Source: an uncultured archaeon A07HR60 (GTDB taxonomy: Archaea; Halobacteriota; Halobacteria; Halobacteriales; Haloferacaceae). From it: 56,768 nt of DNA. The first letter of the stretch is position 1; each line of letters starts with the position of its first letter. Shown in pieces: positions 1-56,768 of this stretch. The stretch covers positions 39,000-95,767 of the forward strand of contig KI543231.1 of NCBI GenBank assembly GCA_000496235.1, given 5' to 3'. Both the position numbers and the translations under genes were made by a program. The notes under the pieces were generated by a model. It searched no databases. It was not told the DNA's origin and saw only the letters and a list, made by a program, of their open reading frames with translations.

Positions 1-72
1 TTCTATCGCGTGCGCCACTGCCGCTCCCGCATCCGGTCCACCGTCGGTCGGCACAAGTATCTCCTCATACAT
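1..72 (-). CDS. Universal stress protein (UspA family), N-terminal fragment
   Basis: Only the first 24 codons lie in the window; the gene runs off the left edge. The start ATG is at 72-70 and the translation begins MYEEILVPTDGGPDAG. That is the first beta strand and the conserved ILVPTDG of the Usp nucleotide-binding fold. UspA proteins are small cytoplasmic stress-associated proteins, many of which bind ATP, and haloarchaea carry many paralogues. The substrate or role of this copy cannot be told from the fragment. An overlapping ATG at 68-66 is out of frame. Confidence 0.8.
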   Translation of the reverse strand, partial: MYEEILVPTDGGPDAGAAVAHAIE

Positions 73-289
73 GATATTCGCTATCGAGCCTTAGAGCAAA
101 AATATGTACCGACACCATTCATTCTCGCGGATGGAATATTTCACTCTCTCTGCATCGGCCCGATTGTATGAAGATGGACTGACCGTCAGCCCCATATCGG
201 GCTGTTGAACTCCTCACGAAGCCCATCACTCCCTGCGTCTCGGAGCGATTGACCACGCAATCCCATCGTCGTGACTATCTGGTCAGCGT

Positions 290-418
290 CTATCCGTCCG
301 GTGCACCACGTCGAAGTCGTCGCCCCCCGCAATCAGGGCACTGGTACACGGCTCGAAACATCAACTTGGCCTTCGGGACGATGGTGTCGAGTTCGGTGTC
401 ACAGTCTTCACATTTCAT
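290..418 (-). CDS. Small two-CxxC zinc-finger protein, 42 residues
   Basis: A short reading frame opens with ATG at 418-416 and stops with TAG at 292-290. The protein starts MKCEDCDTELDTIVPKAK, has CEDC at residues 3-6 and CPDC at 27-30, and ends in a basic RRLRRGAPDG tail. Two CxxC knuckles spaced by about 20 residues match the many tiny zinc-finger proteins of haloarchaea. AAGGAATTT directly before the ATG is a weak ribosome-binding site. The gene stands alone between uspA and the 499-569 element, and an imperfect hairpin at 187-203 lies downstream. Partner and function are unknown; RNA, DNA or protein binding are all possible. Confidence 0.6.
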   Translation of the reverse strand: MKCEDCDTELDTIVPKAKLMFRAVYQCPDCGGRRLRRGAPDG

Positions 419-498
419 AAATTCCTTGTGATCGATTCATCGACTTGTATCTGTTGGCCGACAGTATGGCTTCTCTGTGGTGAATTTAGCCGTGTATA

Positions 499-569
499 GG
501 CGCTAAGCCCCCTTCCTCAGCGAGCGCCGACCGAACGGGAGGCGCGAGCAGGGAGGGGATACAGCGCCT
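499..569 (-). repeat. Structured palindromic element resembling an IS200/IS605 (TnpB guide RNA) right end
   Basis: The outer arms AGGCGCT (499-505) and AGCGCCT (563-569) are perfect inverse complements. Inside, a C-rich arm at 508-517 faces a G-rich arm at 550-558, and GCGCC (524-528) faces GGCGC (541-545). Read on the minus strand it shares layout and words with the element at 30316-30375: a CCCC-CCCT arm, a CTCGC or TTCGC word, then TGAGG followed by GGGGCTT. No tnpB lies beside it. It is probably a remnant or stand-alone non-autonomous element, an inference from structure and family resemblance. Confidence 0.45.
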
Positions 570-636
570 CAATTCAGCTAAAACCGATTGATTAGAGTAA
601 CTACAAATAGAATTAAACGATAAGACACGATTACGC

Positions 637-2496
637 ATGTCCGCGACACAAGGCGATCTGGCCGCTCTCTCGCGGGTTATCTTTCGTGCACCCAGTTGGT
701 ACTCAAGTGTCTTGTTCACGGTTATTATCGCTGCTCTTGCTGGGATAGCGTCGTTTGACTCGCGATTCATCCTAGAAGACGCCTGGATGGGGATTTTCTT
801 TATTGCCGTCCCGACGGTGATAGCCAGCGGTGTCACCCCGTATATCGACGGCCGACTCGGCGGCCGGCTCAGTCCGGATCAGGCGTCGCTACTCGCGCTG
901 GTGTGTGAACTCCTCGTCGTCGGCGGGCTCGTCCTCGTGGGGCTGTTGTCGGCACTCGTCCCGCGACTGGGTCAGGGGTTCGTCTTCGACGTGTTGTTCG
1001 CGGCGCTCGCAGCCGTGTTCGGGCTCAGATTACTCGTCGTGATGGCTGTCTCTCATCGATCGCCACTTCGCGCAAGTATTCCCGCGAGTGTCCAGACGGT
1101 CAGCGCCGGAGTGTTACTGTTCGTGTACACTGGAACGGCTCGCTATCTGGAAATCGGGGGGCCTATTGCTCGGTCGTACCTGTCACGGCCCGAAGACACC
1201 CCCGAGGAACTGCTGGTGATCGTCCCGAGTGACTTTCTATTGCTGGGTGGGATGTGTCTGCTGTACGCCGGTGCCGTGATCGGGTTCATCAAAGTGATTG
1301 ACCGCCCCTGGCAGCGGTCGATGGAGGTGTCGGTTCTCGATTTCCTTCGCGGATTCGTCGGCTATGTCGCCGACGGAACGACCGAACTTGAGGAGTTTTT
1401 CGAGGCGATCGGGCAGGAGGCTGTTGTCCCAGTCACTGTTCTCTCGTTCCGTGGCTCAACCGGGGAGAAAGCCCGGTTCGTGCTGCCGATGGTTCATCCT
1501 GGCCCGATGGGTGAGATCGGCGGTGGTAATCTCCCAGCCCAGATCGCGAGCCAGGCGGACGGCCTCGCATTCCCGCCACACGCCACCGCAGGTCACGACT
1601 TCAACCTCGTCACCTCCCGCGAGGTTGAGACGCTTCTCGATACCGCCGCGGACGCAATGGATGACATGACCTACCGTAGCGGCGCGACCGAGAGCGTCCG
1701 GCACGGCGAGGGCGAGGCGACGTTGCTGGCACAGGCGTTCGGCGACAGTGCGTTCGTCACCGCCAGTTACGCGCCGGCATTCGCCGATGACGTGGAGTAT
1801 GCGGTCGGGCTCTCAGCAGCTGCCGAGGCACGCCACAGCGGACTGGAAACCGTCATGCTCGCGGACGCACACAACTGTAGTGACGGGCTGAATGGCGAGA
1901 ATCTAGGCCACGTCGTTCCGGGCTCCAAGCGGTCGTTCGACCTCATCGAGGGCGCTGGTCAGGTTGGTGAGACATTAGCCGACGCCCCACGCTCGCCGCT
2001 CCGGATGGGTGTCGCCTGGGACCGAACCAGCTGGGACTCGACTGACGGGATCGGGCCGCTTGGGGTCCGGGTCGCGGTCACCGAGGTGGGCGACCAGCAG
2101 ACAGCGTACGTTCTCGTCGACGGGAATAATATGGAACCTGGACTCCGTGACACACTCGTAGATGCCGTCCAGGAGCACGTCACTAACGCGGAGATCCTCA
2201 CGACAGACACACACGTCGTCAACAGCGTCGACGCGTCGAATCAGGTGGGCGAGCGAGTTGAGATGACCGAGTTACGCTCTCTCGTAGTCGGACTCTTAGA
2301 CGACGCGATTGCCGATCTCGAGCCGGTTGAGGCCGGGATGGTGACCAACCGGGCCGAGGTGACTGTCTTCGGGAACGACCGGACGGAATCACTTGCCTCT
2401 CATGCGAATGCGATGATCCAGATGGGCGGGGCACTCGCGGTGGCTTCTGCCATGGCTGTTACTGCCATTTCGGTGCTTCTGTTTCTGTTTACCTGA
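637..2496 (+). CDS. DUF2070 family membrane protein
   Basis: A 619-residue protein. The first 230 or so residues hold about six or seven hydrophobic helices, starting with SVLFTVIIAALAGIA. A long soluble domain follows, with motifs typical of archaeal DUF2070: VHPGPMGEIGGGNLP near residue 287, a TAGHDFN segment, and ADAHNCSDG near residue 410. A last transmembrane helix (VASAMAVTAISVLLFLF) closes the protein. The His/Asp-rich soluble part looks like a metal-dependent enzyme domain held at the membrane, but no reaction is established for the family. It stands alone; AT-rich sequence at 590-630 probably holds its promoter. Confidence 0.8.
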   Translation: MSATQGDLAALSRVIFRAPSWYSSVLFTVIIAALAGIASFDSRFILEDAWMGIFFIAVPTVIASGVTPYIDGRLGGRLSPDQASLLALVCELLVVGGLVLVGLLSALVPRLGQGFVFDVLFAALAAVFGLRLLVVMAVSHRSPLRASIPASVQTVSAGVLLFVYTGTARYLEIGGPIARSYLSRPEDTPEELLVIVPSDFLLLGGMCLLYAGAVIGFIKVIDRPWQRSMEVSVLDFLRGFVGYVADGTTELEEFFEAIGQEAVVPVTVLSFRGSTGEKARFVLPMVHPGPMGEIGGGNLPAQIASQADGLAFPPHATAGHDFNLVTSREVETLLDTAADAMDDMTYRSGATESVRHGEGEATLLAQAFGDSAFVTASYAPAFADDVEYAVGLSAAAEARHSGLETVMLADAHNCSDGLNGENLGHVVPGSKRSFDLIEGAGQVGETLADAPRSPLRMGVAWDRTSWDSTDGIGPLGVRVAVTEVGDQQTAYVLVDGNNMEPGLRDTLVDAVQEHVTNAEILTTDTHVVNSVDASNQVGERVEMTELRSLVVGLLDDAIADLEPVEAGMVTNRAEVTVFGNDRTESLASHANAMIQMGGALAVASAMAVTAISVLLFLFT

Positions 2497-2653
2497 CCCA
2501 GAGTGACCGTTCCCGTTCCTGTGCCCGTGCCTCCAGACCGTCCCGCATTGACAAACTCAAACGAGACAATCAATCACCGTTCCGCGACTACCGTATGACG
2601 TATCGATTGGCATCCTCTTCGGCCTTATGAGTGGGGCTTGCGCTCGCTATCGA

Positions 2654-3682
2654 TCACTCCGGGGACGATTCATCTGTCGCCTCTAGGAGTGCCTCGTAGA
2701 CGGGCCACGAGGAATCCGCGGTAGGTCGCCCTGTAGCGTCGCCATCGACGACGACACCACCGCCAGACTCGACTGTCCCAATCACTGCGGCCCTCGTTTC
2801 TCGATCGTCAAGCGCGGCGAGAACGGATGCGGTCGCGTGAGGCTCGACGGCAACGACCATCGACCCGGAACTCGTCGCTCGCCACGGGTCCATGTCGAGA
2901 CACGAGCAGATGGCCACGACATCGTCGTCGCTCGGGACCCGGTCAGTGTCGATGTCGAACTGCACACCGGCACCGCGAGCCATCTCATGTAAGCCGCCAA
3001 GTAGGCCGCCCTCGGTAATATCGTGCATTGCCCGCACCCCCTCGATTGCAGACAGAGCACGCGCGTCCCGAACAACGTCCAACTCGTCCAGCATTGCCGC
3101 CACACGAGCGAGACGAGAGTCAGCACAGTCGATAGCCTCGGGGAACAGCGATGCCAGCACCGCAGTCGCCTCAACGGCTGGGCCGGTCGTCATAATGAGA
3201 TTGTCGCCGACGCGAGCCCCATCGGGACGGAGTATCGCGTCGGTTTCCCCGATAGCGAGGGCAGTCGCCGCGCCGACCCAGGGGAGCGAACAGCCGGCAT
3301 ATCGAGCGGTGTGACCCGTGATGACCTCGATTCCGAGGGCTGCACACTCTTCGTGAATCGCCGTCCAGATACTGGCGAACGTCTCGTCTGTCATTGTCGG
3401 CGGGAGGCTGAAACTGATCGTGAGATGAGACGGGTCAAGTCCCGAGACTGCGACGTCGGCCAGCACGATTCGCACGGCAAACCGGCTCGCTCGCTCCAAC
3501 CCGAGGTCAGGCAGGATCGATATCGGATCCGTCGCCAGTGCGACCGCCTGGTCACCGACCTCGATCACGCCAAAGTCGACCCCGTGTTGCGGCCCGAGCC
3601 GGACATCCTCGCGGTCGGCCCCGAGTCGCGGGGCAATCACGGTATCGAACACCGACTTGGAGATCTTGCCGGTTCGGGGCAT
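2654..3682 (-). CDS. AIR synthase-related (HypE/ThiL/SelD-like) protein
   Basis: About 342 residues in the PurM/HypE/SelD ATP-binding superfamily. The N-terminal half carries GVDFGVIEVGDQAVALATDP and the metal/ATP-type VLADVAVSG. The middle has ITGHTARYAGCSLPWVGAA, and the C-terminal half the AIRS-C motif MHDITEGGLLGGLHEMA. ATG 3682 is chosen because homologues begin just before a TGKISK-like segment; an upstream in-frame ATG at 3745 would add 21 residues. The superfamily makes acyl-phosphate or phospho intermediates. The archaeal members of this branch have no firm reaction, and no hyp or sel genes are nearby, so hydrogenase or selenium roles are unlikely. Confidence 0.8.
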   Translation of the reverse strand: MPRTGKISKSVFDTVIAPRLGADREDVRLGPQHGVDFGVIEVGDQAVALATDPISILPDLGLERASRFAVRIVLADVAVSGLDPSHLTISFSLPPTMTDETFASIWTAIHEECAALGIEVITGHTARYAGCSLPWVGAATALAIGETDAILRPDGARVGDNLIMTTGPAVEATAVLASLFPEAIDCADSRLARVAAMLDELDVVRDARALSAIEGVRAMHDITEGGLLGGLHEMARGAGVQFDIDTDRVPSDDDVVAICSCLDMDPWRATSSGSMVVAVEPHATASVLAALDDRETRAAVIGTVESGGGVVVDGDATGRPTADSSWPVYEALLEATDESSPE

Positions 3683-3992
3683 ACAATATCCCACGGAGGC
3701 GACCGATTTGGGTGTGTCGGGAACCTCCAGATAACCTCCGATCACTGAATTCCTGAGCAGGGTCTTGCCCTCCGTGATCTGACGACCGTCGCCCCGGGAG
3801 AACCTTGGGGACGGCCTGCCGCCGCCCGAGCGCCGAACTGACGGTCTGCTGATGCCGACTACCCTGACACCTGGATCCTGCAGGCGCCGAATGAACGTTC
3901 TGACACCGACTTCACCGGCCGGGTAGTGATTCTACTGACGGGACAGGATACGACGACCAGCCAGAGGAGAAGTCACCTCGTCTGTAAGACTG

Positions 3993-6392
3993 TTAGAGTC
4001 TGTCGAGTCGCTGCTGGTCTGCCTCGGTGAGGAGCCGGCCACCGTATTCGTCTTCGAGCGCGGCAATCTCTTGGAAGCTCTCCCGAGCCGCCGACGTGTC
4101 CCCTGCGGACAACTGTACTTTTCCTCGCCGCCGGATAACGTCTGCAAGCCCACGTTTGCCTGCGTATCGGGGGAGTGTCTGCCGATAGTGGTTGGCCGCC
4201 GCCTCCAGGTGTTCTAATTGTGCATCCGTGTCGTCTTTCCGGCCCCGTCTAGTCGCCTCGGCGAGTTCCTGATGCGTCTCCGCAATCTGATGGGCCACAG
4301 TCTGTTCCTCGTACGGTTCCGAGGTCAGCTCCATTGCCTCGGACAGGAGTGTCAGAGACTTCCGAGGACTGGCTGTCTCACTATCGCGGAGGAGTTCATC
4401 AAGCTGATCCTGTCGTCTGAGTGCGTCACTCTTCCACACAACGTGTCCGCCGAAATCGATTGTGTACGCCGATTCGGCGCTGGCGCCGAGATCAGCGTCG
4501 GGATCACTGAGACGCACGCGACGTCTGCCGTCTTGCTCGTCGAAGGCCAACCGTTGGACGTTCCCGTGGTGATTCTCGTGGCGAAGCACCTGTTCGCCGG
4601 TGGCCGTTTCGAATAGATACGTGCTACAGTCGGGATTGAACGTGCTGGTGGCGACGTATTCGCCGTCACTCGTGAGCGCGACCGGGCCGATATTCGCGTC
4701 AAACTCGTGATTCACGAGTCGATGACCCGATCTCGCAAACACGTGAAGTGTTCCGGACAACGTCTCCCCCCAGTCATTCCAGTCGACCACCGCGAGGGTC
4801 CCGTCAGTCGCGACAGCACAGGCATTCGGTCGCCTGATCTGTGTGCTGAATTCGAGTTCCCCGCCCTGAAAGAGGAAAATCTGTCCCGCCTCCGCGGAGC
4901 CGTCGTCGGAACTGAATCGACCATCCCGGTAGGCGGCCGTGTAATTTCCATCTGTGGATTCGACCGTCAGAACGGCCACCTGTTCGCCGCCGTACTTGAT
5001 CGTGGTCTCGGTGGGGGCCCGTTCTGGCGTCGGCTCCGTTCTAGTCGCATCCTCCGAGTTGGGAGTAGATTCCGGCTGTGCGCCAGCCTGTGTCGAGACG
5101 GAATCTGAGTCTGCCCGGGGTCGGGATCGGGCTCGCGATTCCTGGTCGGAATCATCCGCGGGACCGTCTGTCGGCGATGACTCCGCCGGTATTCCCTCAC
5201 CAGCTGACGCTGTCTTCACAGCCGGGTCGTCGTCGCCAGACACCGAGCTTACTGCCGACTGGTCGTCACCAGATACTGACTCCACGGGTGGCTGACTCGT
5301 TGCTGCGGTGTCGGGCGATGTGGAGCCGGCGGTCCCGATATCGACCGACCGTCGATGCCACAAATAGACGCTCGCGGGGACGACCCCTAGAAACGGGACG
5401 AACGAGACCAGCCCGTAGAACCACCAGTATCGCGGCCAGTTGCCGTATTGTCGGACGTATCTCGCGTCGAGAAACAGCGCGAGTGGGAGGCCAAACCAGA
5501 CGAGAAACAAACTGACTCCCCACGCCGACGTCGACAGCGTGTTGACACTGAAGAAAACAGCCACCCATCCCGGAATCCCCAGTCCGATAGCCACCTTCGA
5601 GAGCGTGGTTGGGACTCCCGGGGAATCTGTCGTCGAATCTCCGTTACCGCCCGTTTCTGTCTGCGGGTCAGCTCCGCTGGAGGGCAGGTGTTCAGTCGTG
5701 GTCGTGCCCCCGCCCGTGTCTGGGCCTGTGTCTAGTGGCGTCTGTGTGCCGGTAGTAGCGTGACCACCGTTAGGTTCCGAAGAATCCTCAGAATCGACGG
5801 TGTGTACGAAGTCGAGATACTCGTCGACGAGATCTGCAGCTTCGACGTCCGCGACGATCCTGGCGAGATCGATCCCGTTGATGAGTTTCACGTTGAGCCG
5901 CTCCGCCAGATCACGAGCCTGCGACGTGTACTCGTTCGTCGTCACGACGACGACCTCGTCAGCGCCGTCGATCTGTTGGTCGAGACTGGCGTACTGCTGG
6001 ATCGCCGGCGACCCGACGGTCGTGTTAGGCCCGTATCGCTTAGCCTGGATGAGTGTGGTCTGGTCGTACGGCTCGCTCTTGCGAGCGATCACGTCTACGC
6101 CCTCGTCTGCTGAGGCCGAGGAGACGGTTGTTCGCCACCCCATCCGGTCCCAGATATCGCCGACAAAATGCTCGAAATCGTACGGGTCCATCTGCTGGAG
6201 AACTGCCCGTAACTCGCGTTCAGACTCGACCGGTCCCTCGTCAACCGGGAGTTCATCAACCGACTCCGGTGACCCGGTGTCTCGCGACCCTCCCGACTGG
6301 CTCGGGCTTGACCCGGAATCGCTGTCCGTGCCGGCCTGGCGGATCGCCCTGTACACTTCGCGGTACATGACGTACTTGAGAAATTGCTTCAT
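3993..6392 (-). CDS. Membrane-anchored Mrr-type restriction nuclease fused to a propeller-like and TPR-like region
   Basis: About 799 residues from ATG 6392 (an upstream ATG at 6437 would add 15). After a basic N-terminus MKQFLKYVMYREVYR comes an Mrr catalytic domain at roughly residues 65-185: DPYDFEHFVGDIWDRMGW, the catalytic ADEGVDVIARK and the IQAKRY triad element (D, Q, K). A Ser/Thr/Gly-rich linker leads to three hydrophobic helices at about 266-345, then an acidic Ser-rich linker. Next is a beta-rich region with repeated blade-like strands (TDGTLAVVDW, SDGEYVATSTFN). The C-terminus is alpha-helical and TPR-like. The Mrr family cleaves DNA, often modified DNA. The membrane anchoring and propeller suggest sensing, but that is inference. 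Confidence 0.8.
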   Translation of the reverse strand: MKQFLKYVMYREVYRAIRQAGTDSDSGSSPSQSGGSRDTGSPESVDELPVDEGPVESERELRAVLQQMDPYDFEHFVGDIWDRMGWRTTVSSASADEGVDVIARKSEPYDQTTLIQAKRYGPNTTVGSPAIQQYASLDQQIDGADEVVVVTTNEYTSQARDLAERLNVKLINGIDLARIVADVEAADLVDEYLDFVHTVDSEDSSEPNGGHATTGTQTPLDTGPDTGGGTTTTEHLPSSGADPQTETGGNGDSTTDSPGVPTTLSKVAIGLGIPGWVAVFFSVNTLSTSAWGVSLFLVWFGLPLALFLDARYVRQYGNWPRYWWFYGLVSFVPFLGVVPASVYLWHRRSVDIGTAGSTSPDTAATSQPPVESVSGDDQSAVSSVSGDDDPAVKTASAGEGIPAESSPTDGPADDSDQESRARSRPRADSDSVSTQAGAQPESTPNSEDATRTEPTPERAPTETTIKYGGEQVAVLTVESTDGNYTAAYRDGRFSSDDGSAEAGQIFLFQGGELEFSTQIRRPNACAVATDGTLAVVDWNDWGETLSGTLHVFARSGHRLVNHEFDANIGPVALTSDGEYVATSTFNPDCSTYLFETATGEQVLRHENHHGNVQRLAFDEQDGRRRVRLSDPDADLGASAESAYTIDFGGHVVWKSDALRRQDQLDELLRDSETASPRKSLTLLSEAMELTSEPYEEQTVAHQIAETHQELAEATRRGRKDDTDAQLEHLEAAANHYRQTLPRYAGKRGLADVIRRRGKVQLSAGDTSAARESFQEIAALEDEYGGRLLTEADQQRLDRL

Positions 6393-6579
6393 GAGGTGAG
6401 TCTTTACAAGTATCTTGTCACACTGCGTATGCGTCACTGTCGCCGCAGTTCGTCTTGAACCCTTTCATGTAAATTCATCCACGTATTCTCCGGTTGGTGG
6501 GAGTGAGTCAGGAGCCGGCGGTTCACAGCTCAGCATCCAGCCAAACCACTATCATGGCAGTCCACGTCTGGAATAGCGA

Positions 6580-8082
6580 ATGGTTCATCATGAGGTGGGG
6601 GACGGGTTCGACCTTCTAGAAACGACGATTGAGGCCGTTCACTCGGCATTCGAGTCGTCAGCAGTGACGGCTGAACAACTCGTCGAGGCGTATCTCTCGC
6701 GGATCGAGGCGTACGACGACCGGCTTAACGCCGTCATCTCGGTGAACGACAACGCTATACAGCGAGCCCGGCGTCTGGATGCTACGTTCGAGACTGACGG
6801 CCCTGTTGGCCCGCTCCACGGGATTCCGACACTTGTCAAAGACAACCACGACACCGCAGACATGCCCACCACGGCTGGGTCTTCGCCACTCGCGGAGTTT
6901 GTCCCCGACTGTGATGCTGTCGTCGTCGAGCGACTCAGAGCGGCGGGAGCAGTGATCGTCGGGAAGGCGAACTTACAGGAGCTGTCGTTCGGTGTCGATT
7001 CCGTGAGTTCACTCGGTGGAGAGGTGCACAACCCGTACGCACTGGACCGTCGGCCGGCGGGGTCCAGCGGTGGCACAGCGGCGGCGCTTGCAGCCAACCT
7101 TGCGACGATCGGAACAGGAACCGATACCTGTTCGTCAGTCCGCTCACCGCCGGCGTTCACCAATCTTGTCGGAATTCGTCCGACGCGCGGGCTCGTGAGC
7201 CGGACGGGTCTGATCCCATTGTCGATTACTCAAGACACCGCGGGACCAATCGCCCGAACCGTCGGCGACGCGGCGCGGCTTCTTCAGGCAATGGTTGGGT
7301 TCGACCCGGCTGACCCAGTCACTGCTGCTGGCGTCGATCAGGTTCCTGAGGCCGGATACACATCACATCTGAACGCCGATGGCCTGGACGGCGCTCGGAT
7401 CGGAATCTTGCGGGACGCATTCGAGGTGACCAACCCCGATACCCAGCTTGCAGACACGGCAACGCGTATCTCTGCGGTGACCGAGCGGGCAATCGAGGAC
7501 ATGGCCGCGGCGGGGGCAACTCTCGTCGACGATATCACCCTCGTGGACGACGACCTCGTCGAGGCTGCCCGGGTGGTCAGTATGGAGTTTGCCCGCGATT
7601 TTGACGCGTATCTGGCCGACAGATCTGAGACACCGGTCGACTCGCTGCGTGAACTCGTCGAGACCGGCGAAATAGCGCCCAGCATCGAGCGCCGGATTCG
7701 GGAGGCAGGGGTTCTCGACCGTGACGGAGGCGATCTCGACGAGAATCTCGAGTACCTCCGCGCGCTCGCCAGACGGGACACGATCCGCACCGAAATAATT
7801 GCCGGTCTCGTTGAAAACGATCTGGATGCAGTTCTTTATCCACCATCGACGGTCCTTCCAGCACCGATTCCCGAGCAGCAGCCCTTCTCCGAGATGCGCT
7901 GTGAACGAGCTGCCCACAGCGGGCTCCCAGCACTGACGATGCAGGCTGGGTTCACAGACGACCAGATTCCCGTCGGAGTCGAACTGCTGGGCCGGCCTTT
8001 CGCCGAGCCACGGCTGATCGAACTAGGATACGGGTTCGAGCAAGCAACCGACCACCGGCGCCCGCCCGAGCAGTTCCCCTGA
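6580..8082 (+). CDS. Amidase signature-family hydrolase
   Basis: 500 residues of the amidase signature family, cytosolic, with a Ser-cisSer-Lys triad. The Lys is in GIPTLVKDN, the cis-Ser in the Gly/Ser loop RPAGSSGGTAAALA, and the nucleophile Ser in GTDTCSSVRSPPA. The following GIRPTRGLVSRTGLIP and TQDTAGPIART resemble peptide and aryl amidases more than the GatA subunit of tRNA amidotransferase. It probably hydrolyses a primary or secondary amide; the substrate is unknown. The usual GGS before the nucleophile is CSS here. It is monocistronic, divergent from the Mrr fusion gene, with 187 bases between the two starts. Confidence 0.85.
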   Translation: MVHHEVGDGFDLLETTIEAVHSAFESSAVTAEQLVEAYLSRIEAYDDRLNAVISVNDNAIQRARRLDATFETDGPVGPLHGIPTLVKDNHDTADMPTTAGSSPLAEFVPDCDAVVVERLRAAGAVIVGKANLQELSFGVDSVSSLGGEVHNPYALDRRPAGSSGGTAAALAANLATIGTGTDTCSSVRSPPAFTNLVGIRPTRGLVSRTGLIPLSITQDTAGPIARTVGDAARLLQAMVGFDPADPVTAAGVDQVPEAGYTSHLNADGLDGARIGILRDAFEVTNPDTQLADTATRISAVTERAIEDMAAAGATLVDDITLVDDDLVEAARVVSMEFARDFDAYLADRSETPVDSLRELVETGEIAPSIERRIREAGVLDRDGGDLDENLEYLRALARRDTIRTEIIAGLVENDLDAVLYPPSTVLPAPIPEQQPFSEMRCERAAHSGLPALTMQAGFTDDQIPVGVELLGRPFAEPRLIELGYGFEQATDHRRPPEQFP

Positions 8083-8249
8083 CGAGTAATAGCTCGACAC
8101 AGATGATCAATAATCTCGACAGTGCAAATCCATCGACACGGTCGACCGACGACCACAGCGAGGAATCCACACGGCCTGGGACCGATGCCGGTGTGTCACT
8201 CACGTCGGGTCTCCGACCGAATGGCCACTCACCGTGATTGGCTTCTCTA

Positions 8250-9065
8250 TCACCCGTGACGCGAGTCGTCGAGAGTTCGTCCGAAGAAGTCGCCAACAGC
8301 ATTAGCCACTTGTGTCTCGTGTCCACGGAAGGAGTGCCGAGCCGGTACTTCGACCACAGTGCCGCCTATCTCCCGGGTTCGCTCGACGATGGGCTCCCAC
8401 TCGACGGTCGTGTCCTGATTCCCGGAGACCACCTGAAGCGGACCGTCGATCTTCTCGAGTGTTGACACCGCGTCGAGTTCGGAGTCGATCTGGGCGGCCG
8501 GCGCGAGCGCCGCCGTCGCGTCGAGTGCTGATTGGCTGCTAGCCGTCACGAGTGCGATACATCCCCCGAACGAGTACCCGAAAAGCCCGATACTGTCGAA
8601 GTGGTCTCGCGCCCATTCTAGCGCTACCCCGGCATCGGCCGTCTCGCCGTGACCGCCGTCCCAGGGACCGTAGCCGAATCGGAGACAACTGATCCCTCGC
8701 TCTACGAGTGCCTCGCTGACCGCTGTCAACCGGCGGTCACCACGGTGGCCGCCGTGTTGAGGGTGCGGTGGGCAAGCGACGACACACGCGCTGGTGGACA
8801 CCCCGCTTGTGGATTCATCGCGGCTATCTTGCCTTCCTGGGTTGACAGCCGCGTTTGCATCTGCTTCTGATTCTGTCTCTGTCGGTGTGGTTACCCCTGA
8901 CTTTGTTTGTCTGTCTGTGTTCGTGTCTGTCTCTCCACTAGCCCCAACACTGGCGCCAGCACTGGGATCGGCACCATCATCGCGTGGTCGGCCACTCTCC
9001 TCGATAGCTCGGTCGAGTCTCGCCCTGATATCGCGGCTACCTGGGAGGACGACGGCTTCTGACAC
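8250..9065 (-). CDS. Alpha/beta hydrolase (dienelactone hydrolase-like) with a long acidic linker
   Basis: 271 residues. The N-terminus MSEAVVLPGSRDIRARLD is the first strand of the fold, and the core resumes with VVACPPHPQHGGHRGDRR. The nucleophile elbow is GYSFGG, an acid is likely in GNQDTTVEW, and the catalytic His in ARHSFRGHE. Between them, residues about 20-92 are a Thr/Ser/Glu/Asp-rich stretch absent from the usual fold, so it looks like a low-complexity insertion. The substrate cannot be told. Its start lies 4 bases after the stop of the upstream aldo/keto reductase gene, so the two are probably cotranscribed. Confidence 0.82.
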   Translation of the reverse strand: MSEAVVLPGSRDIRARLDRAIEESGRPRDDGADPSAGASVGASGETDTNTDRQTKSGVTTPTETESEADANAAVNPGRQDSRDESTSGVSTSACVVACPPHPQHGGHRGDRRLTAVSEALVERGISCLRFGYGPWDGGHGETADAGVALEWARDHFDSIGLFGYSFGGCIALVTASSQSALDATAALAPAAQIDSELDAVSTLEKIDGPLQVVSGNQDTTVEWEPIVERTREIGGTVVEVPARHSFRGHETQVANAVGDFFGRTLDDSRHG

Positions 9066-9069
9066 GGTG

Positions 9070-9882
9070 TCACCCCTCGACGTGGTTCCACGGAGCGGCG
9101 TCGAAATCGACGACCCGCTCTTGATGATCGAGCGCGTCGATCTGGTCGATTTCAGCGGGCGTTAGCTCCAGGTCTCGGGCCGCCCAATTCTGCGTGACGT
9201 GGTCGTGTGCAGCCGCCTTGGGGATCGGCGCGACCGACTCTTTCGACAACAACCACGCCAGACTCACCTGGGCAGGTGTCGCGTCGTGATCGGCGGCGAT
9301 TGCCTGGAGTAATGGCACGTCGGCCACTTCGTTGCGGGCGATGGGCGAGTACGCGACCAGCCAGTGATCGTCTTCACGGGCGTACTCACGCAGCGTGTCC
9401 TGCTGGAGGAGCGGATGACACTCCACTTGGTGAGCGAAGATACCCGCGTCGAGGCTCTCTCGGGCGCGGTCTAACTGGTCGGGCCGGAAATTCGACAATC
9501 CGACGTGCTCGATCACGCCTTCCTCGACCAACTCGTCCAGCGCGGGCAGTGTCTCCGCGGGGTCGTACGAACGGATCGGCCAGTGAACGTACAGCAAATC
9601 GATTGTGTCGACGCCGAGACGGTCACGACTCTTGCGGGCGGTCCGGATAGCATCATCGTATCCGAGGTTGCCGGGAGACAGTTTTGTCGCGACGAACGCG
9701 TCCTCGCGGTCCAGTGCCGATTGCTCGATCCCGCTGGCAACGTCGCTTTCGTTTTCGTACATCTGTGCGGTATCGATGTGGCGATACCCAGTGTCGATCG
9801 CATGCGCGACCCCGGAGACGCACTCGTCGGGATCGTCGAGTTCGTAGGTCCCGTAGCCAAGTCGGTCGAACGTAGATTCCAT
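9070..9882 (-). CDS. Aldo/keto reductase
   Basis: 270 residues from ATG 9882 ([17 protein letters not shown]). This start is chosen over an upstream ATG at 10005 because the barrel's first strand begins here and the longer form would overlap pyrG. NADPH-dependent (beta/alpha)8 reductase with the catalytic tetrad visible: Asp in [14 protein letters not shown] followed by Tyr, Lys in VATKL, His in LYVHWP. The cofactor region reads PIPKAA. It reduces aldehydes or ketones; the substrate is unknown. The gene is divergent from pyrG, the two starts being 103 bases apart, and leads the hydrolase gene downstream. Confidence 0.9.
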
Positions 9883-9953
9883 GCATAACATGATGACCAC
9901 CGCCAGCCTGAAACCACCGGTATTCTCCGCTGGGTTCGGAGGGCTGCTCCGAA

Positions 9954-9966
9954 ACGGTTTTGATAG
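9954..9966 (+). promoter_or_regulatory. pyrG promoter (BRE/TATA-like)
   Basis: GAAACGGTTTTGATAGG spans 9951-9967 and resembles a haloarchaeal BRE plus TATA box. The pyrG ATG at 9986 lies about 25 bases beyond it, so the transcript is probably leaderless. This spacing supports ATG 9986 over the upstream in-frame ATG at 9881. Confidence 0.5.
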
Positions 9967-9985
9967 GCCCTCTCGCACCCACAGT

Positions 9986-11632
9986 ATGCCGACCGAACCC
10001 AACACGGGTTACGATCCGACGCTAGGTCGGAAGTTCATCTTCGTCACGGGCGGGGTAATGTCTGGGCTGGGCAAGGGAATCACGGCCGCCAGCGTGGGCC
10101 GACTTCTGAAAAACGCTGGCTTCGACGTGACTGCCGTCAAGATCGACCCGTATCTCAACGTCGACGCTGGGACGATGAACCCGTTCGAACACGGTGAAGT
10201 GTACGTCCTAAAAGACGGTGCCGAGGTGGATCTCGATCTCGGGAATTACGAGCGATTCCTCGGCGAGGATATGACCTCTGACCACAACATCACGACTGGC
10301 AAGTCATATCAGTCGGTAATTGAGGGTGAACGGGCTGGTGAGTACCTCGGCAAGACCGTCCAGATCATCCCTCACGTCACCGACGATATCAAACGGCGGA
10401 TTAGAGAGGCCGCCGAGGGGACCGATATCTGTATTGTCGAAGTGGGTGGAACGGTCGGCGATATCGAATCGATGCCGTTCCTGGAGGCACTCCGGCAGTT
10501 CGCACATGAACAAGACGATGGCGACATTCTGTTCACCCACGTCACTTTGGTGCCGTACTCTCAAAACGGCGAGCAGAAGACCAAACCCACACAACACAGT
10601 GTGAAAGAGCTGCGCTCGATCGGGCTCCAGCCAGATGTCCTCGTTGGTCGTTCCGAAGACCCCCTTGACCCGTCAACGAGAGAGAAGATCGCGCTATTTT
10701 GCGACGTTCCCACCGAAGCGGTGTTTTCCAACCCCGACGTGAAAGACATCTATCGGGTCCCGCTCCGAGTCGAAGAGGAGGGTCTCGACGAGTACGTGAT
10801 GGACCGGCTCCAGTTGACCGCAGAGGCGGTCCCTCAAGCGGACCGCTCGTCGGAATGGCGGCGACTGGTCACGAAAGACCGCACCGGCGAGATCGACGTG
10901 GCGCTGGTGGGCAAGTACGGGCTTGAAGACGCGTACATGTCGATCCACGAATCGCTGAAACACGCCGGAATCCAAACTGGTGTCCAGATCAACACTCGGT
11001 GGGTTGCCTCCGACAAGATGGCAGCCACCCACACTGACCGACTCGAAGAGTCCGACGCGGTCGTGGTGCCGGGTGGGTTCGGCTCTCGGGGCACGCAGGG
11101 GAAAATCGAGGCGATCCGATACGCACGTGAACACGATGTCCCGTTCCTCGGGCTGTGTCTGGGCTTCCAACTGGCCGTCGTCGAACACGCCCGAAACGTG
11201 GTGGGTCTAGAGGGGGCTCACTCTGCCGAGATTGACGCCGACACGTCATATCCGGTGATTGACCTGCTGCCCGACCAGGAAACCACTGACGACCTTGGCG
11301 GGACGATGCGGCTGGGGGTGCACGAAACCGCCATCGAATCGGGGAGTCTCGCACACGCCGTGTACGGTGACCGCGGCTGCACGGAGCGACACCGCCACCG
11401 CTACGAAGTAAACCCCGAGTACATCGACCGTCTCCAGTCGGAGGGGCTCGTCTTCTCCGGCCAGAGCGGCCGCCGGATGGAGATTCTTGAGCGGGGCGAT
11501 CACCCCTTCTTTTTCGGGACGCAGTTTCATCCAGAGTTCCGCTCGCGGCCTGACCGGGCGAGTCCACCCTTTGTCGCGCTGGTGGAAGCGGTGCTCGACA
11601 GCGTGGATACCACCCCGGGGGTGCCGGTCTGA
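9986..11632 (+). CDS. pyrG: CTP synthase
   Basis: 548 residues. It converts UTP to CTP using ATP and glutamine in the last step of pyrimidine nucleotide synthesis. The synthase domain carries [16 protein letters not shown] (P-loop) and [24 protein letters not shown]. The C-terminal class I glutaminase has GGFGSRG, the nucleophile motif [14 protein letters not shown], and a final FGTQFHPEF His. ATG 9986 is set by family alignment and the promoter spacing. It overlaps guaAb by one base (TGATG), so the two amidotransferase-pathway genes are translationally coupled. Confidence 0.97.
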
Positions 11633-12549
11633 TGGTGGACGCTGAGGCGTTCGTGACAGACGCAGTCGAGGAAATCCGCGCGAGCGTGGGCGAAGCTAAC
11701 GCCGTCATCGCACTGTCTGGCGGTGTGGATTCGTCTGTCGCGGCCACGCTCGCGTATCGGGCGCTGGGCGACCAACTCACTCCGGTGTATGTCGACACTG
11801 GACTGATGCGGCAAGACGAAACCGCGGGTATTCGTGAGACGTTCGCGTTCATGGACACGCTCGAGATCGTGGACGGGACAGACCGCTTTCTGGGCGCCCT
11901 CGAAGGGGTGACCGACCCCGAGCGGAAACGAGAGGTGATTGGCGAACAGTTCATCCGAGAGTTCGAACGGGAAGCAGACGAAGTCGGTGCCGACTACCTC
12001 GTCCAAGGGACGATCTACCCCGACCGAATCGAATCTGAAGGCGGGATCAAATCTCATCATAACGTCGGTGGCCTTCCCGAACGAATCGAGTTTGAAGGGA
12101 TCGTCGAACCGGTCCGTGACCTCTACAAAGACGAAGTACGAGATGTCGCCCGTTCACTTGAGTTAGATGACGTCATTTCCGAGCGGATGCCGTTTCCTGG
12201 CCCCGGACTGGCGGTGCGAGTCGTCGGCGAGGTTACTCGTGAGAAGGCTGCGGTGGCACGTGACGCCTGTGCAGTCGTAGAAGACGAACTCACAGAGTAT
12301 GAACCCTGGCAGGCGTTCGCGGCCGTCATCGGGAAGGCAACAGGCGTGAAAGGTGACAACCGGGTTCACGGCTGGGTAGTGGCGGTACGGTCTGTCGAGT
12401 CTCGCGACGGAATGACTGCTCGCGCTCAAGAGATCGACTGGCAGACGCTCCAGCGGATTCAGAGCCGAATCACCGGGCAAAATGACGATGTCGCCCGGGT
12501 CGTCTACGATATCACCCACAAACCACCAGCGACAATCGAATATGAGTAA
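11632..12549 (+). CDS. guaAb: GMP synthase PP-loop ATPase subunit (GuaAb)
   Basis: 305 residues. This is the ATP pyrophosphatase subunit that adenylates XMP and aminates it to GMP. In archaea the glutaminase subunit is a separate gene, and none lies in this window. The PP-loop is [12 protein letters not shown] near residue 30. Also visible are [35 protein letters not shown] and the C-terminal dimerization end [13 protein letters not shown], which is diagnostic. The gene overlaps pyrG at its start and the next small gene at its end. Confidence 0.96.
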
Positions 12550-12886
12550 TGTGATCGTTGCCGGTCCCGATACGCCCGAAATCGGCCCCGCTCTGGACGA
12601 AGCCGGGGCCACCGTCACGCAGATTCCAGGCCCTGTCACTACCTCGAGTCTGCGTTCCGCCGGGATCGAAACTGCAGACACGTTCGTCCTCACCGATGTG
12701 ACGGAGGCGACGGGAATCCCTCTGGCAAAAGAACTCAATGCAGAGGTACAGGCGGTCGCGTATTCGGAATTTTCTCTCCCGGAGTCAATGAAAGGGGTCG
12801 CAGACCTGGCGATCGACCCGAATCTGATGGAGCCGACCATCGTCGCCGAGGAACTCGTCGATAAAGCAGCCTCCGGCGATAGCTGA
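12542..12886 (+). CDS. Small conserved protein linked to the CTP/GMP synthase operon
   Basis: 114 residues starting [29 protein letters not shown] 12542 overlaps the guaAb stop by eight bases. The sequence has a Rossmann-like first strand and loop and alternating strands and helices ([23 protein letters not shown]), as in TrkA-N-like nucleotide-binding folds. Haloarchaeal copies in this position are often labelled 'CTP synthetase', but the protein has no synthase motifs. I infer a regulatory or accessory role in purine/pyrimidine balance from position alone. Confidence 0.7.
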
Positions 12887-13200
12887 CCTCCGAGGGTTCG
12901 CTCAGACACTCACTTACGTGTCCATCAAGAGGCCCGGTCTCGGCGAGGTCTCACCCCGCACCTACCGTCACACTCTCTGACTACACTCGTATAATTGGCC
13001 CGAGAATGGCGGCTGCACAGGAGACCGTAACGATAAAGAAGCTAACCCGTCGTTTCTCAGTACATCCGAAGCGTGCGTTGGAGGGTCGACTCTATGCGAA
13101 AACAGACTATCAGCGGCCAGGCATCGATACCACTTCCTCCCTATCGAGATTGTGTCACCGGTCAACGGCCAGGATATCTGGACTCGATGGTGGGTGGAGA
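12887..13200 (+). other. Intergenic region before the sulfatase gene
   Basis: 314 bases with no convincing gene. The sulfatase frame is open back to 13006, but that extension (basic, no recognisable fold) does not resemble a family N-terminus. The AT-rich TCGTATAATTGG at 12989-13000 is a possible promoter for a transcript with a long leader. Confidence 0.4.
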
Positions 13201-14667
13201 ATGAGTGGGAACACACCGGCGAGTAATGTCGTTCTCGTCACGATCGATTCGCTCCGGGCTGACGCCGTCGGTGCTTACGCTGACTCTCAATATACCCCGG
13301 TGTTGGACTCATTGGCAGCCGACGGCGCGGTATTCGAGAACGCGTTCGCGACGGGCAACTGGACACCATTTTCCTTCCCGTCGATTCTGGGGGCGCGCCC
13401 AGTATTTGCAGATTCCGGTCAGATCGGCGTTGACCAATCGCCGACACTCGCGTCGGTCCTCTCGGAGGCGGACACGACCTCCGACATCACGACGGCGGGG
13501 TTCAACGCGGCGAACGGCTTTCTCACGTCACACTGGGGGTACGACCAGGGGTTCGATCAGTTCGAACCGTTTGTCGCCGACACTGGCTCAGATCTGTACA
13601 GTCGGTATCTTGCGACACACCCAACCGTGGAAGCGTGGATCCAATTAGCCACATCACCCGTCCGCCGACTCCGATCCTGGCTCGGTCGGAAGTCGACCGA
13701 TCGCCCGTTTCTTGACGCCTCCCGTATGTTTGACGTCGAGTCTGCAGCCAAGCAGTTCATCGACGACACCTCGTCGCCGTTTTTCCTGTGGGTACACTAT
13801 ATGGACGCTCACACGCCGTACGTCCCGGCCCCGCGATACATCCGTGAAGTATCCGAAGACAGGCTCGGCACTCATCAAATGCTGCACGCGCACGTCCGAA
13901 CGGGTCTGGGCCGAACCGTCGACGAGCGGACACTTGATGAGTTGCGCACCCTCTACAAAGCAGCCGTCCGGCAGATCGACGCTAGTGTCGGGCGGCTCCG
14001 TGAGGCGCTGTCAACCGCCGGAATCGCCGACGAGACAGCAATCGTCGTGGCCGGCGACCACGGCGAGGAATTCCAAGACCACGGCCATCTTGCTCACTAT
14101 CCGAAACTGTACGACGAACTGATTCGGGTTCCATTGATTATCTCCACCCCGGACGGGCAGTCACAGCGGATTGCTCGTCCGACTGGACTCGATGCAATCC
14201 CGCCCACGGTGACGGATCTGTTGGGTGTTGACCCTGCTCCAGACTGGACTCGCGGCTCTGTGCTCCCGGCGATGAGTGATGGCCCACTCGCTCCGGACCC
14301 TGATTCTGACGCCGATCCCGCCGACCCGGTCGTCTCGGTGGCGGTCCGCGGTGAGGAAGTGACTCAACAGCCGATCCCGCGGTCTCTCGACGACGGTGAA
14401 TTACTCGTGAGCGTTCGTGACAAAGAGTGGACGTATATCGAACACGCCGAGACGGGTGTCGCCGAACTGTATCACCGGCCGACAGACCCTGCACAGCAGG
14501 ACGACCGCGCTGTTGACCCGTCTCCCGAGGCCCGCGAAGTGATGAACGAATTCGGTGCGGTGGCTAGACGACATCACCAGTCTCTGCAAGAACACACTCC
14601 GGAGGCGCCGGGCAAAGAGGTGAACGCCGATCTTTCTGCACGGTTGGAGGCGCTTGGGTACCGGTGA
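13201..14667 (+). CDS. Sulfatase-family (alkaline phosphatase superfamily) hydrolase
   Basis: 488 residues. The N-terminal metal site NVVLVTIDSLRADAVGAY and the later VVVAGDHGEEFQDHGHLAH, a metal-binding DH pair, are typical of arylsulfatases and related phosphotransferases. The usual Cys/Ser-x-Pro-x-Arg formylglycine motif is replaced by NWTPFSFPSI, so a Thr or Ser nucleophile is more likely, as in lipid phosphotransferases of the superfamily. No signal peptide is seen at ATG 13201, chosen because the fold begins ten residues later. It overlaps the GtrA-type gene by four bases, hinting at surface polysaccharide work. Confidence 0.85.
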   Translation: MSGNTPASNVVLVTIDSLRADAVGAYADSQYTPVLDSLAADGAVFENAFATGNWTPFSFPSILGARPVFADSGQIGVDQSPTLASVLSEADTTSDITTAGFNAANGFLTSHWGYDQGFDQFEPFVADTGSDLYSRYLATHPTVEAWIQLATSPVRRLRSWLGRKSTDRPFLDASRMFDVESAAKQFIDDTSSPFFLWVHYMDAHTPYVPAPRYIREVSEDRLGTHQMLHAHVRTGLGRTVDERTLDELRTLYKAAVRQIDASVGRLREALSTAGIADETAIVVAGDHGEEFQDHGHLAHYPKLYDELIRVPLIISTPDGQSQRIARPTGLDAIPPTVTDLLGVDPAPDWTRGSVLPAMSDGPLAPDPDSDADPADPVVSVAVRGEEVTQQPIPRSLDDGELLVSVRDKEWTYIEHAETGVAELYHRPTDPAQQDDRAVDPSPEAREVMNEFGAVARRHHQSLQEHTPEAPGKEVNADLSARLEALGYR

Positions 14668-15086
14668 TCCCCGCCCGCTTCCAGGATCTCATTGACCGGC
14701 TAGTCGCTCCCCGATTACAGCGGTTTTTTCTGGTTGGCACACTGGCTGCCAGCGTCCAACAAGTGCTCCTGTGGGCGTTCGTCGACGTTGTCAATCTGGA
14801 GTATCGGATCGGAGCGGCGATAGCTATCGAGATCACGATCGTCCTTTCGTACCTCCTCAACAACGCTTGGACCTTCCGAGCCTCCCAACACACCACACGG
14901 GCCACCTATCTGGTCGGGCTGGTGAAAACCAATCTCGTCCGTGGCACCTCGATCCCCATCCAACTGGGTATTCTGACGGTGTTCGTCGAGTGGCTGGGTG
15001 TGTTCTATCTGGTCGCCAACGGAGGGGCGATCTTCATCAGTGGTCTCTACCGCTATGCGCTGGATTCCCGGTGGACGTGGAACTGA
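14664..15086 (+). CDS. GtrA-family small membrane protein
   Basis: 140 residues with four hydrophobic helices, starting with a GTG at 14664 inside the sulfatase stop (GTGA). Family signatures are visible: FFLVGTLAASVQQVLLW, SYLLNNAWTFR and the end YRYALDSRWTW. GtrA-like proteins are thought to flip or support undecaprenyl- or dolichyl-linked sugars for surface glycans. The overlap with the sulfatase-like gene suggests both act on an exported sugar or lipid-sugar, which is inference. Confidence 0.88.
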   Translation: MIPARFQDLIDRLVAPRLQRFFLVGTLAASVQQVLLWAFVDVVNLEYRIGAAIAIEITIVLSYLLNNAWTFRASQHTTRATYLVGLVKTNLVRGTSIPIQLGILTVFVEWLGVFYLVANGGAIFISGLYRYALDSRWTWN

Positions 15087-15236
15087 CTCCGGCGATATCT
15101 GTTCCGACGGGCACGGTGACATCTGCACCGCGATTTAATACGAGAGTTCTGGTATCAGGTGCCGTGATCTGTCTTGCCCGGACCGGTCGCCGAGAGACGA
15201 CTTCTTTTGAGGATGCGACCCCAACATAACAGTCAG

Positions 15237-15563
15237 ATGAGTCTCGACACCTATCATGACGCAGCCTCGGAGCTAGACCCCGCGCCCGGTGAGACAGCAA
15301 CTGCTGAACTCGTCGTTGCAGACGACGTACTGGTCAAGTTGTTCGCTCTGGGGTCCGGGGCTGCACTCGACCCACACGAACACGATGACTCGACGAATAT
15401 CTTCCACGTCCTCGAGGGAGAAGTGACGGTCGTTCGCGACGGAGAAGAAGCCCATATCGCAGCTCCGGGCGTCATCCGGCACGACCGAGGTGTCTCTCAC
15501 GGAGCGCGAAACGAAACCGATGAGACGGTGCTGTTCACTGCGAGTCTCTGTCCGCTCCGCTAA
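15237..15563 (+). CDS. Small cupin-domain protein
   Basis: 108 residues, a single cupin barrel. Motif 1 is LDPHEHDDSTNIFHVLEGEVTV, with His residues and the Glu in place for metal binding. Motif 2 is PGVIRHDRGVSHGARN. ATG 15237 is preferred over an upstream GTG at 15174 because the barrel starts with the next residues. The ligand is unknown; it could be an enzyme or a sensor. It is monocistronic between GtrA and the convergent Nif3-like gene. Confidence 0.85.
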   Translation: MSLDTYHDAASELDPAPGETATAELVVADDVLVKLFALGSGAALDPHEHDDSTNIFHVLEGEVTVVRDGEEAHIAAPGVIRHDRGVSHGARNETDETVLFTASLCPLR

Positions 15564-15616
15564 CACCAGCCCACCCTACTTGATCCGAGGTTTCCTCGCG
15601 ATTCCCGAGATTGAAC

Positions 15617-16381
15617 TCACAGCCCTGTCGGATGGTCGATGAATCCCGTGTCGAGTCCCCATCCGTCGGCCAACTCTTGGAGTGACTGGACTCCGGCCGT
15701 CTCTGTCGCGTAGTGGCCGGCCAGCATCACCGTCACGCCGGCCTCCCGCGCCTGGTGATACACTTTCTGCTTGCCTTCACCGGTGACGAGTGCGTCTGCA
15801 CCCGCGGCGATAGCCTCATCGAGCCAATCGGTCCCGCTTCCGGTCAACACCGCAATCCGCTCGAGGCTGTCCGGGCCGAACGGCAGTACCTGCGTCCGTC
15901 CGGATCCCTGGTCTAACCCGTCAAGTCGTGATTGGACTGTCTCTGCGGATAGTCCCTCTGGCACCGTCCCGAGGGTTCCGGCGTGAACGCCACCGATGTC
16001 GCCGAAAGGGGCGCGGTCAGTCAGGCCCAGCAGGTCGGCCACGCCCGCGGCATTGCCCAGCTTCTGGTGACCGTCGAGCGGGAGGTGAGACACGTACAGT
16101 GCACAGTCAGCGTCAATCAGCGGCTTGAGCCGCCGGTATGACTGTCCGGTGACTCTGTCGATCCCGCCCCAAGAGAGCCCGTGATGAGCAACCAGCACGT
16201 CGGCGTCTGCGGCCACTGCGGCCTCGGCGGTAGCCTCCGCAGCGTCGACCGCGAACACCGCCGTCTCCACGGTCTGGGTCTCGGGACCCACCTGGAGCCC
16301 GTTCATACTCGCGTCTACGTCCGCATATGCCCCCGTATCCAGTTTCTCGTCCAATCGGTCGGCGAATTCGGCAACGTCCAT
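15617..16381 (-). CDS. Nif3-like dinuclear metal center protein
   Basis: 254 residues of the Nif3/YbgI (GTP cyclohydrolase I type 2) family, which form hexameric rings with two metals per subunit. Ligand motifs are VLVAHHGLSWGG, YVSHLPLDGH and the late GHYATETAGV. The ATG at 16381 (MDVAEFADRLDEKL) fits the family start; one 21 bases upstream is also open. The cellular role of the family is not firmly known; roles in metal trafficking or nucleotide hydrolysis are suggested in the literature. Confidence 0.9.
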   Translation of the reverse strand: MDVAEFADRLDEKLDTGAYADVDASMNGLQVGPETQTVETAVFAVDAAEATAEAAVAADADVLVAHHGLSWGGIDRVTGQSYRRLKPLIDADCALYVSHLPLDGHQKLGNAAGVADLLGLTDRAPFGDIGGVHAGTLGTVPEGLSAETVQSRLDGLDQGSGRTQVLPFGPDSLERIAVLTGSGTDWLDEAIAAGADALVTGEGKQKVYHQAREAGVTVMLAGHYATETAGVQSLQELADGWGLDTGFIDHPTGL

Positions 16382-16693
16382 GTCTGCACTCTCACGCGCC
16401 ACCGATTTGTACCCGACGCCTCTGCGGAGCTGCAGATCCCGTGTTGATGTAGTGCGATCGAATTCGGCCGCTGGCTCAATACGAGCCCCAATCTGATTAC
16501 ATCCGTAGTCTCACTCGCGGGCCAGATGCGACCCAGTCTTGAGCTGGCTTCGCTTTCGGCTGTGATATTGATTCTAATTAAATAAGCGTCCTTTCGTGAT
16601 CACGGCTCCAACTCGCGGGTGGGTTGGTACTCGTCAGTGAGTTGTTCGGAGCTACAGCTCGGTGCTGGTCGAATTGTCTGTACAATCCAGCTG

Positions 16694-18022
16694 TCAGTTC
16701 TGAGCGAACCCGCCTGTCGAATCGCCGGTTTCTGATTCGGCGTCACTCGGTGGCCCGGAGCCCTGTGGTGGCGCGTCAAACTCGGGGTTGAACAGTTCTA
16801 GTGCCGTCTGGATCGTGTTCCAGTCGTCCTCGCCGGCCGCGTCCCGCAGCGACTTGGTCGGCGCCGCGAGCAAGCGACCGACGAGCGTGTCCGCCAACGA
16901 TTCGACTGTCTCGCGTTGCTCGTCTGTGAGCCCGCCCTGTGCCTCTAATTTCTCGAGTGCCGTATCCAACTGGCGACGTTTCGTGTGTTCGGCGCCCTCG
17001 TACATCTTGCTGATCGCGGCATCGGCACGATTCCGCTTGAATTCGGTGAGGATTCGCTGGAATTCGTCGTCGATAATCGATTCCACTTGCGTGGCCGCCT
17101 CCGCCCGACGTCGCCGGGTCTCGCTCGTCACCGACTCCAGGTCGTCGAGATTGTAGACAGTGACTCCGTCGACGCCGTCTGCCGCCGGGTCGATATCGCG
17201 GGGTTGGGCGACATCAACGCAGACAAGCCCCTCTGCGGGCGTCAGATCTGCTTGGCTCACGACCGGGTCAGGACTACCTGTCGCCGATACCATCACGTCG
17301 GCGTCACTATTGGCCATCACTCCTGTCAGCTCTGCCAGGGGCACCGTTGTCGTGTCGGTATCTAACTCGGTGGCGACATGGTCAGCACGGTCGAGTGTTC
17401 TGTTGGCGATTACCAACTCACCGATAGCCGCGCTGTCGAGTGCTCGCGCCGCGAGTGTGCCCATCTCACCCGCACCGACGACCACTGCACACCCGCCGTC
17501 CAGGTCGGCTCGTTGTGCGGCTAACTCTACTGCTGCTGCCCCCAGCGATAATGTCCCCTGGTTAATCGTCGTCTCGGTGCGGGCTCTGCTACCGACGTGA
17601 ATCGCCTTCGTCACGCTGTCTTCTAACACTCTCCCAATCCCGCCGGCAGCCCGCGCTTCTTCATAGGCTGTCCGAACCTGCCCGAGAATCTGGTCTTCAC
17701 CCAGTACCAGTGACTCCAGCCCCGCAGCAACCCGCATTAGATGCCGCAGCGATTCCTCATGGTCGAGCCGGCGGATCGCCCCGTCACGGACATCTCGCGT
17801 CACCGTCTCCAGGGCCTGCCGGCCGGCAGCCGCATCAGGCGTCACGACGTAGGCTTCAGCTCGATTGCACGTAATCAGTGAAAACGCCTCTTCAACCCCC
17901 TCACGAGCGAGGAGATTCGACACGACCCCTTGTGTCGAATCTCGACCGGCCGCCTCGATCTCGTCGACAGTGGCGTGTCCGTGGGCAACACTCACCCCTG
18001 TAATCACACCTGTATCTCTCAT
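16694..18022 (-). CDS. hemA: Glutamyl-tRNA reductase
   Basis: 442 residues. It reduces glutamyl-tRNA(Glu) to glutamate-1-semialdehyde with NADPH, the first committed step of heme and corrin synthesis. The catalytic Cys lies in SLITCNRAEAY. The substrate-binding EDQILGQVRTAYEEA and the Rossmann VVGAGEMGTLAARAL follow, then the C-terminal dimer helix. ATG 18022 overlaps the stop of the upstream siroheme gene (ATGA), which fixes the start. The C-terminal 20 residues are Ser/Gly/Glu-rich. It is the last gene of an ahbAB-sirC-hemA operon. Confidence 0.96.
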   Translation of the reverse strand: MRDTGVITGVSVAHGHATVDEIEAAGRDSTQGVVSNLLAREGVEEAFSLITCNRAEAYVVTPDAAAGRQALETVTRDVRDGAIRRLDHEESLRHLMRVAAGLESLVLGEDQILGQVRTAYEEARAAGGIGRVLEDSVTKAIHVGSRARTETTINQGTLSLGAAAVELAAQRADLDGGCAVVVGAGEMGTLAARALDSAAIGELVIANRTLDRADHVATELDTDTTTVPLAELTGVMANSDADVMVSATGSPDPVVSQADLTPAEGLVCVDVAQPRDIDPAADGVDGVTVYNLDDLESVTSETRRRRAEAATQVESIIDDEFQRILTEFKRNRADAAISKMYEGAEHTKRRQLDTALEKLEAQGGLTDEQRETVESLADTLVGRLLAAPTKSLRDAAGEDDWNTIQTALELFNPEFDAPPQGSGPPSDAESETGDSTGGFAQN

Positions 18023-18726
18023 TCTGTTGTCTCGCGGACGAGCCGATCCGCTAGTTGCTGATAAGACACCGTCCCCTCTTGTAAACTCTTCCAAACTGTC
18101 TGGTCCCGAACCGCCGCCCGCACCGCGTCGCGACGCGTCTGGGGCGCGACATCGGCTCCTTTGAGCCGCTCGCGAAGTTGGGCGGTCATCTCCGCCATCG
18201 CCCCCGCGCCCGCCAGCTCGGTTTCGATCTGTTCACGGAGATACCGGGACAACGCGGGTGATGATCCGCCCGTTGAGATGGCTATCGCCACCGGGTCGTC
18301 CCGGATCGTCGCCGGCACGACTACACTTTCCGGCTCACGAGCCCCAGACCGGTCCGTCCGGTTGATCAGGGCCCCGTGGTCACGGGCGGCCGCTTCGACT
18401 GCAGCGTTGGTCGCCCCGTCGTCGGTCGCAGCCACCACCAGCGCGGGATCGGCCCGACGGACCCACCCGGCCACGCTGTCTAAATCTGGTGCGGCTCTGA
18501 CCAGCCTGATAGCTCCCGCGCTGGTCGAATCACCCGGGTCGGAGGCCGACTCGTTACTCTCCGGGCCACTGCTGCTCACCAGCTCGTCGAACCCGTCGGC
18601 AAACGCCGGGCTGACAACGATAACGACAGCCTCGCGGGCAAACCGGCGAGCTTTCCGGAGGCCGACGTCGCCACCGCCGATGACCAAGACGGTCTCGCCG
18701 TCGAAATCGTGGAACAGGGGGATCAC
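18019..18726 (-). CDS. sirC: Precorrin-2 dehydrogenase / sirohydrochlorin ferrochelatase (Met8/CysG-N-like)
   Basis: 235 residues with the NAD-binding start MIPLFHDFDGETVLVIGGGDVGLRKARRF and ALVVAATDD, followed by NRTDRSG-type and AISTGGSSPALSRYLREQIE motifs. It oxidizes precorrin-2 to sirohydrochlorin and may insert iron to make siroheme. A Ser/Glu/Asp-rich stretch at about residues 50-75 is an unusual low-complexity insertion. It starts 9 bases after ahbAB and ends overlapping hemA, so siroheme made here can feed the AhbAB decarboxylase. Confidence 0.92.
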   Translation of the reverse strand: MIPLFHDFDGETVLVIGGGDVGLRKARRFAREAVVIVVSPAFADGFDELVSSSGPESNESASDPGDSTSAGAIRLVRAAPDLDSVAGWVRRADPALVVAATDDGATNAAVEAAARDHGALINRTDRSGAREPESVVVPATIRDDPVAIAISTGGSSPALSRYLREQIETELAGAGAMAEMTAQLRERLKGADVAPQTRRDAVRAAVRDQTVWKSLQEGTVSYQQLADRLVRETTE

Positions 18727-18735
18727 GCCGACTGA

Positions 18736-19821
18736 TTACTCCGTGTTGGCCGTTGCGCGCTCGCTGAGACGGATGCCGGTCTTCTTGAGGATTCGCGTGG
18801 AAAACAGCGTATCCCAGCGGTCTTCGGTCACGTCCCAGAACTCGTCCATCGTCTCTCGCACTTCGTCGATCCGACGCTGACTTTCTGTCTCGCTTCGGCC
18901 GTGAGTCATAGCGAAGAAATTGTACGGCCATACTCCGTCGTGGCGGGGCCGCTGATAGCAGTGCGTGACGAACCCCAGCGCGGCGACTGCTTCACCGACC
19001 GCTTCGACGCACTCGTCAGGGACATCCCAGACGGTCATTCCGTTTTCGGTGTATCCTAACGCGTAATGATTTGGGATGACGCCAACCCGACGCACTTTCC
19101 CTTCGGCGTTGAACCGCGTAATCGTCTCGACCACCCAGTCGGGGTCAGCGTCAATCGCGTCGGCCACATCTCGATACGGCGTTTCCGTCGTCGGAAGGCC
19201 ACCCTGAATCTCGACTACGAGGTCCCGTTCTGCTGGAGTGAGACTCGCCCGCTCGGACGGCGTCACGGTGGGGCCTTGTCCGGAGCAGTCGAGGTCTCCA
19301 TCGGCGATCGGCCCGTCGAGCAAGAACTTGGCACCGACGTGGAACTCACGCTGTTTTGGGAGATTGTACGTTGTTCCGCCGGTGGCTGACTCGACCTCTG
19401 AGAGAACTTCATTCACCCGGTCGCTCCCGTCTTTCCCGGGATCGGGGTGGTCTGCGACCGACACTACGAACCACATGTCGAGTACAGGGTGGTTTCGCTC
19501 GTAGTTGTGCGCGACTTCTTGGAAGTCGTTGACTTGCTCGGCGACCGTCTCGAACTGGCCGTCTGGCGTATCGAGTGCGACCAGTGAGGCAGTGCCGCCG
19601 ATCGCTTCGGCGTTTACGAGCGCTCCAAACCGTGAGAGGACGCCCTCAGATTCTAACGTCTGAACCCGGGCGGCCAGTTCTGGGCCGTCAACCGCCACTC
19701 CCCGCTCCTGAAGAGCGTTTGCCGCCGGTTCGAACGGCTGCTCGACGACCGGGAATCCACCTTGGAAGCCGTTGATGATCGCCCGGTCGAGTGTTGAGAG
19801 GTCCGCATCGACCTGTTGCAT
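18736..19821 (-). CDS. ahbAB: Siroheme decarboxylase, AhbA-AhbB fusion (Lrp/AsnC-like)
   Basis: 361 residues made of two Lrp/AsnC-like modules, each with a winged-helix-like part and a RAM-like part. Copy one spans about 1-180 (LSTLDRAIINGFQGGFPV ... NHPVLDMWFVVSV ... YNLPKQREFHVGAKF). Copy two spans about 190-350 (LTPAERDLVVEIQGGLP ... VTHCYQRPRHDGVWPYNFFAMTHG). It decarboxylates siroheme to didecarboxysiroheme in the alternative archaeal heme route. The fusion of subunits usually encoded separately agrees with haloarchaeal practice. The His and Tyr pockets look intact. Confidence 0.92.
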   Translation of the reverse strand: MQQVDADLSTLDRAIINGFQGGFPVVEQPFEPAANALQERGVAVDGPELAARVQTLESEGVLSRFGALVNAEAIGGTASLVALDTPDGQFETVAEQVNDFQEVAHNYERNHPVLDMWFVVSVADHPDPGKDGSDRVNEVLSEVESATGGTTYNLPKQREFHVGAKFLLDGPIADGDLDCSGQGPTVTPSERASLTPAERDLVVEIQGGLPTTETPYRDVADAIDADPDWVVETITRFNAEGKVRRVGVIPNHYALGYTENGMTVWDVPDECVEAVGEAVAALGFVTHCYQRPRHDGVWPYNFFAMTHGRSETESQRRIDEVRETMDEFWDVTEDRWDTLFSTRILKKTGIRLSERATANTE

Positions 19822-19844
19822 GTGATTTTGTGAGCAGTCAGTGT

Positions 19845-19853
19845 GAATAAGCC
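19845..19853 (-). promoter_or_regulatory. Promoter of the ahbAB-sirC-hemA operon
   Basis: Read on the minus strand, GGCTTATTC lies about 25 bases before the ahbAB ATG at 19821. It matches a haloarchaeal TATA box for a leaderless transcript. A divergent TATA-like TTTTAAT at 19970-19976 serves the aminotransferase gene. Confidence 0.45.
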
Positions 19854-19969
19854 GTTCGGAGTGGGGTCTGCCCCCGATTCGTGGGGCCTCGCGACCCTCC
19901 TGCTGTCGGCAGTCTCCACGTCGAGTACTTTCCCGGCAGGTCCGGTTCCGTCGGGAGTGTTCTGACAGA

Positions 19970-19976
19970 TTTTAAT
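19970..19976 (+). promoter_or_regulatory. Aminotransferase promoter (TATA-like)
   Basis: TTTTAAT at 19970-19976 is followed about 25 bases later by the ATG at 19999, the spacing of a leaderless haloarchaeal promoter. It shares a 177-base divergent region with the heme operon promoter. Confidence 0.5.
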
Positions 19977-19998
19977 CCCCGTGTGTCGAGAATGACGT

Positions 19999-21072
19999 AT
20001 GGATATCGAACCGTTCGGCCTGGAACGGTGGTTCGCCAAGTACGAACATAAGGCGGACCTGATGCTGGCCGAGAGCGGGATCCGGTCACTCGATGCTGAC
20101 CGCTTCGACTTAGATCCGGGGAAATTGGGGTACGTGATCCCGACGAATGGCGATCCCGAATTCAGAGCTCAAGTCGGCCAGCGATACGACCGCGCCCAAG
20201 AAGAGGTGCTGTTCACCTGTGGCACTCAGGAGGCGAACTTCCTGACGTTCCTGTCGACGATGGGCTCGGCGGCGGGCAATCACGGCGTGGTGGTGACGCC
20301 GACGTATCAGGCGTTACACGCTGTCCCGGAAGCGTTCGGCGAGATCGACCGCGTGTGGCTGGAGCCGCCAGAGTGGCGCCTTGACCCGGATGCGATCCGT
20401 GAGCAGGTGACCGACGAGACAGCGATTGTCGTCATCAATAACCCCAACAACCCGACCGGCCGATACCACCCCCGCGAGGTGATCGAAGAGGTGTACGATA
20501 TCGCGGCTGCTCACGGTGCGTACCTGCTGTGTGATGAGGTGTACCGATTACTCGTTGAGGACCCACAGCCGCCAGTCGCGAGTCTTGGCGAGTGGGGACT
20601 CTCGACGGCGAGTCTCACGAAAGCATACGGTCTCGCGGGGCTCCGCTTCGGCTGGCTGGTTGGCTCACGTGACCTGATCGAGCGCGCGTGGCGGTGGAAA
20701 GATTACACGACCATTTCGCCGTCACTGTTCGGCCAGCACGTCGCCAGACAGGCACTCGGCCCTCAGGAGACGTCTGTCCTCACGGAAAATCGCGATCTAG
20801 CGGCGCGAAACCGCCAGATCGTGGCCGATTTTGTCTCTGATCACGATCTCTCCTGGCACGATCCCGTCGGGGTCAACGGCTTCGTCAGCGTGCCCGACGG
20901 ATTCGCGAACGCAAAGGCATTCTGCCGGCAAGTGATCGATGACGAGAGCGTGGTCTTGGCACCGGGCGGACTATTCGGCTACGACGATCACTTCCGTATC
21001 GGCTTTGGGCTGGAGACTGACCGCCTTCGTGAGGGACTCGATCGGGTGGGAACTGTCGTGAGGGGGCACTGA
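19999..21072 (+). CDS. Class I/II PLP-dependent aminotransferase
   Basis: 357 residues of fold type I. The PLP pocket shows VINNPNNPTGRYHP, LCDEVYRLL and the Schiff-base Lys in SLTKAYGLAGLRFGW; RIGFG near the end supplies the carboxylate-binding Arg. It is close to aspartate/aromatic-type aminotransferases. It starts MDIEPFGLERWFAKYEHKA, skipping the usual first strand, as in several archaeal short forms. The donor and acceptor cannot be decided. The following small membrane gene starts one base after its stop. Confidence 0.9.
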   Translation: MDIEPFGLERWFAKYEHKADLMLAESGIRSLDADRFDLDPGKLGYVIPTNGDPEFRAQVGQRYDRAQEEVLFTCGTQEANFLTFLSTMGSAAGNHGVVVTPTYQALHAVPEAFGEIDRVWLEPPEWRLDPDAIREQVTDETAIVVINNPNNPTGRYHPREVIEEVYDIAAAHGAYLLCDEVYRLLVEDPQPPVASLGEWGLSTASLTKAYGLAGLRFGWLVGSRDLIERAWRWKDYTTISPSLFGQHVARQALGPQETSVLTENRDLAARNRQIVADFVSDHDLSWHDPVGVNGFVSVPDGFANAKAFCRQVIDDESVVLAPGGLFGYDDHFRIGFGLETDRLREGLDRVGTVVRGH

Positions 21073-21073
21073 A

Positions 21074-21373
21074 ATGGGGGTTCGTGAGTTCCTGGCGGAC
21101 GCAGCAGACGATGTCCGGCAACTCGTGAGCGACCCGACAGATGAACAGAAGGTGATATTGGTCGCTATCCTCGGGATTGCGGTGGCCGACCGAGTGGCTT
21201 TCTTCTACGATATCCCCTTCATCGTCCGGACGACGATGGCCGTTGGCGCCGGGTTCATTATTTTGTTCCCGGCCAGCCTGCTCATCACCGGCCAACTGGT
21301 CCCCCCTGACCCACCGGAGGAAGATGACGAAGCTGATGACGATGGCGCGGGTGAACAGCGAGCCGAAGCCTGA
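21074..21373 (+). CDS. Small membrane protein of unknown function
   Basis: 99 residues with two hydrophobic segments ([19 protein letters not shown] and [19 protein letters not shown]) after a soluble start [18 protein letters not shown]. The tail is very acidic ([12 protein letters not shown]). It begins one base after the aminotransferase stop, so they are probably cotranscribed. I do not recognise a named family; it looks like a conserved haloarchaeal protein. Confidence 0.7.
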
Positions 21374-21487
21374 GTCAAAAGCGAAGTCGGAAGCGAGACC
21401 GACCCACTCTAAATAGTGATCTCGCAGGGCGGCCGGCGGCTAGCCCGCGCAATTCGTCGACGGGGGCGTGTGACCTGTTCCAAACCG

Positions 21488-21495
21488 TTTATACT
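21488..21495 (+). promoter_or_regulatory. eif5A promoter
   Basis: TTTATACT is a strong haloarchaeal TATA box, with the C-rich stretch just upstream as a BRE. The eif5A ATG at 21517 lies about 26 bases after the box center, consistent with a leaderless mRNA. Confidence 0.6.
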
Positions 21496-21516
21496 ATCGC
21501 CGTTGGAAATTCATGT

Positions 21517-21891
21517 ATGCCGCGACAGCAGAAGCAGGTGCGCGAACTTCAAGAGGGGAGTTACGTCATGATGGATGACGCCCCTTGCGAGATCAATGGG
21601 TACAGCACAGCCAAACCCGGTAAACACGGGAGTGCAAAAGCCCGCATCGAGGGGAAAGGTGTCTTCGACAGCCGGAAGCGCTCGCTTTCTCAGCCGGTCG
21701 ATGCGAAAGTGTGGGTCCCGATTATTGAGCGCAAGGGAGGCCAGGTCGTGTCTGTCTCCGGTGACGACGCGCAGGTGATGGATCTCGACACATACGAAAC
21801 CTTCACCATGCGCGTCCCGGAAAACGCTAACTTCACCCCTGACGACGAGATCGAGTATCTCGAGTACGAAGGCCAGCGTAAGGTCGTCTGA
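21517..21891 (+). CDS. eif5A: Translation factor aIF5A (hypusine-containing)
   Basis: 124 residues. It promotes peptide-bond formation at stalled ribosomes. The SH3-like N-domain begins [21 protein letters not shown], and the hypusination loop is [18 protein letters not shown] with the modified Lys in KHGS. The C-domain is an OB fold. In haloarchaea the modification uses agmatine as precursor and then an agmatinase-like enzyme. The next gene, three bases downstream, is exactly such a homologue, so the pair is a functional operon. Confidence 0.97.
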
Positions 21892-21894
21892 CGA

Positions 21895-22832
21895 ATGAGT
21901 TTCCCCGGGGCGACGGCACCGCGGAGTGAGGCTTCTTACGCAATATTCGGTGCCCCGCTGGACGCGACCACCTCTTTTCAGCCGGGGACACGATTCGGCC
22001 CCGACCGGATCCGACAGTTCGCGGCCGCATTCGCCGATTATCATCACCACACCGAGTCTCACTTTTCGGATCTCGGCGTCCACGACGCGGGTGATCTGCG
22101 CGCTTGGCCTGACGTGCGCGAGTATCTTGCGTTCCTAAGCGGTGAACTCGGTGACGCCGTCGCCGAGGGACTGGTCCCGGTGACGATCGGCGGGGAACAC
22201 ACAGTCACTACGCAGGGTTGAGCGACTCGCCTGACACTGTGGTGGTGGTCGATGCCCACCTGGATCTCCGCGACCGGTTCGACGACGACCCGTGGAGTCA
22301 CGCCTGTGTCACACGGCGTGTTCTTGAACTCGCCGACGAGGCGGTCGTCATCGGTGCGCGGACCGGCTCTTCGGAAGAATGGGACCGCGCTGCCCGTGCG
22401 GATGTCACCGTCGTCCCGCCAGCCGACACGGCCGCGTGGCTTGACACTGCCCCCGAGACGCTTGCCGACAATCTGTATCTATCAGTCGATATCGACGGGG
22501 CAGATCCAGGATTCGCCCCTGGAACAGGGACTCTGGAACCGTTCGGACTCACCCCCCAGACGATACGTGCGGTCGTCCGTGCCGTCGCACCCCGCGCCGT
22601 CGGTTTCGATGTGGTCGAAGTGAATGACCGCGATGACGGACAGACAGCCGCACTCGGGGGAAAACTCCTCCGCGAGTTCGTTCACTCGAACGCGAATGCA
22701 GATGAGACTGAAACCGAGAGCCATGCCGGGACAGGGAATGGAAGCGAGACCGGCACTAGGGGCAGGAACGAGAACGAGAACGGGAGCGGGAACGGAAACG
22801 AGAACAGAAACGGAAACGGAACTGCGGACTGA
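21895..22832 (+). pseudogene. speB: Agmatinase-family ureohydrolase (SpeB), split by a frameshift
   Basis: The first frame (21895-22221, 108 residues) holds the ureohydrolase start APLDATTSFQPGTRFGPDRIR and the first metal motif IGGEHTV. It stops at TGA 22219-22221. The other frame continues with TYAGLSDSPDTVVVVDAHLDLRD, then LYLSVDIDGADPGFAPGTGTLEPFG, both needed for the two-manganese site. One missing base near 22208 explains the break: restoring it gives HTVTYAGLSDS. The second half could also begin at TTG 22218 (204 residues). A Gly/Asn/Glu-rich tail follows. In haloarchaea this homologue finishes (deoxy)hypusine formation on eIF5A, so a sequencing error, recoding or two-chain assembly are all possible. 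Confidence 0.85.
22762..22820 (+). repeat. Degenerate hexamer repeat in the speB 3' end
   Basis: Runs of AACGAG, AACGGG, GGAACG and AACGGA units make an almost pure purine strand with regular C residues. They encode Asn-Glu and Gly-Asn dipeptides. It is a simple-sequence expansion that lengthens the SpeB tail by about 20 residues beyond the folded domain. Confidence 0.6.
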
Positions 22833-23008
22833 TACTGGCAGGGCCCTGGCGTTTCGTCGCATCAAGAGGTTTCTCCACGAGTTAACACGCTGGTGTCCGT
22901 GGCCACCGGGTCTGACACTTCTGTCTTTTAGCTCTGGAACTGGTCGCTTTGACACTGCAACCGCGATGAACCGCCACCGGTAAACCCACTGGAAATCAAC
23001 GTGAGATC

Positions 23009-23407
23009 ATGAGTTCATCTGTCGACAAACAACTCTACGAGCGCGCCAAAGCGCTCATACAGCCGGGTGACGTCGACCTGGCCGGCTGTATCGTCCACAC
23101 GAATCTCGACGGGCAAGAGGATCTGGAAATGCAGGAACTGACAATCTCTATCAACGAGATCCTTGCAGACCATGCCGGTGATGAAGAAACTTACATTTAC
23201 GCTGGGAACGACACTTCCGAGTTCGCCTCAAACCAATTCCAGGGGCTCACACTCGAAAATGAAGAATTCGTCTGGGAGTGTCAACAGCTCCTCCGAGACG
23301 GTAGCTTCGATCTGGTGTTTTACTACATGGCCGGTGTCGATCAGGAGGCAATTGCGACCGATCTCGGTGAGCTAGATGGCGTCGATAACATAACTATCGT
23401 TCCCTGA
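23009..23407 (+). CDS. Conserved haloarchaeal protein (probably DUF5778)
   Basis: 132 residues starting MSSSVDKQLYERAKALIQPGDVDLAGCIVHTNLDG. It has alternating strands and helices (ETYIYAGNDTSEFASNQFQGLTL, GSFDLVFYYMAGVDQEAIATDL), a conserved GDVDL-type loop and no membrane segment. I recall this as DUF5778, known only from haloarchaea, but that name is from memory. No catalytic motif is visible. It stands alone between speB and pyrF, so its context gives no role. Confidence 0.7.
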   Translation: MSSSVDKQLYERAKALIQPGDVDLAGCIVHTNLDGQEDLEMQELTISINEILADHAGDEETYIYAGNDTSEFASNQFQGLTLENEEFVWECQQLLRDGSFDLVFYYMAGVDQEAIATDLGELDGVDNITIVP

Positions 23408-23795
23408 ATACGTCTGTTTTCAACCCGCGCTCTCGATCCTGAAATACCGTCCGGCCCTCCACGAAGTGCCGACGAGACGTATCCAGGCGAAGAACTATCG
23501 AGACTAGACGGGCCTGGCCCGGCCCGGTCCGGTCACGAGTGAGCTACTTCAGAATCCCGTTGAGCGGAGTGTCTGTGTCGACGCTACTCTATTGATGACG
23601 GCAGTGCCACCTCTGACGCATCCTGCTGAGATACCCGTTTCCGGGACTATAATCCGCTTTAGCGGAGTGCCACTACGACCCCGGGTGGGACATGAACCGT
23701 AGACAACCGATGAGGCTGTGGGGGGCCAGTCCAGTTTGCACACCAACAGCCGAATAGCCACCAACTGTTAATGAAATGCCGTCGGTAGATGGCGT
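23408..23795 (+). other. Intergenic region between the DUF5778-like gene and pyrF
   Basis: 388 bases without a supported gene. It contains a small perfect hairpin CCGCTTTAGCGG at 23654-23665 and a similar word TTGAGCGGAGTG at 23560-23571. Both are faintly like the stem of the TnpB 3' end at 55963-55982. Its last 40 bases probably hold the pyrF promoter. Nothing else is seen. Confidence 0.4.
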
Positions 23796-24698
23796 ATGAG
23801 CTTTTTTGAGACGCTCGCCGACCGGATCGCTGCGGTCGATAGTGTCGTGTCGGTTGGGCTCGATCCAGATCCAGCACGGCTTCCCGAGGCAGTCGAGAAT
23901 CGGGATCTTCCACGATGGGCGTTCAATCGTCGCATTATCGACGCCACCCACGAACACGCCGCCTGCTACAAACCGAACGCTGCGTTTTACGAAGACGCTG
24001 CGGGCTGGCGGGCGCTCCGTGAGACTATTGCATACGCTCACGGGAAGAACGTCCCCGTGTTGCTGGACGCGAAACGCGCCGATATCGGGAACACAGCCCG
24101 CCAGTACGCGACGGCAGCGAGCGGTGAGATCGACGGTGTCGATGCCGACAGCGAGAACGGGTTGACAACGCGCGAGACCGGGGCTGAACAGGGCCTCGGT
24201 GCCGACGCGATTACCGTCACCCCGTACATGGGGCAGGATTCACTACAGCCGTTTTTTTCGAGCGGGGCCGGCGTATTCATTCTCTGTCGGACGTCCAATC
24301 CTGGTGGGGCTGACCTTCAGGGGTTAGAACTCGCGAGCGGTGAACCCGTTTACCGACGGGTCGCTGCACTTGCTGATCTGTGGAACGAACATGGAAACGT
24401 TGGACTGGTCGTGGGCGCTACGGCCCCCGAAGAACTCGAAGAACTCCGGACTGATGTCCCAGGGATTCCTTTCCTTGTCCCGGGCATCGGTGCCCAGGGA
24501 GGCGACGCTGAAGCGGCAGTTGAGCACGGACTCGCCGCATATCCCGGGGTCGACCCGGATGTCGGGCTCGTCAATTCGTCTCGAGGCATCATTTTCGCCG
24601 GCAAAAACGCGGCTGACGGTCGTGACGGGGACAACTACTTTCGGGCGGCCGGAGAGGCAGCGAAACGTCTGAAACGCCGTCTCAACCAATTTCGGTGA
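23796..24698 (+). CDS. pyrF: Orotidine 5'-phosphate decarboxylase (type 2)
   Basis: 300 residues. It decarboxylates OMP to UMP, the last step of de novo UMP synthesis. The catalytic Lys-x-x-Asp is LLDAKRADIGNTARQYA (Lys93, Asp96). CYKPNAAFYE, FILCRTSNPGG and FLVPGIGAQGG carry the phosphate and orotate pocket. The length is above the usual 265-285 because of a hydrophilic insertion at about residues 110-132 (GEIDGVDADSENGLTTRETG). It is monocistronic. Confidence 0.96.
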   Translation: MSFFETLADRIAAVDSVVSVGLDPDPARLPEAVENRDLPRWAFNRRIIDATHEHAACYKPNAAFYEDAAGWRALRETIAYAHGKNVPVLLDAKRADIGNTARQYATAASGEIDGVDADSENGLTTRETGAEQGLGADAITVTPYMGQDSLQPFFSSGAGVFILCRTSNPGGADLQGLELASGEPVYRRVAALADLWNEHGNVGLVVGATAPEELEELRTDVPGIPFLVPGIGAQGGDAEAAVEHGLAAYPGVDPDVGLVNSSRGIIFAGKNAADGRDGDNYFRAAGEAAKRLKRRLNQFR

Positions 24699-24822
24699 GC
24701 ATATGCCGCCATCTCCACCCGCGGTGAAGTGAAATACCTACACTAAGAGGAACGCGCAGGACCCGACGGGCGGTGTGTGGTGTTGCGGGTGTCGAGTGGC
24801 GAGTTAGCGTCTTGAGGTCGAT

Positions 24823-24987
24823 TCAAATCCGAAACCCGGCGGGGTCGTCCGCGGTGGGATCCGCACACAAAGTGCAGGCACCAGACTGGCCGTGATAGTG
24901 CTGATCACAGACCACTTCACCACACAGCTCGCACGTGTGGGCTGCCTGAGACGCCTGACAGACGCCACAGAGTCCACGCATGCTCAC
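24823..24987 (-). CDS. Small cysteine-rich zinc-binding protein, 52-54 residues
   Basis: A short frame with GTG at 24987 or ATG at 24981 and TGA at 24825-24823. From the ATG: MRGLCGVCQASQAAHTCELCG, then VVCDQHYHGQSGACTLC. Cysteines pair at 5/8, 17/20 and 36/39, with an extra Cys25 and His28/His30, a cross-brace pattern like B-box or HIT-type fingers. GAGGTGA lies just before the GTG, favouring that start (MSMRGLC). The AT-rich promoter region at 25010-25060 lies between it and the divergent J-protein gene. Function unknown; adaptor or nucleic-acid binding are possible. Confidence 0.65.
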   Translation of the reverse strand: MSMRGLCGVCQASQAAHTCELCGEVVCDQHYHGQSGACTLCADPTADDPAGFRI

Positions 24988-25151
24988 GTTTCCTCACCTC
25001 TGGCGAGTGATACTGGTATAATAGGGTTATTCACGCGCATATAATATTATTCGTCTCTGGAATCCAAAAACGTTCGGCACCCACTCTTCGGAACCGGACG
25101 ACTGTGGAGACTATCGACAAGTGTTAGAACCGCCAGTCACCAGTTATCGCT

Positions 25152-25649
25152 GTGAATTCGGAAGCGATAGCGCTGGGGCTGGCAGCCGTCTTTGCAGGTC
25201 TCACAGCCGTGACGGTCGCGGCCGGTCTGGCGATCAGCCCAGCAATGCTGATACTCGGGCTTCCGTTTGGAGGTGTCTCGTATATGCTGTGGTACCACGG
25301 GAGTGGTCGTCTTGCGTCCCGAATGCAAGAAGGGGGACGGGTCGGCGGTCAATCCAGACGCGGCCGGAGTCGGCATCGCGGGAACTCAGCGGGTGACGAC
25401 TCCGGCGCGAAGGCCCAGTCCAACCGTCGTCAGACCCGCGGAGACCCGCGAGACCGCGCGCTCAAGAGTAGCTCCGGCCTCTCACGAACTGAGGCCTATC
25501 GCAGACTCGATCTTAAACCGGGGGCCTCACAGGATGATGTCCACGACGCGTTTCGTGAGAAGGCGAAACGCTTCCACCCTGATACCGACGGGGGCGACGA
25601 AGAGACGTTCAAAAAGGTCAATCGAGCCTACGAACAGTTGACGGAGTGA
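25152..25649 (+). CDS. Membrane-anchored J-domain protein
   Basis: 165 residues from a GTG start. Two hydrophobic helices at about 5-52 (IALGLAAVFAGLTAVTVAAGL and PAMLILGLPFGGVSYMLW) are followed by a basic, Ser/Arg-rich linker. A C-terminal J domain comes last, residues 105-165: EAYRRLDLKPGASQDDVHDAFREKAKRFHPD, with the HPD that stimulates Hsp70. It lacks the Gly/Phe and zinc-finger regions of DnaJ. I infer that it recruits DnaK to the inner face of the membrane. Confidence 0.85.
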   Translation: MNSEAIALGLAAVFAGLTAVTVAAGLAISPAMLILGLPFGGVSYMLWYHGSGRLASRMQEGGRVGGQSRRGRSRHRGNSAGDDSGAKAQSNRRQTRGDPRDRALKSSSGLSRTEAYRRLDLKPGASQDDVHDAFREKAKRFHPDTDGGDEETFKKVNRAYEQLTE

Positions 25650-25889
25650 CCAGAGGGTCATCGTTCTCAATCTGTATTCGGTCGTGGTCTCTCAATCCCT
25701 GGTCACCGCTGCGGGTTTCGGCCGGAATTCGGGACCGATATTGGTCTCGATAATTGACAAATGTCGTCCACCCACACGGGATACGTGTCCGTTTGTCTCG
25801 TGGGGATTGTGTGAGTGCCTTCTGGGTGCAAGTGACCGTTGGTCCGGTCAAACGGAAGGCGTTGGTTTGCTCAGAAACTGTGTTCACAG

Positions 25890-25901
25890 AAACGTTTTAG
25901 G
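25890..25901 (+). promoter_or_regulatory. Promoter of the GTPBP1-like gene
   Basis: CAGAAACGTTTTAGG at 25887-25901 contains a BRE-like purine run and a TTTTAG TATA-like box about 25 bases before the ATG at 25925. This suggests a leaderless transcript. Confidence 0.5.
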
Positions 25902-25924
25902 CCACTAACGCACTGATTTGTCGT

Positions 25925-27532
25925 ATGAGCGCTGACCGGTCCGTCTTACGACGGGCCATCGAGCGCGGCGAGGAGAACGGCGGTTCTATCGAATTCAAAG
26001 AACGACTCACCCGTGAGGTTCATCTCGCGGACGGTCGAATGGAGAGTCTCGCAGCCCAACTTCGCCACCGCGTGCTCTCCGGTGACGGCGAGGCGACATA
26101 TGCGGTCGGTGTGACAGACGAGGGTGGAATCGCGGGTATTTCTCCGGACGAATTTTCCGAAACGATGGATGTGCTATCCCGGCTCGCTGGCGAGGCGGAC
26201 GCACACGTGTACGATGTCGAGACATGGAGCGCCGGCGAGAACGACCAGGGGCTCGTCGGTATCGCGACGATCCGGGAAGGGTCGATGATCCACGCCGACG
26301 ATGACCACATCGTGGTCGGGACCGCGGGCCACGTGGACCACGGGAAATCCACGCTCGTGGGGACGCTCGTCACCGGCCAAGCCGATGATGGCGAGGGCGG
26401 GACACGCAGCTATCTGGACGTCCAGCCACACGAGGTCGAGCGCGGCCTGTCAGCGGACCTCTCGTATGCTGTCTACGGATTCGACGACGACGGCCCCGTC
26501 AGGATGGACAACCCTGACCGGAAGTCCGACCGCGCTCAGATCGTTGAGGACGCTGACCGGCTGGTGTCGTTCGTTGACACGGTCGGCCACGAACCGTGGC
26601 TTCGGACAACCATTCGCGGACTCGTGGGACAAAAACTCGATTACGGACTGTTGGTGGTGGCGGCCGACGACGGCCCGACGAAGACGACGCGTGAACATCT
26701 GGGCATCCTGCTGGCGACGGATCTCCCAACAGTTGTCGCAATCACGAAAACCGACTCTGTCTCCGCAGATCGTGTCATGGAGGTCGGCCGAGAGGTGGAG
26801 GCACTCCTGAGAGAGGTGGGAGAAACACCACTCCCGATCCAGCGGCACGGTCTTGAGACGGCTGTCGAGGAGTTGGCAGACGGTGATGTGGTACCGGTGA
26901 TCCAGACGAGTGCCGTCGAGAAGACGGGGCTCGGACAACTGGACCGGCTGTTCGAGTCACTCCCCAAACGTGCGACGACGGACCGAGACACGTTCCGTAT
27001 GTATATCGACCGCACGTACGACGTCAAAGGCGTGGGTGCAGTCGCGTCGGGGACGGTCACCTCTGGCACGATTGAGGCGGGCGACGAACTCCTTGTCGGA
27101 CCCATGCCTGACGGGAACTTTCGCGAGGTGGAAGCGCGATCCATCGAGATGCACTATCATCGGGTGGACAAAGCCAGCGCCGGGCGAATCGTCGGCATTG
27201 CGTTGAAAGGGATCGACGAGGACCTCCTCAACCGGGGAATGGTGCTGTTGCCCCGAGCAGCCAGCCCCGTGCCCGTCCGCGAGTTCGAAGCGGAGGTGAT
27301 GGTGTTAAATCACCCGACCCGCATCACCGACGGCTACGAGCCAGTCGTCCATCTTGAAACGGCCAGTGAGGCAGCTGCCTTCTATCCCGACGAGGGCCGG
27401 CTTCTGCCGGGAGACGCTGGCACCGCGACTATCCGGTTCAAATTCCGGCCGTATCTCGTCGAAGAAGGCCAGCGGTTCGTCTTCCGGGAGGGCAGTTCCA
27501 AAGGCGTCGGGACCGTCACCAACGTTGAGTGA
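25925..27532 (+). CDS. GTPBP1-like translational GTPase
   Basis: 535 residues. An N-terminal domain of about 130 residues (SIEFKERLTREVHLADGRMESLAAQLRHR) precedes the GTPase. G1 is GTAGHVDHGKSTL, the switch region is RSYLDVQPHEVERGLS, G3 is FVDTVGHEPW and G4 is AITKTD. Domains II and III follow (YDVKGVGAVASGTVTSGTIEAGDELLVGP, then a C-terminal barrel). It resembles eukaryotic GTPBP1/2, which act on stalled ribosomes and deliver aminoacyl-tRNA; the archaeal role is not proven. Confidence 0.9.
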   Translation: MSADRSVLRRAIERGEENGGSIEFKERLTREVHLADGRMESLAAQLRHRVLSGDGEATYAVGVTDEGGIAGISPDEFSETMDVLSRLAGEADAHVYDVETWSAGENDQGLVGIATIREGSMIHADDDHIVVGTAGHVDHGKSTLVGTLVTGQADDGEGGTRSYLDVQPHEVERGLSADLSYAVYGFDDDGPVRMDNPDRKSDRAQIVEDADRLVSFVDTVGHEPWLRTTIRGLVGQKLDYGLLVVAADDGPTKTTREHLGILLATDLPTVVAITKTDSVSADRVMEVGREVEALLREVGETPLPIQRHGLETAVEELADGDVVPVIQTSAVEKTGLGQLDRLFESLPKRATTDRDTFRMYIDRTYDVKGVGAVASGTVTSGTIEAGDELLVGPMPDGNFREVEARSIEMHYHRVDKASAGRIVGIALKGIDEDLLNRGMVLLPRAASPVPVREFEAEVMVLNHPTRITDGYEPVVHLETASEAAAFYPDEGRLLPGDAGTATIRFKFRPYLVEEGQRFVFREGSSKGVGTVTNVE

Positions 27533-27676
27533 CGACTTTGCCAGACACACTGCGGTCTCAGCTAGTGGCGGCGTTCCGGCAAAGCCCCGTCGGGAACGTG
27601 ATCGAGTCAACACGAGTAGGCACAAATATGCGTTTAACCGCGGTTCCCGCCGACCGACCGACCAACTTCCTCGAAA

Positions 27677-28894
27677 TCAGATGCTACCCAGGTCAGCAAA
27701 TTCAGTCGAAGAGGTCCTGGTCCCTTTGCCGATGATGATATCACCGGGTGCGAGAGTCTCGTCAATATCTGGGCCGAGGATCCATCCCTGGTCTGGTCGG
27801 CGCACAGCGAGCAGACTCATCGAAACGTCCGTTTCCGGCACTCCGTCTATGACGGCTGCGCCGTCGAGACTGCTCTCAGCTCGCACCTCCGTCCGGGTAA
27901 TTATCTCGTCACTTTCCTGAACAGCCAGTTCTACGACAGGGTGGACGTCGAGTTCGCGAAGGACTCCTTCACTGATCTCCACGGCAGCGTCGGAGATCAC
28001 TTCCGTGGCCGCGCCGAGCTGGATCAGCCCGCGCAACTGAATCGGGTCTGCCGTGTCGGCGGCCGCCCGGAGCGTCCACGCCTCGAATCGCGATTGGAGC
28101 GCGTCGACTTCCGTCTCGACTTTCGACACCTCTTCGGCTAGCTCTTCGTTCCCGAATAGGACACTTCCGTACGCGAGATCGACCGCTAACTCTGAGAGAT
28201 TCTTCATCAGGACGACCGAGTCGACCGCCCGCTCGAGATCTTCCACGTCGGGCTCGCTGGGCTCGCCAGACTCGTGTGCTGAGCCGGTGAGCGCCGGGTA
28301 AGCAGTCTCCATACCGAGGTCTGGCCCGCGGAGGATCACCACGTCGCCGGCTTCGAGATACGTCTGTGGCCCTGGATTGAGGATCCAGTCGTCCTCGTCG
28401 CGCCGAATCGCGATGACACGAACCCCGGTTTCCGTCTCAAGATCGATATCCAGCAGTCGACGGCCCGCGTATGGTGAGTCCGTGGCCACTTGCCCCCGGA
28501 CGAGTACCTCGACGGCCTCGGAAAGGGCCTCTCGCATCGCCTCTGGAAGACTCACCTCGTCGAGGACTGTCGTTGCAATGTCACCGGCCGCGTCAGAGAT
28601 TTTGTCTGCACCACCGATAATCCCCAACACCGGTGCCAGTCGCTCCGTTTCGTCGGGGTTGCGAGCGGCTAGCATGAGACTCATCCGCGCCCGCATCTGG
28701 AGTCTGTCCATTCGCCGCTCTAGGGCCAGCACCTCCCGGGCGATCGTCGGATTCCCGTGGAGCACCGCCGAGTAGGCCAGGTCGATCAGTAACTCCGCCG
28801 TGTCTTTCATCTCCACGAGGTGGTCTTTGACGCTCGCGGGTTCGTATTCGACCGGCTCTGGCCCCGGCGGCTCCCCCTCCTCGAAACGTCTCAT
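27677..28894 (-). CDS. Duplicated PhoU-TrkA_C regulatory protein
   Basis: 405 residues built from the same pair of domains twice. A PhoU-like helical bundle (VKDHLVEMKDTAELLIDLAYSAVLHGN) and a TrkA_C domain (VRVIAIRRDEDDWILNPGPQTYLEAGDVVILRG) fill 1-195. A second bundle (SVVLMKNLSELAVDLAYGSVLFGN) and TrkA_C (MSLLAVRRPDQGWILGPDIDETLAPGDIIIG) fill 220-405. TrkA_C domains bind small ligands, often cyclic di-AMP, and regulate potassium transport. No transmembrane part is present, so it should act on a channel or transporter encoded elsewhere. Confidence 0.88.
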   Translation of the reverse strand: MRRFEEGEPPGPEPVEYEPASVKDHLVEMKDTAELLIDLAYSAVLHGNPTIAREVLALERRMDRLQMRARMSLMLAARNPDETERLAPVLGIIGGADKISDAAGDIATTVLDEVSLPEAMREALSEAVEVLVRGQVATDSPYAGRRLLDIDLETETGVRVIAIRRDEDDWILNPGPQTYLEAGDVVILRGPDLGMETAYPALTGSAHESGEPSEPDVEDLERAVDSVVLMKNLSELAVDLAYGSVLFGNEELAEEVSKVETEVDALQSRFEAWTLRAAADTADPIQLRGLIQLGAATEVISDAAVEISEGVLRELDVHPVVELAVQESDEIITRTEVRAESSLDGAAVIDGVPETDVSMSLLAVRRPDQGWILGPDIDETLAPGDIIIGKGTRTSSTEFADLGSI

Positions 28895-29223
28895 GCGAGA
28901 GGGTCGCTACCGCCACGCAAAAACCCTTGCTACGGCTTCGAGTCTGCGACTAACCTCAAACTACGGTGTCTCTCGACAGAAACATAGCTCGTCTCCCCGT
29001 CGTCGACGGCTCTGTGCGGTAGTCGCCACGCCTACACTCGGCCACCAACTCGAGAGTGTAGAGAAACGCTAACCACGTCCGTATAGCTGCCTGGGACTCA
29101 AGATTGGATCTAGCTCTGACTCGGACACAACAGTCTCCGGCCTCAAGAACCGGTGGATAAGCCCGCTGTACTCCCTTGGTGTTTCGAGACTGGGCGGGAC
29201 TGGCGGGACCGGTTTGAACCTGG
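28895..29223 (+). other. Intergenic region between the PhoU-TrkA_C gene and mch
   Basis: 329 bases with no supported gene. AT-poor sequence before 28895 on the minus strand should hold the promoter of the PhoU-TrkA_C gene. The minus strand near 29195-29222 contains GGTTCAAACC flanked by partly complementary arms, which looks like a tRNA T-arm, but no tRNA body precedes it. Confidence 0.4.
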
Positions 29224-30192
29224 TCACGTCAGCCCGAACGATTCCGCGATCAACTGCTCGTCAGTCTCGCCGACTACCCTGGTGGGCCCGTCGACGACAT
29301 CGACTGTCACCTTTGCGGGTGCGAACACGCCGTCGTCGACCTCGTAAAAATCCCAGTCGGCGGCCTCGAACACCTGCTTGAACGGCGTCCCGTATTCGTC
29401 GCGCGCCGTGGAGGGAAGTTGTTCGAAAAGTGTGTCATCGTTCGTCACCTGGAGATACACTTCGCCGCCATACGCGATTGCGTCGTTGGTCCGTGCCATC
29501 GCGGTATTTTCGTCGCCGGAGACGGGCGCAATCGGGGCCGTCCCACTAGCCGAGAGCACGTCTCTCGGGTCATACCCTAACTCGAACAGCCGGAACAGCG
29601 CCAACTCGGCGGCTCGTGCAGCCATCGTGACGCTCCCGACAGTCGAGGCAGCCGGAAACGTCGGGAGGAAGACAGTGGCAGGCTCGACGCCACTCAGATC
29701 GGCGACATGTTCGGCCACACGATCACCGGGAAGTGTCGACGCCTCCACGGCCAGTACGGCAAAGTCTGATTCATCGCGGTAGCCCATGGCCTCGAATTCT
29801 GGCTCCCGGGCGACGAGCGCGCGTGCCGGCCCCGACCCCAGACCGTTAAACGACCCGTCGGCCGCGTCTGCCCCTGGCAACTCCTCGCCGGCGCCGAGTT
29901 CCCAGCCAGCCTTCTGTGAGCACAGCAACGCCGTCCCGGGATGATCTGTCGTCAATTCGACGTGGGGGATCGGAGCCCCGGCGACCCGGTCCATCGATGT
30001 CTGTAGACTCGCCAATCCTGCTGTCTGGGTCTCCGCGAGAAGGAGCCCTGCTTCAATCCCGCCCGGCGCAGCCACCCCGAAGTCGATGACAGTCGCCCCA
30101 CAGTCCAGCTCCCGGGGCACAACGTCCAACTCGCCAGCGAAATCAAGAGCCTCGTCCATCAGCTCTATCGCCGTTCGATTGATACTGTCCAT
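29224..30192 (-). CDS. mch: Methenyltetrahydromethanopterin cyclohydrolase
   Basis: 322 residues. It interconverts methenyl- and formyl-pterin C1 carriers; in haloarchaea, which do not make methane, it serves folate- or methanopterin-type C1 metabolism. It shows the family start NRTAIELMDEALDFAGEL, DCGATVIDFGVAAPGGIEAG, TTDHPGTALLCSQKAGW, GSGPARALV and SGTAPIAPV. GGAGGA about ten bases upstream of the ATG is a possible ribosome-binding site. The promoter TTATT lies near 30214-30225. Confidence 0.95.
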   Translation of the reverse strand: MDSINRTAIELMDEALDFAGELDVVPRELDCGATVIDFGVAAPGGIEAGLLLAETQTAGLASLQTSMDRVAGAPIPHVELTTDHPGTALLCSQKAGWELGAGEELPGADAADGSFNGLGSGPARALVAREPEFEAMGYRDESDFAVLAVEASTLPGDRVAEHVADLSGVEPATVFLPTFPAASTVGSVTMAARAAELALFRLFELGYDPRDVLSASGTAPIAPVSGDENTAMARTNDAIAYGGEVYLQVTNDDTLFEQLPSTARDEYGTPFKQVFEAADWDFYEVDDGVFAPAKVTVDVVDGPTRVVGETDEQLIAESFGLT

Positions 30193-30315
30193 ACTCTCCG
30201 GTCATTCCTCCTGCAATAAGCCACTGTTCGTGTGGACGTGATACCGTTCGATTTTATCAGCTATCCGGGCCGCCTCCAGGCACGACTCCGTTTCTTGGCG
30301 TGTGAGCCGACGGTG

Positions 30316-30375
30316 AACTACCCCACCCTATTCGCTCACGACTGACGCCGGTCGCTCTGTGAGGGTGGGGCTTCC
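30316..30375 (+). repeat. Palindromic element resembling an IS200/IS605 (TnpB guide RNA) right end
   Basis: CCCCACCCT (30321-30329) pairs perfectly with AGGGTGGGG (30362-30370). Inner TCAC and GTGA arms and a GAC/GTC pair can form further stems. The flank ends in GGGGCTTCCTGATT. It matches the layout of the 499-569 element read on the other strand. No tnpB gene is near. It lies between mch and the thiamine-binding protein gene and is probably an IS remnant or non-autonomous copy. Confidence 0.45.
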
Positions 30376-30489
30376 TGATTCGATGACGCACTTTCCATCC
30401 GCCACGTCACGACTGCCTGACGAAATGAACAGAGGGAACGACTTCACAGAATCAACTCCGACCGTGTCGTTGTGTTTGCCACGCTCCGA

Positions 30490-30804
30490 TCAGGTCCGCT
30501 CGTCTGTCGCAGCATGACCAAGTTCTCGTTCGACGGCCGCGACTTTCTCGCCGGCGGCGTCGGAACTGGCCCGTTTGTCGTCGATTTTCAGGACAGTCGA
30601 TACGCGATCACCATCGACAGCGGTGTGTGCTGCCTCGACGGCTTCCAGCAGTGTCCCGATATCCTCGGTCTCGATGACCGTCCCCATCGGGTTCGTCTCG
30701 TATGTCACCCCGTGGTCGTCTAGCGCGGCCACGGCATCCGCAACATCGGGGGCCATACTCTCGTCGGTCGCCGGTGCAACGCTCAAAAGCGCTATGACGG
30801 TCAT
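30490..30804 (-). CDS. MTH1187/YqgV-type thiamine-binding protein
   Basis: 104 residues, a ferredoxin-like fold: MTVIALLSVAPATDESMAPDVADAVAALDDHGVTYETNPMGTVIETEDIGTLLEAVEAAH. The start, the NPMGTVIE core and the VLKIDDKR strand are typical of the family. Members bind thiamine or related pyrimidines and are often found near thiamine transport. A TATA-like TTTAATATC on the minus strand (about 30821-30833) lies 25 bases before the ATG. No thiamine gene is nearby. Confidence 0.85.
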   Translation of the reverse strand: MTVIALLSVAPATDESMAPDVADAVAALDDHGVTYETNPMGTVIETEDIGTLLEAVEAAHTAVDGDRVSTVLKIDDKRASSDAAGEKVAAVERELGHAATDERT

Positions 30805-30970
30805 ACGGTCGTATTGGGGCCGATATTAAAGTACCTCTGGGTCAGGTCAGGTCGATCTCAAGGCCCGGTCTGAGCCAACGATGCGTCTGCATCACTCAAG
30901 ATACTCACAGACGAGTCTGACCTCGATGGACACTCGCACACTTGTGGACCCGAGCCAATCACTCTCGAGG

Positions 30971-31906
30971 TCACTCGATCGCGTCTGCGAGAAACGTGAC
31001 CGCGTAGCCTATCGCCGATTCGAGATCGTCTCCGAGAGGCGAGAAGTGTGTTGCTGGTGTCTTGATCTGTGTCGGTTCGGGAAGCCTCTCGGCCACATCC
31101 TCAAGCGTGTCTACGGGTACCAGCTGGTCGGCTCGGCCGGCAAGAAGACACACCGGCGTCTCAACCGCGTTGAGTCGCTCCGCCGGCCGATATCTGGCGA
31201 GTCGCAGAAGTGACCTGGCGGGGACGGCGTTGTGCCATGACGAGTCAGCGTCCACGAGATCCAGATAGGCTCGTTTCGCGTCAGGGTCCGGCAAGACTGC
31301 GGCTCTGGACGTATCGCTGACGATCGGGAGTTCTTGTCCCAGTCCAACCCGGTGGCCGACGGCATCTCGCATGCCCGAGAGGACTGCTCGTCCCTGGGCA
31401 ATGCGCGGGCGGCGGCGAACCAGTGTCCGCCCGTCAGTGATCGGCGCCACCGAAACGACGGCGTCGATATCGTCCCGCTCGGCGGCCACAGCGAGGGCGT
31501 GTCCACCCCCGAGCGACCAACCCCAGAGAGCGACGCGGTCTCCAATTTCGGTTCGCTCCGCGAGGTGGTCGACAGCGGCGGCGTAGTCGGTCTGCTGTTG
31601 GTGCGGGTCGACGAGCCCTGACCCCCCGTCGGAGGCGCCGAATCCACGATAATCGAACAGTAACACTGCGTATCCTGCCTCGGCGAACCGCTCTGCCACT
31701 GCCGAATAGCCGAACCGCCGGCACGCCCCGATTCCAGGACCCATCACTATGGCCGGGGGGTCTCGATGGCCCTCAGGCAGATACAGATCACCTCGACAGC
31801 TGCGACTGCCGCTGGGAAACGTGACTGTTCGTGTCGCGTATCGCTCTCGTGACGGCCGATTATCCTCACGCCGAGCGCGAAATGGTTGCACTGGTGACTG
31901 CATCAT
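30971..31906 (-). CDS. Alpha/beta hydrolase (peptidase S9/DLH-like)
   Basis: 311 residues. The fold starts with YATRTVTFPSGSRSCRGDLYLPEG and GPGIGACRRFGYSAVAERFAEAGYAVLLFDYRGFGASDG. The nucleophile elbow is GWSLGGGHAL. The acid is likely in LAGRADQLVPVDT and the His in THFSPL. An internal helical cap lies at about residues 175-245. It is likely a cytosolic esterase or acyl hydrolase of unknown substrate. It lies 12 bases downstream of the 126-residue gene and is likely cotranscribed with it. Confidence 0.85.
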   Translation of the reverse strand: MMQSPVQPFRARREDNRPSRERYATRTVTFPSGSRSCRGDLYLPEGHRDPPAIVMGPGIGACRRFGYSAVAERFAEAGYAVLLFDYRGFGASDGGSGLVDPHQQQTDYAAAVDHLAERTEIGDRVALWGWSLGGGHALAVAAERDDIDAVVSVAPITDGRTLVRRRPRIAQGRAVLSGMRDAVGHRVGLGQELPIVSDTSRAAVLPDPDAKRAYLDLVDADSSWHNAVPARSLLRLARYRPAERLNAVETPVCLLAGRADQLVPVDTLEDVAERLPEPTQIKTPATHFSPLGDDLESAIGYAVTFLADAIE

Positions 31907-31918
31907 CTATCCTCGATC

Positions 31919-32299
31919 CTAGATGTCATTACTCTCCTCGCCGCTGTGATCGGCGGCCGAGTCAGTCTCTTTGTGGAGTTCGATCGTGTCGAGCACGCGC
32001 GTCGAGAATTCAGTTTCCGTGATTTCGTATCGCCCGAGCGCACGAAACCACTCTGGCTCGGCGTGCCAGGTCCCGAGGCGGTCACCCGGCGCACGGAGAA
32101 CGGCTGCGTCAACCCGGACGGGTTCCCACTGACCGGTCTCGGCGAGATCTATCAGGCCGTTCAGCGCGCGACCCATCTCACTGTGGTCGATCTCTTTCCC
32201 GGGGTGTGCGGTAAGATACGCCAGAAAGAGTGGGTCACCAGGTTCGACCGACTCGACACTGACTCCAAAACTCCGGAGTTCCGCCTCCACGTCTGCCAT
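31919..32299 (-). CDS. Conserved haloarchaeal protein of unknown function
   Basis: 126 residues, acidic, with no membrane segment. The start is MADVEAELRSFGVSVESVEPGDPLFLAYLTAHPGKEIDHSEMGRALNGLIDLAETG; a conserved WEPVRVDAAVLRAPGDRLGTWHAEPEWF follows. The layout suggests a small alpha/beta domain, and the C-terminal 25 residues are hydrophilic and probably disordered. I recognise it as the kind of orphan found in many haloarchaea but no function or firm family name. The hydrolase gene starts 12 bases downstream. Confidence 0.7.
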   Translation of the reverse strand: MADVEAELRSFGVSVESVEPGDPLFLAYLTAHPGKEIDHSEMGRALNGLIDLAETGQWEPVRVDAAVLRAPGDRLGTWHAEPEWFRALGRYEITETEFSTRVLDTIELHKETDSAADHSGEESNDI

Positions 32300-32587
32300 A
32301 CCCCCGCTTTCACCGCCCGGAATAAACCGTTACCGGCAGGCCACCGGTGACGGTCGACACGACCGGCTTCTCGACTAAGCCGACGGCTCAGCCAGCATAT
32401 GAGCTACTCAGTGAGTGCTAACTCGCACGATCAAACGCAGATTCGTGACCCGGCGCTGCCGTCAAGATCATATATCCTTGCTTCGAACACGTCCAAGGCC
32501 AGCAGCGGTAGTAGGGAGAATCCCCTGACGACGGGCTGCTCCGGTGGGTTCGTCATGCTTTTCAACAGCCACATCTAGGCTCTATCA

Positions 32588-33427
32588 ATGAGTGACGAAG
32601 ACAAGTACCCCTCCGAGTCGGGTCGGCGGCGGTTTGTGAAGGGTGTCGTCGGAGGCGCGGCCCTGGCCGGTGTGGGTGCGGCAGGGTCGGTTTCGGTCAA
32701 TTCCCTCACCCGCGAGGGGGGCGAGGGTGGCGGACAGACTGTAGCGATGGCAATCGAGCAGGTGGGTGGCCCCGCACCTCGAGGTCTTCCGCAGGTCCCG
32801 CTCGAGATCGACAGCGAGGGCTTCCTCAAGGGACTTTGGCCAGACACGACGACCATTACCCAGGGCGGGGTCGAAATCGAGGTTGCCCGGCAAGAAGTGG
32901 GTGGTCGTGAGTACGCTGGTGAGTGGTTTCAGTACTGCGGGAATGAAGGCTACGAGCAACTCTCTCCGAGTTTTGACTCGGATAATTACTTCCTGTCGAG
33001 CCCGTCACCGTCGTATGACTGGCAGAGCCAGGCGAAAAGTGAAGCAGAGAAACTCCACGTCGACGACTTCCAAGACTACACCGAGTGGGGCAACGGGATT
33101 GGTCAGTCTGGGATCGGAAAACCTGCGAACGCAATTTGGCGCTCGGACGGCACGGCCAACACGCTCCCGGTGACAGTCCTTCGCTCTGACCGAATCGCCG
33201 AGGCTGCCCAGGATAGCGAGTGGCTGTCGGCATCCACGAGTGAGGGATTCGTCGCCTGGCTCAACGTCTGTACCCACTTTTGCTGTGTCCCCGGGTTCAA
33301 GAAAAACTCCGAGTCGGCCCGCTATGACGCAGCCGACGGCGTCTACTGTCAGTGTCACCAGTCTCGATACGACCCGTTCAGTCTCGTTGAAACCCTGTTT
33401 ATCGCCCGGCCGCGCCCGAGCGAGTAG
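32588..33427 (+). CDS. Rieske iron-sulfur protein with Tat signal
   Basis: 279 residues. The N-terminus SGRRRFVKGVVGGAALAGVGAAGSV is a twin-arginine signal or anchor. The Rieske cluster motifs are CTHFCCVPGF and YCQCHQSRYDPF, supplying two Cys and two His, with an extra disulfide pair of Cys. Order and spacing fit the haloarchaeal cytochrome bc-type Rieske subunit, acting outside the membrane in electron transfer. Unusually, no cytochrome b or halocyanin gene is next to it, so its partner is elsewhere or different. Confidence 0.9.
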   Translation: MSDEDKYPSESGRRRFVKGVVGGAALAGVGAAGSVSVNSLTREGGEGGGQTVAMAIEQVGGPAPRGLPQVPLEIDSEGFLKGLWPDTTTITQGGVEIEVARQEVGGREYAGEWFQYCGNEGYEQLSPSFDSDNYFLSSPSPSYDWQSQAKSEAEKLHVDDFQDYTEWGNGIGQSGIGKPANAIWRSDGTANTLPVTVLRSDRIAEAAQDSEWLSASTSEGFVAWLNVCTHFCCVPGFKKNSESARYDAADGVYCQCHQSRYDPFSLVETLFIARPRPSE

Positions 33428-33866
33428 CTGACCGGAAGACACCACCTGTCCCCGCTTTACTCGCAATAATCAGATACTCTCGTTGCAACAAAGCCCTCGT
33501 AGCCACAGACCGAGAGTAAGTGTGGGTTTGCGAATGCGCTCAATCTACCCCGCGATCTGACAGCGTTCTCCGAAACTGGCTGATTGTGGCGTCCCGCCAC
33601 ACCGGAATGCACGAACTGCACGACAGACAACAGCCAGATCTCGTCGAATAGCCGACGAGTCAGATCAGTGAGGCCGTCTCACAGTTCAACCCACTCACTA
33701 ATTCAGATTGCACACGAGAGGCCCACTCGACAGGGACTGCCACCGCTGTGACCGACCGCAAAGCGTGACTCCGCTGTGGCCGCCGCGACGCCGTCAGTTC
33801 GTCCGCCACTCCTGTCAATTCAATAAACTTGTCATCAAGACAGAACTCTGTGGCTGCTCGGCGGGG
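33428..33866 (+). other. Intergenic region before the protease operon
   Basis: 439 bases with no supported gene. Short open stretches exist on both strands, such as one encoding CHRCDRPQ near 33725, but none has a start with a plausible signal and family features. AT content rises toward 33870, at the beginning of an AT-richer patch. Confidence 0.4.
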
Positions 33867-33874
33867 GTATATAC
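33867..33874 (+). promoter_or_regulatory. Promoter of the protease-lipoprotein operon
   Basis: GTATATAC is a good TATA box. The ATG at 33897 lies about 26 bases after its center, so the mRNA is probably leaderless and starts at this ATG rather than the TTG at 33894. Confidence 0.55.
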
Positions 33875-33896
33875 ACTACTTTCATACTGATAGTTG

Positions 33897-35159
33897 ATGT
33901 TCTTTGACATCAATTCGAAGGTCAGTCGAATGGGCCGGCGTCGGTTTCTTCGAGCCATGAGTGGGCTCGGAGTGTCAGGAGCCGCGCTCAATCACTTATC
34001 GAAAGAAGTGGTTGCCGACACCGATCTCGACGAGGAGGTGCCTCGTCTTGGCAAGCTTCGCCATACCAATCATGAGGCAGTCGTCAAAGGTGAACCGCCG
34101 CAGCGGGAGCCGATCCACTACACCATCTCGCGAGACGAGTGGGCGGTCGTCGAAACTGCACACGATGCAGCATCCCAGGTGAACGACCTCCTGAAATCGG
34201 CCAGCCTGGAAGACGAAGTTAGCGCAGGTGTGACGACCGTCACGCGAAACCACCACGACCAGAAGGCGGTCATCGTGAAACGAACCGTCGGGGGAACAGC
34301 AGATGGAAACGCGATTGTTCCAGAGCCTTCTACAGACGAAATAAAGGACATGCTCCCAGATACCGTCTCGGGAACCGCTGGAGATGGGAGTTATAGACGG
34401 ACGATCGACGAGATTCCGATCACGGTCGAAACCGAACGAATGACGCCCCCGAGCCAGGCCCGACAGCCCACCCCGGAGGATACCGGCCCCGGCAACCACT
34501 ACGAACACAGATATCGACCCGTCTCGGGTGGCGCGTGCATCCAGTGGGGCAGTGCTATTCCGTTCAACCACGGAACCAGCTGTGCACCAGCGTACAACGA
34601 AGACGCTGAACAATACGACTTGGTCACCGCCGGACACGTCAACAAGAGTGAGGAGATGCATCAGCCGAAAGATGATATCGGAGACAACCACCAGATTGGC
34701 ACCCGGATAGAAGACAAGAACAAAGTAGACTATCCAGGTAAAAAGGCTCCGCCGTCGTTCGATGCCGGCGTGGTCAGTCTCGATGTGGACCACACATACA
34801 GATTTGCCACCGATGATGGTGACAACAGCTACCTCGATGATCACTCTATCGTCGGTATAGTCGGCCGCGACAAACTCAAAGATCACGCGAATGGTGACTT
34901 CGAGATACGACACCGTGGGTCGACGACCGGAGTGAACGAAGGGACACTCGGTGACGTATACGACGATTACAGTGCGTATGATATAACCGCTGATTGCGGA
35001 GGTGGAGACTCAGGAGGTCCGCAATTCACCCGTGAATATCATGATGAACTTGAATTTTATCAGGTGTATATTGCTGGTGTCACATACGGGGGCGGGCTCA
35101 ATCGCGTACGAGCGACGATGAGTGACGCTGTCGAATCTGAATTCAACCTACAATTCTGA
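33897..35159 (+). CDS. Secreted trypsin-like serine protease with Tat signal
   Basis: 420 residues. MGRRRFLRAMSGLGVSGAALNHL is a twin-arginine signal, without a lipobox. After an Asp/Glu-rich pro-region of about 190 residues comes a chymotrypsin-fold domain: His in YDLVTAGHVN (about residue 247), Asp in PSFDAGVVSL (289), Ser in DCGGGDSGGPQF (372). It is predicted to be exported folded and cleave proteins outside the cell; the pro-region may keep it inactive. Its codons are AT-richer than the neighbours. It overlaps the first lipoprotein gene by one base (TGATG). Confidence 0.85.
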   Translation: MFFDINSKVSRMGRRRFLRAMSGLGVSGAALNHLSKEVVADTDLDEEVPRLGKLRHTNHEAVVKGEPPQREPIHYTISRDEWAVVETAHDAASQVNDLLKSASLEDEVSAGVTTVTRNHHDQKAVIVKRTVGGTADGNAIVPEPSTDEIKDMLPDTVSGTAGDGSYRRTIDEIPITVETERMTPPSQARQPTPEDTGPGNHYEHRYRPVSGGACIQWGSAIPFNHGTSCAPAYNEDAEQYDLVTAGHVNKSEEMHQPKDDIGDNHQIGTRIEDKNKVDYPGKKAPPSFDAGVVSLDVDHTYRFATDDGDNSYLDDHSIVGIVGRDKLKDHANGDFEIRHRGSTTGVNEGTLGDVYDDYSAYDITADCGGGDSGGPQFTREYHDELEFYQVYIAGVTYGGGLNRVRATMSDAVESEFNLQF

Positions 35160-35836
35160 TGAACCGTCGTCAATTTCTCTGCGGTCTCACGGGAACCGCA
35201 GGCATGCTTGCTGGATGCACCGGCCGAGATGAGTCACAGGTTAATCTCGGCCCCGATACTAAATTGGCCATCGAGGAAACACAGATCATTGCCGATACTA
35301 AAAAATTCATGTCTACTGTCGATTACCCACAAGAGAGTGGTGACGGGCTCCCACAGGTAGAATTCGATGCCGAGCTCTTCCAACCACCGGATTCGCCTCC
35401 GGAAATCGAATTTCGACTCACCAACACTGGGCCACAGCGACTGTTCTATGTGGGACAATTCTATCCATTTTCCAGACTTGGGTCTCGATCCCATGAATTA
35501 CTCTTACTCCCCGAGCTGAACCCTGATCGACGATATCAGGCATATGGAGCGGTAGACCCAGATGGGCCACAGAGCCGAGACGGATTAATTCCTGATTCGA
35601 ACCCCGAGGACTGCTGGCGGGCCAACGGCGAGCCAATTAAGTTGCTCACTGGTATCGTCCCGCAACTGGACACCGGAGAGACGATTGCGAATCGCTCGGC
35701 GATTCTTGTTGGCCCCAACGCACCGTGTCCACCCGCAGAGACGCAAATCCTGTCGAATATTTTCTCGATCGGCGGCGCTCGTGAGAACGTGACTGAACTC
35801 GTCGTGAAATTACGCGTCACTCAGACTCTCCTCTGA
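35159..35836 (+). CDS. Tat lipoprotein, first copy of a tandem pair
   Basis: 225 residues. MNRRQFLCGLTGTAGMLAGC is a Tat signal with a lipobox ending at Cys20, so it is probably exported and lipid-anchored. The mature part is beta-rich, with PPEIEFRLTNTGPQRLFYVGQFYPF and DGPQSRDGLIPDSNPEDCWRAN, an Ig-like or adhesin-like look. I know no named family. It is coupled to the protease gene before it and to a 678-base paralogue after it. It may hold, inhibit or present the protease, an idea drawn only from position. Confidence 0.75.
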   Translation: MNRRQFLCGLTGTAGMLAGCTGRDESQVNLGPDTKLAIEETQIIADTKKFMSTVDYPQESGDGLPQVEFDAELFQPPDSPPEIEFRLTNTGPQRLFYVGQFYPFSRLGSRSHELLLLPELNPDRRYQAYGAVDPDGPQSRDGLIPDSNPEDCWRANGEPIKLLTGIVPQLDTGETIANRSAILVGPNAPCPPAETQILSNIFSIGGARENVTELVVKLRVTQTLL

Positions 35837-36513
35837 TGAATCGTCGCCAATTCCTCAGCGGTGTTACAGGAGCCGCGGGCTTGCTTGCCGGGTGTATCGG
35901 CCGGGATGAATCAGAGGTGATGCTCGGCACTGACACGAAACTAGCCATTGAGGAGACACGTATCACCAACAATCCGGACAATTTCGTTACTGATGGTGAT
36001 CATCCGGAGCGTGATAATGCCAGCCCACCGGAGATGGAATTTGAAGCAGAACTGTTCCAGCCGCCAGAGGCCCCTCCAGAAATCGAATTTCGACTCACTA
36101 ACACTGGACCAGAGCGACTATTATTCACTGGGCAATTCTACCCGTTTACCAGACTCGCGTCGCAATCACTCGAGTTATGATTGTACCCGGAATTGAACCC
36201 AGACCGAACGTATCAGGGATATGGTGCGACAGATCCAGATGGGCCTCAGAATCGAGACGGATTGATCCCCGATTCGAATGCTGGGGGCTGCTGGCGGGCA
36301 AATCATGAGCCAATAATATTGTCTATAGGTCACGCCCAACGGCTAGATACTGGGGAAACAATATCGAATCGCTCAACGATACTGGTCGGCCCAGACGCCC
36401 CATCTCCACCTGCAAAAACGCAGATTCTACCGAACGTTATCTCGGTTGGCGGTCCTCGTGAAAGCCAGATTGAACTCGTCGTGAAGTTACGGCTTGAACA
36501 GACTTTGCTCTGA
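35836..36513 (+). pseudogene. Tat lipoprotein, second tandem copy with an in-frame stop
   Basis: It is the same length as the first copy, 678 bases, and about two thirds identical at protein level by hand alignment, with no gaps. It has its own Tat/lipobox start MNRRQFLSGVTGAAGLLAGC. Codon 115 is TGA (36178-36180) where the first copy has TTA for Leu; downstream the frame continues intact to LRLEQTLL. A single base change explains this. The rest is well conserved, so the event is recent, or the base is an error. A 114-residue exported fragment could still be made. Confidence 0.85.
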
Positions 36514-36870
36514 ATCCAGTTTTTCACCTCGTTTGGTCTCCACGTGAAGTCGACTAGCTGGCTGCGAAATATACCTGCATCCTCGGTATTGTGAGCTTTT
36601 TGTGAACACTGACGGGCAGTTTCTCTACACTTTGTCCGTTTTCGACTCCCCGCGAGTCCGAGGGGTTCTGATGGGTTTATACCGGAATCAATGACGCGGG
36701 TCGCTAACAGAAGTCTCTCTGTCCGAGTAGCGTCGTTTCCTGGCACCGCCCTCGCAGGTGATATTCCGGGGTACTGAATGGTGAAGACTGCTGGACTGTC
36801 CACGTCGGTCAGAGAGATCATCATCCATCAGAACACCGTGTTTTTCCCACTGCCGTCTGCATTGTTACAC
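36514..36870 (+). other. Intergenic region after the lipoprotein pair
   Basis: 357 bases. GGTTTATACC at 36673-36682 is a TATA-like box, with no gene at the expected distance. A CCCGCGAGTCCGAGGGG imperfect palindrome lies at 36649-36665. The next gene's frame is open back to 36778, but its recognisable start is ATG 36871. No RNA gene could be recognised. Confidence 0.4.
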
Positions 36871-37221
36871 ATGGAAGACGATGCCCAAGCGAACGAGGGC
36901 GATATGATGACCGACGGGTCGGGTGGGTCTGCCGGCAGCGACGACTTCGCTGGCGAACTGGCGTACGCCCGCGAATTGCTTGATGCGGACGACATTCGTG
37001 CCGTTCACGTTGGCGTTGTCCGGGGGGAGGAAGTCGACACGACGTTCGCACAGCGGGGTGAGACGCAACAAGAGCAGGGACTCCAAGCTCTCTCGCTCCT
37101 CGCAGCCCACGTCCGACTGGTCGCCGCGGAAGCCGGAGTTGAGCCGTCGACAGTCGCAGCGGATGCGGCCTCACTCGCCTCCGAAGTCGACGAAATCCCC
37201 GCAGAACTAGACGACTCCTAA
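36871..37221 (+). CDS. Conserved acidic protein of unknown function
   Basis: 116 residues from ATG 36871. The first 25 are a disordered Asp/Gly/Ser-rich leader. Then follows a compact alpha/beta segment ELAYARELLDADDIRAVHVGVVRGEEVDTTFAQRG and helices with LQALSLLAAHVRLVAAEAG. An in-frame ATG at 36778 would add 31 residues that look unlike a haloarchaeal leader. It resembles orphans seen widely in haloarchaea; no function is known. It is monocistronic. Confidence 0.6.
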   Translation: MEDDAQANEGDMMTDGSGGSAGSDDFAGELAYARELLDADDIRAVHVGVVRGEEVDTTFAQRGETQQEQGLQALSLLAAHVRLVAAEAGVEPSTVAADAASLASEVDEIPAELDDS

Positions 37222-37451
37222 TCTGACGTGAAGTGACCCGACTTGCCCTGATTTCACCTAGTCTGACAAGTCTGAGCTGTGCTCTTGTTGCTACCAAAAT
37301 TTGAGGTAGCAAACTGTGAAGACCCGTCTCAGAACCGGCAGCCTCTCAATCAGTTTCGCTACTGATACGTCGTGAGACACGTTTCTGACCTGCGAAGGCT
37401 GGCATACCTGATTCGGGGGCCTGGGTCAACCGGCGAATGGTAAGGCGCGAT

Positions 37452-39365
37452 TCAGGACCGTCGATAGCCCGGCATCTCTTCCAGCAGATCGTCCGCCTCG
37501 GCGATGGCAGCTTCCAGTTCAGCAAGCCCGTGTTTGTCGGTTCGGTCGGGGTTCGCCCTGACCCGGACAGACTGCGTCCCGATCGGAACGAAACCGGTCC
37601 CGAGGTCGGCCGCAGTCGCTCGAAGTCCGAGACCGACATCGGCGTCGCCACTCGCCACCTTCCGCGCCGGACTCTCGTAGGCTCGGACGGCAACCTCGAA
37701 GCCGTCAATTGCCTCGACTAATTCGCGTCGGTCACCGTCCCGCTCGTCGGCCACTGCCGCGATTGCGTTGCCCAGGCTGGTTCGAAGTCCGGAGTCAGAC
37801 GTCCGATTGACAAACCGGAGGTCACGGTCGATGAGATCGGCGAGGCCACCGACAGAGTCGGGGTTGCCGTCCGGGACGATCAGTCCCCACTCCCGCTCCC
37901 ACCCGCCGAGCACGGTCACCTCGACATCTCGTGTGACCGGGCCTGCTGTCACTGCCACGTCTGGCAGACCGTTCCGGAGCCGTCGGAGCCCCTCGCGTGA
38001 GCCGACGGGAAGATACCGCGGCCGACCGACGTGATCGAGTAGCCGGTTCAGCGCGGGGTCGTCTTCGCCGACTCCGAGCAGCGTGGGAGGGCGGACGGCT
38101 GGCGAAAACAGCGTCACGGTGACGTCCTCGCCGGCCGCAAGATACGACGTATCGGCGCCCATCGTCACTACCCCGTCAGCGTCGACGAGACTCGTCGTGG
38201 CACCCGAGCCTTTGTCGACGGGGTACACCAGTGTCTCGCCGTCGACACCTTCGAGGAGGCCAACGGGCATCAATCGCATTCGCCCTTGGTCGTAGCGTTC
38301 TTGTACTGCCATCTGGCCGGCTATCTCTGCCGTCCGGGGCTCCGGACGACCCGCCGCCTCCCGGATCGCCGGCGCCACGAACGTGCGGAAGATGGTGAGT
38401 GCCGAGACGGGATAGCCCGGGAGTCCGATGTAAGCCGACTCTCCCGGCCGGTCTGCGCTCTCACTCCGTTCGAGGCGACCGATTAGCATTGGCTTCCCGG
38501 GCTTGACGGCCACGCCGTGAGTCAGCAGGTCCCCCCGCTGCTCGATCACCCGGTAGATGACGTCCACTGCGCTGGCGGACGTGGATCCCGACGAGAGCAC
38601 GAGATCACACTCGTCGGCTGCCTGGACGAGGAGCCGCTCCATCTCCTCGTAATCGTCACCAGCGTGGGGGTACAGGATTGCCTCGCCACCGGCCTCTTCG
38701 ACCCCAGCCGCGATCGTTCCGGAATTGACGTCATATATCTCACCGCGGCCGTGCGCGAGCGCGTTTCCCGGCCGGACTAATTCGTCACCCGTCGAGACGA
38801 TTCCTACTCGCGGACGCTTCCTGACGGTGACCGCTTCACGTCCCAGCGCCGACAGTAATCCGATATCTCGGGCCGTCACTTCTGTCCCCGGGCCCAGCGC
38901 TCGCGCCCCGGCGGCGATGTCGGCGCCCGCAAACATTACGTTATCACCAGGCGCGACAGATGTCCGGACTGCGAGTCCAGACTCGAGTTCGTCTGTCTCC
39001 TCAACGACCACCACCGCATCAGCCCCGTCGGGCATGACCGCGCCCGTGGAGATCTCCGCGCAGGTGCCCGGGTCAACCGTCACTGTGGGCTCGGCTCCGG
39101 CGTGGACAGCTCCTGTCACGGTCACCGTATTAGGATCTGATTCGTCGGCTCCGAATGTGTCCCGTGCCTGCACCGCGTACCCATCCATCGACGCCCGGTC
39201 GAAGCCTGGCACATCCAGTCGGGCGTCCACCCGCTCTGCAAGAACCCGCTCGCGCGCCTCATCGAGGGGGACAGACTCCGTTTCTGGTGCAATATTCAGC
39301 GAGCTAATCGCTTCACGCGCACGCTCTGGCTCGGCGAGATCGCGGAACTCACGCCGTTCACTCAT
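37452..39365 (-). CDS. moeA: MoeA-type molybdopterin molybdenumtransferase fused to a PBP-like domain
   Basis: 637 residues. The MoeA part (1-400) has FDRASMDGYAVQA, the GVIS-type SGG(S)TSAS loop in LVLSSGSTSASAVD, KPGKPMLIG and GLPGYPVSAL. It inserts molybdenum or tungsten into molybdopterin. The C-terminal 220 residues form a periplasmic-binding-protein-like domain (LRRLRNGLPDVAVTAGP, GLIVPDGNPDSVGGLADL), seen in archaeal MoeA proteins and thought to sense or hold oxyanion. It is coupled to the upstream moeA by an overlap of four bases. Confidence 0.92.
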   Translation of the reverse strand: MSERREFRDLAEPERAREAISSLNIAPETESVPLDEARERVLAERVDARLDVPGFDRASMDGYAVQARDTFGADESDPNTVTVTGAVHAGAEPTVTVDPGTCAEISTGAVMPDGADAVVVVEETDELESGLAVRTSVAPGDNVMFAGADIAAGARALGPGTEVTARDIGLLSALGREAVTVRKRPRVGIVSTGDELVRPGNALAHGRGEIYDVNSGTIAAGVEEAGGEAILYPHAGDDYEEMERLLVQAADECDLVLSSGSTSASAVDVIYRVIEQRGDLLTHGVAVKPGKPMLIGRLERSESADRPGESAYIGLPGYPVSALTIFRTFVAPAIREAAGRPEPRTAEIAGQMAVQERYDQGRMRLMPVGLLEGVDGETLVYPVDKGSGATTSLVDADGVVTMGADTSYLAAGEDVTVTLFSPAVRPPTLLGVGEDDPALNRLLDHVGRPRYLPVGSREGLRRLRNGLPDVAVTAGPVTRDVEVTVLGGWEREWGLIVPDGNPDSVGGLADLIDRDLRFVNRTSDSGLRTSLGNAIAAVADERDGDRRELVEAIDGFEVAVRAYESPARKVASGDADVGLGLRATAADLGTGFVPIGTQSVRVRANPDRTDKHGLAELEAAIAEADDLLEEMPGYRRS

Positions 39366-40597
39366 TGGCCTGGCTCCCAGATCTCGACTGTCACCGTCTC
39401 GTCAGTGCCGAATCCCTCCCGTGACTCGGGCACCACAACCCAGCCGTCCGCCAGTGCCACACTCGAGAGCACTCCAGAGCCGCTCGCGCGGGTCGGGGTG
39501 GCCCGGAGACCGTCGTCTGTTTCCGTCAGTCCGACTCGGACAAAGGTCCGCTCACCGGGGTCACTCGAGATCTTCCGTTCGAGCGTCGCTTCGTGAGTGG
39601 GGTGCGGCTCGACGGGCATCCCGCCGGCGCGTTTCAGCGCCGGCCGAAGGAACTGAAAGGCGTTGACGATACACGCCACTGGATACCCGGGCAGGCTGAG
39701 CACCGGTGTATCGCCGACCCGGCCCAGACAGACCGGGTGGCCCGGTTTCAACGCGACGTTGTGTACGAGCACTTCACCAAGGTCCGACACGACCTCTGGA
39801 AGGAGGTCGCGCTCGCCGACGGACGAACCGCCTGTCGTGACGATGAGGTCTTTGGTGCGGTCACGCTCGATCGCTGCTCGTAATGCGGCCTTGTTGTCGG
39901 TTACGACGTTCCGATACGTCGCCGAGCCACCCCAGCGTTTGACCAACTGAGAGACTGTCAGACCGTTGGTTTCGATGATCTCTCCTGGCGCGGGCTCGGC
40001 CTGCACCAGCTCTTCTCCGGTAGGGATCACGCCGACAGTGGGCTGCTCGAAGACAGGCACCGACCTGATGCCGGTGGACTTCAACAGTCCCAGATCTGAG
40101 GGGCGCAATCGATGGCCCTGCTCGTACAGGGTTTGCCCGGCTGTCACGTCTTCGCCGGCATCACCGACGTTTTCCCCCTCGGCGACGGCATCGAATACCT
40201 CCACCTCCGAGCCGATTGTCTCCACTTGCTCGATCATCACGACTGCGTCTGCTCCTTCCGGCATGTCACTGCCTGTGTGGACGCGAGCAGCTCCACCGGG
40301 AGTGAGTTGATCCGGCGTGTCATCACCCCGTGGTTCCTGATCGAGGATCGCCGGTGACCGGTCGGACGCCCCGAACGAATCCGCTGCCCGGACGGCGAAC
40401 CCATCGACGGCCGCGCGGTCGTATCCTGGGACTGGATTCGGTGCCGTAATATTCTCCGCGACTGCCCGCCCGTCGGCGTCGGGAACGGCGATATTCGACT
40501 TTCGCCCGTGGACCTCAACCGCGGCGAGTAACTCCTCTCGAGCCGCGGTTACCCGGGTCCGATCTTTGAACCCGGCCTCGTGTCTGTGTTCGGTCAT
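39362..40597 (-). CDS. moeA: Molybdopterin molybdenumtransferase
   Basis: 411 residues, standard MoeA length. Motifs are PVPGYDRAAVDGFAVRA, GADAVVMIEQVE, GVIPTGEELVQ, DLIVTTGGSSVGERDLLPEV, LKPGHPVCLGRV and SLPGYPVACIVNAFQF. It is the upstream gene of the moeA pair, its stop overlapping the start of the PBP-fused copy (ATGA), so both are made together and may form a hetero-oligomer. Two MoeA paralogues may separate molybdenum from tungsten use, which is inference. Confidence 0.92.
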   Translation of the reverse strand: MTEHRHEAGFKDRTRVTAAREELLAAVEVHGRKSNIAVPDADGRAVAENITAPNPVPGYDRAAVDGFAVRAADSFGASDRSPAILDQEPRGDDTPDQLTPGGAARVHTGSDMPEGADAVVMIEQVETIGSEVEVFDAVAEGENVGDAGEDVTAGQTLYEQGHRLRPSDLGLLKSTGIRSVPVFEQPTVGVIPTGEELVQAEPAPGEIIETNGLTVSQLVKRWGGSATYRNVVTDNKAALRAAIERDRTKDLIVTTGGSSVGERDLLPEVVSDLGEVLVHNVALKPGHPVCLGRVGDTPVLSLPGYPVACIVNAFQFLRPALKRAGGMPVEPHPTHEATLERKISSDPGERTFVRVGLTETDDGLRATPTRASGSGVLSSVALADGWVVVPESREGFGTDETVTVEIWEPGQ

Positions 40598-40836
40598 ACT
40601 CTATTTTACCCAATCCGCGAATAAAAACCCGACCCCGTCGCCGCAGTCACTGGCCCAGCCACTGCTCGAGCGCGCCGCGGGGTGCTGGTGATCCCGCGCA
40701 AATGGAATTACCCTGCCCGCTGCGGTGAGTGGTTTGCTCCGGGTTTCCTAGCACGTCTGACGGTACGACAACCCCTCCGCATCACTGCTGATGGTGCCGT
40801 GACGCACAGCCAGCCGCCGAACCGTATCCCAACCCC

Positions 40837-40845
40837 TTTTTAATT
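40837..40845 (+). promoter_or_regulatory. Promoter of the hsp20-ubiB pair
   Basis: TTTTTAATT lies about 24 bases before the ATG at 40865. This is a leaderless-type haloarchaeal promoter and fixes that ATG as the start. Confidence 0.5.
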
Positions 40846-40864
40846 GCCGGCTGTACGAGAATCT

Positions 40865-41221
40865 ATGTCAGCGCTGCGCGACGCGCTCCGGGAACTGCCC
40901 GAGGCCGTCTTTGCCGATCTTCTGGAGTCAGACGACGCGTACGTGCTCGTAATCGACCTTCCGGGTGCGACTGCTGAGACCACGGATGTCGTGGCAGAAG
41001 ACCGCGGGATCGAGATCGAGGCCCGCCGAGAGAAAGCCGCGCCGAAGGGCTTCCAGTACGTGCGCGAGGACCGGCCGCTATTTTTGGACGCGGATCTCCC
41101 CTTGCCCGGAGACGCGGCCGGCTCCGAGTCAACCGCGGAGATGGAACGGGGGGTACTGGAGCTGACCGTCCCGAAGCAAGGCAACGACGGGACCCACGAG
41201 ATCCCGATCGACGACACGTAG
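40865..41221 (+). CDS. Hsp20/alpha-crystallin-like small heat-shock protein
   Basis: 118 residues, a lone alpha-crystallin beta sandwich: DDAYVLVIDLPGATAETTDVVAEDRGIEIEARRE, then the ending MERGVLELTVPKQ, with the G-x-L pattern that marks the last strands. It should bind unfolded proteins as oligomers. The N-terminal arm is short. It is followed three bases later by the UbiB-like gene, so the two form a coupled pair that may share stress control. Confidence 0.8.
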   Translation: MSALRDALRELPEAVFADLLESDDAYVLVIDLPGATAETTDVVAEDRGIEIEARREKAAPKGFQYVREDRPLFLDADLPLPGDAAGSESTAEMERGVLELTVPKQGNDGTHEIPIDDT

Positions 41222-41224
41222 TGG

Positions 41225-42898
41225 GTGGTGACGCTGGTTAACTTTCGTGCTTACAGGCGGTTTTTCACTGTCTTCCGTCAGTTCTCACCATTGATATTCG
41301 CGTGGTGGCGGGACCGCCGCCGGTTCTTCGTGTTCGGCGGGACTCGCAGTGTGAGTGAGGCGATCAGCCGGGGCCGGGCGGAGATTCTGTTGAACACGCT
41401 ATTGACACTGGGTCCGACGTTCATCAAGTTGGGACAGCTGTTGTCGACACGACCAGATATTCTTCCGCCGGTGTACGTGGAAGTGTTCTCGAAGCTGCAA
41501 GACGACGTTCCTCCGGCCCCGTGGGATGAATCCCAGGCCGTCCTTGAGTCGGATCTTGGAGACGTTGACGAGGTGTTCGATAACTTTGACCGAGAGCCGA
41601 TTAGCGGTGCCAGCCTGGGCCAAGTGTACACTGCCGAACACGAAGGCCAGCAGGTGGCCGTCAAAGTGCGCCGCCCCGATATCCGGCAACTCGTCGAGGC
41701 AGACCTTCGAGTCGTACGGTGGTCGCTCCCGCTCGTCAGGCGGTTCATCGGCGGAGGCCGGGCGTTCTCGCTGGATAATCTTGCTGACGAGTTCGACAAG
41801 ACGATTCACGAGGAGATGGATTACAACCGCGAGCGGGAGATGCTCGGCAAAATCGGGAATAACTTCGCAGACAACGACAAAATGGTGATTCCAGACGCTG
41901 TCCCCGAACTGAGTAGCCAGCGCGTCCTCACGATGGAGTTCATCTCAGGCACTAAAATCGACAACACAGAGCAGCTCGACGCAAACGGGCTGGACCGGAC
42001 GGATATCGCACAGACCCTCCAGCGGGTGTATCTTCAGATGATCGTGGTTGACGGCACCTTCCACGCCGACCCTCATCCCGGAAACCTCGCCATCGACGAC
42101 CAGGGCCGGATCATCTTTTACGACTTTGGCATGTCCAGCAGAGTGGACCCATTCATCCAAGACAGAATCGTCGACTTCTACATTGCCGTGGCCAGCCAGA
42201 ATATCGACGCGATCCTGGATACCCTCATCGAGATGGGGACCTTATCGCCTGAGGCGGACCGGGACGTGATGGGTCAGGTACTCGAACTGGCGATTGCAGA
42301 CGCTCGCGGTCAGGATATCGAGCAGTACCGGGTCGAGCAGATCCTCGGGCAGGTGGAATCGAGTATCTACGAGTTTCCGCTCCGACTCCCGCGCAATCTC
42401 GCACTCGTGTTGCGGGTGGCCGGCGTTGTGGAGGGTGTCTGCGTCACACTGGACCCCGAGTTCGACTTCGTCGACACCGCGACCGACTACCTCGGCGAAC
42501 AGGGGTACGGCGAGGAGACCGCCAGGGAGGTAGTGTCTGCGAGTGGCGACCAACTCCAGCGGGCCGCCAGTTCACTGTTCAAACTCCCCCCCAAACTGGA
42601 AACAGTCCTCAACAGAGCCGACCGTGGCGACCTCGAGGTTCAAGTCGTCCTCGACGACGATCAAGACGTAATCGACAGACTAGGCAAACGCATCGCGTAC
42701 TCACTGTTGGTGGCCGTCGGGATCCTGTCGTCATCGATTCTGTTTGCGTTCGCCGACGCGGTCAATCTCGCGATTGCGGCGCTGGTGGTGACTGCGCCAC
42801 TCGTGATTGCACTGTACCGCTCGTTCCGCAAGAAACGGGGGATCCGCGCGAAACCGCAGTTTACCCGCCAGAATCTCGACGACCGCCGCCGAGACTGA
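41225..42898 (+). CDS. ABC1/UbiB-family atypical kinase
   Basis: 557 residues from a GTG. The N-terminal KxGQ motif is FIKLGQLLSTRPDILPP. The kinase core carries ISGASLGQVYTA (Ala/Gly-rich loop), VAVKVRRPDI (Lys), DYNREREML, FHADPHPGNLAI and FYDFGM (metal Asp). Two transmembrane helices (YSLLVAVGILSSSILFAF, AALVVTAPLVIALY) anchor the C-terminus. UbiB proteins support prenyl-quinone synthesis, here probably menaquinone. An alternative GTG lies one codon downstream. Confidence 0.9.
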   Translation: MVTLVNFRAYRRFFTVFRQFSPLIFAWWRDRRRFFVFGGTRSVSEAISRGRAEILLNTLLTLGPTFIKLGQLLSTRPDILPPVYVEVFSKLQDDVPPAPWDESQAVLESDLGDVDEVFDNFDREPISGASLGQVYTAEHEGQQVAVKVRRPDIRQLVEADLRVVRWSLPLVRRFIGGGRAFSLDNLADEFDKTIHEEMDYNREREMLGKIGNNFADNDKMVIPDAVPELSSQRVLTMEFISGTKIDNTEQLDANGLDRTDIAQTLQRVYLQMIVVDGTFHADPHPGNLAIDDQGRIIFYDFGMSSRVDPFIQDRIVDFYIAVASQNIDAILDTLIEMGTLSPEADRDVMGQVLELAIADARGQDIEQYRVEQILGQVESSIYEFPLRLPRNLALVLRVAGVVEGVCVTLDPEFDFVDTATDYLGEQGYGEETAREVVSASGDQLQRAASSLFKLPPKLETVLNRADRGDLEVQVVLDDDQDVIDRLGKRIAYSLLVAVGILSSSILFAFADAVNLAIAALVVTAPLVIALYRSFRKKRGIRAKPQFTRQNLDDRRRD

Positions 42899-43041
42899 CC
42901 ACTTGCCTGTCTTCGTCATCCTAACGAGAGGTTGACGGGTATCGATTCGAGTGCGTCATCAGTTGACAATCACGTGATTATCTAACACGGGAGTTGAACA
43001 TCGGAACCGTTATGCACAGATGCAGTGTTTGTTCAATCGCA

Positions 43042-43236
43042 ATGGCAAACGGTAAGGTTGATTTCTTCAACGACACGGGCGGTTACGGTTTCATTTCGAC
43101 TGAGGACGCGGACGATGACGTGTTCTTCCATATGGAAGACGTCGGCGGTCCAGACCTCGAGGAAGGCCAAGAAGTGGAATTCGAAATTGAACAGGCCGAT
43201 AAGGGCCCGCGCGCGACGAATCTCACACGTAACTAA
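43042..43236 (+). CDS. cspA: Cold shock protein
   Basis: 64 residues, the CSD OB fold: MANGKVDFFNDTGGYGFISTEDADDDVFFHMEDVGGPDLEEGQEVEFEIEQADKGPRATNLTRN. Both RNA-binding motifs, GYGFIS and VFFHM, are present. It acts as a single-stranded RNA/DNA chaperone. The true start is ATG 43042; upstream in-frame codons to 42994 are unlikely because CGTTATGCAC at 43008-43017 looks like the TATA box, 27 bases before the ATG. Confidence 0.93.
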   Translation: MANGKVDFFNDTGGYGFISTEDADDDVFFHMEDVGGPDLEEGQEVEFEIEQADKGPRATNLTRN

Positions 43237-43381
43237 TTCCGATCACCGCGTCGTATGATGCGACTTACGTGATCTGTTTTCACATATTCTTCACTCCTAG
43301 TGATACGTCTGCGAGTGACGGATTGCCAACGGACGCCTCACACAGTTCAGGACGGGGCAGATGTCGAGACTACACTTGATT

Positions 43382-44032
43382 TCAGTCGCTCGCAGTTGTT
43401 TCGTCTACGAGAAGCCTATCGAGCCGGTCGACACGATGGTCGCCGCGGACGCAGCGCCCGCGCAACTCGGTTCCGAGTCGCTCAATATGAATCGCGTCCA
43501 ACCCGGCGTTCCAGGCAGCGCCGATATCACCGGGACTATCGCCAACAAGTACCCCGCTCCCGGACACATTCATCTGTTCGATCGCGTGTGCCACCGGCGT
43601 CGGGTCTGGCTTCCACCCTAACTCGTCCGTACAGCAAACAACCGTGGAAAACCGGTCTTGTAGGTCCAATTGCTCTAATACCGGATCACACAGAAACTGC
43701 TGACAGTGAGTGACGATCCCGCACGGTGCGGTGACCGCCCGGAGTAGTCGCCGGGCATCCTCGTGGAGAACGCTTGCTTCTGCCCGGACCTGTGGGTCTT
43801 CGATATCGTGGAACTCTTTCCAGAATCGCGTTGGATCGATTCCCCACGAACGCAAGGTGTCATTGCGTTGTCCTCCTAGCCCGTACCAGAGGGTACGCGC
43901 TTCTCGATCGGTGAAAGACCGCCCGAGTCGCGAACCCATCTCGTCAAAGACTGTGCGGGTGTACTCCCACTCTGCGTCTACGAGCGTGCCGTCGAGATCG
44001 AACACCCAAAAGTCGTACTCGCCTACTACCAT
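43382..44032 (-). CDS. HAD-superfamily phosphatase (phosphoglycolate phosphatase-like)
   Basis: 216 residues. Motif I DFWVFDLDGTLVDAE holds the nucleophile Asp, motif II the Thr in IVTHCQQF, motif III the Lys in GWKPDPTPV, and motif IV VLVGDSPGDIGAAWNAG. The helical cap at about 20-95 classes it as a subfamily I HAD. The substrate is not known; a small phosphate ester is likely. Reads opposite to cspA and is alone. Confidence 0.88.
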   Translation of the reverse strand: MVVGEYDFWVFDLDGTLVDAEWEYTRTVFDEMGSRLGRSFTDREARTLWYGLGGQRNDTLRSWGIDPTRFWKEFHDIEDPQVRAEASVLHEDARRLLRAVTAPCGIVTHCQQFLCDPVLEQLDLQDRFSTVVCCTDELGWKPDPTPVAHAIEQMNVSGSGVLVGDSPGDIGAAWNAGLDAIHIERLGTELRGRCVRGDHRVDRLDRLLVDETTASD

Positions 44033-44196
44033 CTCTTGGGGAACCTATTGTGGCGGACCCAACGGTATCCGCCTTGCGGGTTTAGCCGACCTGTGGAGCG
44101 TTGCTGATCGTGAGTTCTCATTGGGTCAGGATGGCTCTGCATGCCCAGAACTCGCCTGATCTGTCGTGACTCGGTTACACCTGGCCACCACCCGAG

Positions 44197-44484
44197 TCAC
44201 TGCGGGCTCGCAAAAGCATCGTTGAACAGTCGGGCGAGGTCTAGATCCTGTGTAGTGATGCCGTCTGCTTCATGCGTCGTGAGCCGCACTTCGACTTCCT
44301 TGTATCGGATCTCGATCGACGGATGGTGGAACTCCTCCTGTGCCACTTCACCGACATCCGCCGCGAAGGAAACGCCATCGAGATACTCGTCGAACTCGTA
44401 GGTCCGAACAATCTCACCGCCGTCCTGATCCCACCCATCAGGGAGACTATCCGCGACTTCCTCGGCAGAGAGTGTGTCTGTCAT
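44197..44484 (-). CDS. phhB: Pterin-4a-carbinolamine dehydratase
   Basis: 95 residues, a complete PCD/DCoH domain. Active-site motif EEFHHPSIEIRYKEVEVRLTTHEADGITTQDLDLA carries the His-His-Pro pair and the C-terminal His. It dehydrates 4a-hydroxytetrahydropterin and may be linked to pterin recycling. Haloarchaea often lack an obvious aromatic hydroxylase, so the physiological role is uncertain here. It is monocistronic. Confidence 0.92.
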   Translation of the reverse strand: MTDTLSAEEVADSLPDGWDQDGGEIVRTYEFDEYLDGVSFAADVGEVAQEEFHHPSIEIRYKEVEVRLTTHEADGITTQDLDLARLFNDAFASPQ

Positions 44485-44810
44485 ACCCCCCTATTCGGTT
44501 GCTCGCCGGTTAACCGTTTTCCTGTACGTGAAAGACGACTTTTCGGCCGTGATACGGCACCAGAAGCCCGATCGAGTTCACGTGATTGCCAGCCTGATAG
44601 ATGGACCACTGAAAGCGCCATCCTCGCGTGAGAGCCCATCGTCAGACTCTCGCACGAGTGGAAGACTCGCTGTCGGTGGAGTGTCTACAGGCGAAGTTGG
44701 GCGAGTGCATCGAAGCACGATCTTGGGGGAATTCACGAGTGATTATAAAGAGCTGCTGTTGTCACTCGGGGTTTCAAAAGAACCTTATCGCCAGCCGCGG
44801 AGACGATAGT
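44485..44810 (+). other. Region upstream of uppS
   Basis: 326 bases without a supported gene. Two promoter-like boxes lie on the plus strand: TTATAAAG at 44743-44750 (a distal site, about 60 bases before the ATG) and TTATC in AACCTTATCG at 44781-44790, the proper distance from ATG 44811. The uppS frame is open back to 44628, but that stretch does not look like protein. Confidence 0.45.
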
Positions 44811-45752
44811 ATGATCGAGAGGGCCCGGGCGATATTTACCAGGGCATACGAACGGTTGCTCAGCCGTGAGATCGGCGATGGGCCGACGCACGTGGCAATC
44901 ATCCAGGATGGCAACCGCCGCTATGCGCGGGAATCTGGAGACGATGCCTCGGAAGGTCACCGGGCTGGCGCCTCGACGACAGAGCAAGTCCTCGAGTGGT
45001 GCACGGAACTGGGGATCGAGGAACTCACTCTATACGCGTTTTCCACGGAAAACTTCGATCGCCCTGACGAGGAACTGGAGCCGCTGTTTGATCTGATCGA
45101 GAACAAGCTCCGCGAATTCGCCGACGCAGACCGGGTGCACGCTGAAAAAGTGTGTATCCGGGCGATCGGTGAACTCGACCGGCTCCCACAGAGCGTCCAG
45201 GACGCGGTGTCGTATGCACGTCGGCGCACACGCGGCTACGAGGGATTCCAACTGAATATCGCACTCGCGTACGGCGGCCGAAACGAGCTTCTCCGGGCGG
45301 CCCGAGACGTGACGACCGATGTTGCCACCGGAAAGCTGTCTCCAGGGGCGGTGACCGTCGAAGAGATCGAACGTCGACTGTACCAAACGCCCGTTCGGGA
45401 CGTGGATCTAATCATTCGGACTGGGGGAGACGAACGCACCTCGAATTTTCTCCCCTGGCACGCTAACGGCAACGAAGCTGCAGTGTACTTTTGTGCGCCA
45501 TACTGGCCAGAATTTTCCAGAGTGGATTTCCTGCGGGCGGTCCGGACCTATGAACATCGGGAGCGGTCCTGGCAGCGAACCCGAACTGAACGAGCGGTGG
45601 CGCTCGTTGACGCACTGGCCCGGATTGAATTCGAAGAGGCCCGCGCAGTAACCTCCCGACTCTCCGAGCAGCTCCCGCGGCGCGGCGCCGCCGAAGTGAC
45701 CGAACAACTCGCCAAACAAGACTCCGACGGGGCGTCAGGTCCTGGTGACTAA
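44811..45752 (+). CDS. uppS: cis-Prenyltransferase (undecaprenyl/dolichyl diphosphate synthase-type)
   Basis: 313 residues. It extends farnesyl or geranylgeranyl diphosphate with cis-isoprene units to make the lipid carrier for glycans. Motifs are HVAIIQDGNRRYARE (catalytic Asp), LTLYAFSTENFDRPDEELEPL, LNIALAYGGRNELLRAA and VDLIIRTGGDERTSNFLPWHANGNEAAVYF. ATG 44811 is fixed by promoter distance and family start. The tail after residue 280 is Ser/Glu-rich. Confidence 0.95.
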   Translation: MIERARAIFTRAYERLLSREIGDGPTHVAIIQDGNRRYARESGDDASEGHRAGASTTEQVLEWCTELGIEELTLYAFSTENFDRPDEELEPLFDLIENKLREFADADRVHAEKVCIRAIGELDRLPQSVQDAVSYARRRTRGYEGFQLNIALAYGGRNELLRAARDVTTDVATGKLSPGAVTVEEIERRLYQTPVRDVDLIIRTGGDERTSNFLPWHANGNEAAVYFCAPYWPEFSRVDFLRAVRTYEHRERSWQRTRTERAVALVDALARIEFEEARAVTSRLSEQLPRRGAAEVTEQLAKQDSDGASGPGD

Positions 45753-46211
45753 CAACCCGATGTCGCCGCCAGAGCCTGGATGCCAGTACAGACGCCGCCC
45801 GTGTCCTGTCTCACGATTCGCGTTCGAATGCGGACGGGGCATCCGGTCCCATATCTGACTCACCGTTAGTGTCGGACCCCTCATGGGCTGCAGCCACAGA
45901 TAGAGCGATGAATTCGGGTTCAGAGACCGACTCTGCGTCGGATTTGGCTTTGAACACAGTTCGGCTGTCAACTCTGGCCCGGGTAGCGTGGACTCGCGTC
46001 CACAGTCACACACACTCACACACAGAGGTAAACGTAGACGTGGTTGAGGCTACTGTTTCGATCTTGAACCAGGCGTCTTCCAGCTCGCCGCTATCTCAGT
46101 TTGCCAGCCGGCAACGAGGCTCGTCGATATGACAGATATGCACGATGACACCCGCTGAACTATCAGGTAGTTCTTACCGTCAGCCTCCGAAGTTATCGGG
46201 AGTGAAACTCA
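45753..46211 (+). other. Long intergenic region downstream of uppS
   Basis: 459 bases. A plus-strand open stretch 45869-46132 encodes a Ser/Thr-rich sequence with no fold, so I do not call it a gene. A CA-rich run (ACACACACTCACACAC) lies near 46009-46024. AT-richer sequence at 46130-46205 probably holds the promoter of the next gene. It may be a decayed gene. Confidence 0.4.
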
Positions 46212-46802
46212 ATGAGTGGAGATGACTCCATAGCAGATACCCTTCTCGGGGACGACCCCCGAGAGCGAGCAGAGCTGCTCGAACGGCGACTGTTCCCGTG
46301 GACAATCACGGGGAAAATCCGCGTGTGTGTGGCCACGCTGTTCACCGCGGTGTTGCTGTTCCCGACGCTCTTTGCCCGGCGTGGGCTCATCCGGACCCTC
46401 GAAACGCGCCAGCCAGACGCGTCACTGTTCAGCACGGATATCGCGACGGTCGTCCTCGCCGGCGTGATATTCACCTTCCTGTTTGGGGTTATTCTCCTCC
46501 GACAGCGGACTCTCCTATTCGGGGCTGATCTGACCGTCGCGAAAGCGCGCCGTCTCATCCGGATCGAAGACCTACTCATGACACTCACCGTCGCGAATGG
46601 TGTCTTATTCGTAGCCGTGCCGTTCGTGTTAGCCCTGATCGGGCTCGCGTTCCCCGAGTCGATTGCAGGCCTGTACGAGTCCGAAGTGAGAGTGTATCGT
46701 GCCTCGGCTGTGGCCATCGACGCCCGCGTGACGAGTCTGACAGGCGCGCTCTCCGGGGGGATTCTCGCTGGCCTCGAGTGGCACGGACGACCCGACCGCT
46801 GA
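46212..46802 (+). CDS. Membrane protein of unknown function
   Basis: 196 residues with four hydrophobic helices: CVATLFTAVLLFPTLFA, TVVLAGVIFTFLFGVILL, MTLTVANGVLFVAVPFVLALIGLAF and a weak last one. The start MSGDDSIADTLLGDDPRERAELLERRLFPW is cytoplasmic. It resembles a conserved haloarchaeal family with no known function. It stands alone, with no useful neighbours. Confidence 0.65.
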   Translation: MSGDDSIADTLLGDDPRERAELLERRLFPWTITGKIRVCVATLFTAVLLFPTLFARRGLIRTLETRQPDASLFSTDIATVVLAGVIFTFLFGVILLRQRTLLFGADLTVAKARRLIRIEDLLMTLTVANGVLFVAVPFVLALIGLAFPESIAGLYESEVRVYRASAVAIDARVTSLTGALSGGILAGLEWHGRPDR

Positions 46803-46968
46803 GCGTTGCTCTCCTGGCAGGCCACATTTCGCGACAGCTATCGACCGAGACACCCAGATCGGCCACAATCTGCCATATTGATCGTTATCCGCGTCTCATA
46901 CACTATTCTACTCTGTCCTGAACCACTCCGTGAGCGACTCGTTTCCAACCCCCTGTCTCGCAGTCTCT

Positions 46969-46982
46969 CCGTTACGTAACGG
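46969..46982. promoter_or_regulatory. 14-base perfect palindrome over a promoter
   Basis: CCGTTACGTAACGG is a perfect inverted repeat directly before the TATA-like GGTTAAAC (46981-46988), whose start ATG is at 47012. It overlaps the BRE position. A dimeric repressor or activator bound here would control the 280-residue membrane protein. Confidence 0.5.
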
Positions 46983-47011
46983 TTAAACGAAGGCTACCCT
47001 ACACCCAGGTA

Positions 47012-47854
47012 ATGCAACGACGCTCCGTGGCCGTATATGTGGCCATCTTCCTTCTTCTGGGTATCGGGTCGTACACACTCGTTGCGACGGGAGAGCAACC
47101 AGATATCACTATAGAGGATCCCGAGTACGCACTCGAAGAGGCCGACACCCTGAGCATCGACGGGACGACCTACACCGTCTCGACGGTCGACGCCGAAGAA
47201 GAAGAGGAAGGTCACGGCGGTGGCACTCACACGGTCTACCTAGGTGAACTCAGCTGGACCGACATCCAGGCACAATCCGACACATGGGCGACCGATGACG
47301 TAGTGGAAGTCGGTCAAACCCAGTGGGTCGTTTCTGCAACGAGCGGCGCTCTTCAACTGGTGGAACAGCAAGACAGGGAGGCGATTCTACAGGCTGACTC
47401 CACGGTCGAGAACAAAACTCAGCAGATCGACGGTGTCGAGTACGTCGTACGACGCAATCCGGACGGTGAGCCAACCCTCGTCGAGGCAGACGAGTTCTTC
47501 GAGCCCGCGACCCGGGAATTGGCCGCGGGCGAGACCTTCGAGTACCGCGGCACTGATGCAACCCTGGAGACAGTCGCCAACGAATCCGGTGAGATCACCT
47601 GGCGAGAGGAGGCCGAACAGACCCTCGAACTCGGCCACGAGAGTAACGTGAGTGTCGGTGGCCAGGAGTACTTCGTCTTCTTCCCTGACGGGAATCAGGT
47701 GTATCTCACCACCGATTACGCGAGTTATAGCAACCAAGTCCAGCAAATCGGCACGTTCAATCAGCGGGCCGACGCGCTGTGGCGGATTATCGTCCTCAGC
47801 TTCATCTCGGCAGCCCTGATGGCAATCATGGCGTTCCTTCCGTCCCGATACTAA
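47012..47854 (+). CDS. Membrane-anchored extracellular protein of unknown function
   Basis: 280 residues. An N-terminal helix (VYVAIFLLLGIGSYTLVATG) and a C-terminal helix (LWRIIVLSFISAALMAIMAFL) bracket about 210 acidic residues predicted outside the cell. That part has three similar segments (TLSIDGTTYTVSTV, QQIDGVEYVVRR, VSVGGQEYFVFF), suggesting a repeated beta domain. A Glu/Gly/His-rich loop EEEEEGHGGGTHT is also present. The promoter carries the palindrome at 46969-46982. I do not recognise a function. Confidence 0.7.
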   Translation: MQRRSVAVYVAIFLLLGIGSYTLVATGEQPDITIEDPEYALEEADTLSIDGTTYTVSTVDAEEEEEGHGGGTHTVYLGELSWTDIQAQSDTWATDDVVEVGQTQWVVSATSGALQLVEQQDREAILQADSTVENKTQQIDGVEYVVRRNPDGEPTLVEADEFFEPATRELAAGETFEYRGTDATLETVANESGEITWREEAEQTLELGHESNVSVGGQEYFVFFPDGNQVYLTTDYASYSNQVQQIGTFNQRADALWRIIVLSFISAALMAIMAFLPSRY

Positions 47855-47970
47855 GCTGGTCTGCGGCACCAGCCGATGCCGTCGGTGGCACGCGATATCG
47901 CCGCCAGGATCAACCCTGGACTGTCGGCCCCGACCGATAGACGGTTACTTTTGTAGCCGTCAGACCGAGT

Positions 47971-48180
47971 ATGACTTCCACCAGAGAGAAGATTCGGCAA
48001 CTCGCTCCACATTGGGCGGTCATGTTCGTACTGATGTTCGCGCTAATAGCGGCCGCCGAGGCCGTGGTGGGTTCGCTCCCTTTCTGGCAGTCGTTCATCG
48101 TGATCGTCGTGACAGCGATTGCGTATCCCACCGCCGTCCGGTATCTCGGGTTTGCGCCCGCGGTGTGGCAAAACAACTGA
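47971..48180 (+). CDS. Small two-helix membrane protein
   Basis: 69 residues: MTSTREKIRQLAPHWAVMFVLMFALIAAAEAVVG and FIVIVVTAIAYPTAVRYLGF form two helices, with short soluble ends. A TATA-like GTTACTTT at 47944-47951 lies about 24 bases before the ATG, supporting a real leaderless gene. It looks like a conserved haloarchaeal small protein, function unknown. Confidence 0.65.
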   Translation: MTSTREKIRQLAPHWAVMFVLMFALIAAAEAVVGSLPFWQSFIVIVVTAIAYPTAVRYLGFAPAVWQNN

Positions 48181-48316
48181 TACATGATGAGCGGAGTCCT
48201 CGCTGTGCCGGACTAGAATACGATCTGATCGGTGCGGGATACCGCACTTGCGTCGAGAATCTCTCGACCCGCAGGTGTCTGCCCGCCTGTCACAGCATGA
48301 CTCTCGACAATCCCAC

Positions 48317-48886
48317 TCAGACGTTGTGATTACTGGTGTCCGTGGTATCTTGATTCCTTCCAGTCGTCTGGGCCGAAAGGTGGACTGACTCTACCTGGAG
48401 ACCAATCTCGCCGAGTGACTCTTGGAGCGCATCTCGAATATCCAACGCGAGTCGGCGCTCGGACATCGCCACGGTCCCATCGTCGGCTGTGGCGAGTGTG
48501 TCGAGAACACTCGATTCAGTTTGTCTGATGGCGATCGCCTCGTGGTCCTCGACCGACTGAAACACCGTTTCGACATCCGCGATTGCAAACTCCACGACGA
48601 TGTCCGCCACAACCGGGGTACCATCGGCGGTTCTGGTCTCGATCCTGGCCTGTTCTAGCCGCTGTGTCCGGGCGTCGTACCGGTGAACCTGGCTGACGAG
48701 AGGGGCCGTCAGATGGCGACCGGGAGTGAGTACTCGATTCGCGCCACCGGCGACAGTCGTGACGGCAACTTCTCCTCGTGGAATCTGGACGATTCCTGAA
48801 CGTGCCACGACACCCACCACCGTGACCGCTCCCACCCCGAGCAGAATGGCTGGAGCCGAGAGTCCAAAGGCGAGACCTGGGATCAT
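48317..48886 (-). CDS. Short SPFH/band-7 (stomatin-like) protein
   Basis: 189 residues from ATG 48886 (an ATG at 48940 would add 18 residues). One N-terminal helix (GLSAPAILLGVGAVTVVGVVA) leads into an SPFH domain: IVQIPRGEVAVTTVAGGANRVLTPGRHL, then TADGTPVVADIVVEFAIADVETVFQSV. It lacks the long C-terminal coiled coil of most stomatins and has no NfeD partner gene. It likely forms membrane rings or scaffolds; the exact role is unknown. Confidence 0.82.
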   Translation of the reverse strand: MIPGLAFGLSAPAILLGVGAVTVVGVVARSGIVQIPRGEVAVTTVAGGANRVLTPGRHLTAPLVSQVHRYDARTQRLEQARIETRTADGTPVVADIVVEFAIADVETVFQSVEDHEAIAIRQTESSVLDTLATADDGTVAMSERRLALDIRDALQESLGEIGLQVESVHLSAQTTGRNQDTTDTSNHNV

Positions 48887-48986
48887 TGTCCGCTCGCTCG
48901 TGAGCGTTTGCGGAGACTCCGAGTCCAGCTCACGGGGCAAGGCTCTGCCGAACGAGGCTCACCGGCACGAGCGACGGTCCGTCCGT

Positions 48987-49970
48987 TCACGTCGCCGGCG
49001 GGTTTTCCTCGACTGATGGTGGGCTCTCGAGCGGGAAATCCACCCCAGTAGCCTCCTCAGATCGGGCCCACAACGTCTGTGCGTCTTCCTGGTCATGAGA
49101 CGCATCATTCGATTCTACTATGGCAGGATATCCGCGCATGTCGAAAAGACCGCCCGGCCCGACGTACGACCCGCCGTCGACATCAGTCGTGGCCGCGTAC
49201 AGCATTGGTAACGCGCCCATTTCGGGGCTTTGCGCGAGAAGCCGGTTCCCAAGCCGCATTCCAAGCTTCACCAGCGGATTCCCACTCTCTTCGGCGGTTC
49301 GCATCTGGAGATTCGTGTCGGCATACCCCGGATGACAGCCGATACTTCGCACCGTCTCGATACCGCTATCGTCCAGCCGGCGCTGGAGTTCATACGCGAA
49401 TAAGAGATTGGCGAGTTTACTGCGGCCGTACGCCTGCCACTTCCCGTACGACTCCGTCCAGTTGAGATCTGAAAAGTCCATACTCCCAGTCTGGTGGGCT
49501 CCTGACGACTGTGTGATGATCCGGCTATCTCGCTCGCCAGCCCGTATCATGGGGAATAGCTGAGCGGTGAGCGCGAAATGACCGAAGTGATTGACCCCCA
49601 ACTGCATTTCGAACCCGTCTGCAGTCTCCTGTTGGGGGATAGCCATCACTCCCGCGTTATTGCAGAGGATATCGACCGTCTCGTACTCCTCGCGAACCCC
49701 CTGGGCAAACGACTCCACCGACGAGAGGTCCGCCAGATCGCAGATCCGGATATCTAGGTCCATATCCGTCTCGGCTGGGCCGTCGGCTGCTGCCCGGATC
49801 GACTCGGCGGCGTCGCGACCACGCTCTCGGCTGCGAACCGCCATCACGACTGTTGCACCCCGCCGGGCGAACGCGTCGGTTGCCTCGTAGCCAAGACCAC
49901 TGTTTGCCCCGGTTATCACCACTGTCGTATCCTCCATCCGTGGCATCTGGTCGCGAGTCCACTGTGACAT
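48987..49970 (-). CDS. Short-chain dehydrogenase/reductase
   Basis: 327 residues. The NAD(P) fold starts TTVVITGANSGLGYEATDAFARRG. DLADLSSVESF and NNAGVMAIP follow, and the catalytic set is Ser in ITQSSGAHQ with Tyr-Lys in YGRSKLANLLFAYEL. The retinol dehydrogenase-like layout (long C-terminal loop) suggests a lipophilic alcohol substrate. ATG 49970 is chosen because it precedes the fold at the usual distance; the frame is open to 50021. Confidence 0.9.
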   Translation of the reverse strand: MSQWTRDQMPRMEDTTVVITGANSGLGYEATDAFARRGATVVMAVRSRERGRDAAESIRAAADGPAETDMDLDIRICDLADLSSVESFAQGVREEYETVDILCNNAGVMAIPQQETADGFEMQLGVNHFGHFALTAQLFPMIRAGERDSRIITQSSGAHQTGSMDFSDLNWTESYGKWQAYGRSKLANLLFAYELQRRLDDSGIETVRSIGCHPGYADTNLQMRTAEESGNPLVKLGMRLGNRLLAQSPEMGALPMLYAATTDVDGGSYVGPGGLFDMRGYPAIVESNDASHDQEDAQTLWARSEEATGVDFPLESPPSVEENPPAT

Positions 49971-50143
49971 ACCTGACCTCGTACCTCCAGGTATGTGTGT
50001 CCTGTTGTCTTGAGTACTCAAGTTCAGCAGCCAGACCCGTCAGTCACCTTCCGACGGCGTCACCTCGGAACTGAGGGTCTACACCGTGCATTCTGGTCCA
50101 CCCGGACCGTGTTCTAATGTCAGCGGGCAGAAGGGGCCACGAG

Positions 50144-50842
50144 TTATCGGTCCTCGGCGTCTTCGATTCCCGTATCTGTGATCTGGAAGGTTGCGGTGTC
50201 GCCGGTGGCTATGGAGCGATGTTTTTCCAGAGTGGCACGGCGGTTGCCCCCGCGGAATCGATCAACACGCAAGATCACGCTTGTCCAGTGTTCGAGGGTG
50301 TGACCGCCGAGCGGTCGGGCGCGGTCGGTCTCGGGATCGGTGAACACCTGATTAGTCAAAACGACTGCAATATCGTGTTTCCGCGCGAGCGACAGCAGAT
50401 GTGTCACCTGATTGGCAACGTCACGAAGCGTATCACCGGCTTGCTCGGCTGTTTCGGTTCCCCGCTCGATCCGATAGTACCCCGTTGCCGAGTCCAACAC
50501 AATCAACTCCACCTCTTCGGCCACCTCCTCGGCGTCTCGCACGAGGTCCCGCTGATCGCCGAAATCGTAGGCTTCAGAAATCATGATTCGGCCAGCCACC
50601 GTCTCGACGTGTTCGTCGGCTCGCCCCGAGATCACATCACGAAACCGGTCGATAGAGAGCCCTTCTGTGTCGATATATAGCGCGCGATCGCCGTCGAGTG
50701 CGACTGAAACGGCTGCTGACAGCCCGATATTGGTCTTGCCCGCGGCTGGCGGTCCGTACACCTGGGCGACCGCGCCACGCTCGAACCCACCACCCAGGAG
50801 TTCGTCGACCGGCTCACAGCCGGTTGCCACCGGGTCTTTCAC
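50144..50842 (-). CDS. radB: DNA repair and recombination protein RadB
   Basis: 232 residues, a GTG start at 50842. It is a RecA-fold paralogue of RadA. The Walker A is VYGPPAAGKTNIGLSAA, Walker B lies in VELIVLDSATGYYR, and VVLTNQVFTDPETDRARPLGGHTLEHW holds the L2-like region. It lacks the N-terminal helix-hairpin-helix domain of RadA, as RadB always does. RadB aids RadA in homologous recombination in haloarchaea. The start is typical of this family (a short leader then TGCEPVDELLGGG). Confidence 0.95.
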   Translation of the reverse strand: MKDPVATGCEPVDELLGGGFERGAVAQVYGPPAAGKTNIGLSAAVSVALDGDRALYIDTEGLSIDRFRDVISGRADEHVETVAGRIMISEAYDFGDQRDLVRDAEEVAEEVELIVLDSATGYYRIERGTETAEQAGDTLRDVANQVTHLLSLARKHDIAVVLTNQVFTDPETDRARPLGGHTLEHWTSVILRVDRFRGGNRRATLEKHRSIATGDTATFQITDTGIEDAEDR

Positions 50843-51054
50843 ATATCATAGTACACGAATCTGGTGGAAAAACCCGCCGGGTCGCGCCCAGCGGCTCCAG
50901 AGTGGCTGGCTGCAGCCGCAGTCGCGAACAGGACCGACCTCGCCGTGATTCCGGGCTTTTCTCGCGGACACCTCTGGCTACAGTGGCTCCCGCTGTGACC
51001 CCCGACGAAATAGAGACCACCACGGCTTTGTGAGCAGGCGCTAACTCTGTGGCG

Positions 51055-51759
51055 ATGAATACACCGGCGGTTCCACGGTGGCTTGGCTCCCGGCTTCCCG
51101 CCAGAGAGGCGCTCCCCCGGTGGCTCACCCCGCTTCCAGTCGCTCTCGAGAACGTAGCCTTCCGGTATGTGTGGGTAATCGTCGCGATCAATCTCGTCGG
51201 GACCGGAGCTGGATTCTGGTATTACGCTGCTCAGTTTTCCCGGACGCCGCTAGAAATGTGGGTGTTCGTTCCTGACAGCCCGTTGGCGACGCTGTTGATT
51301 GCTGTGGCACTCTCGACGTGGGCACTCGGCCGGACGAGTGATTATCTGGCCGCGCTGGCGTTCGTCGGCAATATCAAACTGGGGCTGTGGACACCGTACG
51401 TGTTGATCGTGTACGCTGACGCCTTCCTCGAGTTCACTCCCGTCCCAATGTATGCTATCCTGGTCACGTCCCATCTGGGGATGGTCGTTCAGGCATTCGT
51501 TCTGTACCGCATCACTGACTTCCCACTGAAGGCCACTGCTGTCGCCACCGCCTGGTACACGGTCGATCTGCTGATGGATTATTTCGTCCCGGTGGTGGGT
51601 GACCCAACACACACCTTCGTTCCGTACTCGGACGCAGCCCCGTTCTTTACGACATCCGTCCTGCAGGTGACGGCTGCCGGTGCTGTCGTGCTCACGGTGG
51701 TTCCTCTATTTTGGATGCTGGCAACCCGGATCGCCAAGCTGCGAAGTCGGTCGGCCTGA
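51055..51759 (+). CDS. DUF1405-type membrane protein
   Basis: 234 residues from ATG 51055; a GTG two codons upstream is also possible. Five or six hydrophobic helices occur, with conserved FWYYAAQFSRTPLEMWVFVPDSPLATLL, YADAFLEFTPVPMYAILVTSHLGMVVQAF and YTVDLLMDYF. Bacterial and archaeal members of this family have no known activity. The gene sits divergently next to radB, but a link in function cannot be claimed. Confidence 0.82.
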   Translation: MNTPAVPRWLGSRLPAREALPRWLTPLPVALENVAFRYVWVIVAINLVGTGAGFWYYAAQFSRTPLEMWVFVPDSPLATLLIAVALSTWALGRTSDYLAALAFVGNIKLGLWTPYVLIVYADAFLEFTPVPMYAILVTSHLGMVVQAFVLYRITDFPLKATAVATAWYTVDLLMDYFVPVVGDPTHTFVPYSDAAPFFTTSVLQVTAAGAVVLTVVPLFWMLATRIAKLRSRSA

Positions 51760-51912
51760 GACACCTGCTCTGTGCTCGATTTGATTCGACTTGCCAATAC
51801 GTTCGATGTGATTCCGTAGGCTCAATTCGGGTCGGTAGGTTCCACTCGCCCTGGCTCGACGGGCGAAGCAGGGCAAGTGTCTCGCTCTCAAGAAGCCGCG
51901 AAACCGCCGCAT

Positions 51913-52839
51913 TCAGCGTTGTGTCGCTGATTCGCCGATCGGTTCGTCCTCTACGGCGTGGGAACGAACCCACAGTTCACCGATTCGTGATAATTTCGTG
52001 CGGTGAGATTTCCCTTCAGATGTCTGTTCGACGTAGCCTTTGCCGCCAGGGCCCAGCTGGTCGACGTTGTAGATGACTTTCGACCGGAACGAATCAGTGT
52101 ACTCCTCGCTGAGTTCTGTCGCGAGGGTATTCGCCAGTTCTGATACGGACGCGAATTCGCCGTGCTCACCGAGAGTGAATAAAATCAGTTCTTCGAACGG
52201 CTTGAGATTGGAAAATGACGCTACCGGGAGTTCGATCACGTGCCCGGTTCCGATCTGTTTCGCGCCGACGGTCGTCCCACGCTCGTCGAACTCCTCCAGC
52301 AACTGGCCAACCACCTCCAGTCGCTCGTCGATCCGCTCCTGAGAAACCTCTGTTTCACCTATGTCGGCTATGAGATCCCTGCAATCGCTGAGTTCCTCGG
52401 CTAACTCCGTCTCCAGATACTTCTCCGGTGCAGTGTAGTAGGTGTGAATCCGGTCCCGGTCCGTCTGCCGTTCTACCATGATCGAGTGGGCAGCCGTTGC
52501 GAACGCGAACGACACCGGTCGAGGCATCGAGCAGACGTTCACCCACACATCACGCTCAGGGCCTGCATCTAACACCGCGTTGATCACGTCAAAGGCCCGC
52601 TCGAAGGCTGCGTCGTAGTCGTACACGTCTGCGATCAACTCCCGCTCCGTAGACGCGCCAAGCAGGCTCTGAAAGTCTTTTTCCAGTTTCGACGCGAGAT
52701 TCCGGGAGTACTCCACGTTCGCTTCGCTCCCGATTGCCCCCTCCAGCAGGATGACTTGGTCCACGTCGAACTGATCGCGAACGAGTGGGGCGATCAGCCG
52801 GTCGTAATCGAACCCAACCGGGACGATGTGTGTTTGCAT
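51913..52839 (-). CDS. DUF6293 (HFX_2341-type) CARF-like winged-helix regulator
   Basis: 308 residues from ATG 52839. The N-terminal domain (1-170) is Rossmann-like: MQTHIVPVGFDYDRLIAPLV, then WVNVCSMPRPVSFAFATAAH, a layout like the CARF domain of the CRISPR regulator Csa3. A helical linker and a C-terminal winged helix (SNLKPFEELILFTLGEHGEFASVSELANTLATEL) follow. It probably binds a small nucleotide signal and DNA. No CRISPR array or cas gene is in the window. Translation upstream of 52839 is poor in fold signals, so that start is preferred. Confidence 0.82.
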   Translation of the reverse strand: MQTHIVPVGFDYDRLIAPLVRDQFDVDQVILLEGAIGSEANVEYSRNLASKLEKDFQSLLGASTERELIADVYDYDAAFERAFDVINAVLDAGPERDVWVNVCSMPRPVSFAFATAAHSIMVERQTDRDRIHTYYTAPEKYLETELAEELSDCRDLIADIGETEVSQERIDERLEVVGQLLEEFDERGTTVGAKQIGTGHVIELPVASFSNLKPFEELILFTLGEHGEFASVSELANTLATELSEEYTDSFRSKVIYNVDQLGPGGKGYVEQTSEGKSHRTKLSRIGELWVRSHAVEDEPIGESATQR

Positions 52840-53265
52840 ATACGAAATATCAGCCCGCTCGGTGTAAAAGCCAGTGAACCGCCCGGGATACCGCCAGAGG
52901 CTCTCCCCGATGAAGCTCCAGAGACTCTCAGACCCGGAGAGATGAGCCGTCTCGCGGACGGTATTAGCCCGTATGTGACGGGTTGGAGACTGCCTCTGTA
53001 AGACGACACTCATCGGGACAGATTCGATTCGTTACGGCCGTGTGTGAGACTCTTGATCGGGAGAATTCCCGTATTGCCCAGACAGTGCTATCAGCTACCG
53101 TGAATCCGGACGGAAATACACCTGAGAATCTGTGATTACATCTATCAAAATCTCAGGCCGGACGCGACGACAATTGATTATGATACGAGACCCAGTGTCT
53201 CAAGACCCGATCAAGTCTCCTCGGGCCGCATTATTATGTTAGAGCGTGTTCAACGATAACACGAT
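52840..53265 (+). other. Region between the DUF6293 gene and the formamidase-type gene
   Basis: 426 bases. The DUF6293 frame is open upstream to 53013 but I do not think it is used. CATTATTATG at 53229-53238 is a TATA-like box 30 bases before ATG 53266. AT-rich sequence at 53120-53180 may also contain regulatory sites. No RNA gene is evident. Confidence 0.4.
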
Positions 53266-54573
53266 ATGTCTCAACAACGTGTCGAAGAGGAATTACACGT
53301 CGATCAGTACACGCTCGGACTCGTAGGGCCCGACCAGGAGTGGGCTGGGACGGTCGCCGATGGCGGGACTGTCACGACCTACACGCCGCCGGGATGCTGG
53401 GGGCCGATGGTCACACCGTCATTCCGCGGGGGACACGAGGTGACGCGACCGATTCGTGTCGAGGGTGCGTCTGTTGGTGATGCAGTAGCAATCCAGATTC
53501 GCGATGTCGAGGTTACGAGCATGGCCACGAGTACGGGCTCGATGGCTGAGCGGGACGACGCATTCGACGACGACCCGTTCGTGGACCACCGCTGTCCGGA
53601 GTGCGGGACGACGTGGCCCGACTCGGTTATTGAGGGAACCGGCGAAGACGCGATCCGATGTGCGGACTGTGGTGCGAACGCCTCGTCGTTCGGCTTCGAG
53701 TACGGGTACACGGTCGCGTTCGACCACGAGAATGGCGTTGGCGTCACACTCGACGAGGACGGCGCCCATGAACTCGCGACGGATGCTGACCGCGTCATGG
53801 ACATTCCCGAAAACGCTCGTCAACACCCGATTCTGCTGTACGAACCCGACGGGATGCCGGGGACGATCGGGCGACTCCGGCCCTTTATCGGGAATATCGG
53901 AACGACGCCACCCGTGACGATGCCGGATTCACACAACGCAGGTGACTTTGGCCAGAGTCTGATCGGGGCTGATCACGACTATGGCGTCGAAACGGCGGAT
54001 GATCTCGAGATGCGGACGGACGGTCATATGGATATTCCCGGAGTTCGGGCGGGTGCGACGCTAATCTGTCCTGTCGCGGTTGAGGGCGGTGGGATCTACG
54101 TCGGCGATCTCCACGCGAATCAAGGTGATGGCGAACTCTCGCTCCACACCACCGATGTGAGTGGAACCGTCACCATGGATGTCGAGGTGATCGACGGACT
54201 CGAGCTGGACGGACCGATGTTGCTCCCAAACGAGGCAGATCTGCCGTTCATTAGTAAGCCCTACAGCGACGAAGAGCGCGAAGCAGGTCGAAATCTAGCC
54301 GAAGAGCACGGAGTCACTGCCGAGACCGAGATGGGGCCGATCCAGGTGATCGGCTCCGGCGGGAGTGTCAACGACGCCACGCAGAACGCCTTCGACCGGG
54401 CGACACAGTTGTTCGACATGAGCGAAGGCGAGATTCGGGCCCGATGTACATTCACCGGTGGGGTCCAGATTGGTCGGCTCCCAGGTGTCGTCCAACTGGA
54501 TATGCTCGCTCCGATGGAGCTCCTCGAGGAACGCGGGCTCGCACAGCCGGTCCGCGATCAATACGACATCTGA
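53266..54573 (+). CDS. Acetamidase/formamidase-family protein with zinc-ribbon insert
   Basis: 435 residues. The FmdA/AmdA fold is clear from GDAVAIQIRDVEV, the CLCPVAVEGGGIYVGDLHANQGDGEL-type segment (here ICPVAVEGGGIYVGDLHANQ) and GGVQIGRLPGVVQLDMLAPME. Such enzymes hydrolyse formamide or acetamide to ammonia. Between strands at residues 105-137 sits an added zinc ribbon with CPECGTTW (Cys110/113) and CADCGANA (Cys132/135). Some family members are annotated only as 'acetamidase'; the substrate is not proven. Confidence 0.88.
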   Translation: MSQQRVEEELHVDQYTLGLVGPDQEWAGTVADGGTVTTYTPPGCWGPMVTPSFRGGHEVTRPIRVEGASVGDAVAIQIRDVEVTSMATSTGSMAERDDAFDDDPFVDHRCPECGTTWPDSVIEGTGEDAIRCADCGANASSFGFEYGYTVAFDHENGVGVTLDEDGAHELATDADRVMDIPENARQHPILLYEPDGMPGTIGRLRPFIGNIGTTPPVTMPDSHNAGDFGQSLIGADHDYGVETADDLEMRTDGHMDIPGVRAGATLICPVAVEGGGIYVGDLHANQGDGELSLHTTDVSGTVTMDVEVIDGLELDGPMLLPNEADLPFISKPYSDEEREAGRNLAEEHGVTAETEMGPIQVIGSGGSVNDATQNAFDRATQLFDMSEGEIRARCTFTGGVQIGRLPGVVQLDMLAPMELLEERGLAQPVRDQYDI

Positions 54574-54763
54574 ACCGCCGCTGGGACGACGACGGTGAGC
54601 GGGGCCAGCCGTCGGTGGCGAACCTGCATCAGAAAACACCGTAACCCATGCTGATCTAAGATGGGCTCCCCGAAGTGGATTCGTTCCGGAGGGTGTGGTT
54701 CCTGTTCCGGCTCTGGCGAGCCAGACTCACAGCACTTTTTCCGGCGGGTGCGGAAGACCGCGT

Positions 54764-55804
54764 ATGCGCTCAGCAGTCTTTCGTGGCCCTGGTGACATTA
54801 GTGTCGAAGATGTCGACCGGCCACAGCGACAGTCTGACAGTGACGCGATTGTCCGGGTCACTCACACCGCGGTGTGTGGCTCTGACCTCTGGTTTTATCG
54901 GGGTGAGTCCTCACGAGACGCGGGCTCTCGGGTGGGCCACGAACCGATGGGTATCGTTGAGGAAGTCGGCGACGAAGTGCGCAGTGTCGAGCCCGGTGAT
55001 CGCGTCTTTGCGCCTTTCGCTATCAGTTGCGGTGAATGCGAGTACTGTCGTCGAGGGCTACACACCTCGTGTGTCAACGGCGAATCCTGGAGCGACCACG
55101 GTGGCGCTCAGAGTGAGTACATTCGTGTCCCGACAGCAGACGGGACGTTGGTGCGAGTTCCCGACCGGTACGCGGACGACGAGGCAGCGCTGGAGTCGAT
55201 TTTGCCGCTGACTGATGTGATGGGAACTGGCCATCACGCAGCCGTGAGTGCGGGCGTCAGTGCCACGGATCAGGTGGTCGTCGTCGGTGACGGCGCCGTC
55301 GGCCTGTGTGGTGTGCTGGCGGCGAATCGTCTCGGGGCAAAACAAATCGTCGCAATCGGCCACCACGAGGACCGCCTCCAGACGGCCGAGCGGTTCGGAG
55401 CGACGGCTACTATCCTCGACACGGAAGACCTCGACACAGCCGAACGGGTGGCATCGATGACCGGCGGTGGCGTTGATCACGTCATGGAGTGTGTTGGGGC
55501 GGCCAGCGCTATGGAGACGGCAATCGATATTTGCCGCCCTGGTGGGACGGTCGGGTACGTCGGCGTTCCGTACGGCGTCGATGAGGCCGGCCTCCCGGTG
55601 TTCGACCTCTTCACCGATAATATCACCCTCGCTGGCGGGGTTGCCCCAGTGCGGGCGTACGCAGATGAACTGTTGGACGACGTGCTCGGGGGGACAATCA
55701 ACCCGGCACCGGTATTCACGAAGACTGTCTCACTGGACAATATTGCGGACGGCTATCAGGCAATGGACCAGCGTGATGCGGTGAAAGTGCTCGTTCGACC
55801 CTGA
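54764..55804 (+). CDS. Zinc-dependent alcohol dehydrogenase (MDR family)
   Basis: 346 residues from ATG 54764. The catalytic zinc site is TAVCGSDLWFYRGE with GHEPMG. The structural zinc lobe has CGECEYCRRGLHTSC. The Rossmann motif VVVVGDGAVGLCGVLAANRLGA binds NAD(P). It is related to threonine/glutathione-independent formaldehyde-like dehydrogenases. The substrate is unknown. It follows the formamidase-type gene by 190 bases and may have its own promoter near 54735 (TTTTT). Confidence 0.9.
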   Translation: MRSAVFRGPGDISVEDVDRPQRQSDSDAIVRVTHTAVCGSDLWFYRGESSRDAGSRVGHEPMGIVEEVGDEVRSVEPGDRVFAPFAISCGECEYCRRGLHTSCVNGESWSDHGGAQSEYIRVPTADGTLVRVPDRYADDEAALESILPLTDVMGTGHHAAVSAGVSATDQVVVVGDGAVGLCGVLAANRLGAKQIVAIGHHEDRLQTAERFGATATILDTEDLDTAERVASMTGGGVDHVMECVGAASAMETAIDICRPGGTVGYVGVPYGVDEAGLPVFDLFTDNITLAGGVAPVRAYADELLDDVLGGTINPAPVFTKTVSLDNIADGYQAMDQRDAVKVLVRP

Positions 55805-55955
55805 GACAATCCGACGAAGAGTCGCCTCGCATCACCTCACCTCACCCCACCTTCCTTCTGGATCGTATGCTGTTGTCTGTGGAGTCTCTGCCTGCAACGC
55901 CATCGACGACCGTCTAGAAGTCGAATCTGTCATGGCCGTGGCGCACGGGACCGAG

Positions 55956-56768
55956 TCAGCTACCCACCGCTGAAGCGGTGGGCTTGTCAGTGGACATCCA
56001 ATCCGTGGACAAGTGAGTTACGTCACTCTCCTCAACGGAGAGGACCCCTGACATCAAGGCCAGCTGACAGGTGGCCGTCCCAGACGAACGCGTTTGGCTC
56101 GTCGGGAGTAGCGTCTTGAACATCTGTCGGAGTCCGATGTTCCGTGCTGCATTATACTCCGAATTCCACGACCGACCACACGCGACACACTCGAACTGTT
56201 TCTCGCGCCGATTCGAATCGCTCACGGTTTGGCACTCGGTGTGGCTGCACCCTTTGCTCGTATTCTTCGGATTCACGTACCCGACGCTTATCCCGTGCTC
56301 GGCAGGCTTGTACTCAGTGTATTCCTGCACGCGACCGAACATCCACTGCTGGTATTGTGGCAAGTTACTCAGTCGCTTTCGAATCCCGTTGAGCTTCTCG
56401 AAAGCGACGTGCGTCGAGCGAGTGTCCAGCCCATCCTGTAAGATGCTGTTCGAGATGAGGTGTGCATACTCGTCAACCCACGCTGATTCCGTGCCAGCCC
56501 GCTCATGCAGTCGGAGATAGGCACTTCGGGTCCCCGTTTGTTGGAGCTCTCCGCGCAGTTTCTCGTATTGGGTACGTCGGTGGTTGAGGTAGTCAGCGTT
56601 GCCGTGGAATCCACCAGCACTCGTCACAGCCGTCCAGCCTGTGACGTTGAGGTCCACGCCGAGGACACGACTCGTATCCTCTTGTGGCGCGTTCGAAACC
56701 TCTTCGTCGGCTCGTGCTGTCCAGTGGTGGTCAGAAAGGTCTTGTTTCAGACCGAGATGCAGCCAGTA
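55956..56768 (-). CDS. tnpB: RNA-guided nuclease TnpB, C-terminal two thirds
   Basis: About 270 residues are in the window; the reading frame continues past the right edge. RuvC-I Asp is in VLGVDLNVTGWTAV, RuvC-II Glu in VAFEKLNGIRKR, and the zinc finger is CSHTECQTVSDSNRREKQFECVACGRSW. RuvC-III would be an Asp in the usual D-Y-N-A-A, but here it reads NSEYNAARNIG, with Glu instead. That substitution may reduce or alter cleavage. The stop TGA at 55958-55956 lies beside the 3'-end hairpin. TnpB cuts DNA next to a TAM using a guide RNA transcribed from the element end. Confidence 0.9.
   Translation of the reverse strand, partial: YWLHLGLKQDLSDHHWTARADEEVSNAPQEDTSRVLGVDLNVTGWTAVTSAGGFHGNADYLNHRRTQYEKLRGELQQTGTRSAYLRLHERAGTESAWVDEYAHLISNSILQDGLDTRSTHVAFEKLNGIRKRLSNLPQYQQWMFGRVQEYTEYKPAEHGISVGYVNPKNTSKGCSHTECQTVSDSNRREKQFECVACGRSWNSEYNAARNIGLRQMFKTLLPTSQTRSSGTATCQLALMSGVLSVEESDVTHLSTDWMSTDKPTASAVGS
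55960..55985 (-). ncRNA. Hairpin of the TnpB 3' end (probable guide RNA scaffold)
   Basis: CCCACCGCT (55963-55971) and AGCGGTGGG (55974-55982) form a nine-pair stem with a two-base loop, inside the last codons of tnpB. The same position and type of stem mark the 3' part of haloarchaeal sense-overlapping transcripts of IS1341-type genes. A guide would be read on the minus strand toward lower coordinates, in the 55930-55960 region. Confidence 0.55.

Follow-up and report, generated by a model that had tools for sequence, protein, structure and literature searches.

A haloarchaeal Mrr-type nuclease with a membrane anchor and a C-terminal propeller-TPR module: a probable defence protein

We describe a haloarchaeal protein of 799 residues in which an Mrr-type nuclease, a membrane anchor and a putative C-terminal sensor module, built of a beta-propeller and a TPR-like helical tail, are joined in one chain. 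It is encoded in the window, a stretch of 56,768 nucleotides from the uncultured archaeon A07HR60. The propeller-TPR module is a putative sensor, so far undescribed, which is repeatedly found next to nucleases, and its fusion to Mrr is real, conserved and patchy in distribution. With middling confidence we propose that the protein is a DNA nuclease, anchored in the membrane, that acts against viruses (or plasmids) and for which the module serves as a built-in regulatory part. Immune systems have been explored far less in archaea than in bacteria, and, if our reading is true, the protein would be a membrane-located DNA nuclease encoded by one gene, which brings its own sensor and lacks an ATPase switch, and whose sensor half marks a part common to several haloarchaeal defence machines; the module would then give a searchable handle for further systems and for what such nucleases detect.

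Read from the minus strand, 6392 down to 3993, the gene is a single open frame of 799 codons and a stop, starting with ATG, and the plus strand at 3993-6392 is full of stops. An alternative GTG start is possible 45 bases upstream of the ATG; the latter is supported by homologues, which begin with the same MK(Q/R)FL(R/K)Y motif. A gene fusion produced by assembly was considered and is ruled out by the occurrence of the fusion in seven genomes, one of them that of a cultured isolate, Halorubrum vacuolatum. The domain architecture of the protein is solid, and the same full-length domain order is encoded in six further genomes and so is not due to chance. The full-length AlphaFold2 model has pLDDT 76 (sequences from plasmid records were left out of the structure-prediction alignments). 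The features of the gene are as follows.

3993..6392, minus strand: whole gene, 799 codons and a stop, encoding the N-terminal helix, Mrr nuclease, membrane anchor, disordered linker, propeller and TPR-like tail (open frame; seven full-length homologues including the window copy; AlphaFold2 model).
6327..6392, minus strand: basic conserved N-terminal helix, residues 1-22, with invariant M1, K2, Y7, Y10, R11, E12, Y14 and R18 (alignment of five full-length proteins; modelled helix 2-22, low confidence).
5856..6200, minus strand: Mrr PD-(D/E)xK nuclease domain, residues 65-179, with the active site E74, D100, Q116 and K118 (Pfam PF04471; invariant in 20 homologues).
5625..5804, minus strand: acidic disordered linker, residues 197-256 (pLDDT <50).
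5550..5603, minus strand: membrane helix 1, residues 264-281 (hydropathy; modelled helix, pLDDT about 88-91).
5451..5531, minus strand: membrane helix 2, residues 288-314 (hydropathy; model).
5349..5429, minus strand: third hydrophobic segment, residues 322-348, broken in the model (324-329 and 337-354), with conserved basic residues after it (model; charge counts).
5034..5333, minus strand: disordered linker, residues 354-453 (pLDDT <50).
4431..5012, minus strand: WD40-like beta-propeller, residues 461-654, 17 strands, about four predicted blades (AlphaFold2 pLDDT 92.2; Foldseek; profile match).
3999..4427, minus strand: TPR-like tail, residues 656-798, seven helices (model; weak TPR matches in relatives).

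According to our analysis the nuclease half belongs to the Mrr catalytic (PD-(D/E)xK) superfamily: the Mrr_cat match (PF04471, residues 65-179, E 2.9e-27) scores 95.5 bits against a curated cutoff of 21, and the E/D/QxK residues are intact. Mrr nuclease families account for all significant Pfam matches, with Mrr_cat_2 on the same stretch, where a sub-threshold inactive-REase model is also found. E74, G98, D100, Q116 and K118 are identical in 20/20 aligned homologues, fused and unfused, and, judging from this conservation, the catalytic site of the domain is kept, in agreement with the catalytic residues named in the sequence-only reading of this DNA. The preceding residues 1-57 are modelled as helix and disorder, and neither the Mrr_N recognition domain (Pfam scan up to E 10) nor an SRA domain (Pfam scan) was found in the protein. 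A motif search gave no P-loop and the Pfam scan no NTPase family. Several defence models are matched by the Mrr stretch, namely PADLOC mREase_IV (E about 3e-11), PADLOC PDC-S02 (E 3.3e-18, residues 61-181 only) and the model of ZorD, which recognises the Mrr-like nuclease domain with E 1.2e-10.

The anchor follows the acidic linker, and hydropathy gives three hydrophobic stretches there, which the sequence-only reading had taken for three transmembrane helices. The membrane anchoring itself holds, and the model has two clear helices and a broken third segment, possibly re-entrant, so that the count of three is either too high or not settled. Summed over 20 homologues, the loop between membrane helices 1 and 2 contains 0 K/R, and the stretch after the third segment contains 66 K/R versus 21 D/E. 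Under the positive-inside rule, basic flanks of membrane segments point to the cytoplasm, and from these charge counts, together with the need of the nuclease to reach DNA, both ends of the protein are probably cytoplasmic; three full crossings would instead place the propeller outside the cell. A multi-membrane protein of 593 residues on contig 9 of the same genome (L003 1498-3279) carries this anchor at its N-terminus as well, which makes it a membrane module common to haloarchaeal proteins.

For the C-terminal half, AlphaFold2 applied to the last 345 residues with 26 relatives gave pLDDT 92.2 and pTM 0.83, with 17 strands followed by seven helices. The strand count in this model suggests about four blades per chain, and two copies might pair as open half-propellers. 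Foldseek against PDB retrieved WD40 propellers, with propeller-containing chains from E 3.2e-9, and the family profile run against PDB sequences also found WD40 proteins, the best match being PkwA (2.9e-9). TPR profiles matched weakly in up to 9/27 relatives, the helical repeat fold itself being confident in the model. The beta-blade region previously placed at residues 350-660 thus proved, on checking by predicted structure (pLDDT 92), to be a true propeller of shorter extent, with blades at about 461-654 and disorder over residues 354-453, and the helical TPR-like tail suggested together with it was borne out. Searches in Pfam, NCBIfam and PADLOC returned no curated family of its own for the module.

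Full-length fusions occur in seven genomes spanning at least three families: that of the window, one of the same genus (L006/L044), Halorubrum vacuolatum (L007), and those represented by L045, L089, L132 and L046. In a class-wide sample of 195 genomes the propeller-TPR module, whole or in part, is present in 22, four of which have it fused (G000, G009, G118, G209); in the phylum sample it is present in 7 of 197 genomes, with two partial matches only outside the order, and is nearly absent outside haloarchaea. Viral contigs, queried with the protein and with the full-length alignment, gave no relative. Many haloarchaea possess the Mrr-anchor part without the module (13 such non-fused relatives were aligned), so that membrane linkage, previously considered the unusual trait of this Mrr, is common in this group and it is the fusion to the module that is unusual. 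Free propeller-TPR genes without Mrr also exist, some of them on plasmids, and the Mrr-anchor unit may carry other extensions.

L051 8168-9250 and L013 5938-7329: zinc ribbon.
L050 7573-8976: PH-like extension, weak match.
L014 6025-7230: short TPR extension, weak match.

In the tree of the Mrr-anchor part the fused proteins are scattered among the unfused ones, and no fewer than three changes are required by branches with good support, which speaks against a single origin of the fusion and makes repeated fusion or loss likely. A housekeeping reading is ruled out by the patchy distribution and the conserved catalytic residues; homologues fixed in core loci with lost catalytic residues, the pattern that the sequence-only reading had named as evidence for such a role, are not what we observe.

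Three of the free propeller-TPR genes lie directly 3' of a DndE-like gene, on the same strand and abutting or overlapping it, with PbeC and PbeA upstream, as listed here.

L138 7560-8666: free propeller-TPR gene in a PbeA/PbeC/DndE-like operon.
L139 7524-8711: the same arrangement.
L056 7824-8660: the same arrangement.

At L139 the PbeA and PbeC matches reach 8.7e-229 and 7.6e-231, and the L138 and L139 loci also hold methylases and HATPase genes. Close PbeA relatives are present, as a single copy each, in 13/294 genomes, and the source genome of the window has no PbeA relative at E 1e-60. The module follows the DndE-like gene in 3/13 close PbeA/PbeC loci; in the remaining ten this place is taken by other genes, which makes the module an accessory and not a core part of Pbe. 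By our estimate, two genes would come within 5 kb of each other by chance in about 0.3% of cases in a 3.3-Mb genome, and, with PbeA being rare and single-copy, the three operonic cases are probably not due to chance.

Another recurrent neighbour, in three families, is a gene for a UvrD-PD-(D/E)xK helicase-nuclease, which is convergent with the free propeller-TPR gene.

L134 8026-11974: convergent pair of propeller-TPR and UvrD-PD-(D/E)xK genes.
L053 477-4613: the same pair, the UvrD helicase-nuclease having 49% identity to the Pfam-scanned L134 protein.
L091 4919-9636: the same pair.

No recognised link was found between the free module and this partner. One further free gene (L052) is near TmtA (4e-200) and a metallophosphoesterase/AAA pair. 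As for the fused genes, that of H. vacuolatum (L007) is near TmtA, L132 is near a type IIG restriction-modification gene and PDC-S11, and L089 is near RAMP genes that match Cmr3 and Csm3 weakly, a cluster which by eye resembles HRAMP (PMC8730458). L014, with its Mrr-anchor unit and TPR-like tail, is beside CRISPR I-B genes. The sequence-only reading had the gene standing alone, away from defence genes, which is true in the window and does not extend to its homologues or to those of its C-terminal half, found in or beside Pbe, TmtA, type IIG, RAMP and CRISPR I-B genes. The window copy is surrounded by housekeeping genes (by eye, DUF2070, a PurM-like protein, an amidase, CTP synthase and GMP synthase), its same-genus relative retains the DUF2070 neighbour and the housekeeping surroundings, and the neighbours of the L046 fusion, and of most inspected genes of the Mrr-anchor part only, are of the same kind; only 3/7 fused genes clearly adjoin recognised defence genes. 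At the edge of the window (55956-56768) a TnpB-like transposon protein, recognised by eye, runs past the window end.

Taken together, we consider a defence role of the fusion protein probable. The intact active site, the recurrence of the fusion, the position of the module beside other DNA nucleases and within a known type of defence operon, and the patchiness all support it; the housekeeping neighbours of the window copy, of its same-genus relative, of L046 and of most inspected Mrr-anchor-only genes speak against it, as does the lack of a P-loop, an NTPase switch being the usual trigger part of comparable systems. We infer the antiviral role, the cytoplasmic location of the module and the gating by it, and suggest that the protein may act in the following way. 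The Mrr domain would be tethered by a flexible linker on the cytoplasmic side of the membrane, and the propeller-TPR module on the second long linker, probably in the cytoplasm too. The module may dock to a partner or recognise an invader-derived protein or DNA-processing complex, and this engagement would bring in or release the nuclease, which would cut DNA near the membrane, at the site of viral DNA entry or replication. The outcome could be either the cutting of invader DNA (immunity) or that of host DNA (abortive infection).

A rather unlikely explanation, in our estimation, is that we deal with a DNA repair or recombination factor, the module being an adaptor for end-processing nucleases (UvrD-PD-(D/E)xK, Mre11/Rad50-like) and the fusion tying this activity to the membrane for chromosome maintenance. 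The convergent UvrD-PD-(D/E)xK partners may themselves act in recombination or repair, the free gene of L052 adjoins a metallophosphoesterase/AAA pair, and the window copy and two other fusions are among housekeeping genes, all of which would fit; the presence of the module inside PbeA/PbeC/DndE-like operons and near TmtA would not, and a rare and patchy fusion with plasmid-borne free relatives is unlike core repair genes. Somewhat less probable still is a modification-dependent restriction of type IV, in which Mrr would cut DNA with foreign modification, the anchor would set it at the entry site and the module would be mainly a scaffold. It agrees with the Mrr_cat domain, with the mREase_IV matches and with the type IV nature of the Mrr restriction enzyme of E. 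coli, and it is at odds with the lack of an SRA or Mrr_N domain in the Pfam scans and with the fact that the variable part of the chain, which recurs elsewhere, is precisely the propeller-TPR module. Least credible to us is the idea of the sequence-only reading that a signal is read at the envelope, that is, a stress or extracellular sensor with three full crossings and the module outside, passing word of its ligand to the nuclease. The three hydropathy stretches would allow it, and the broken third segment, the basic stretch after it, the free genes without an evident signal peptide (by eye) and their place, in some cases, in operons with DNA-processing enzymes favour the cytoplasm.

The membrane-anchored nuclease that we propose can be compared with several known systems. 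In bacterial propeller-containing MoxR-vWA conflict systems, the third component has a globular domain and a membrane segment and then TPR and propeller, and was proposed to act near the membrane (Kaur et al. 2020, PMC7159879). It is the nearest architectural precedent, with an effector and a membrane segment likewise followed by a C-terminal propeller/TPR part; those systems, however, are bacterial and include MoxR and vWA partners, whereas the archaeal protein has an Mrr effector and a propeller placed before the TPR-like helices, and no MoxR or vWA genes were seen by eye in the window and in the neighbourhoods of relatives. PbeABCD is an archaeal antiviral module, as shown experimentally (PMC6459918), with methylase-linked CxC-ABC-ATPase/DndE relatives (PMC10853773), and a free-standing homologue of our protein's C-terminal half is encoded in three members of the PbeABCD type. 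The fusion gene is no Pbe system: it has no PbeA/PbeC/DndE-like neighbours, and the nuclease and the membrane anchor are both part of its own product. With E. coli Mrr the protein shares the Mrr_cat PD-(D/E)xK domain and differs in the undetected Mrr_N, the membrane anchor and the extra propeller-TPR module; it is a member of the Mrr_cat superfamily, but cannot be called an E. coli-type Mrr. The PDC-S02 candidate single-gene defence proteins likewise have the Mrr domain in common with it, the membrane and propeller-TPR parts being left uncovered. Zorya also acts at the membrane and its ZorD has a comparable Mrr-like nuclease domain, but ZorD has a SWI2/SNF2 helicase and works with ZorAB, neither of which is present in our case. 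Avs4-type STAND sensors combine an N-terminal Mrr-type nuclease with a C-terminal repeat-based sensor, and thus have the same two ends, in contrast to which the fusion protein has an anchor in the middle and no STAND NTPase. No earlier description of the Mrr-anchor-propeller-TPR fusion was found in the open-access literature that was searched, and the Mrr form of this effector, membrane and propeller-TPR layout, lacking an NTPase, appears to be undescribed.

We may even suggest, more tentatively than for the role of the single protein, that in haloarchaeal immunity the module is in general use as a "nuclease licensing" unit, which, fused or separate, could serve membrane-bound Mrr, PLD-helicase/CxC-ATPase Pbe systems and UvrD-PD-(D/E)xK helicase-nucleases, and that membrane-bound Mrr could be a platform for swapped sensors (propeller-TPR, short TPR, zinc ribbon, PH-like).

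Two more kinds of protein were encountered in these genomes. One, of 545 residues, has no convincing known family, and in three genomes its gene and the plasmid-type free propeller-TPR gene are arranged divergently (L133 9499-11136, also L011 and L012 4077-5714). The other comprises propeller-only proteins of ~230 residues, which are related to the C-terminal module and belong mostly to one family, f7 (L093, L094, L095, L096, L135, L136, L137).
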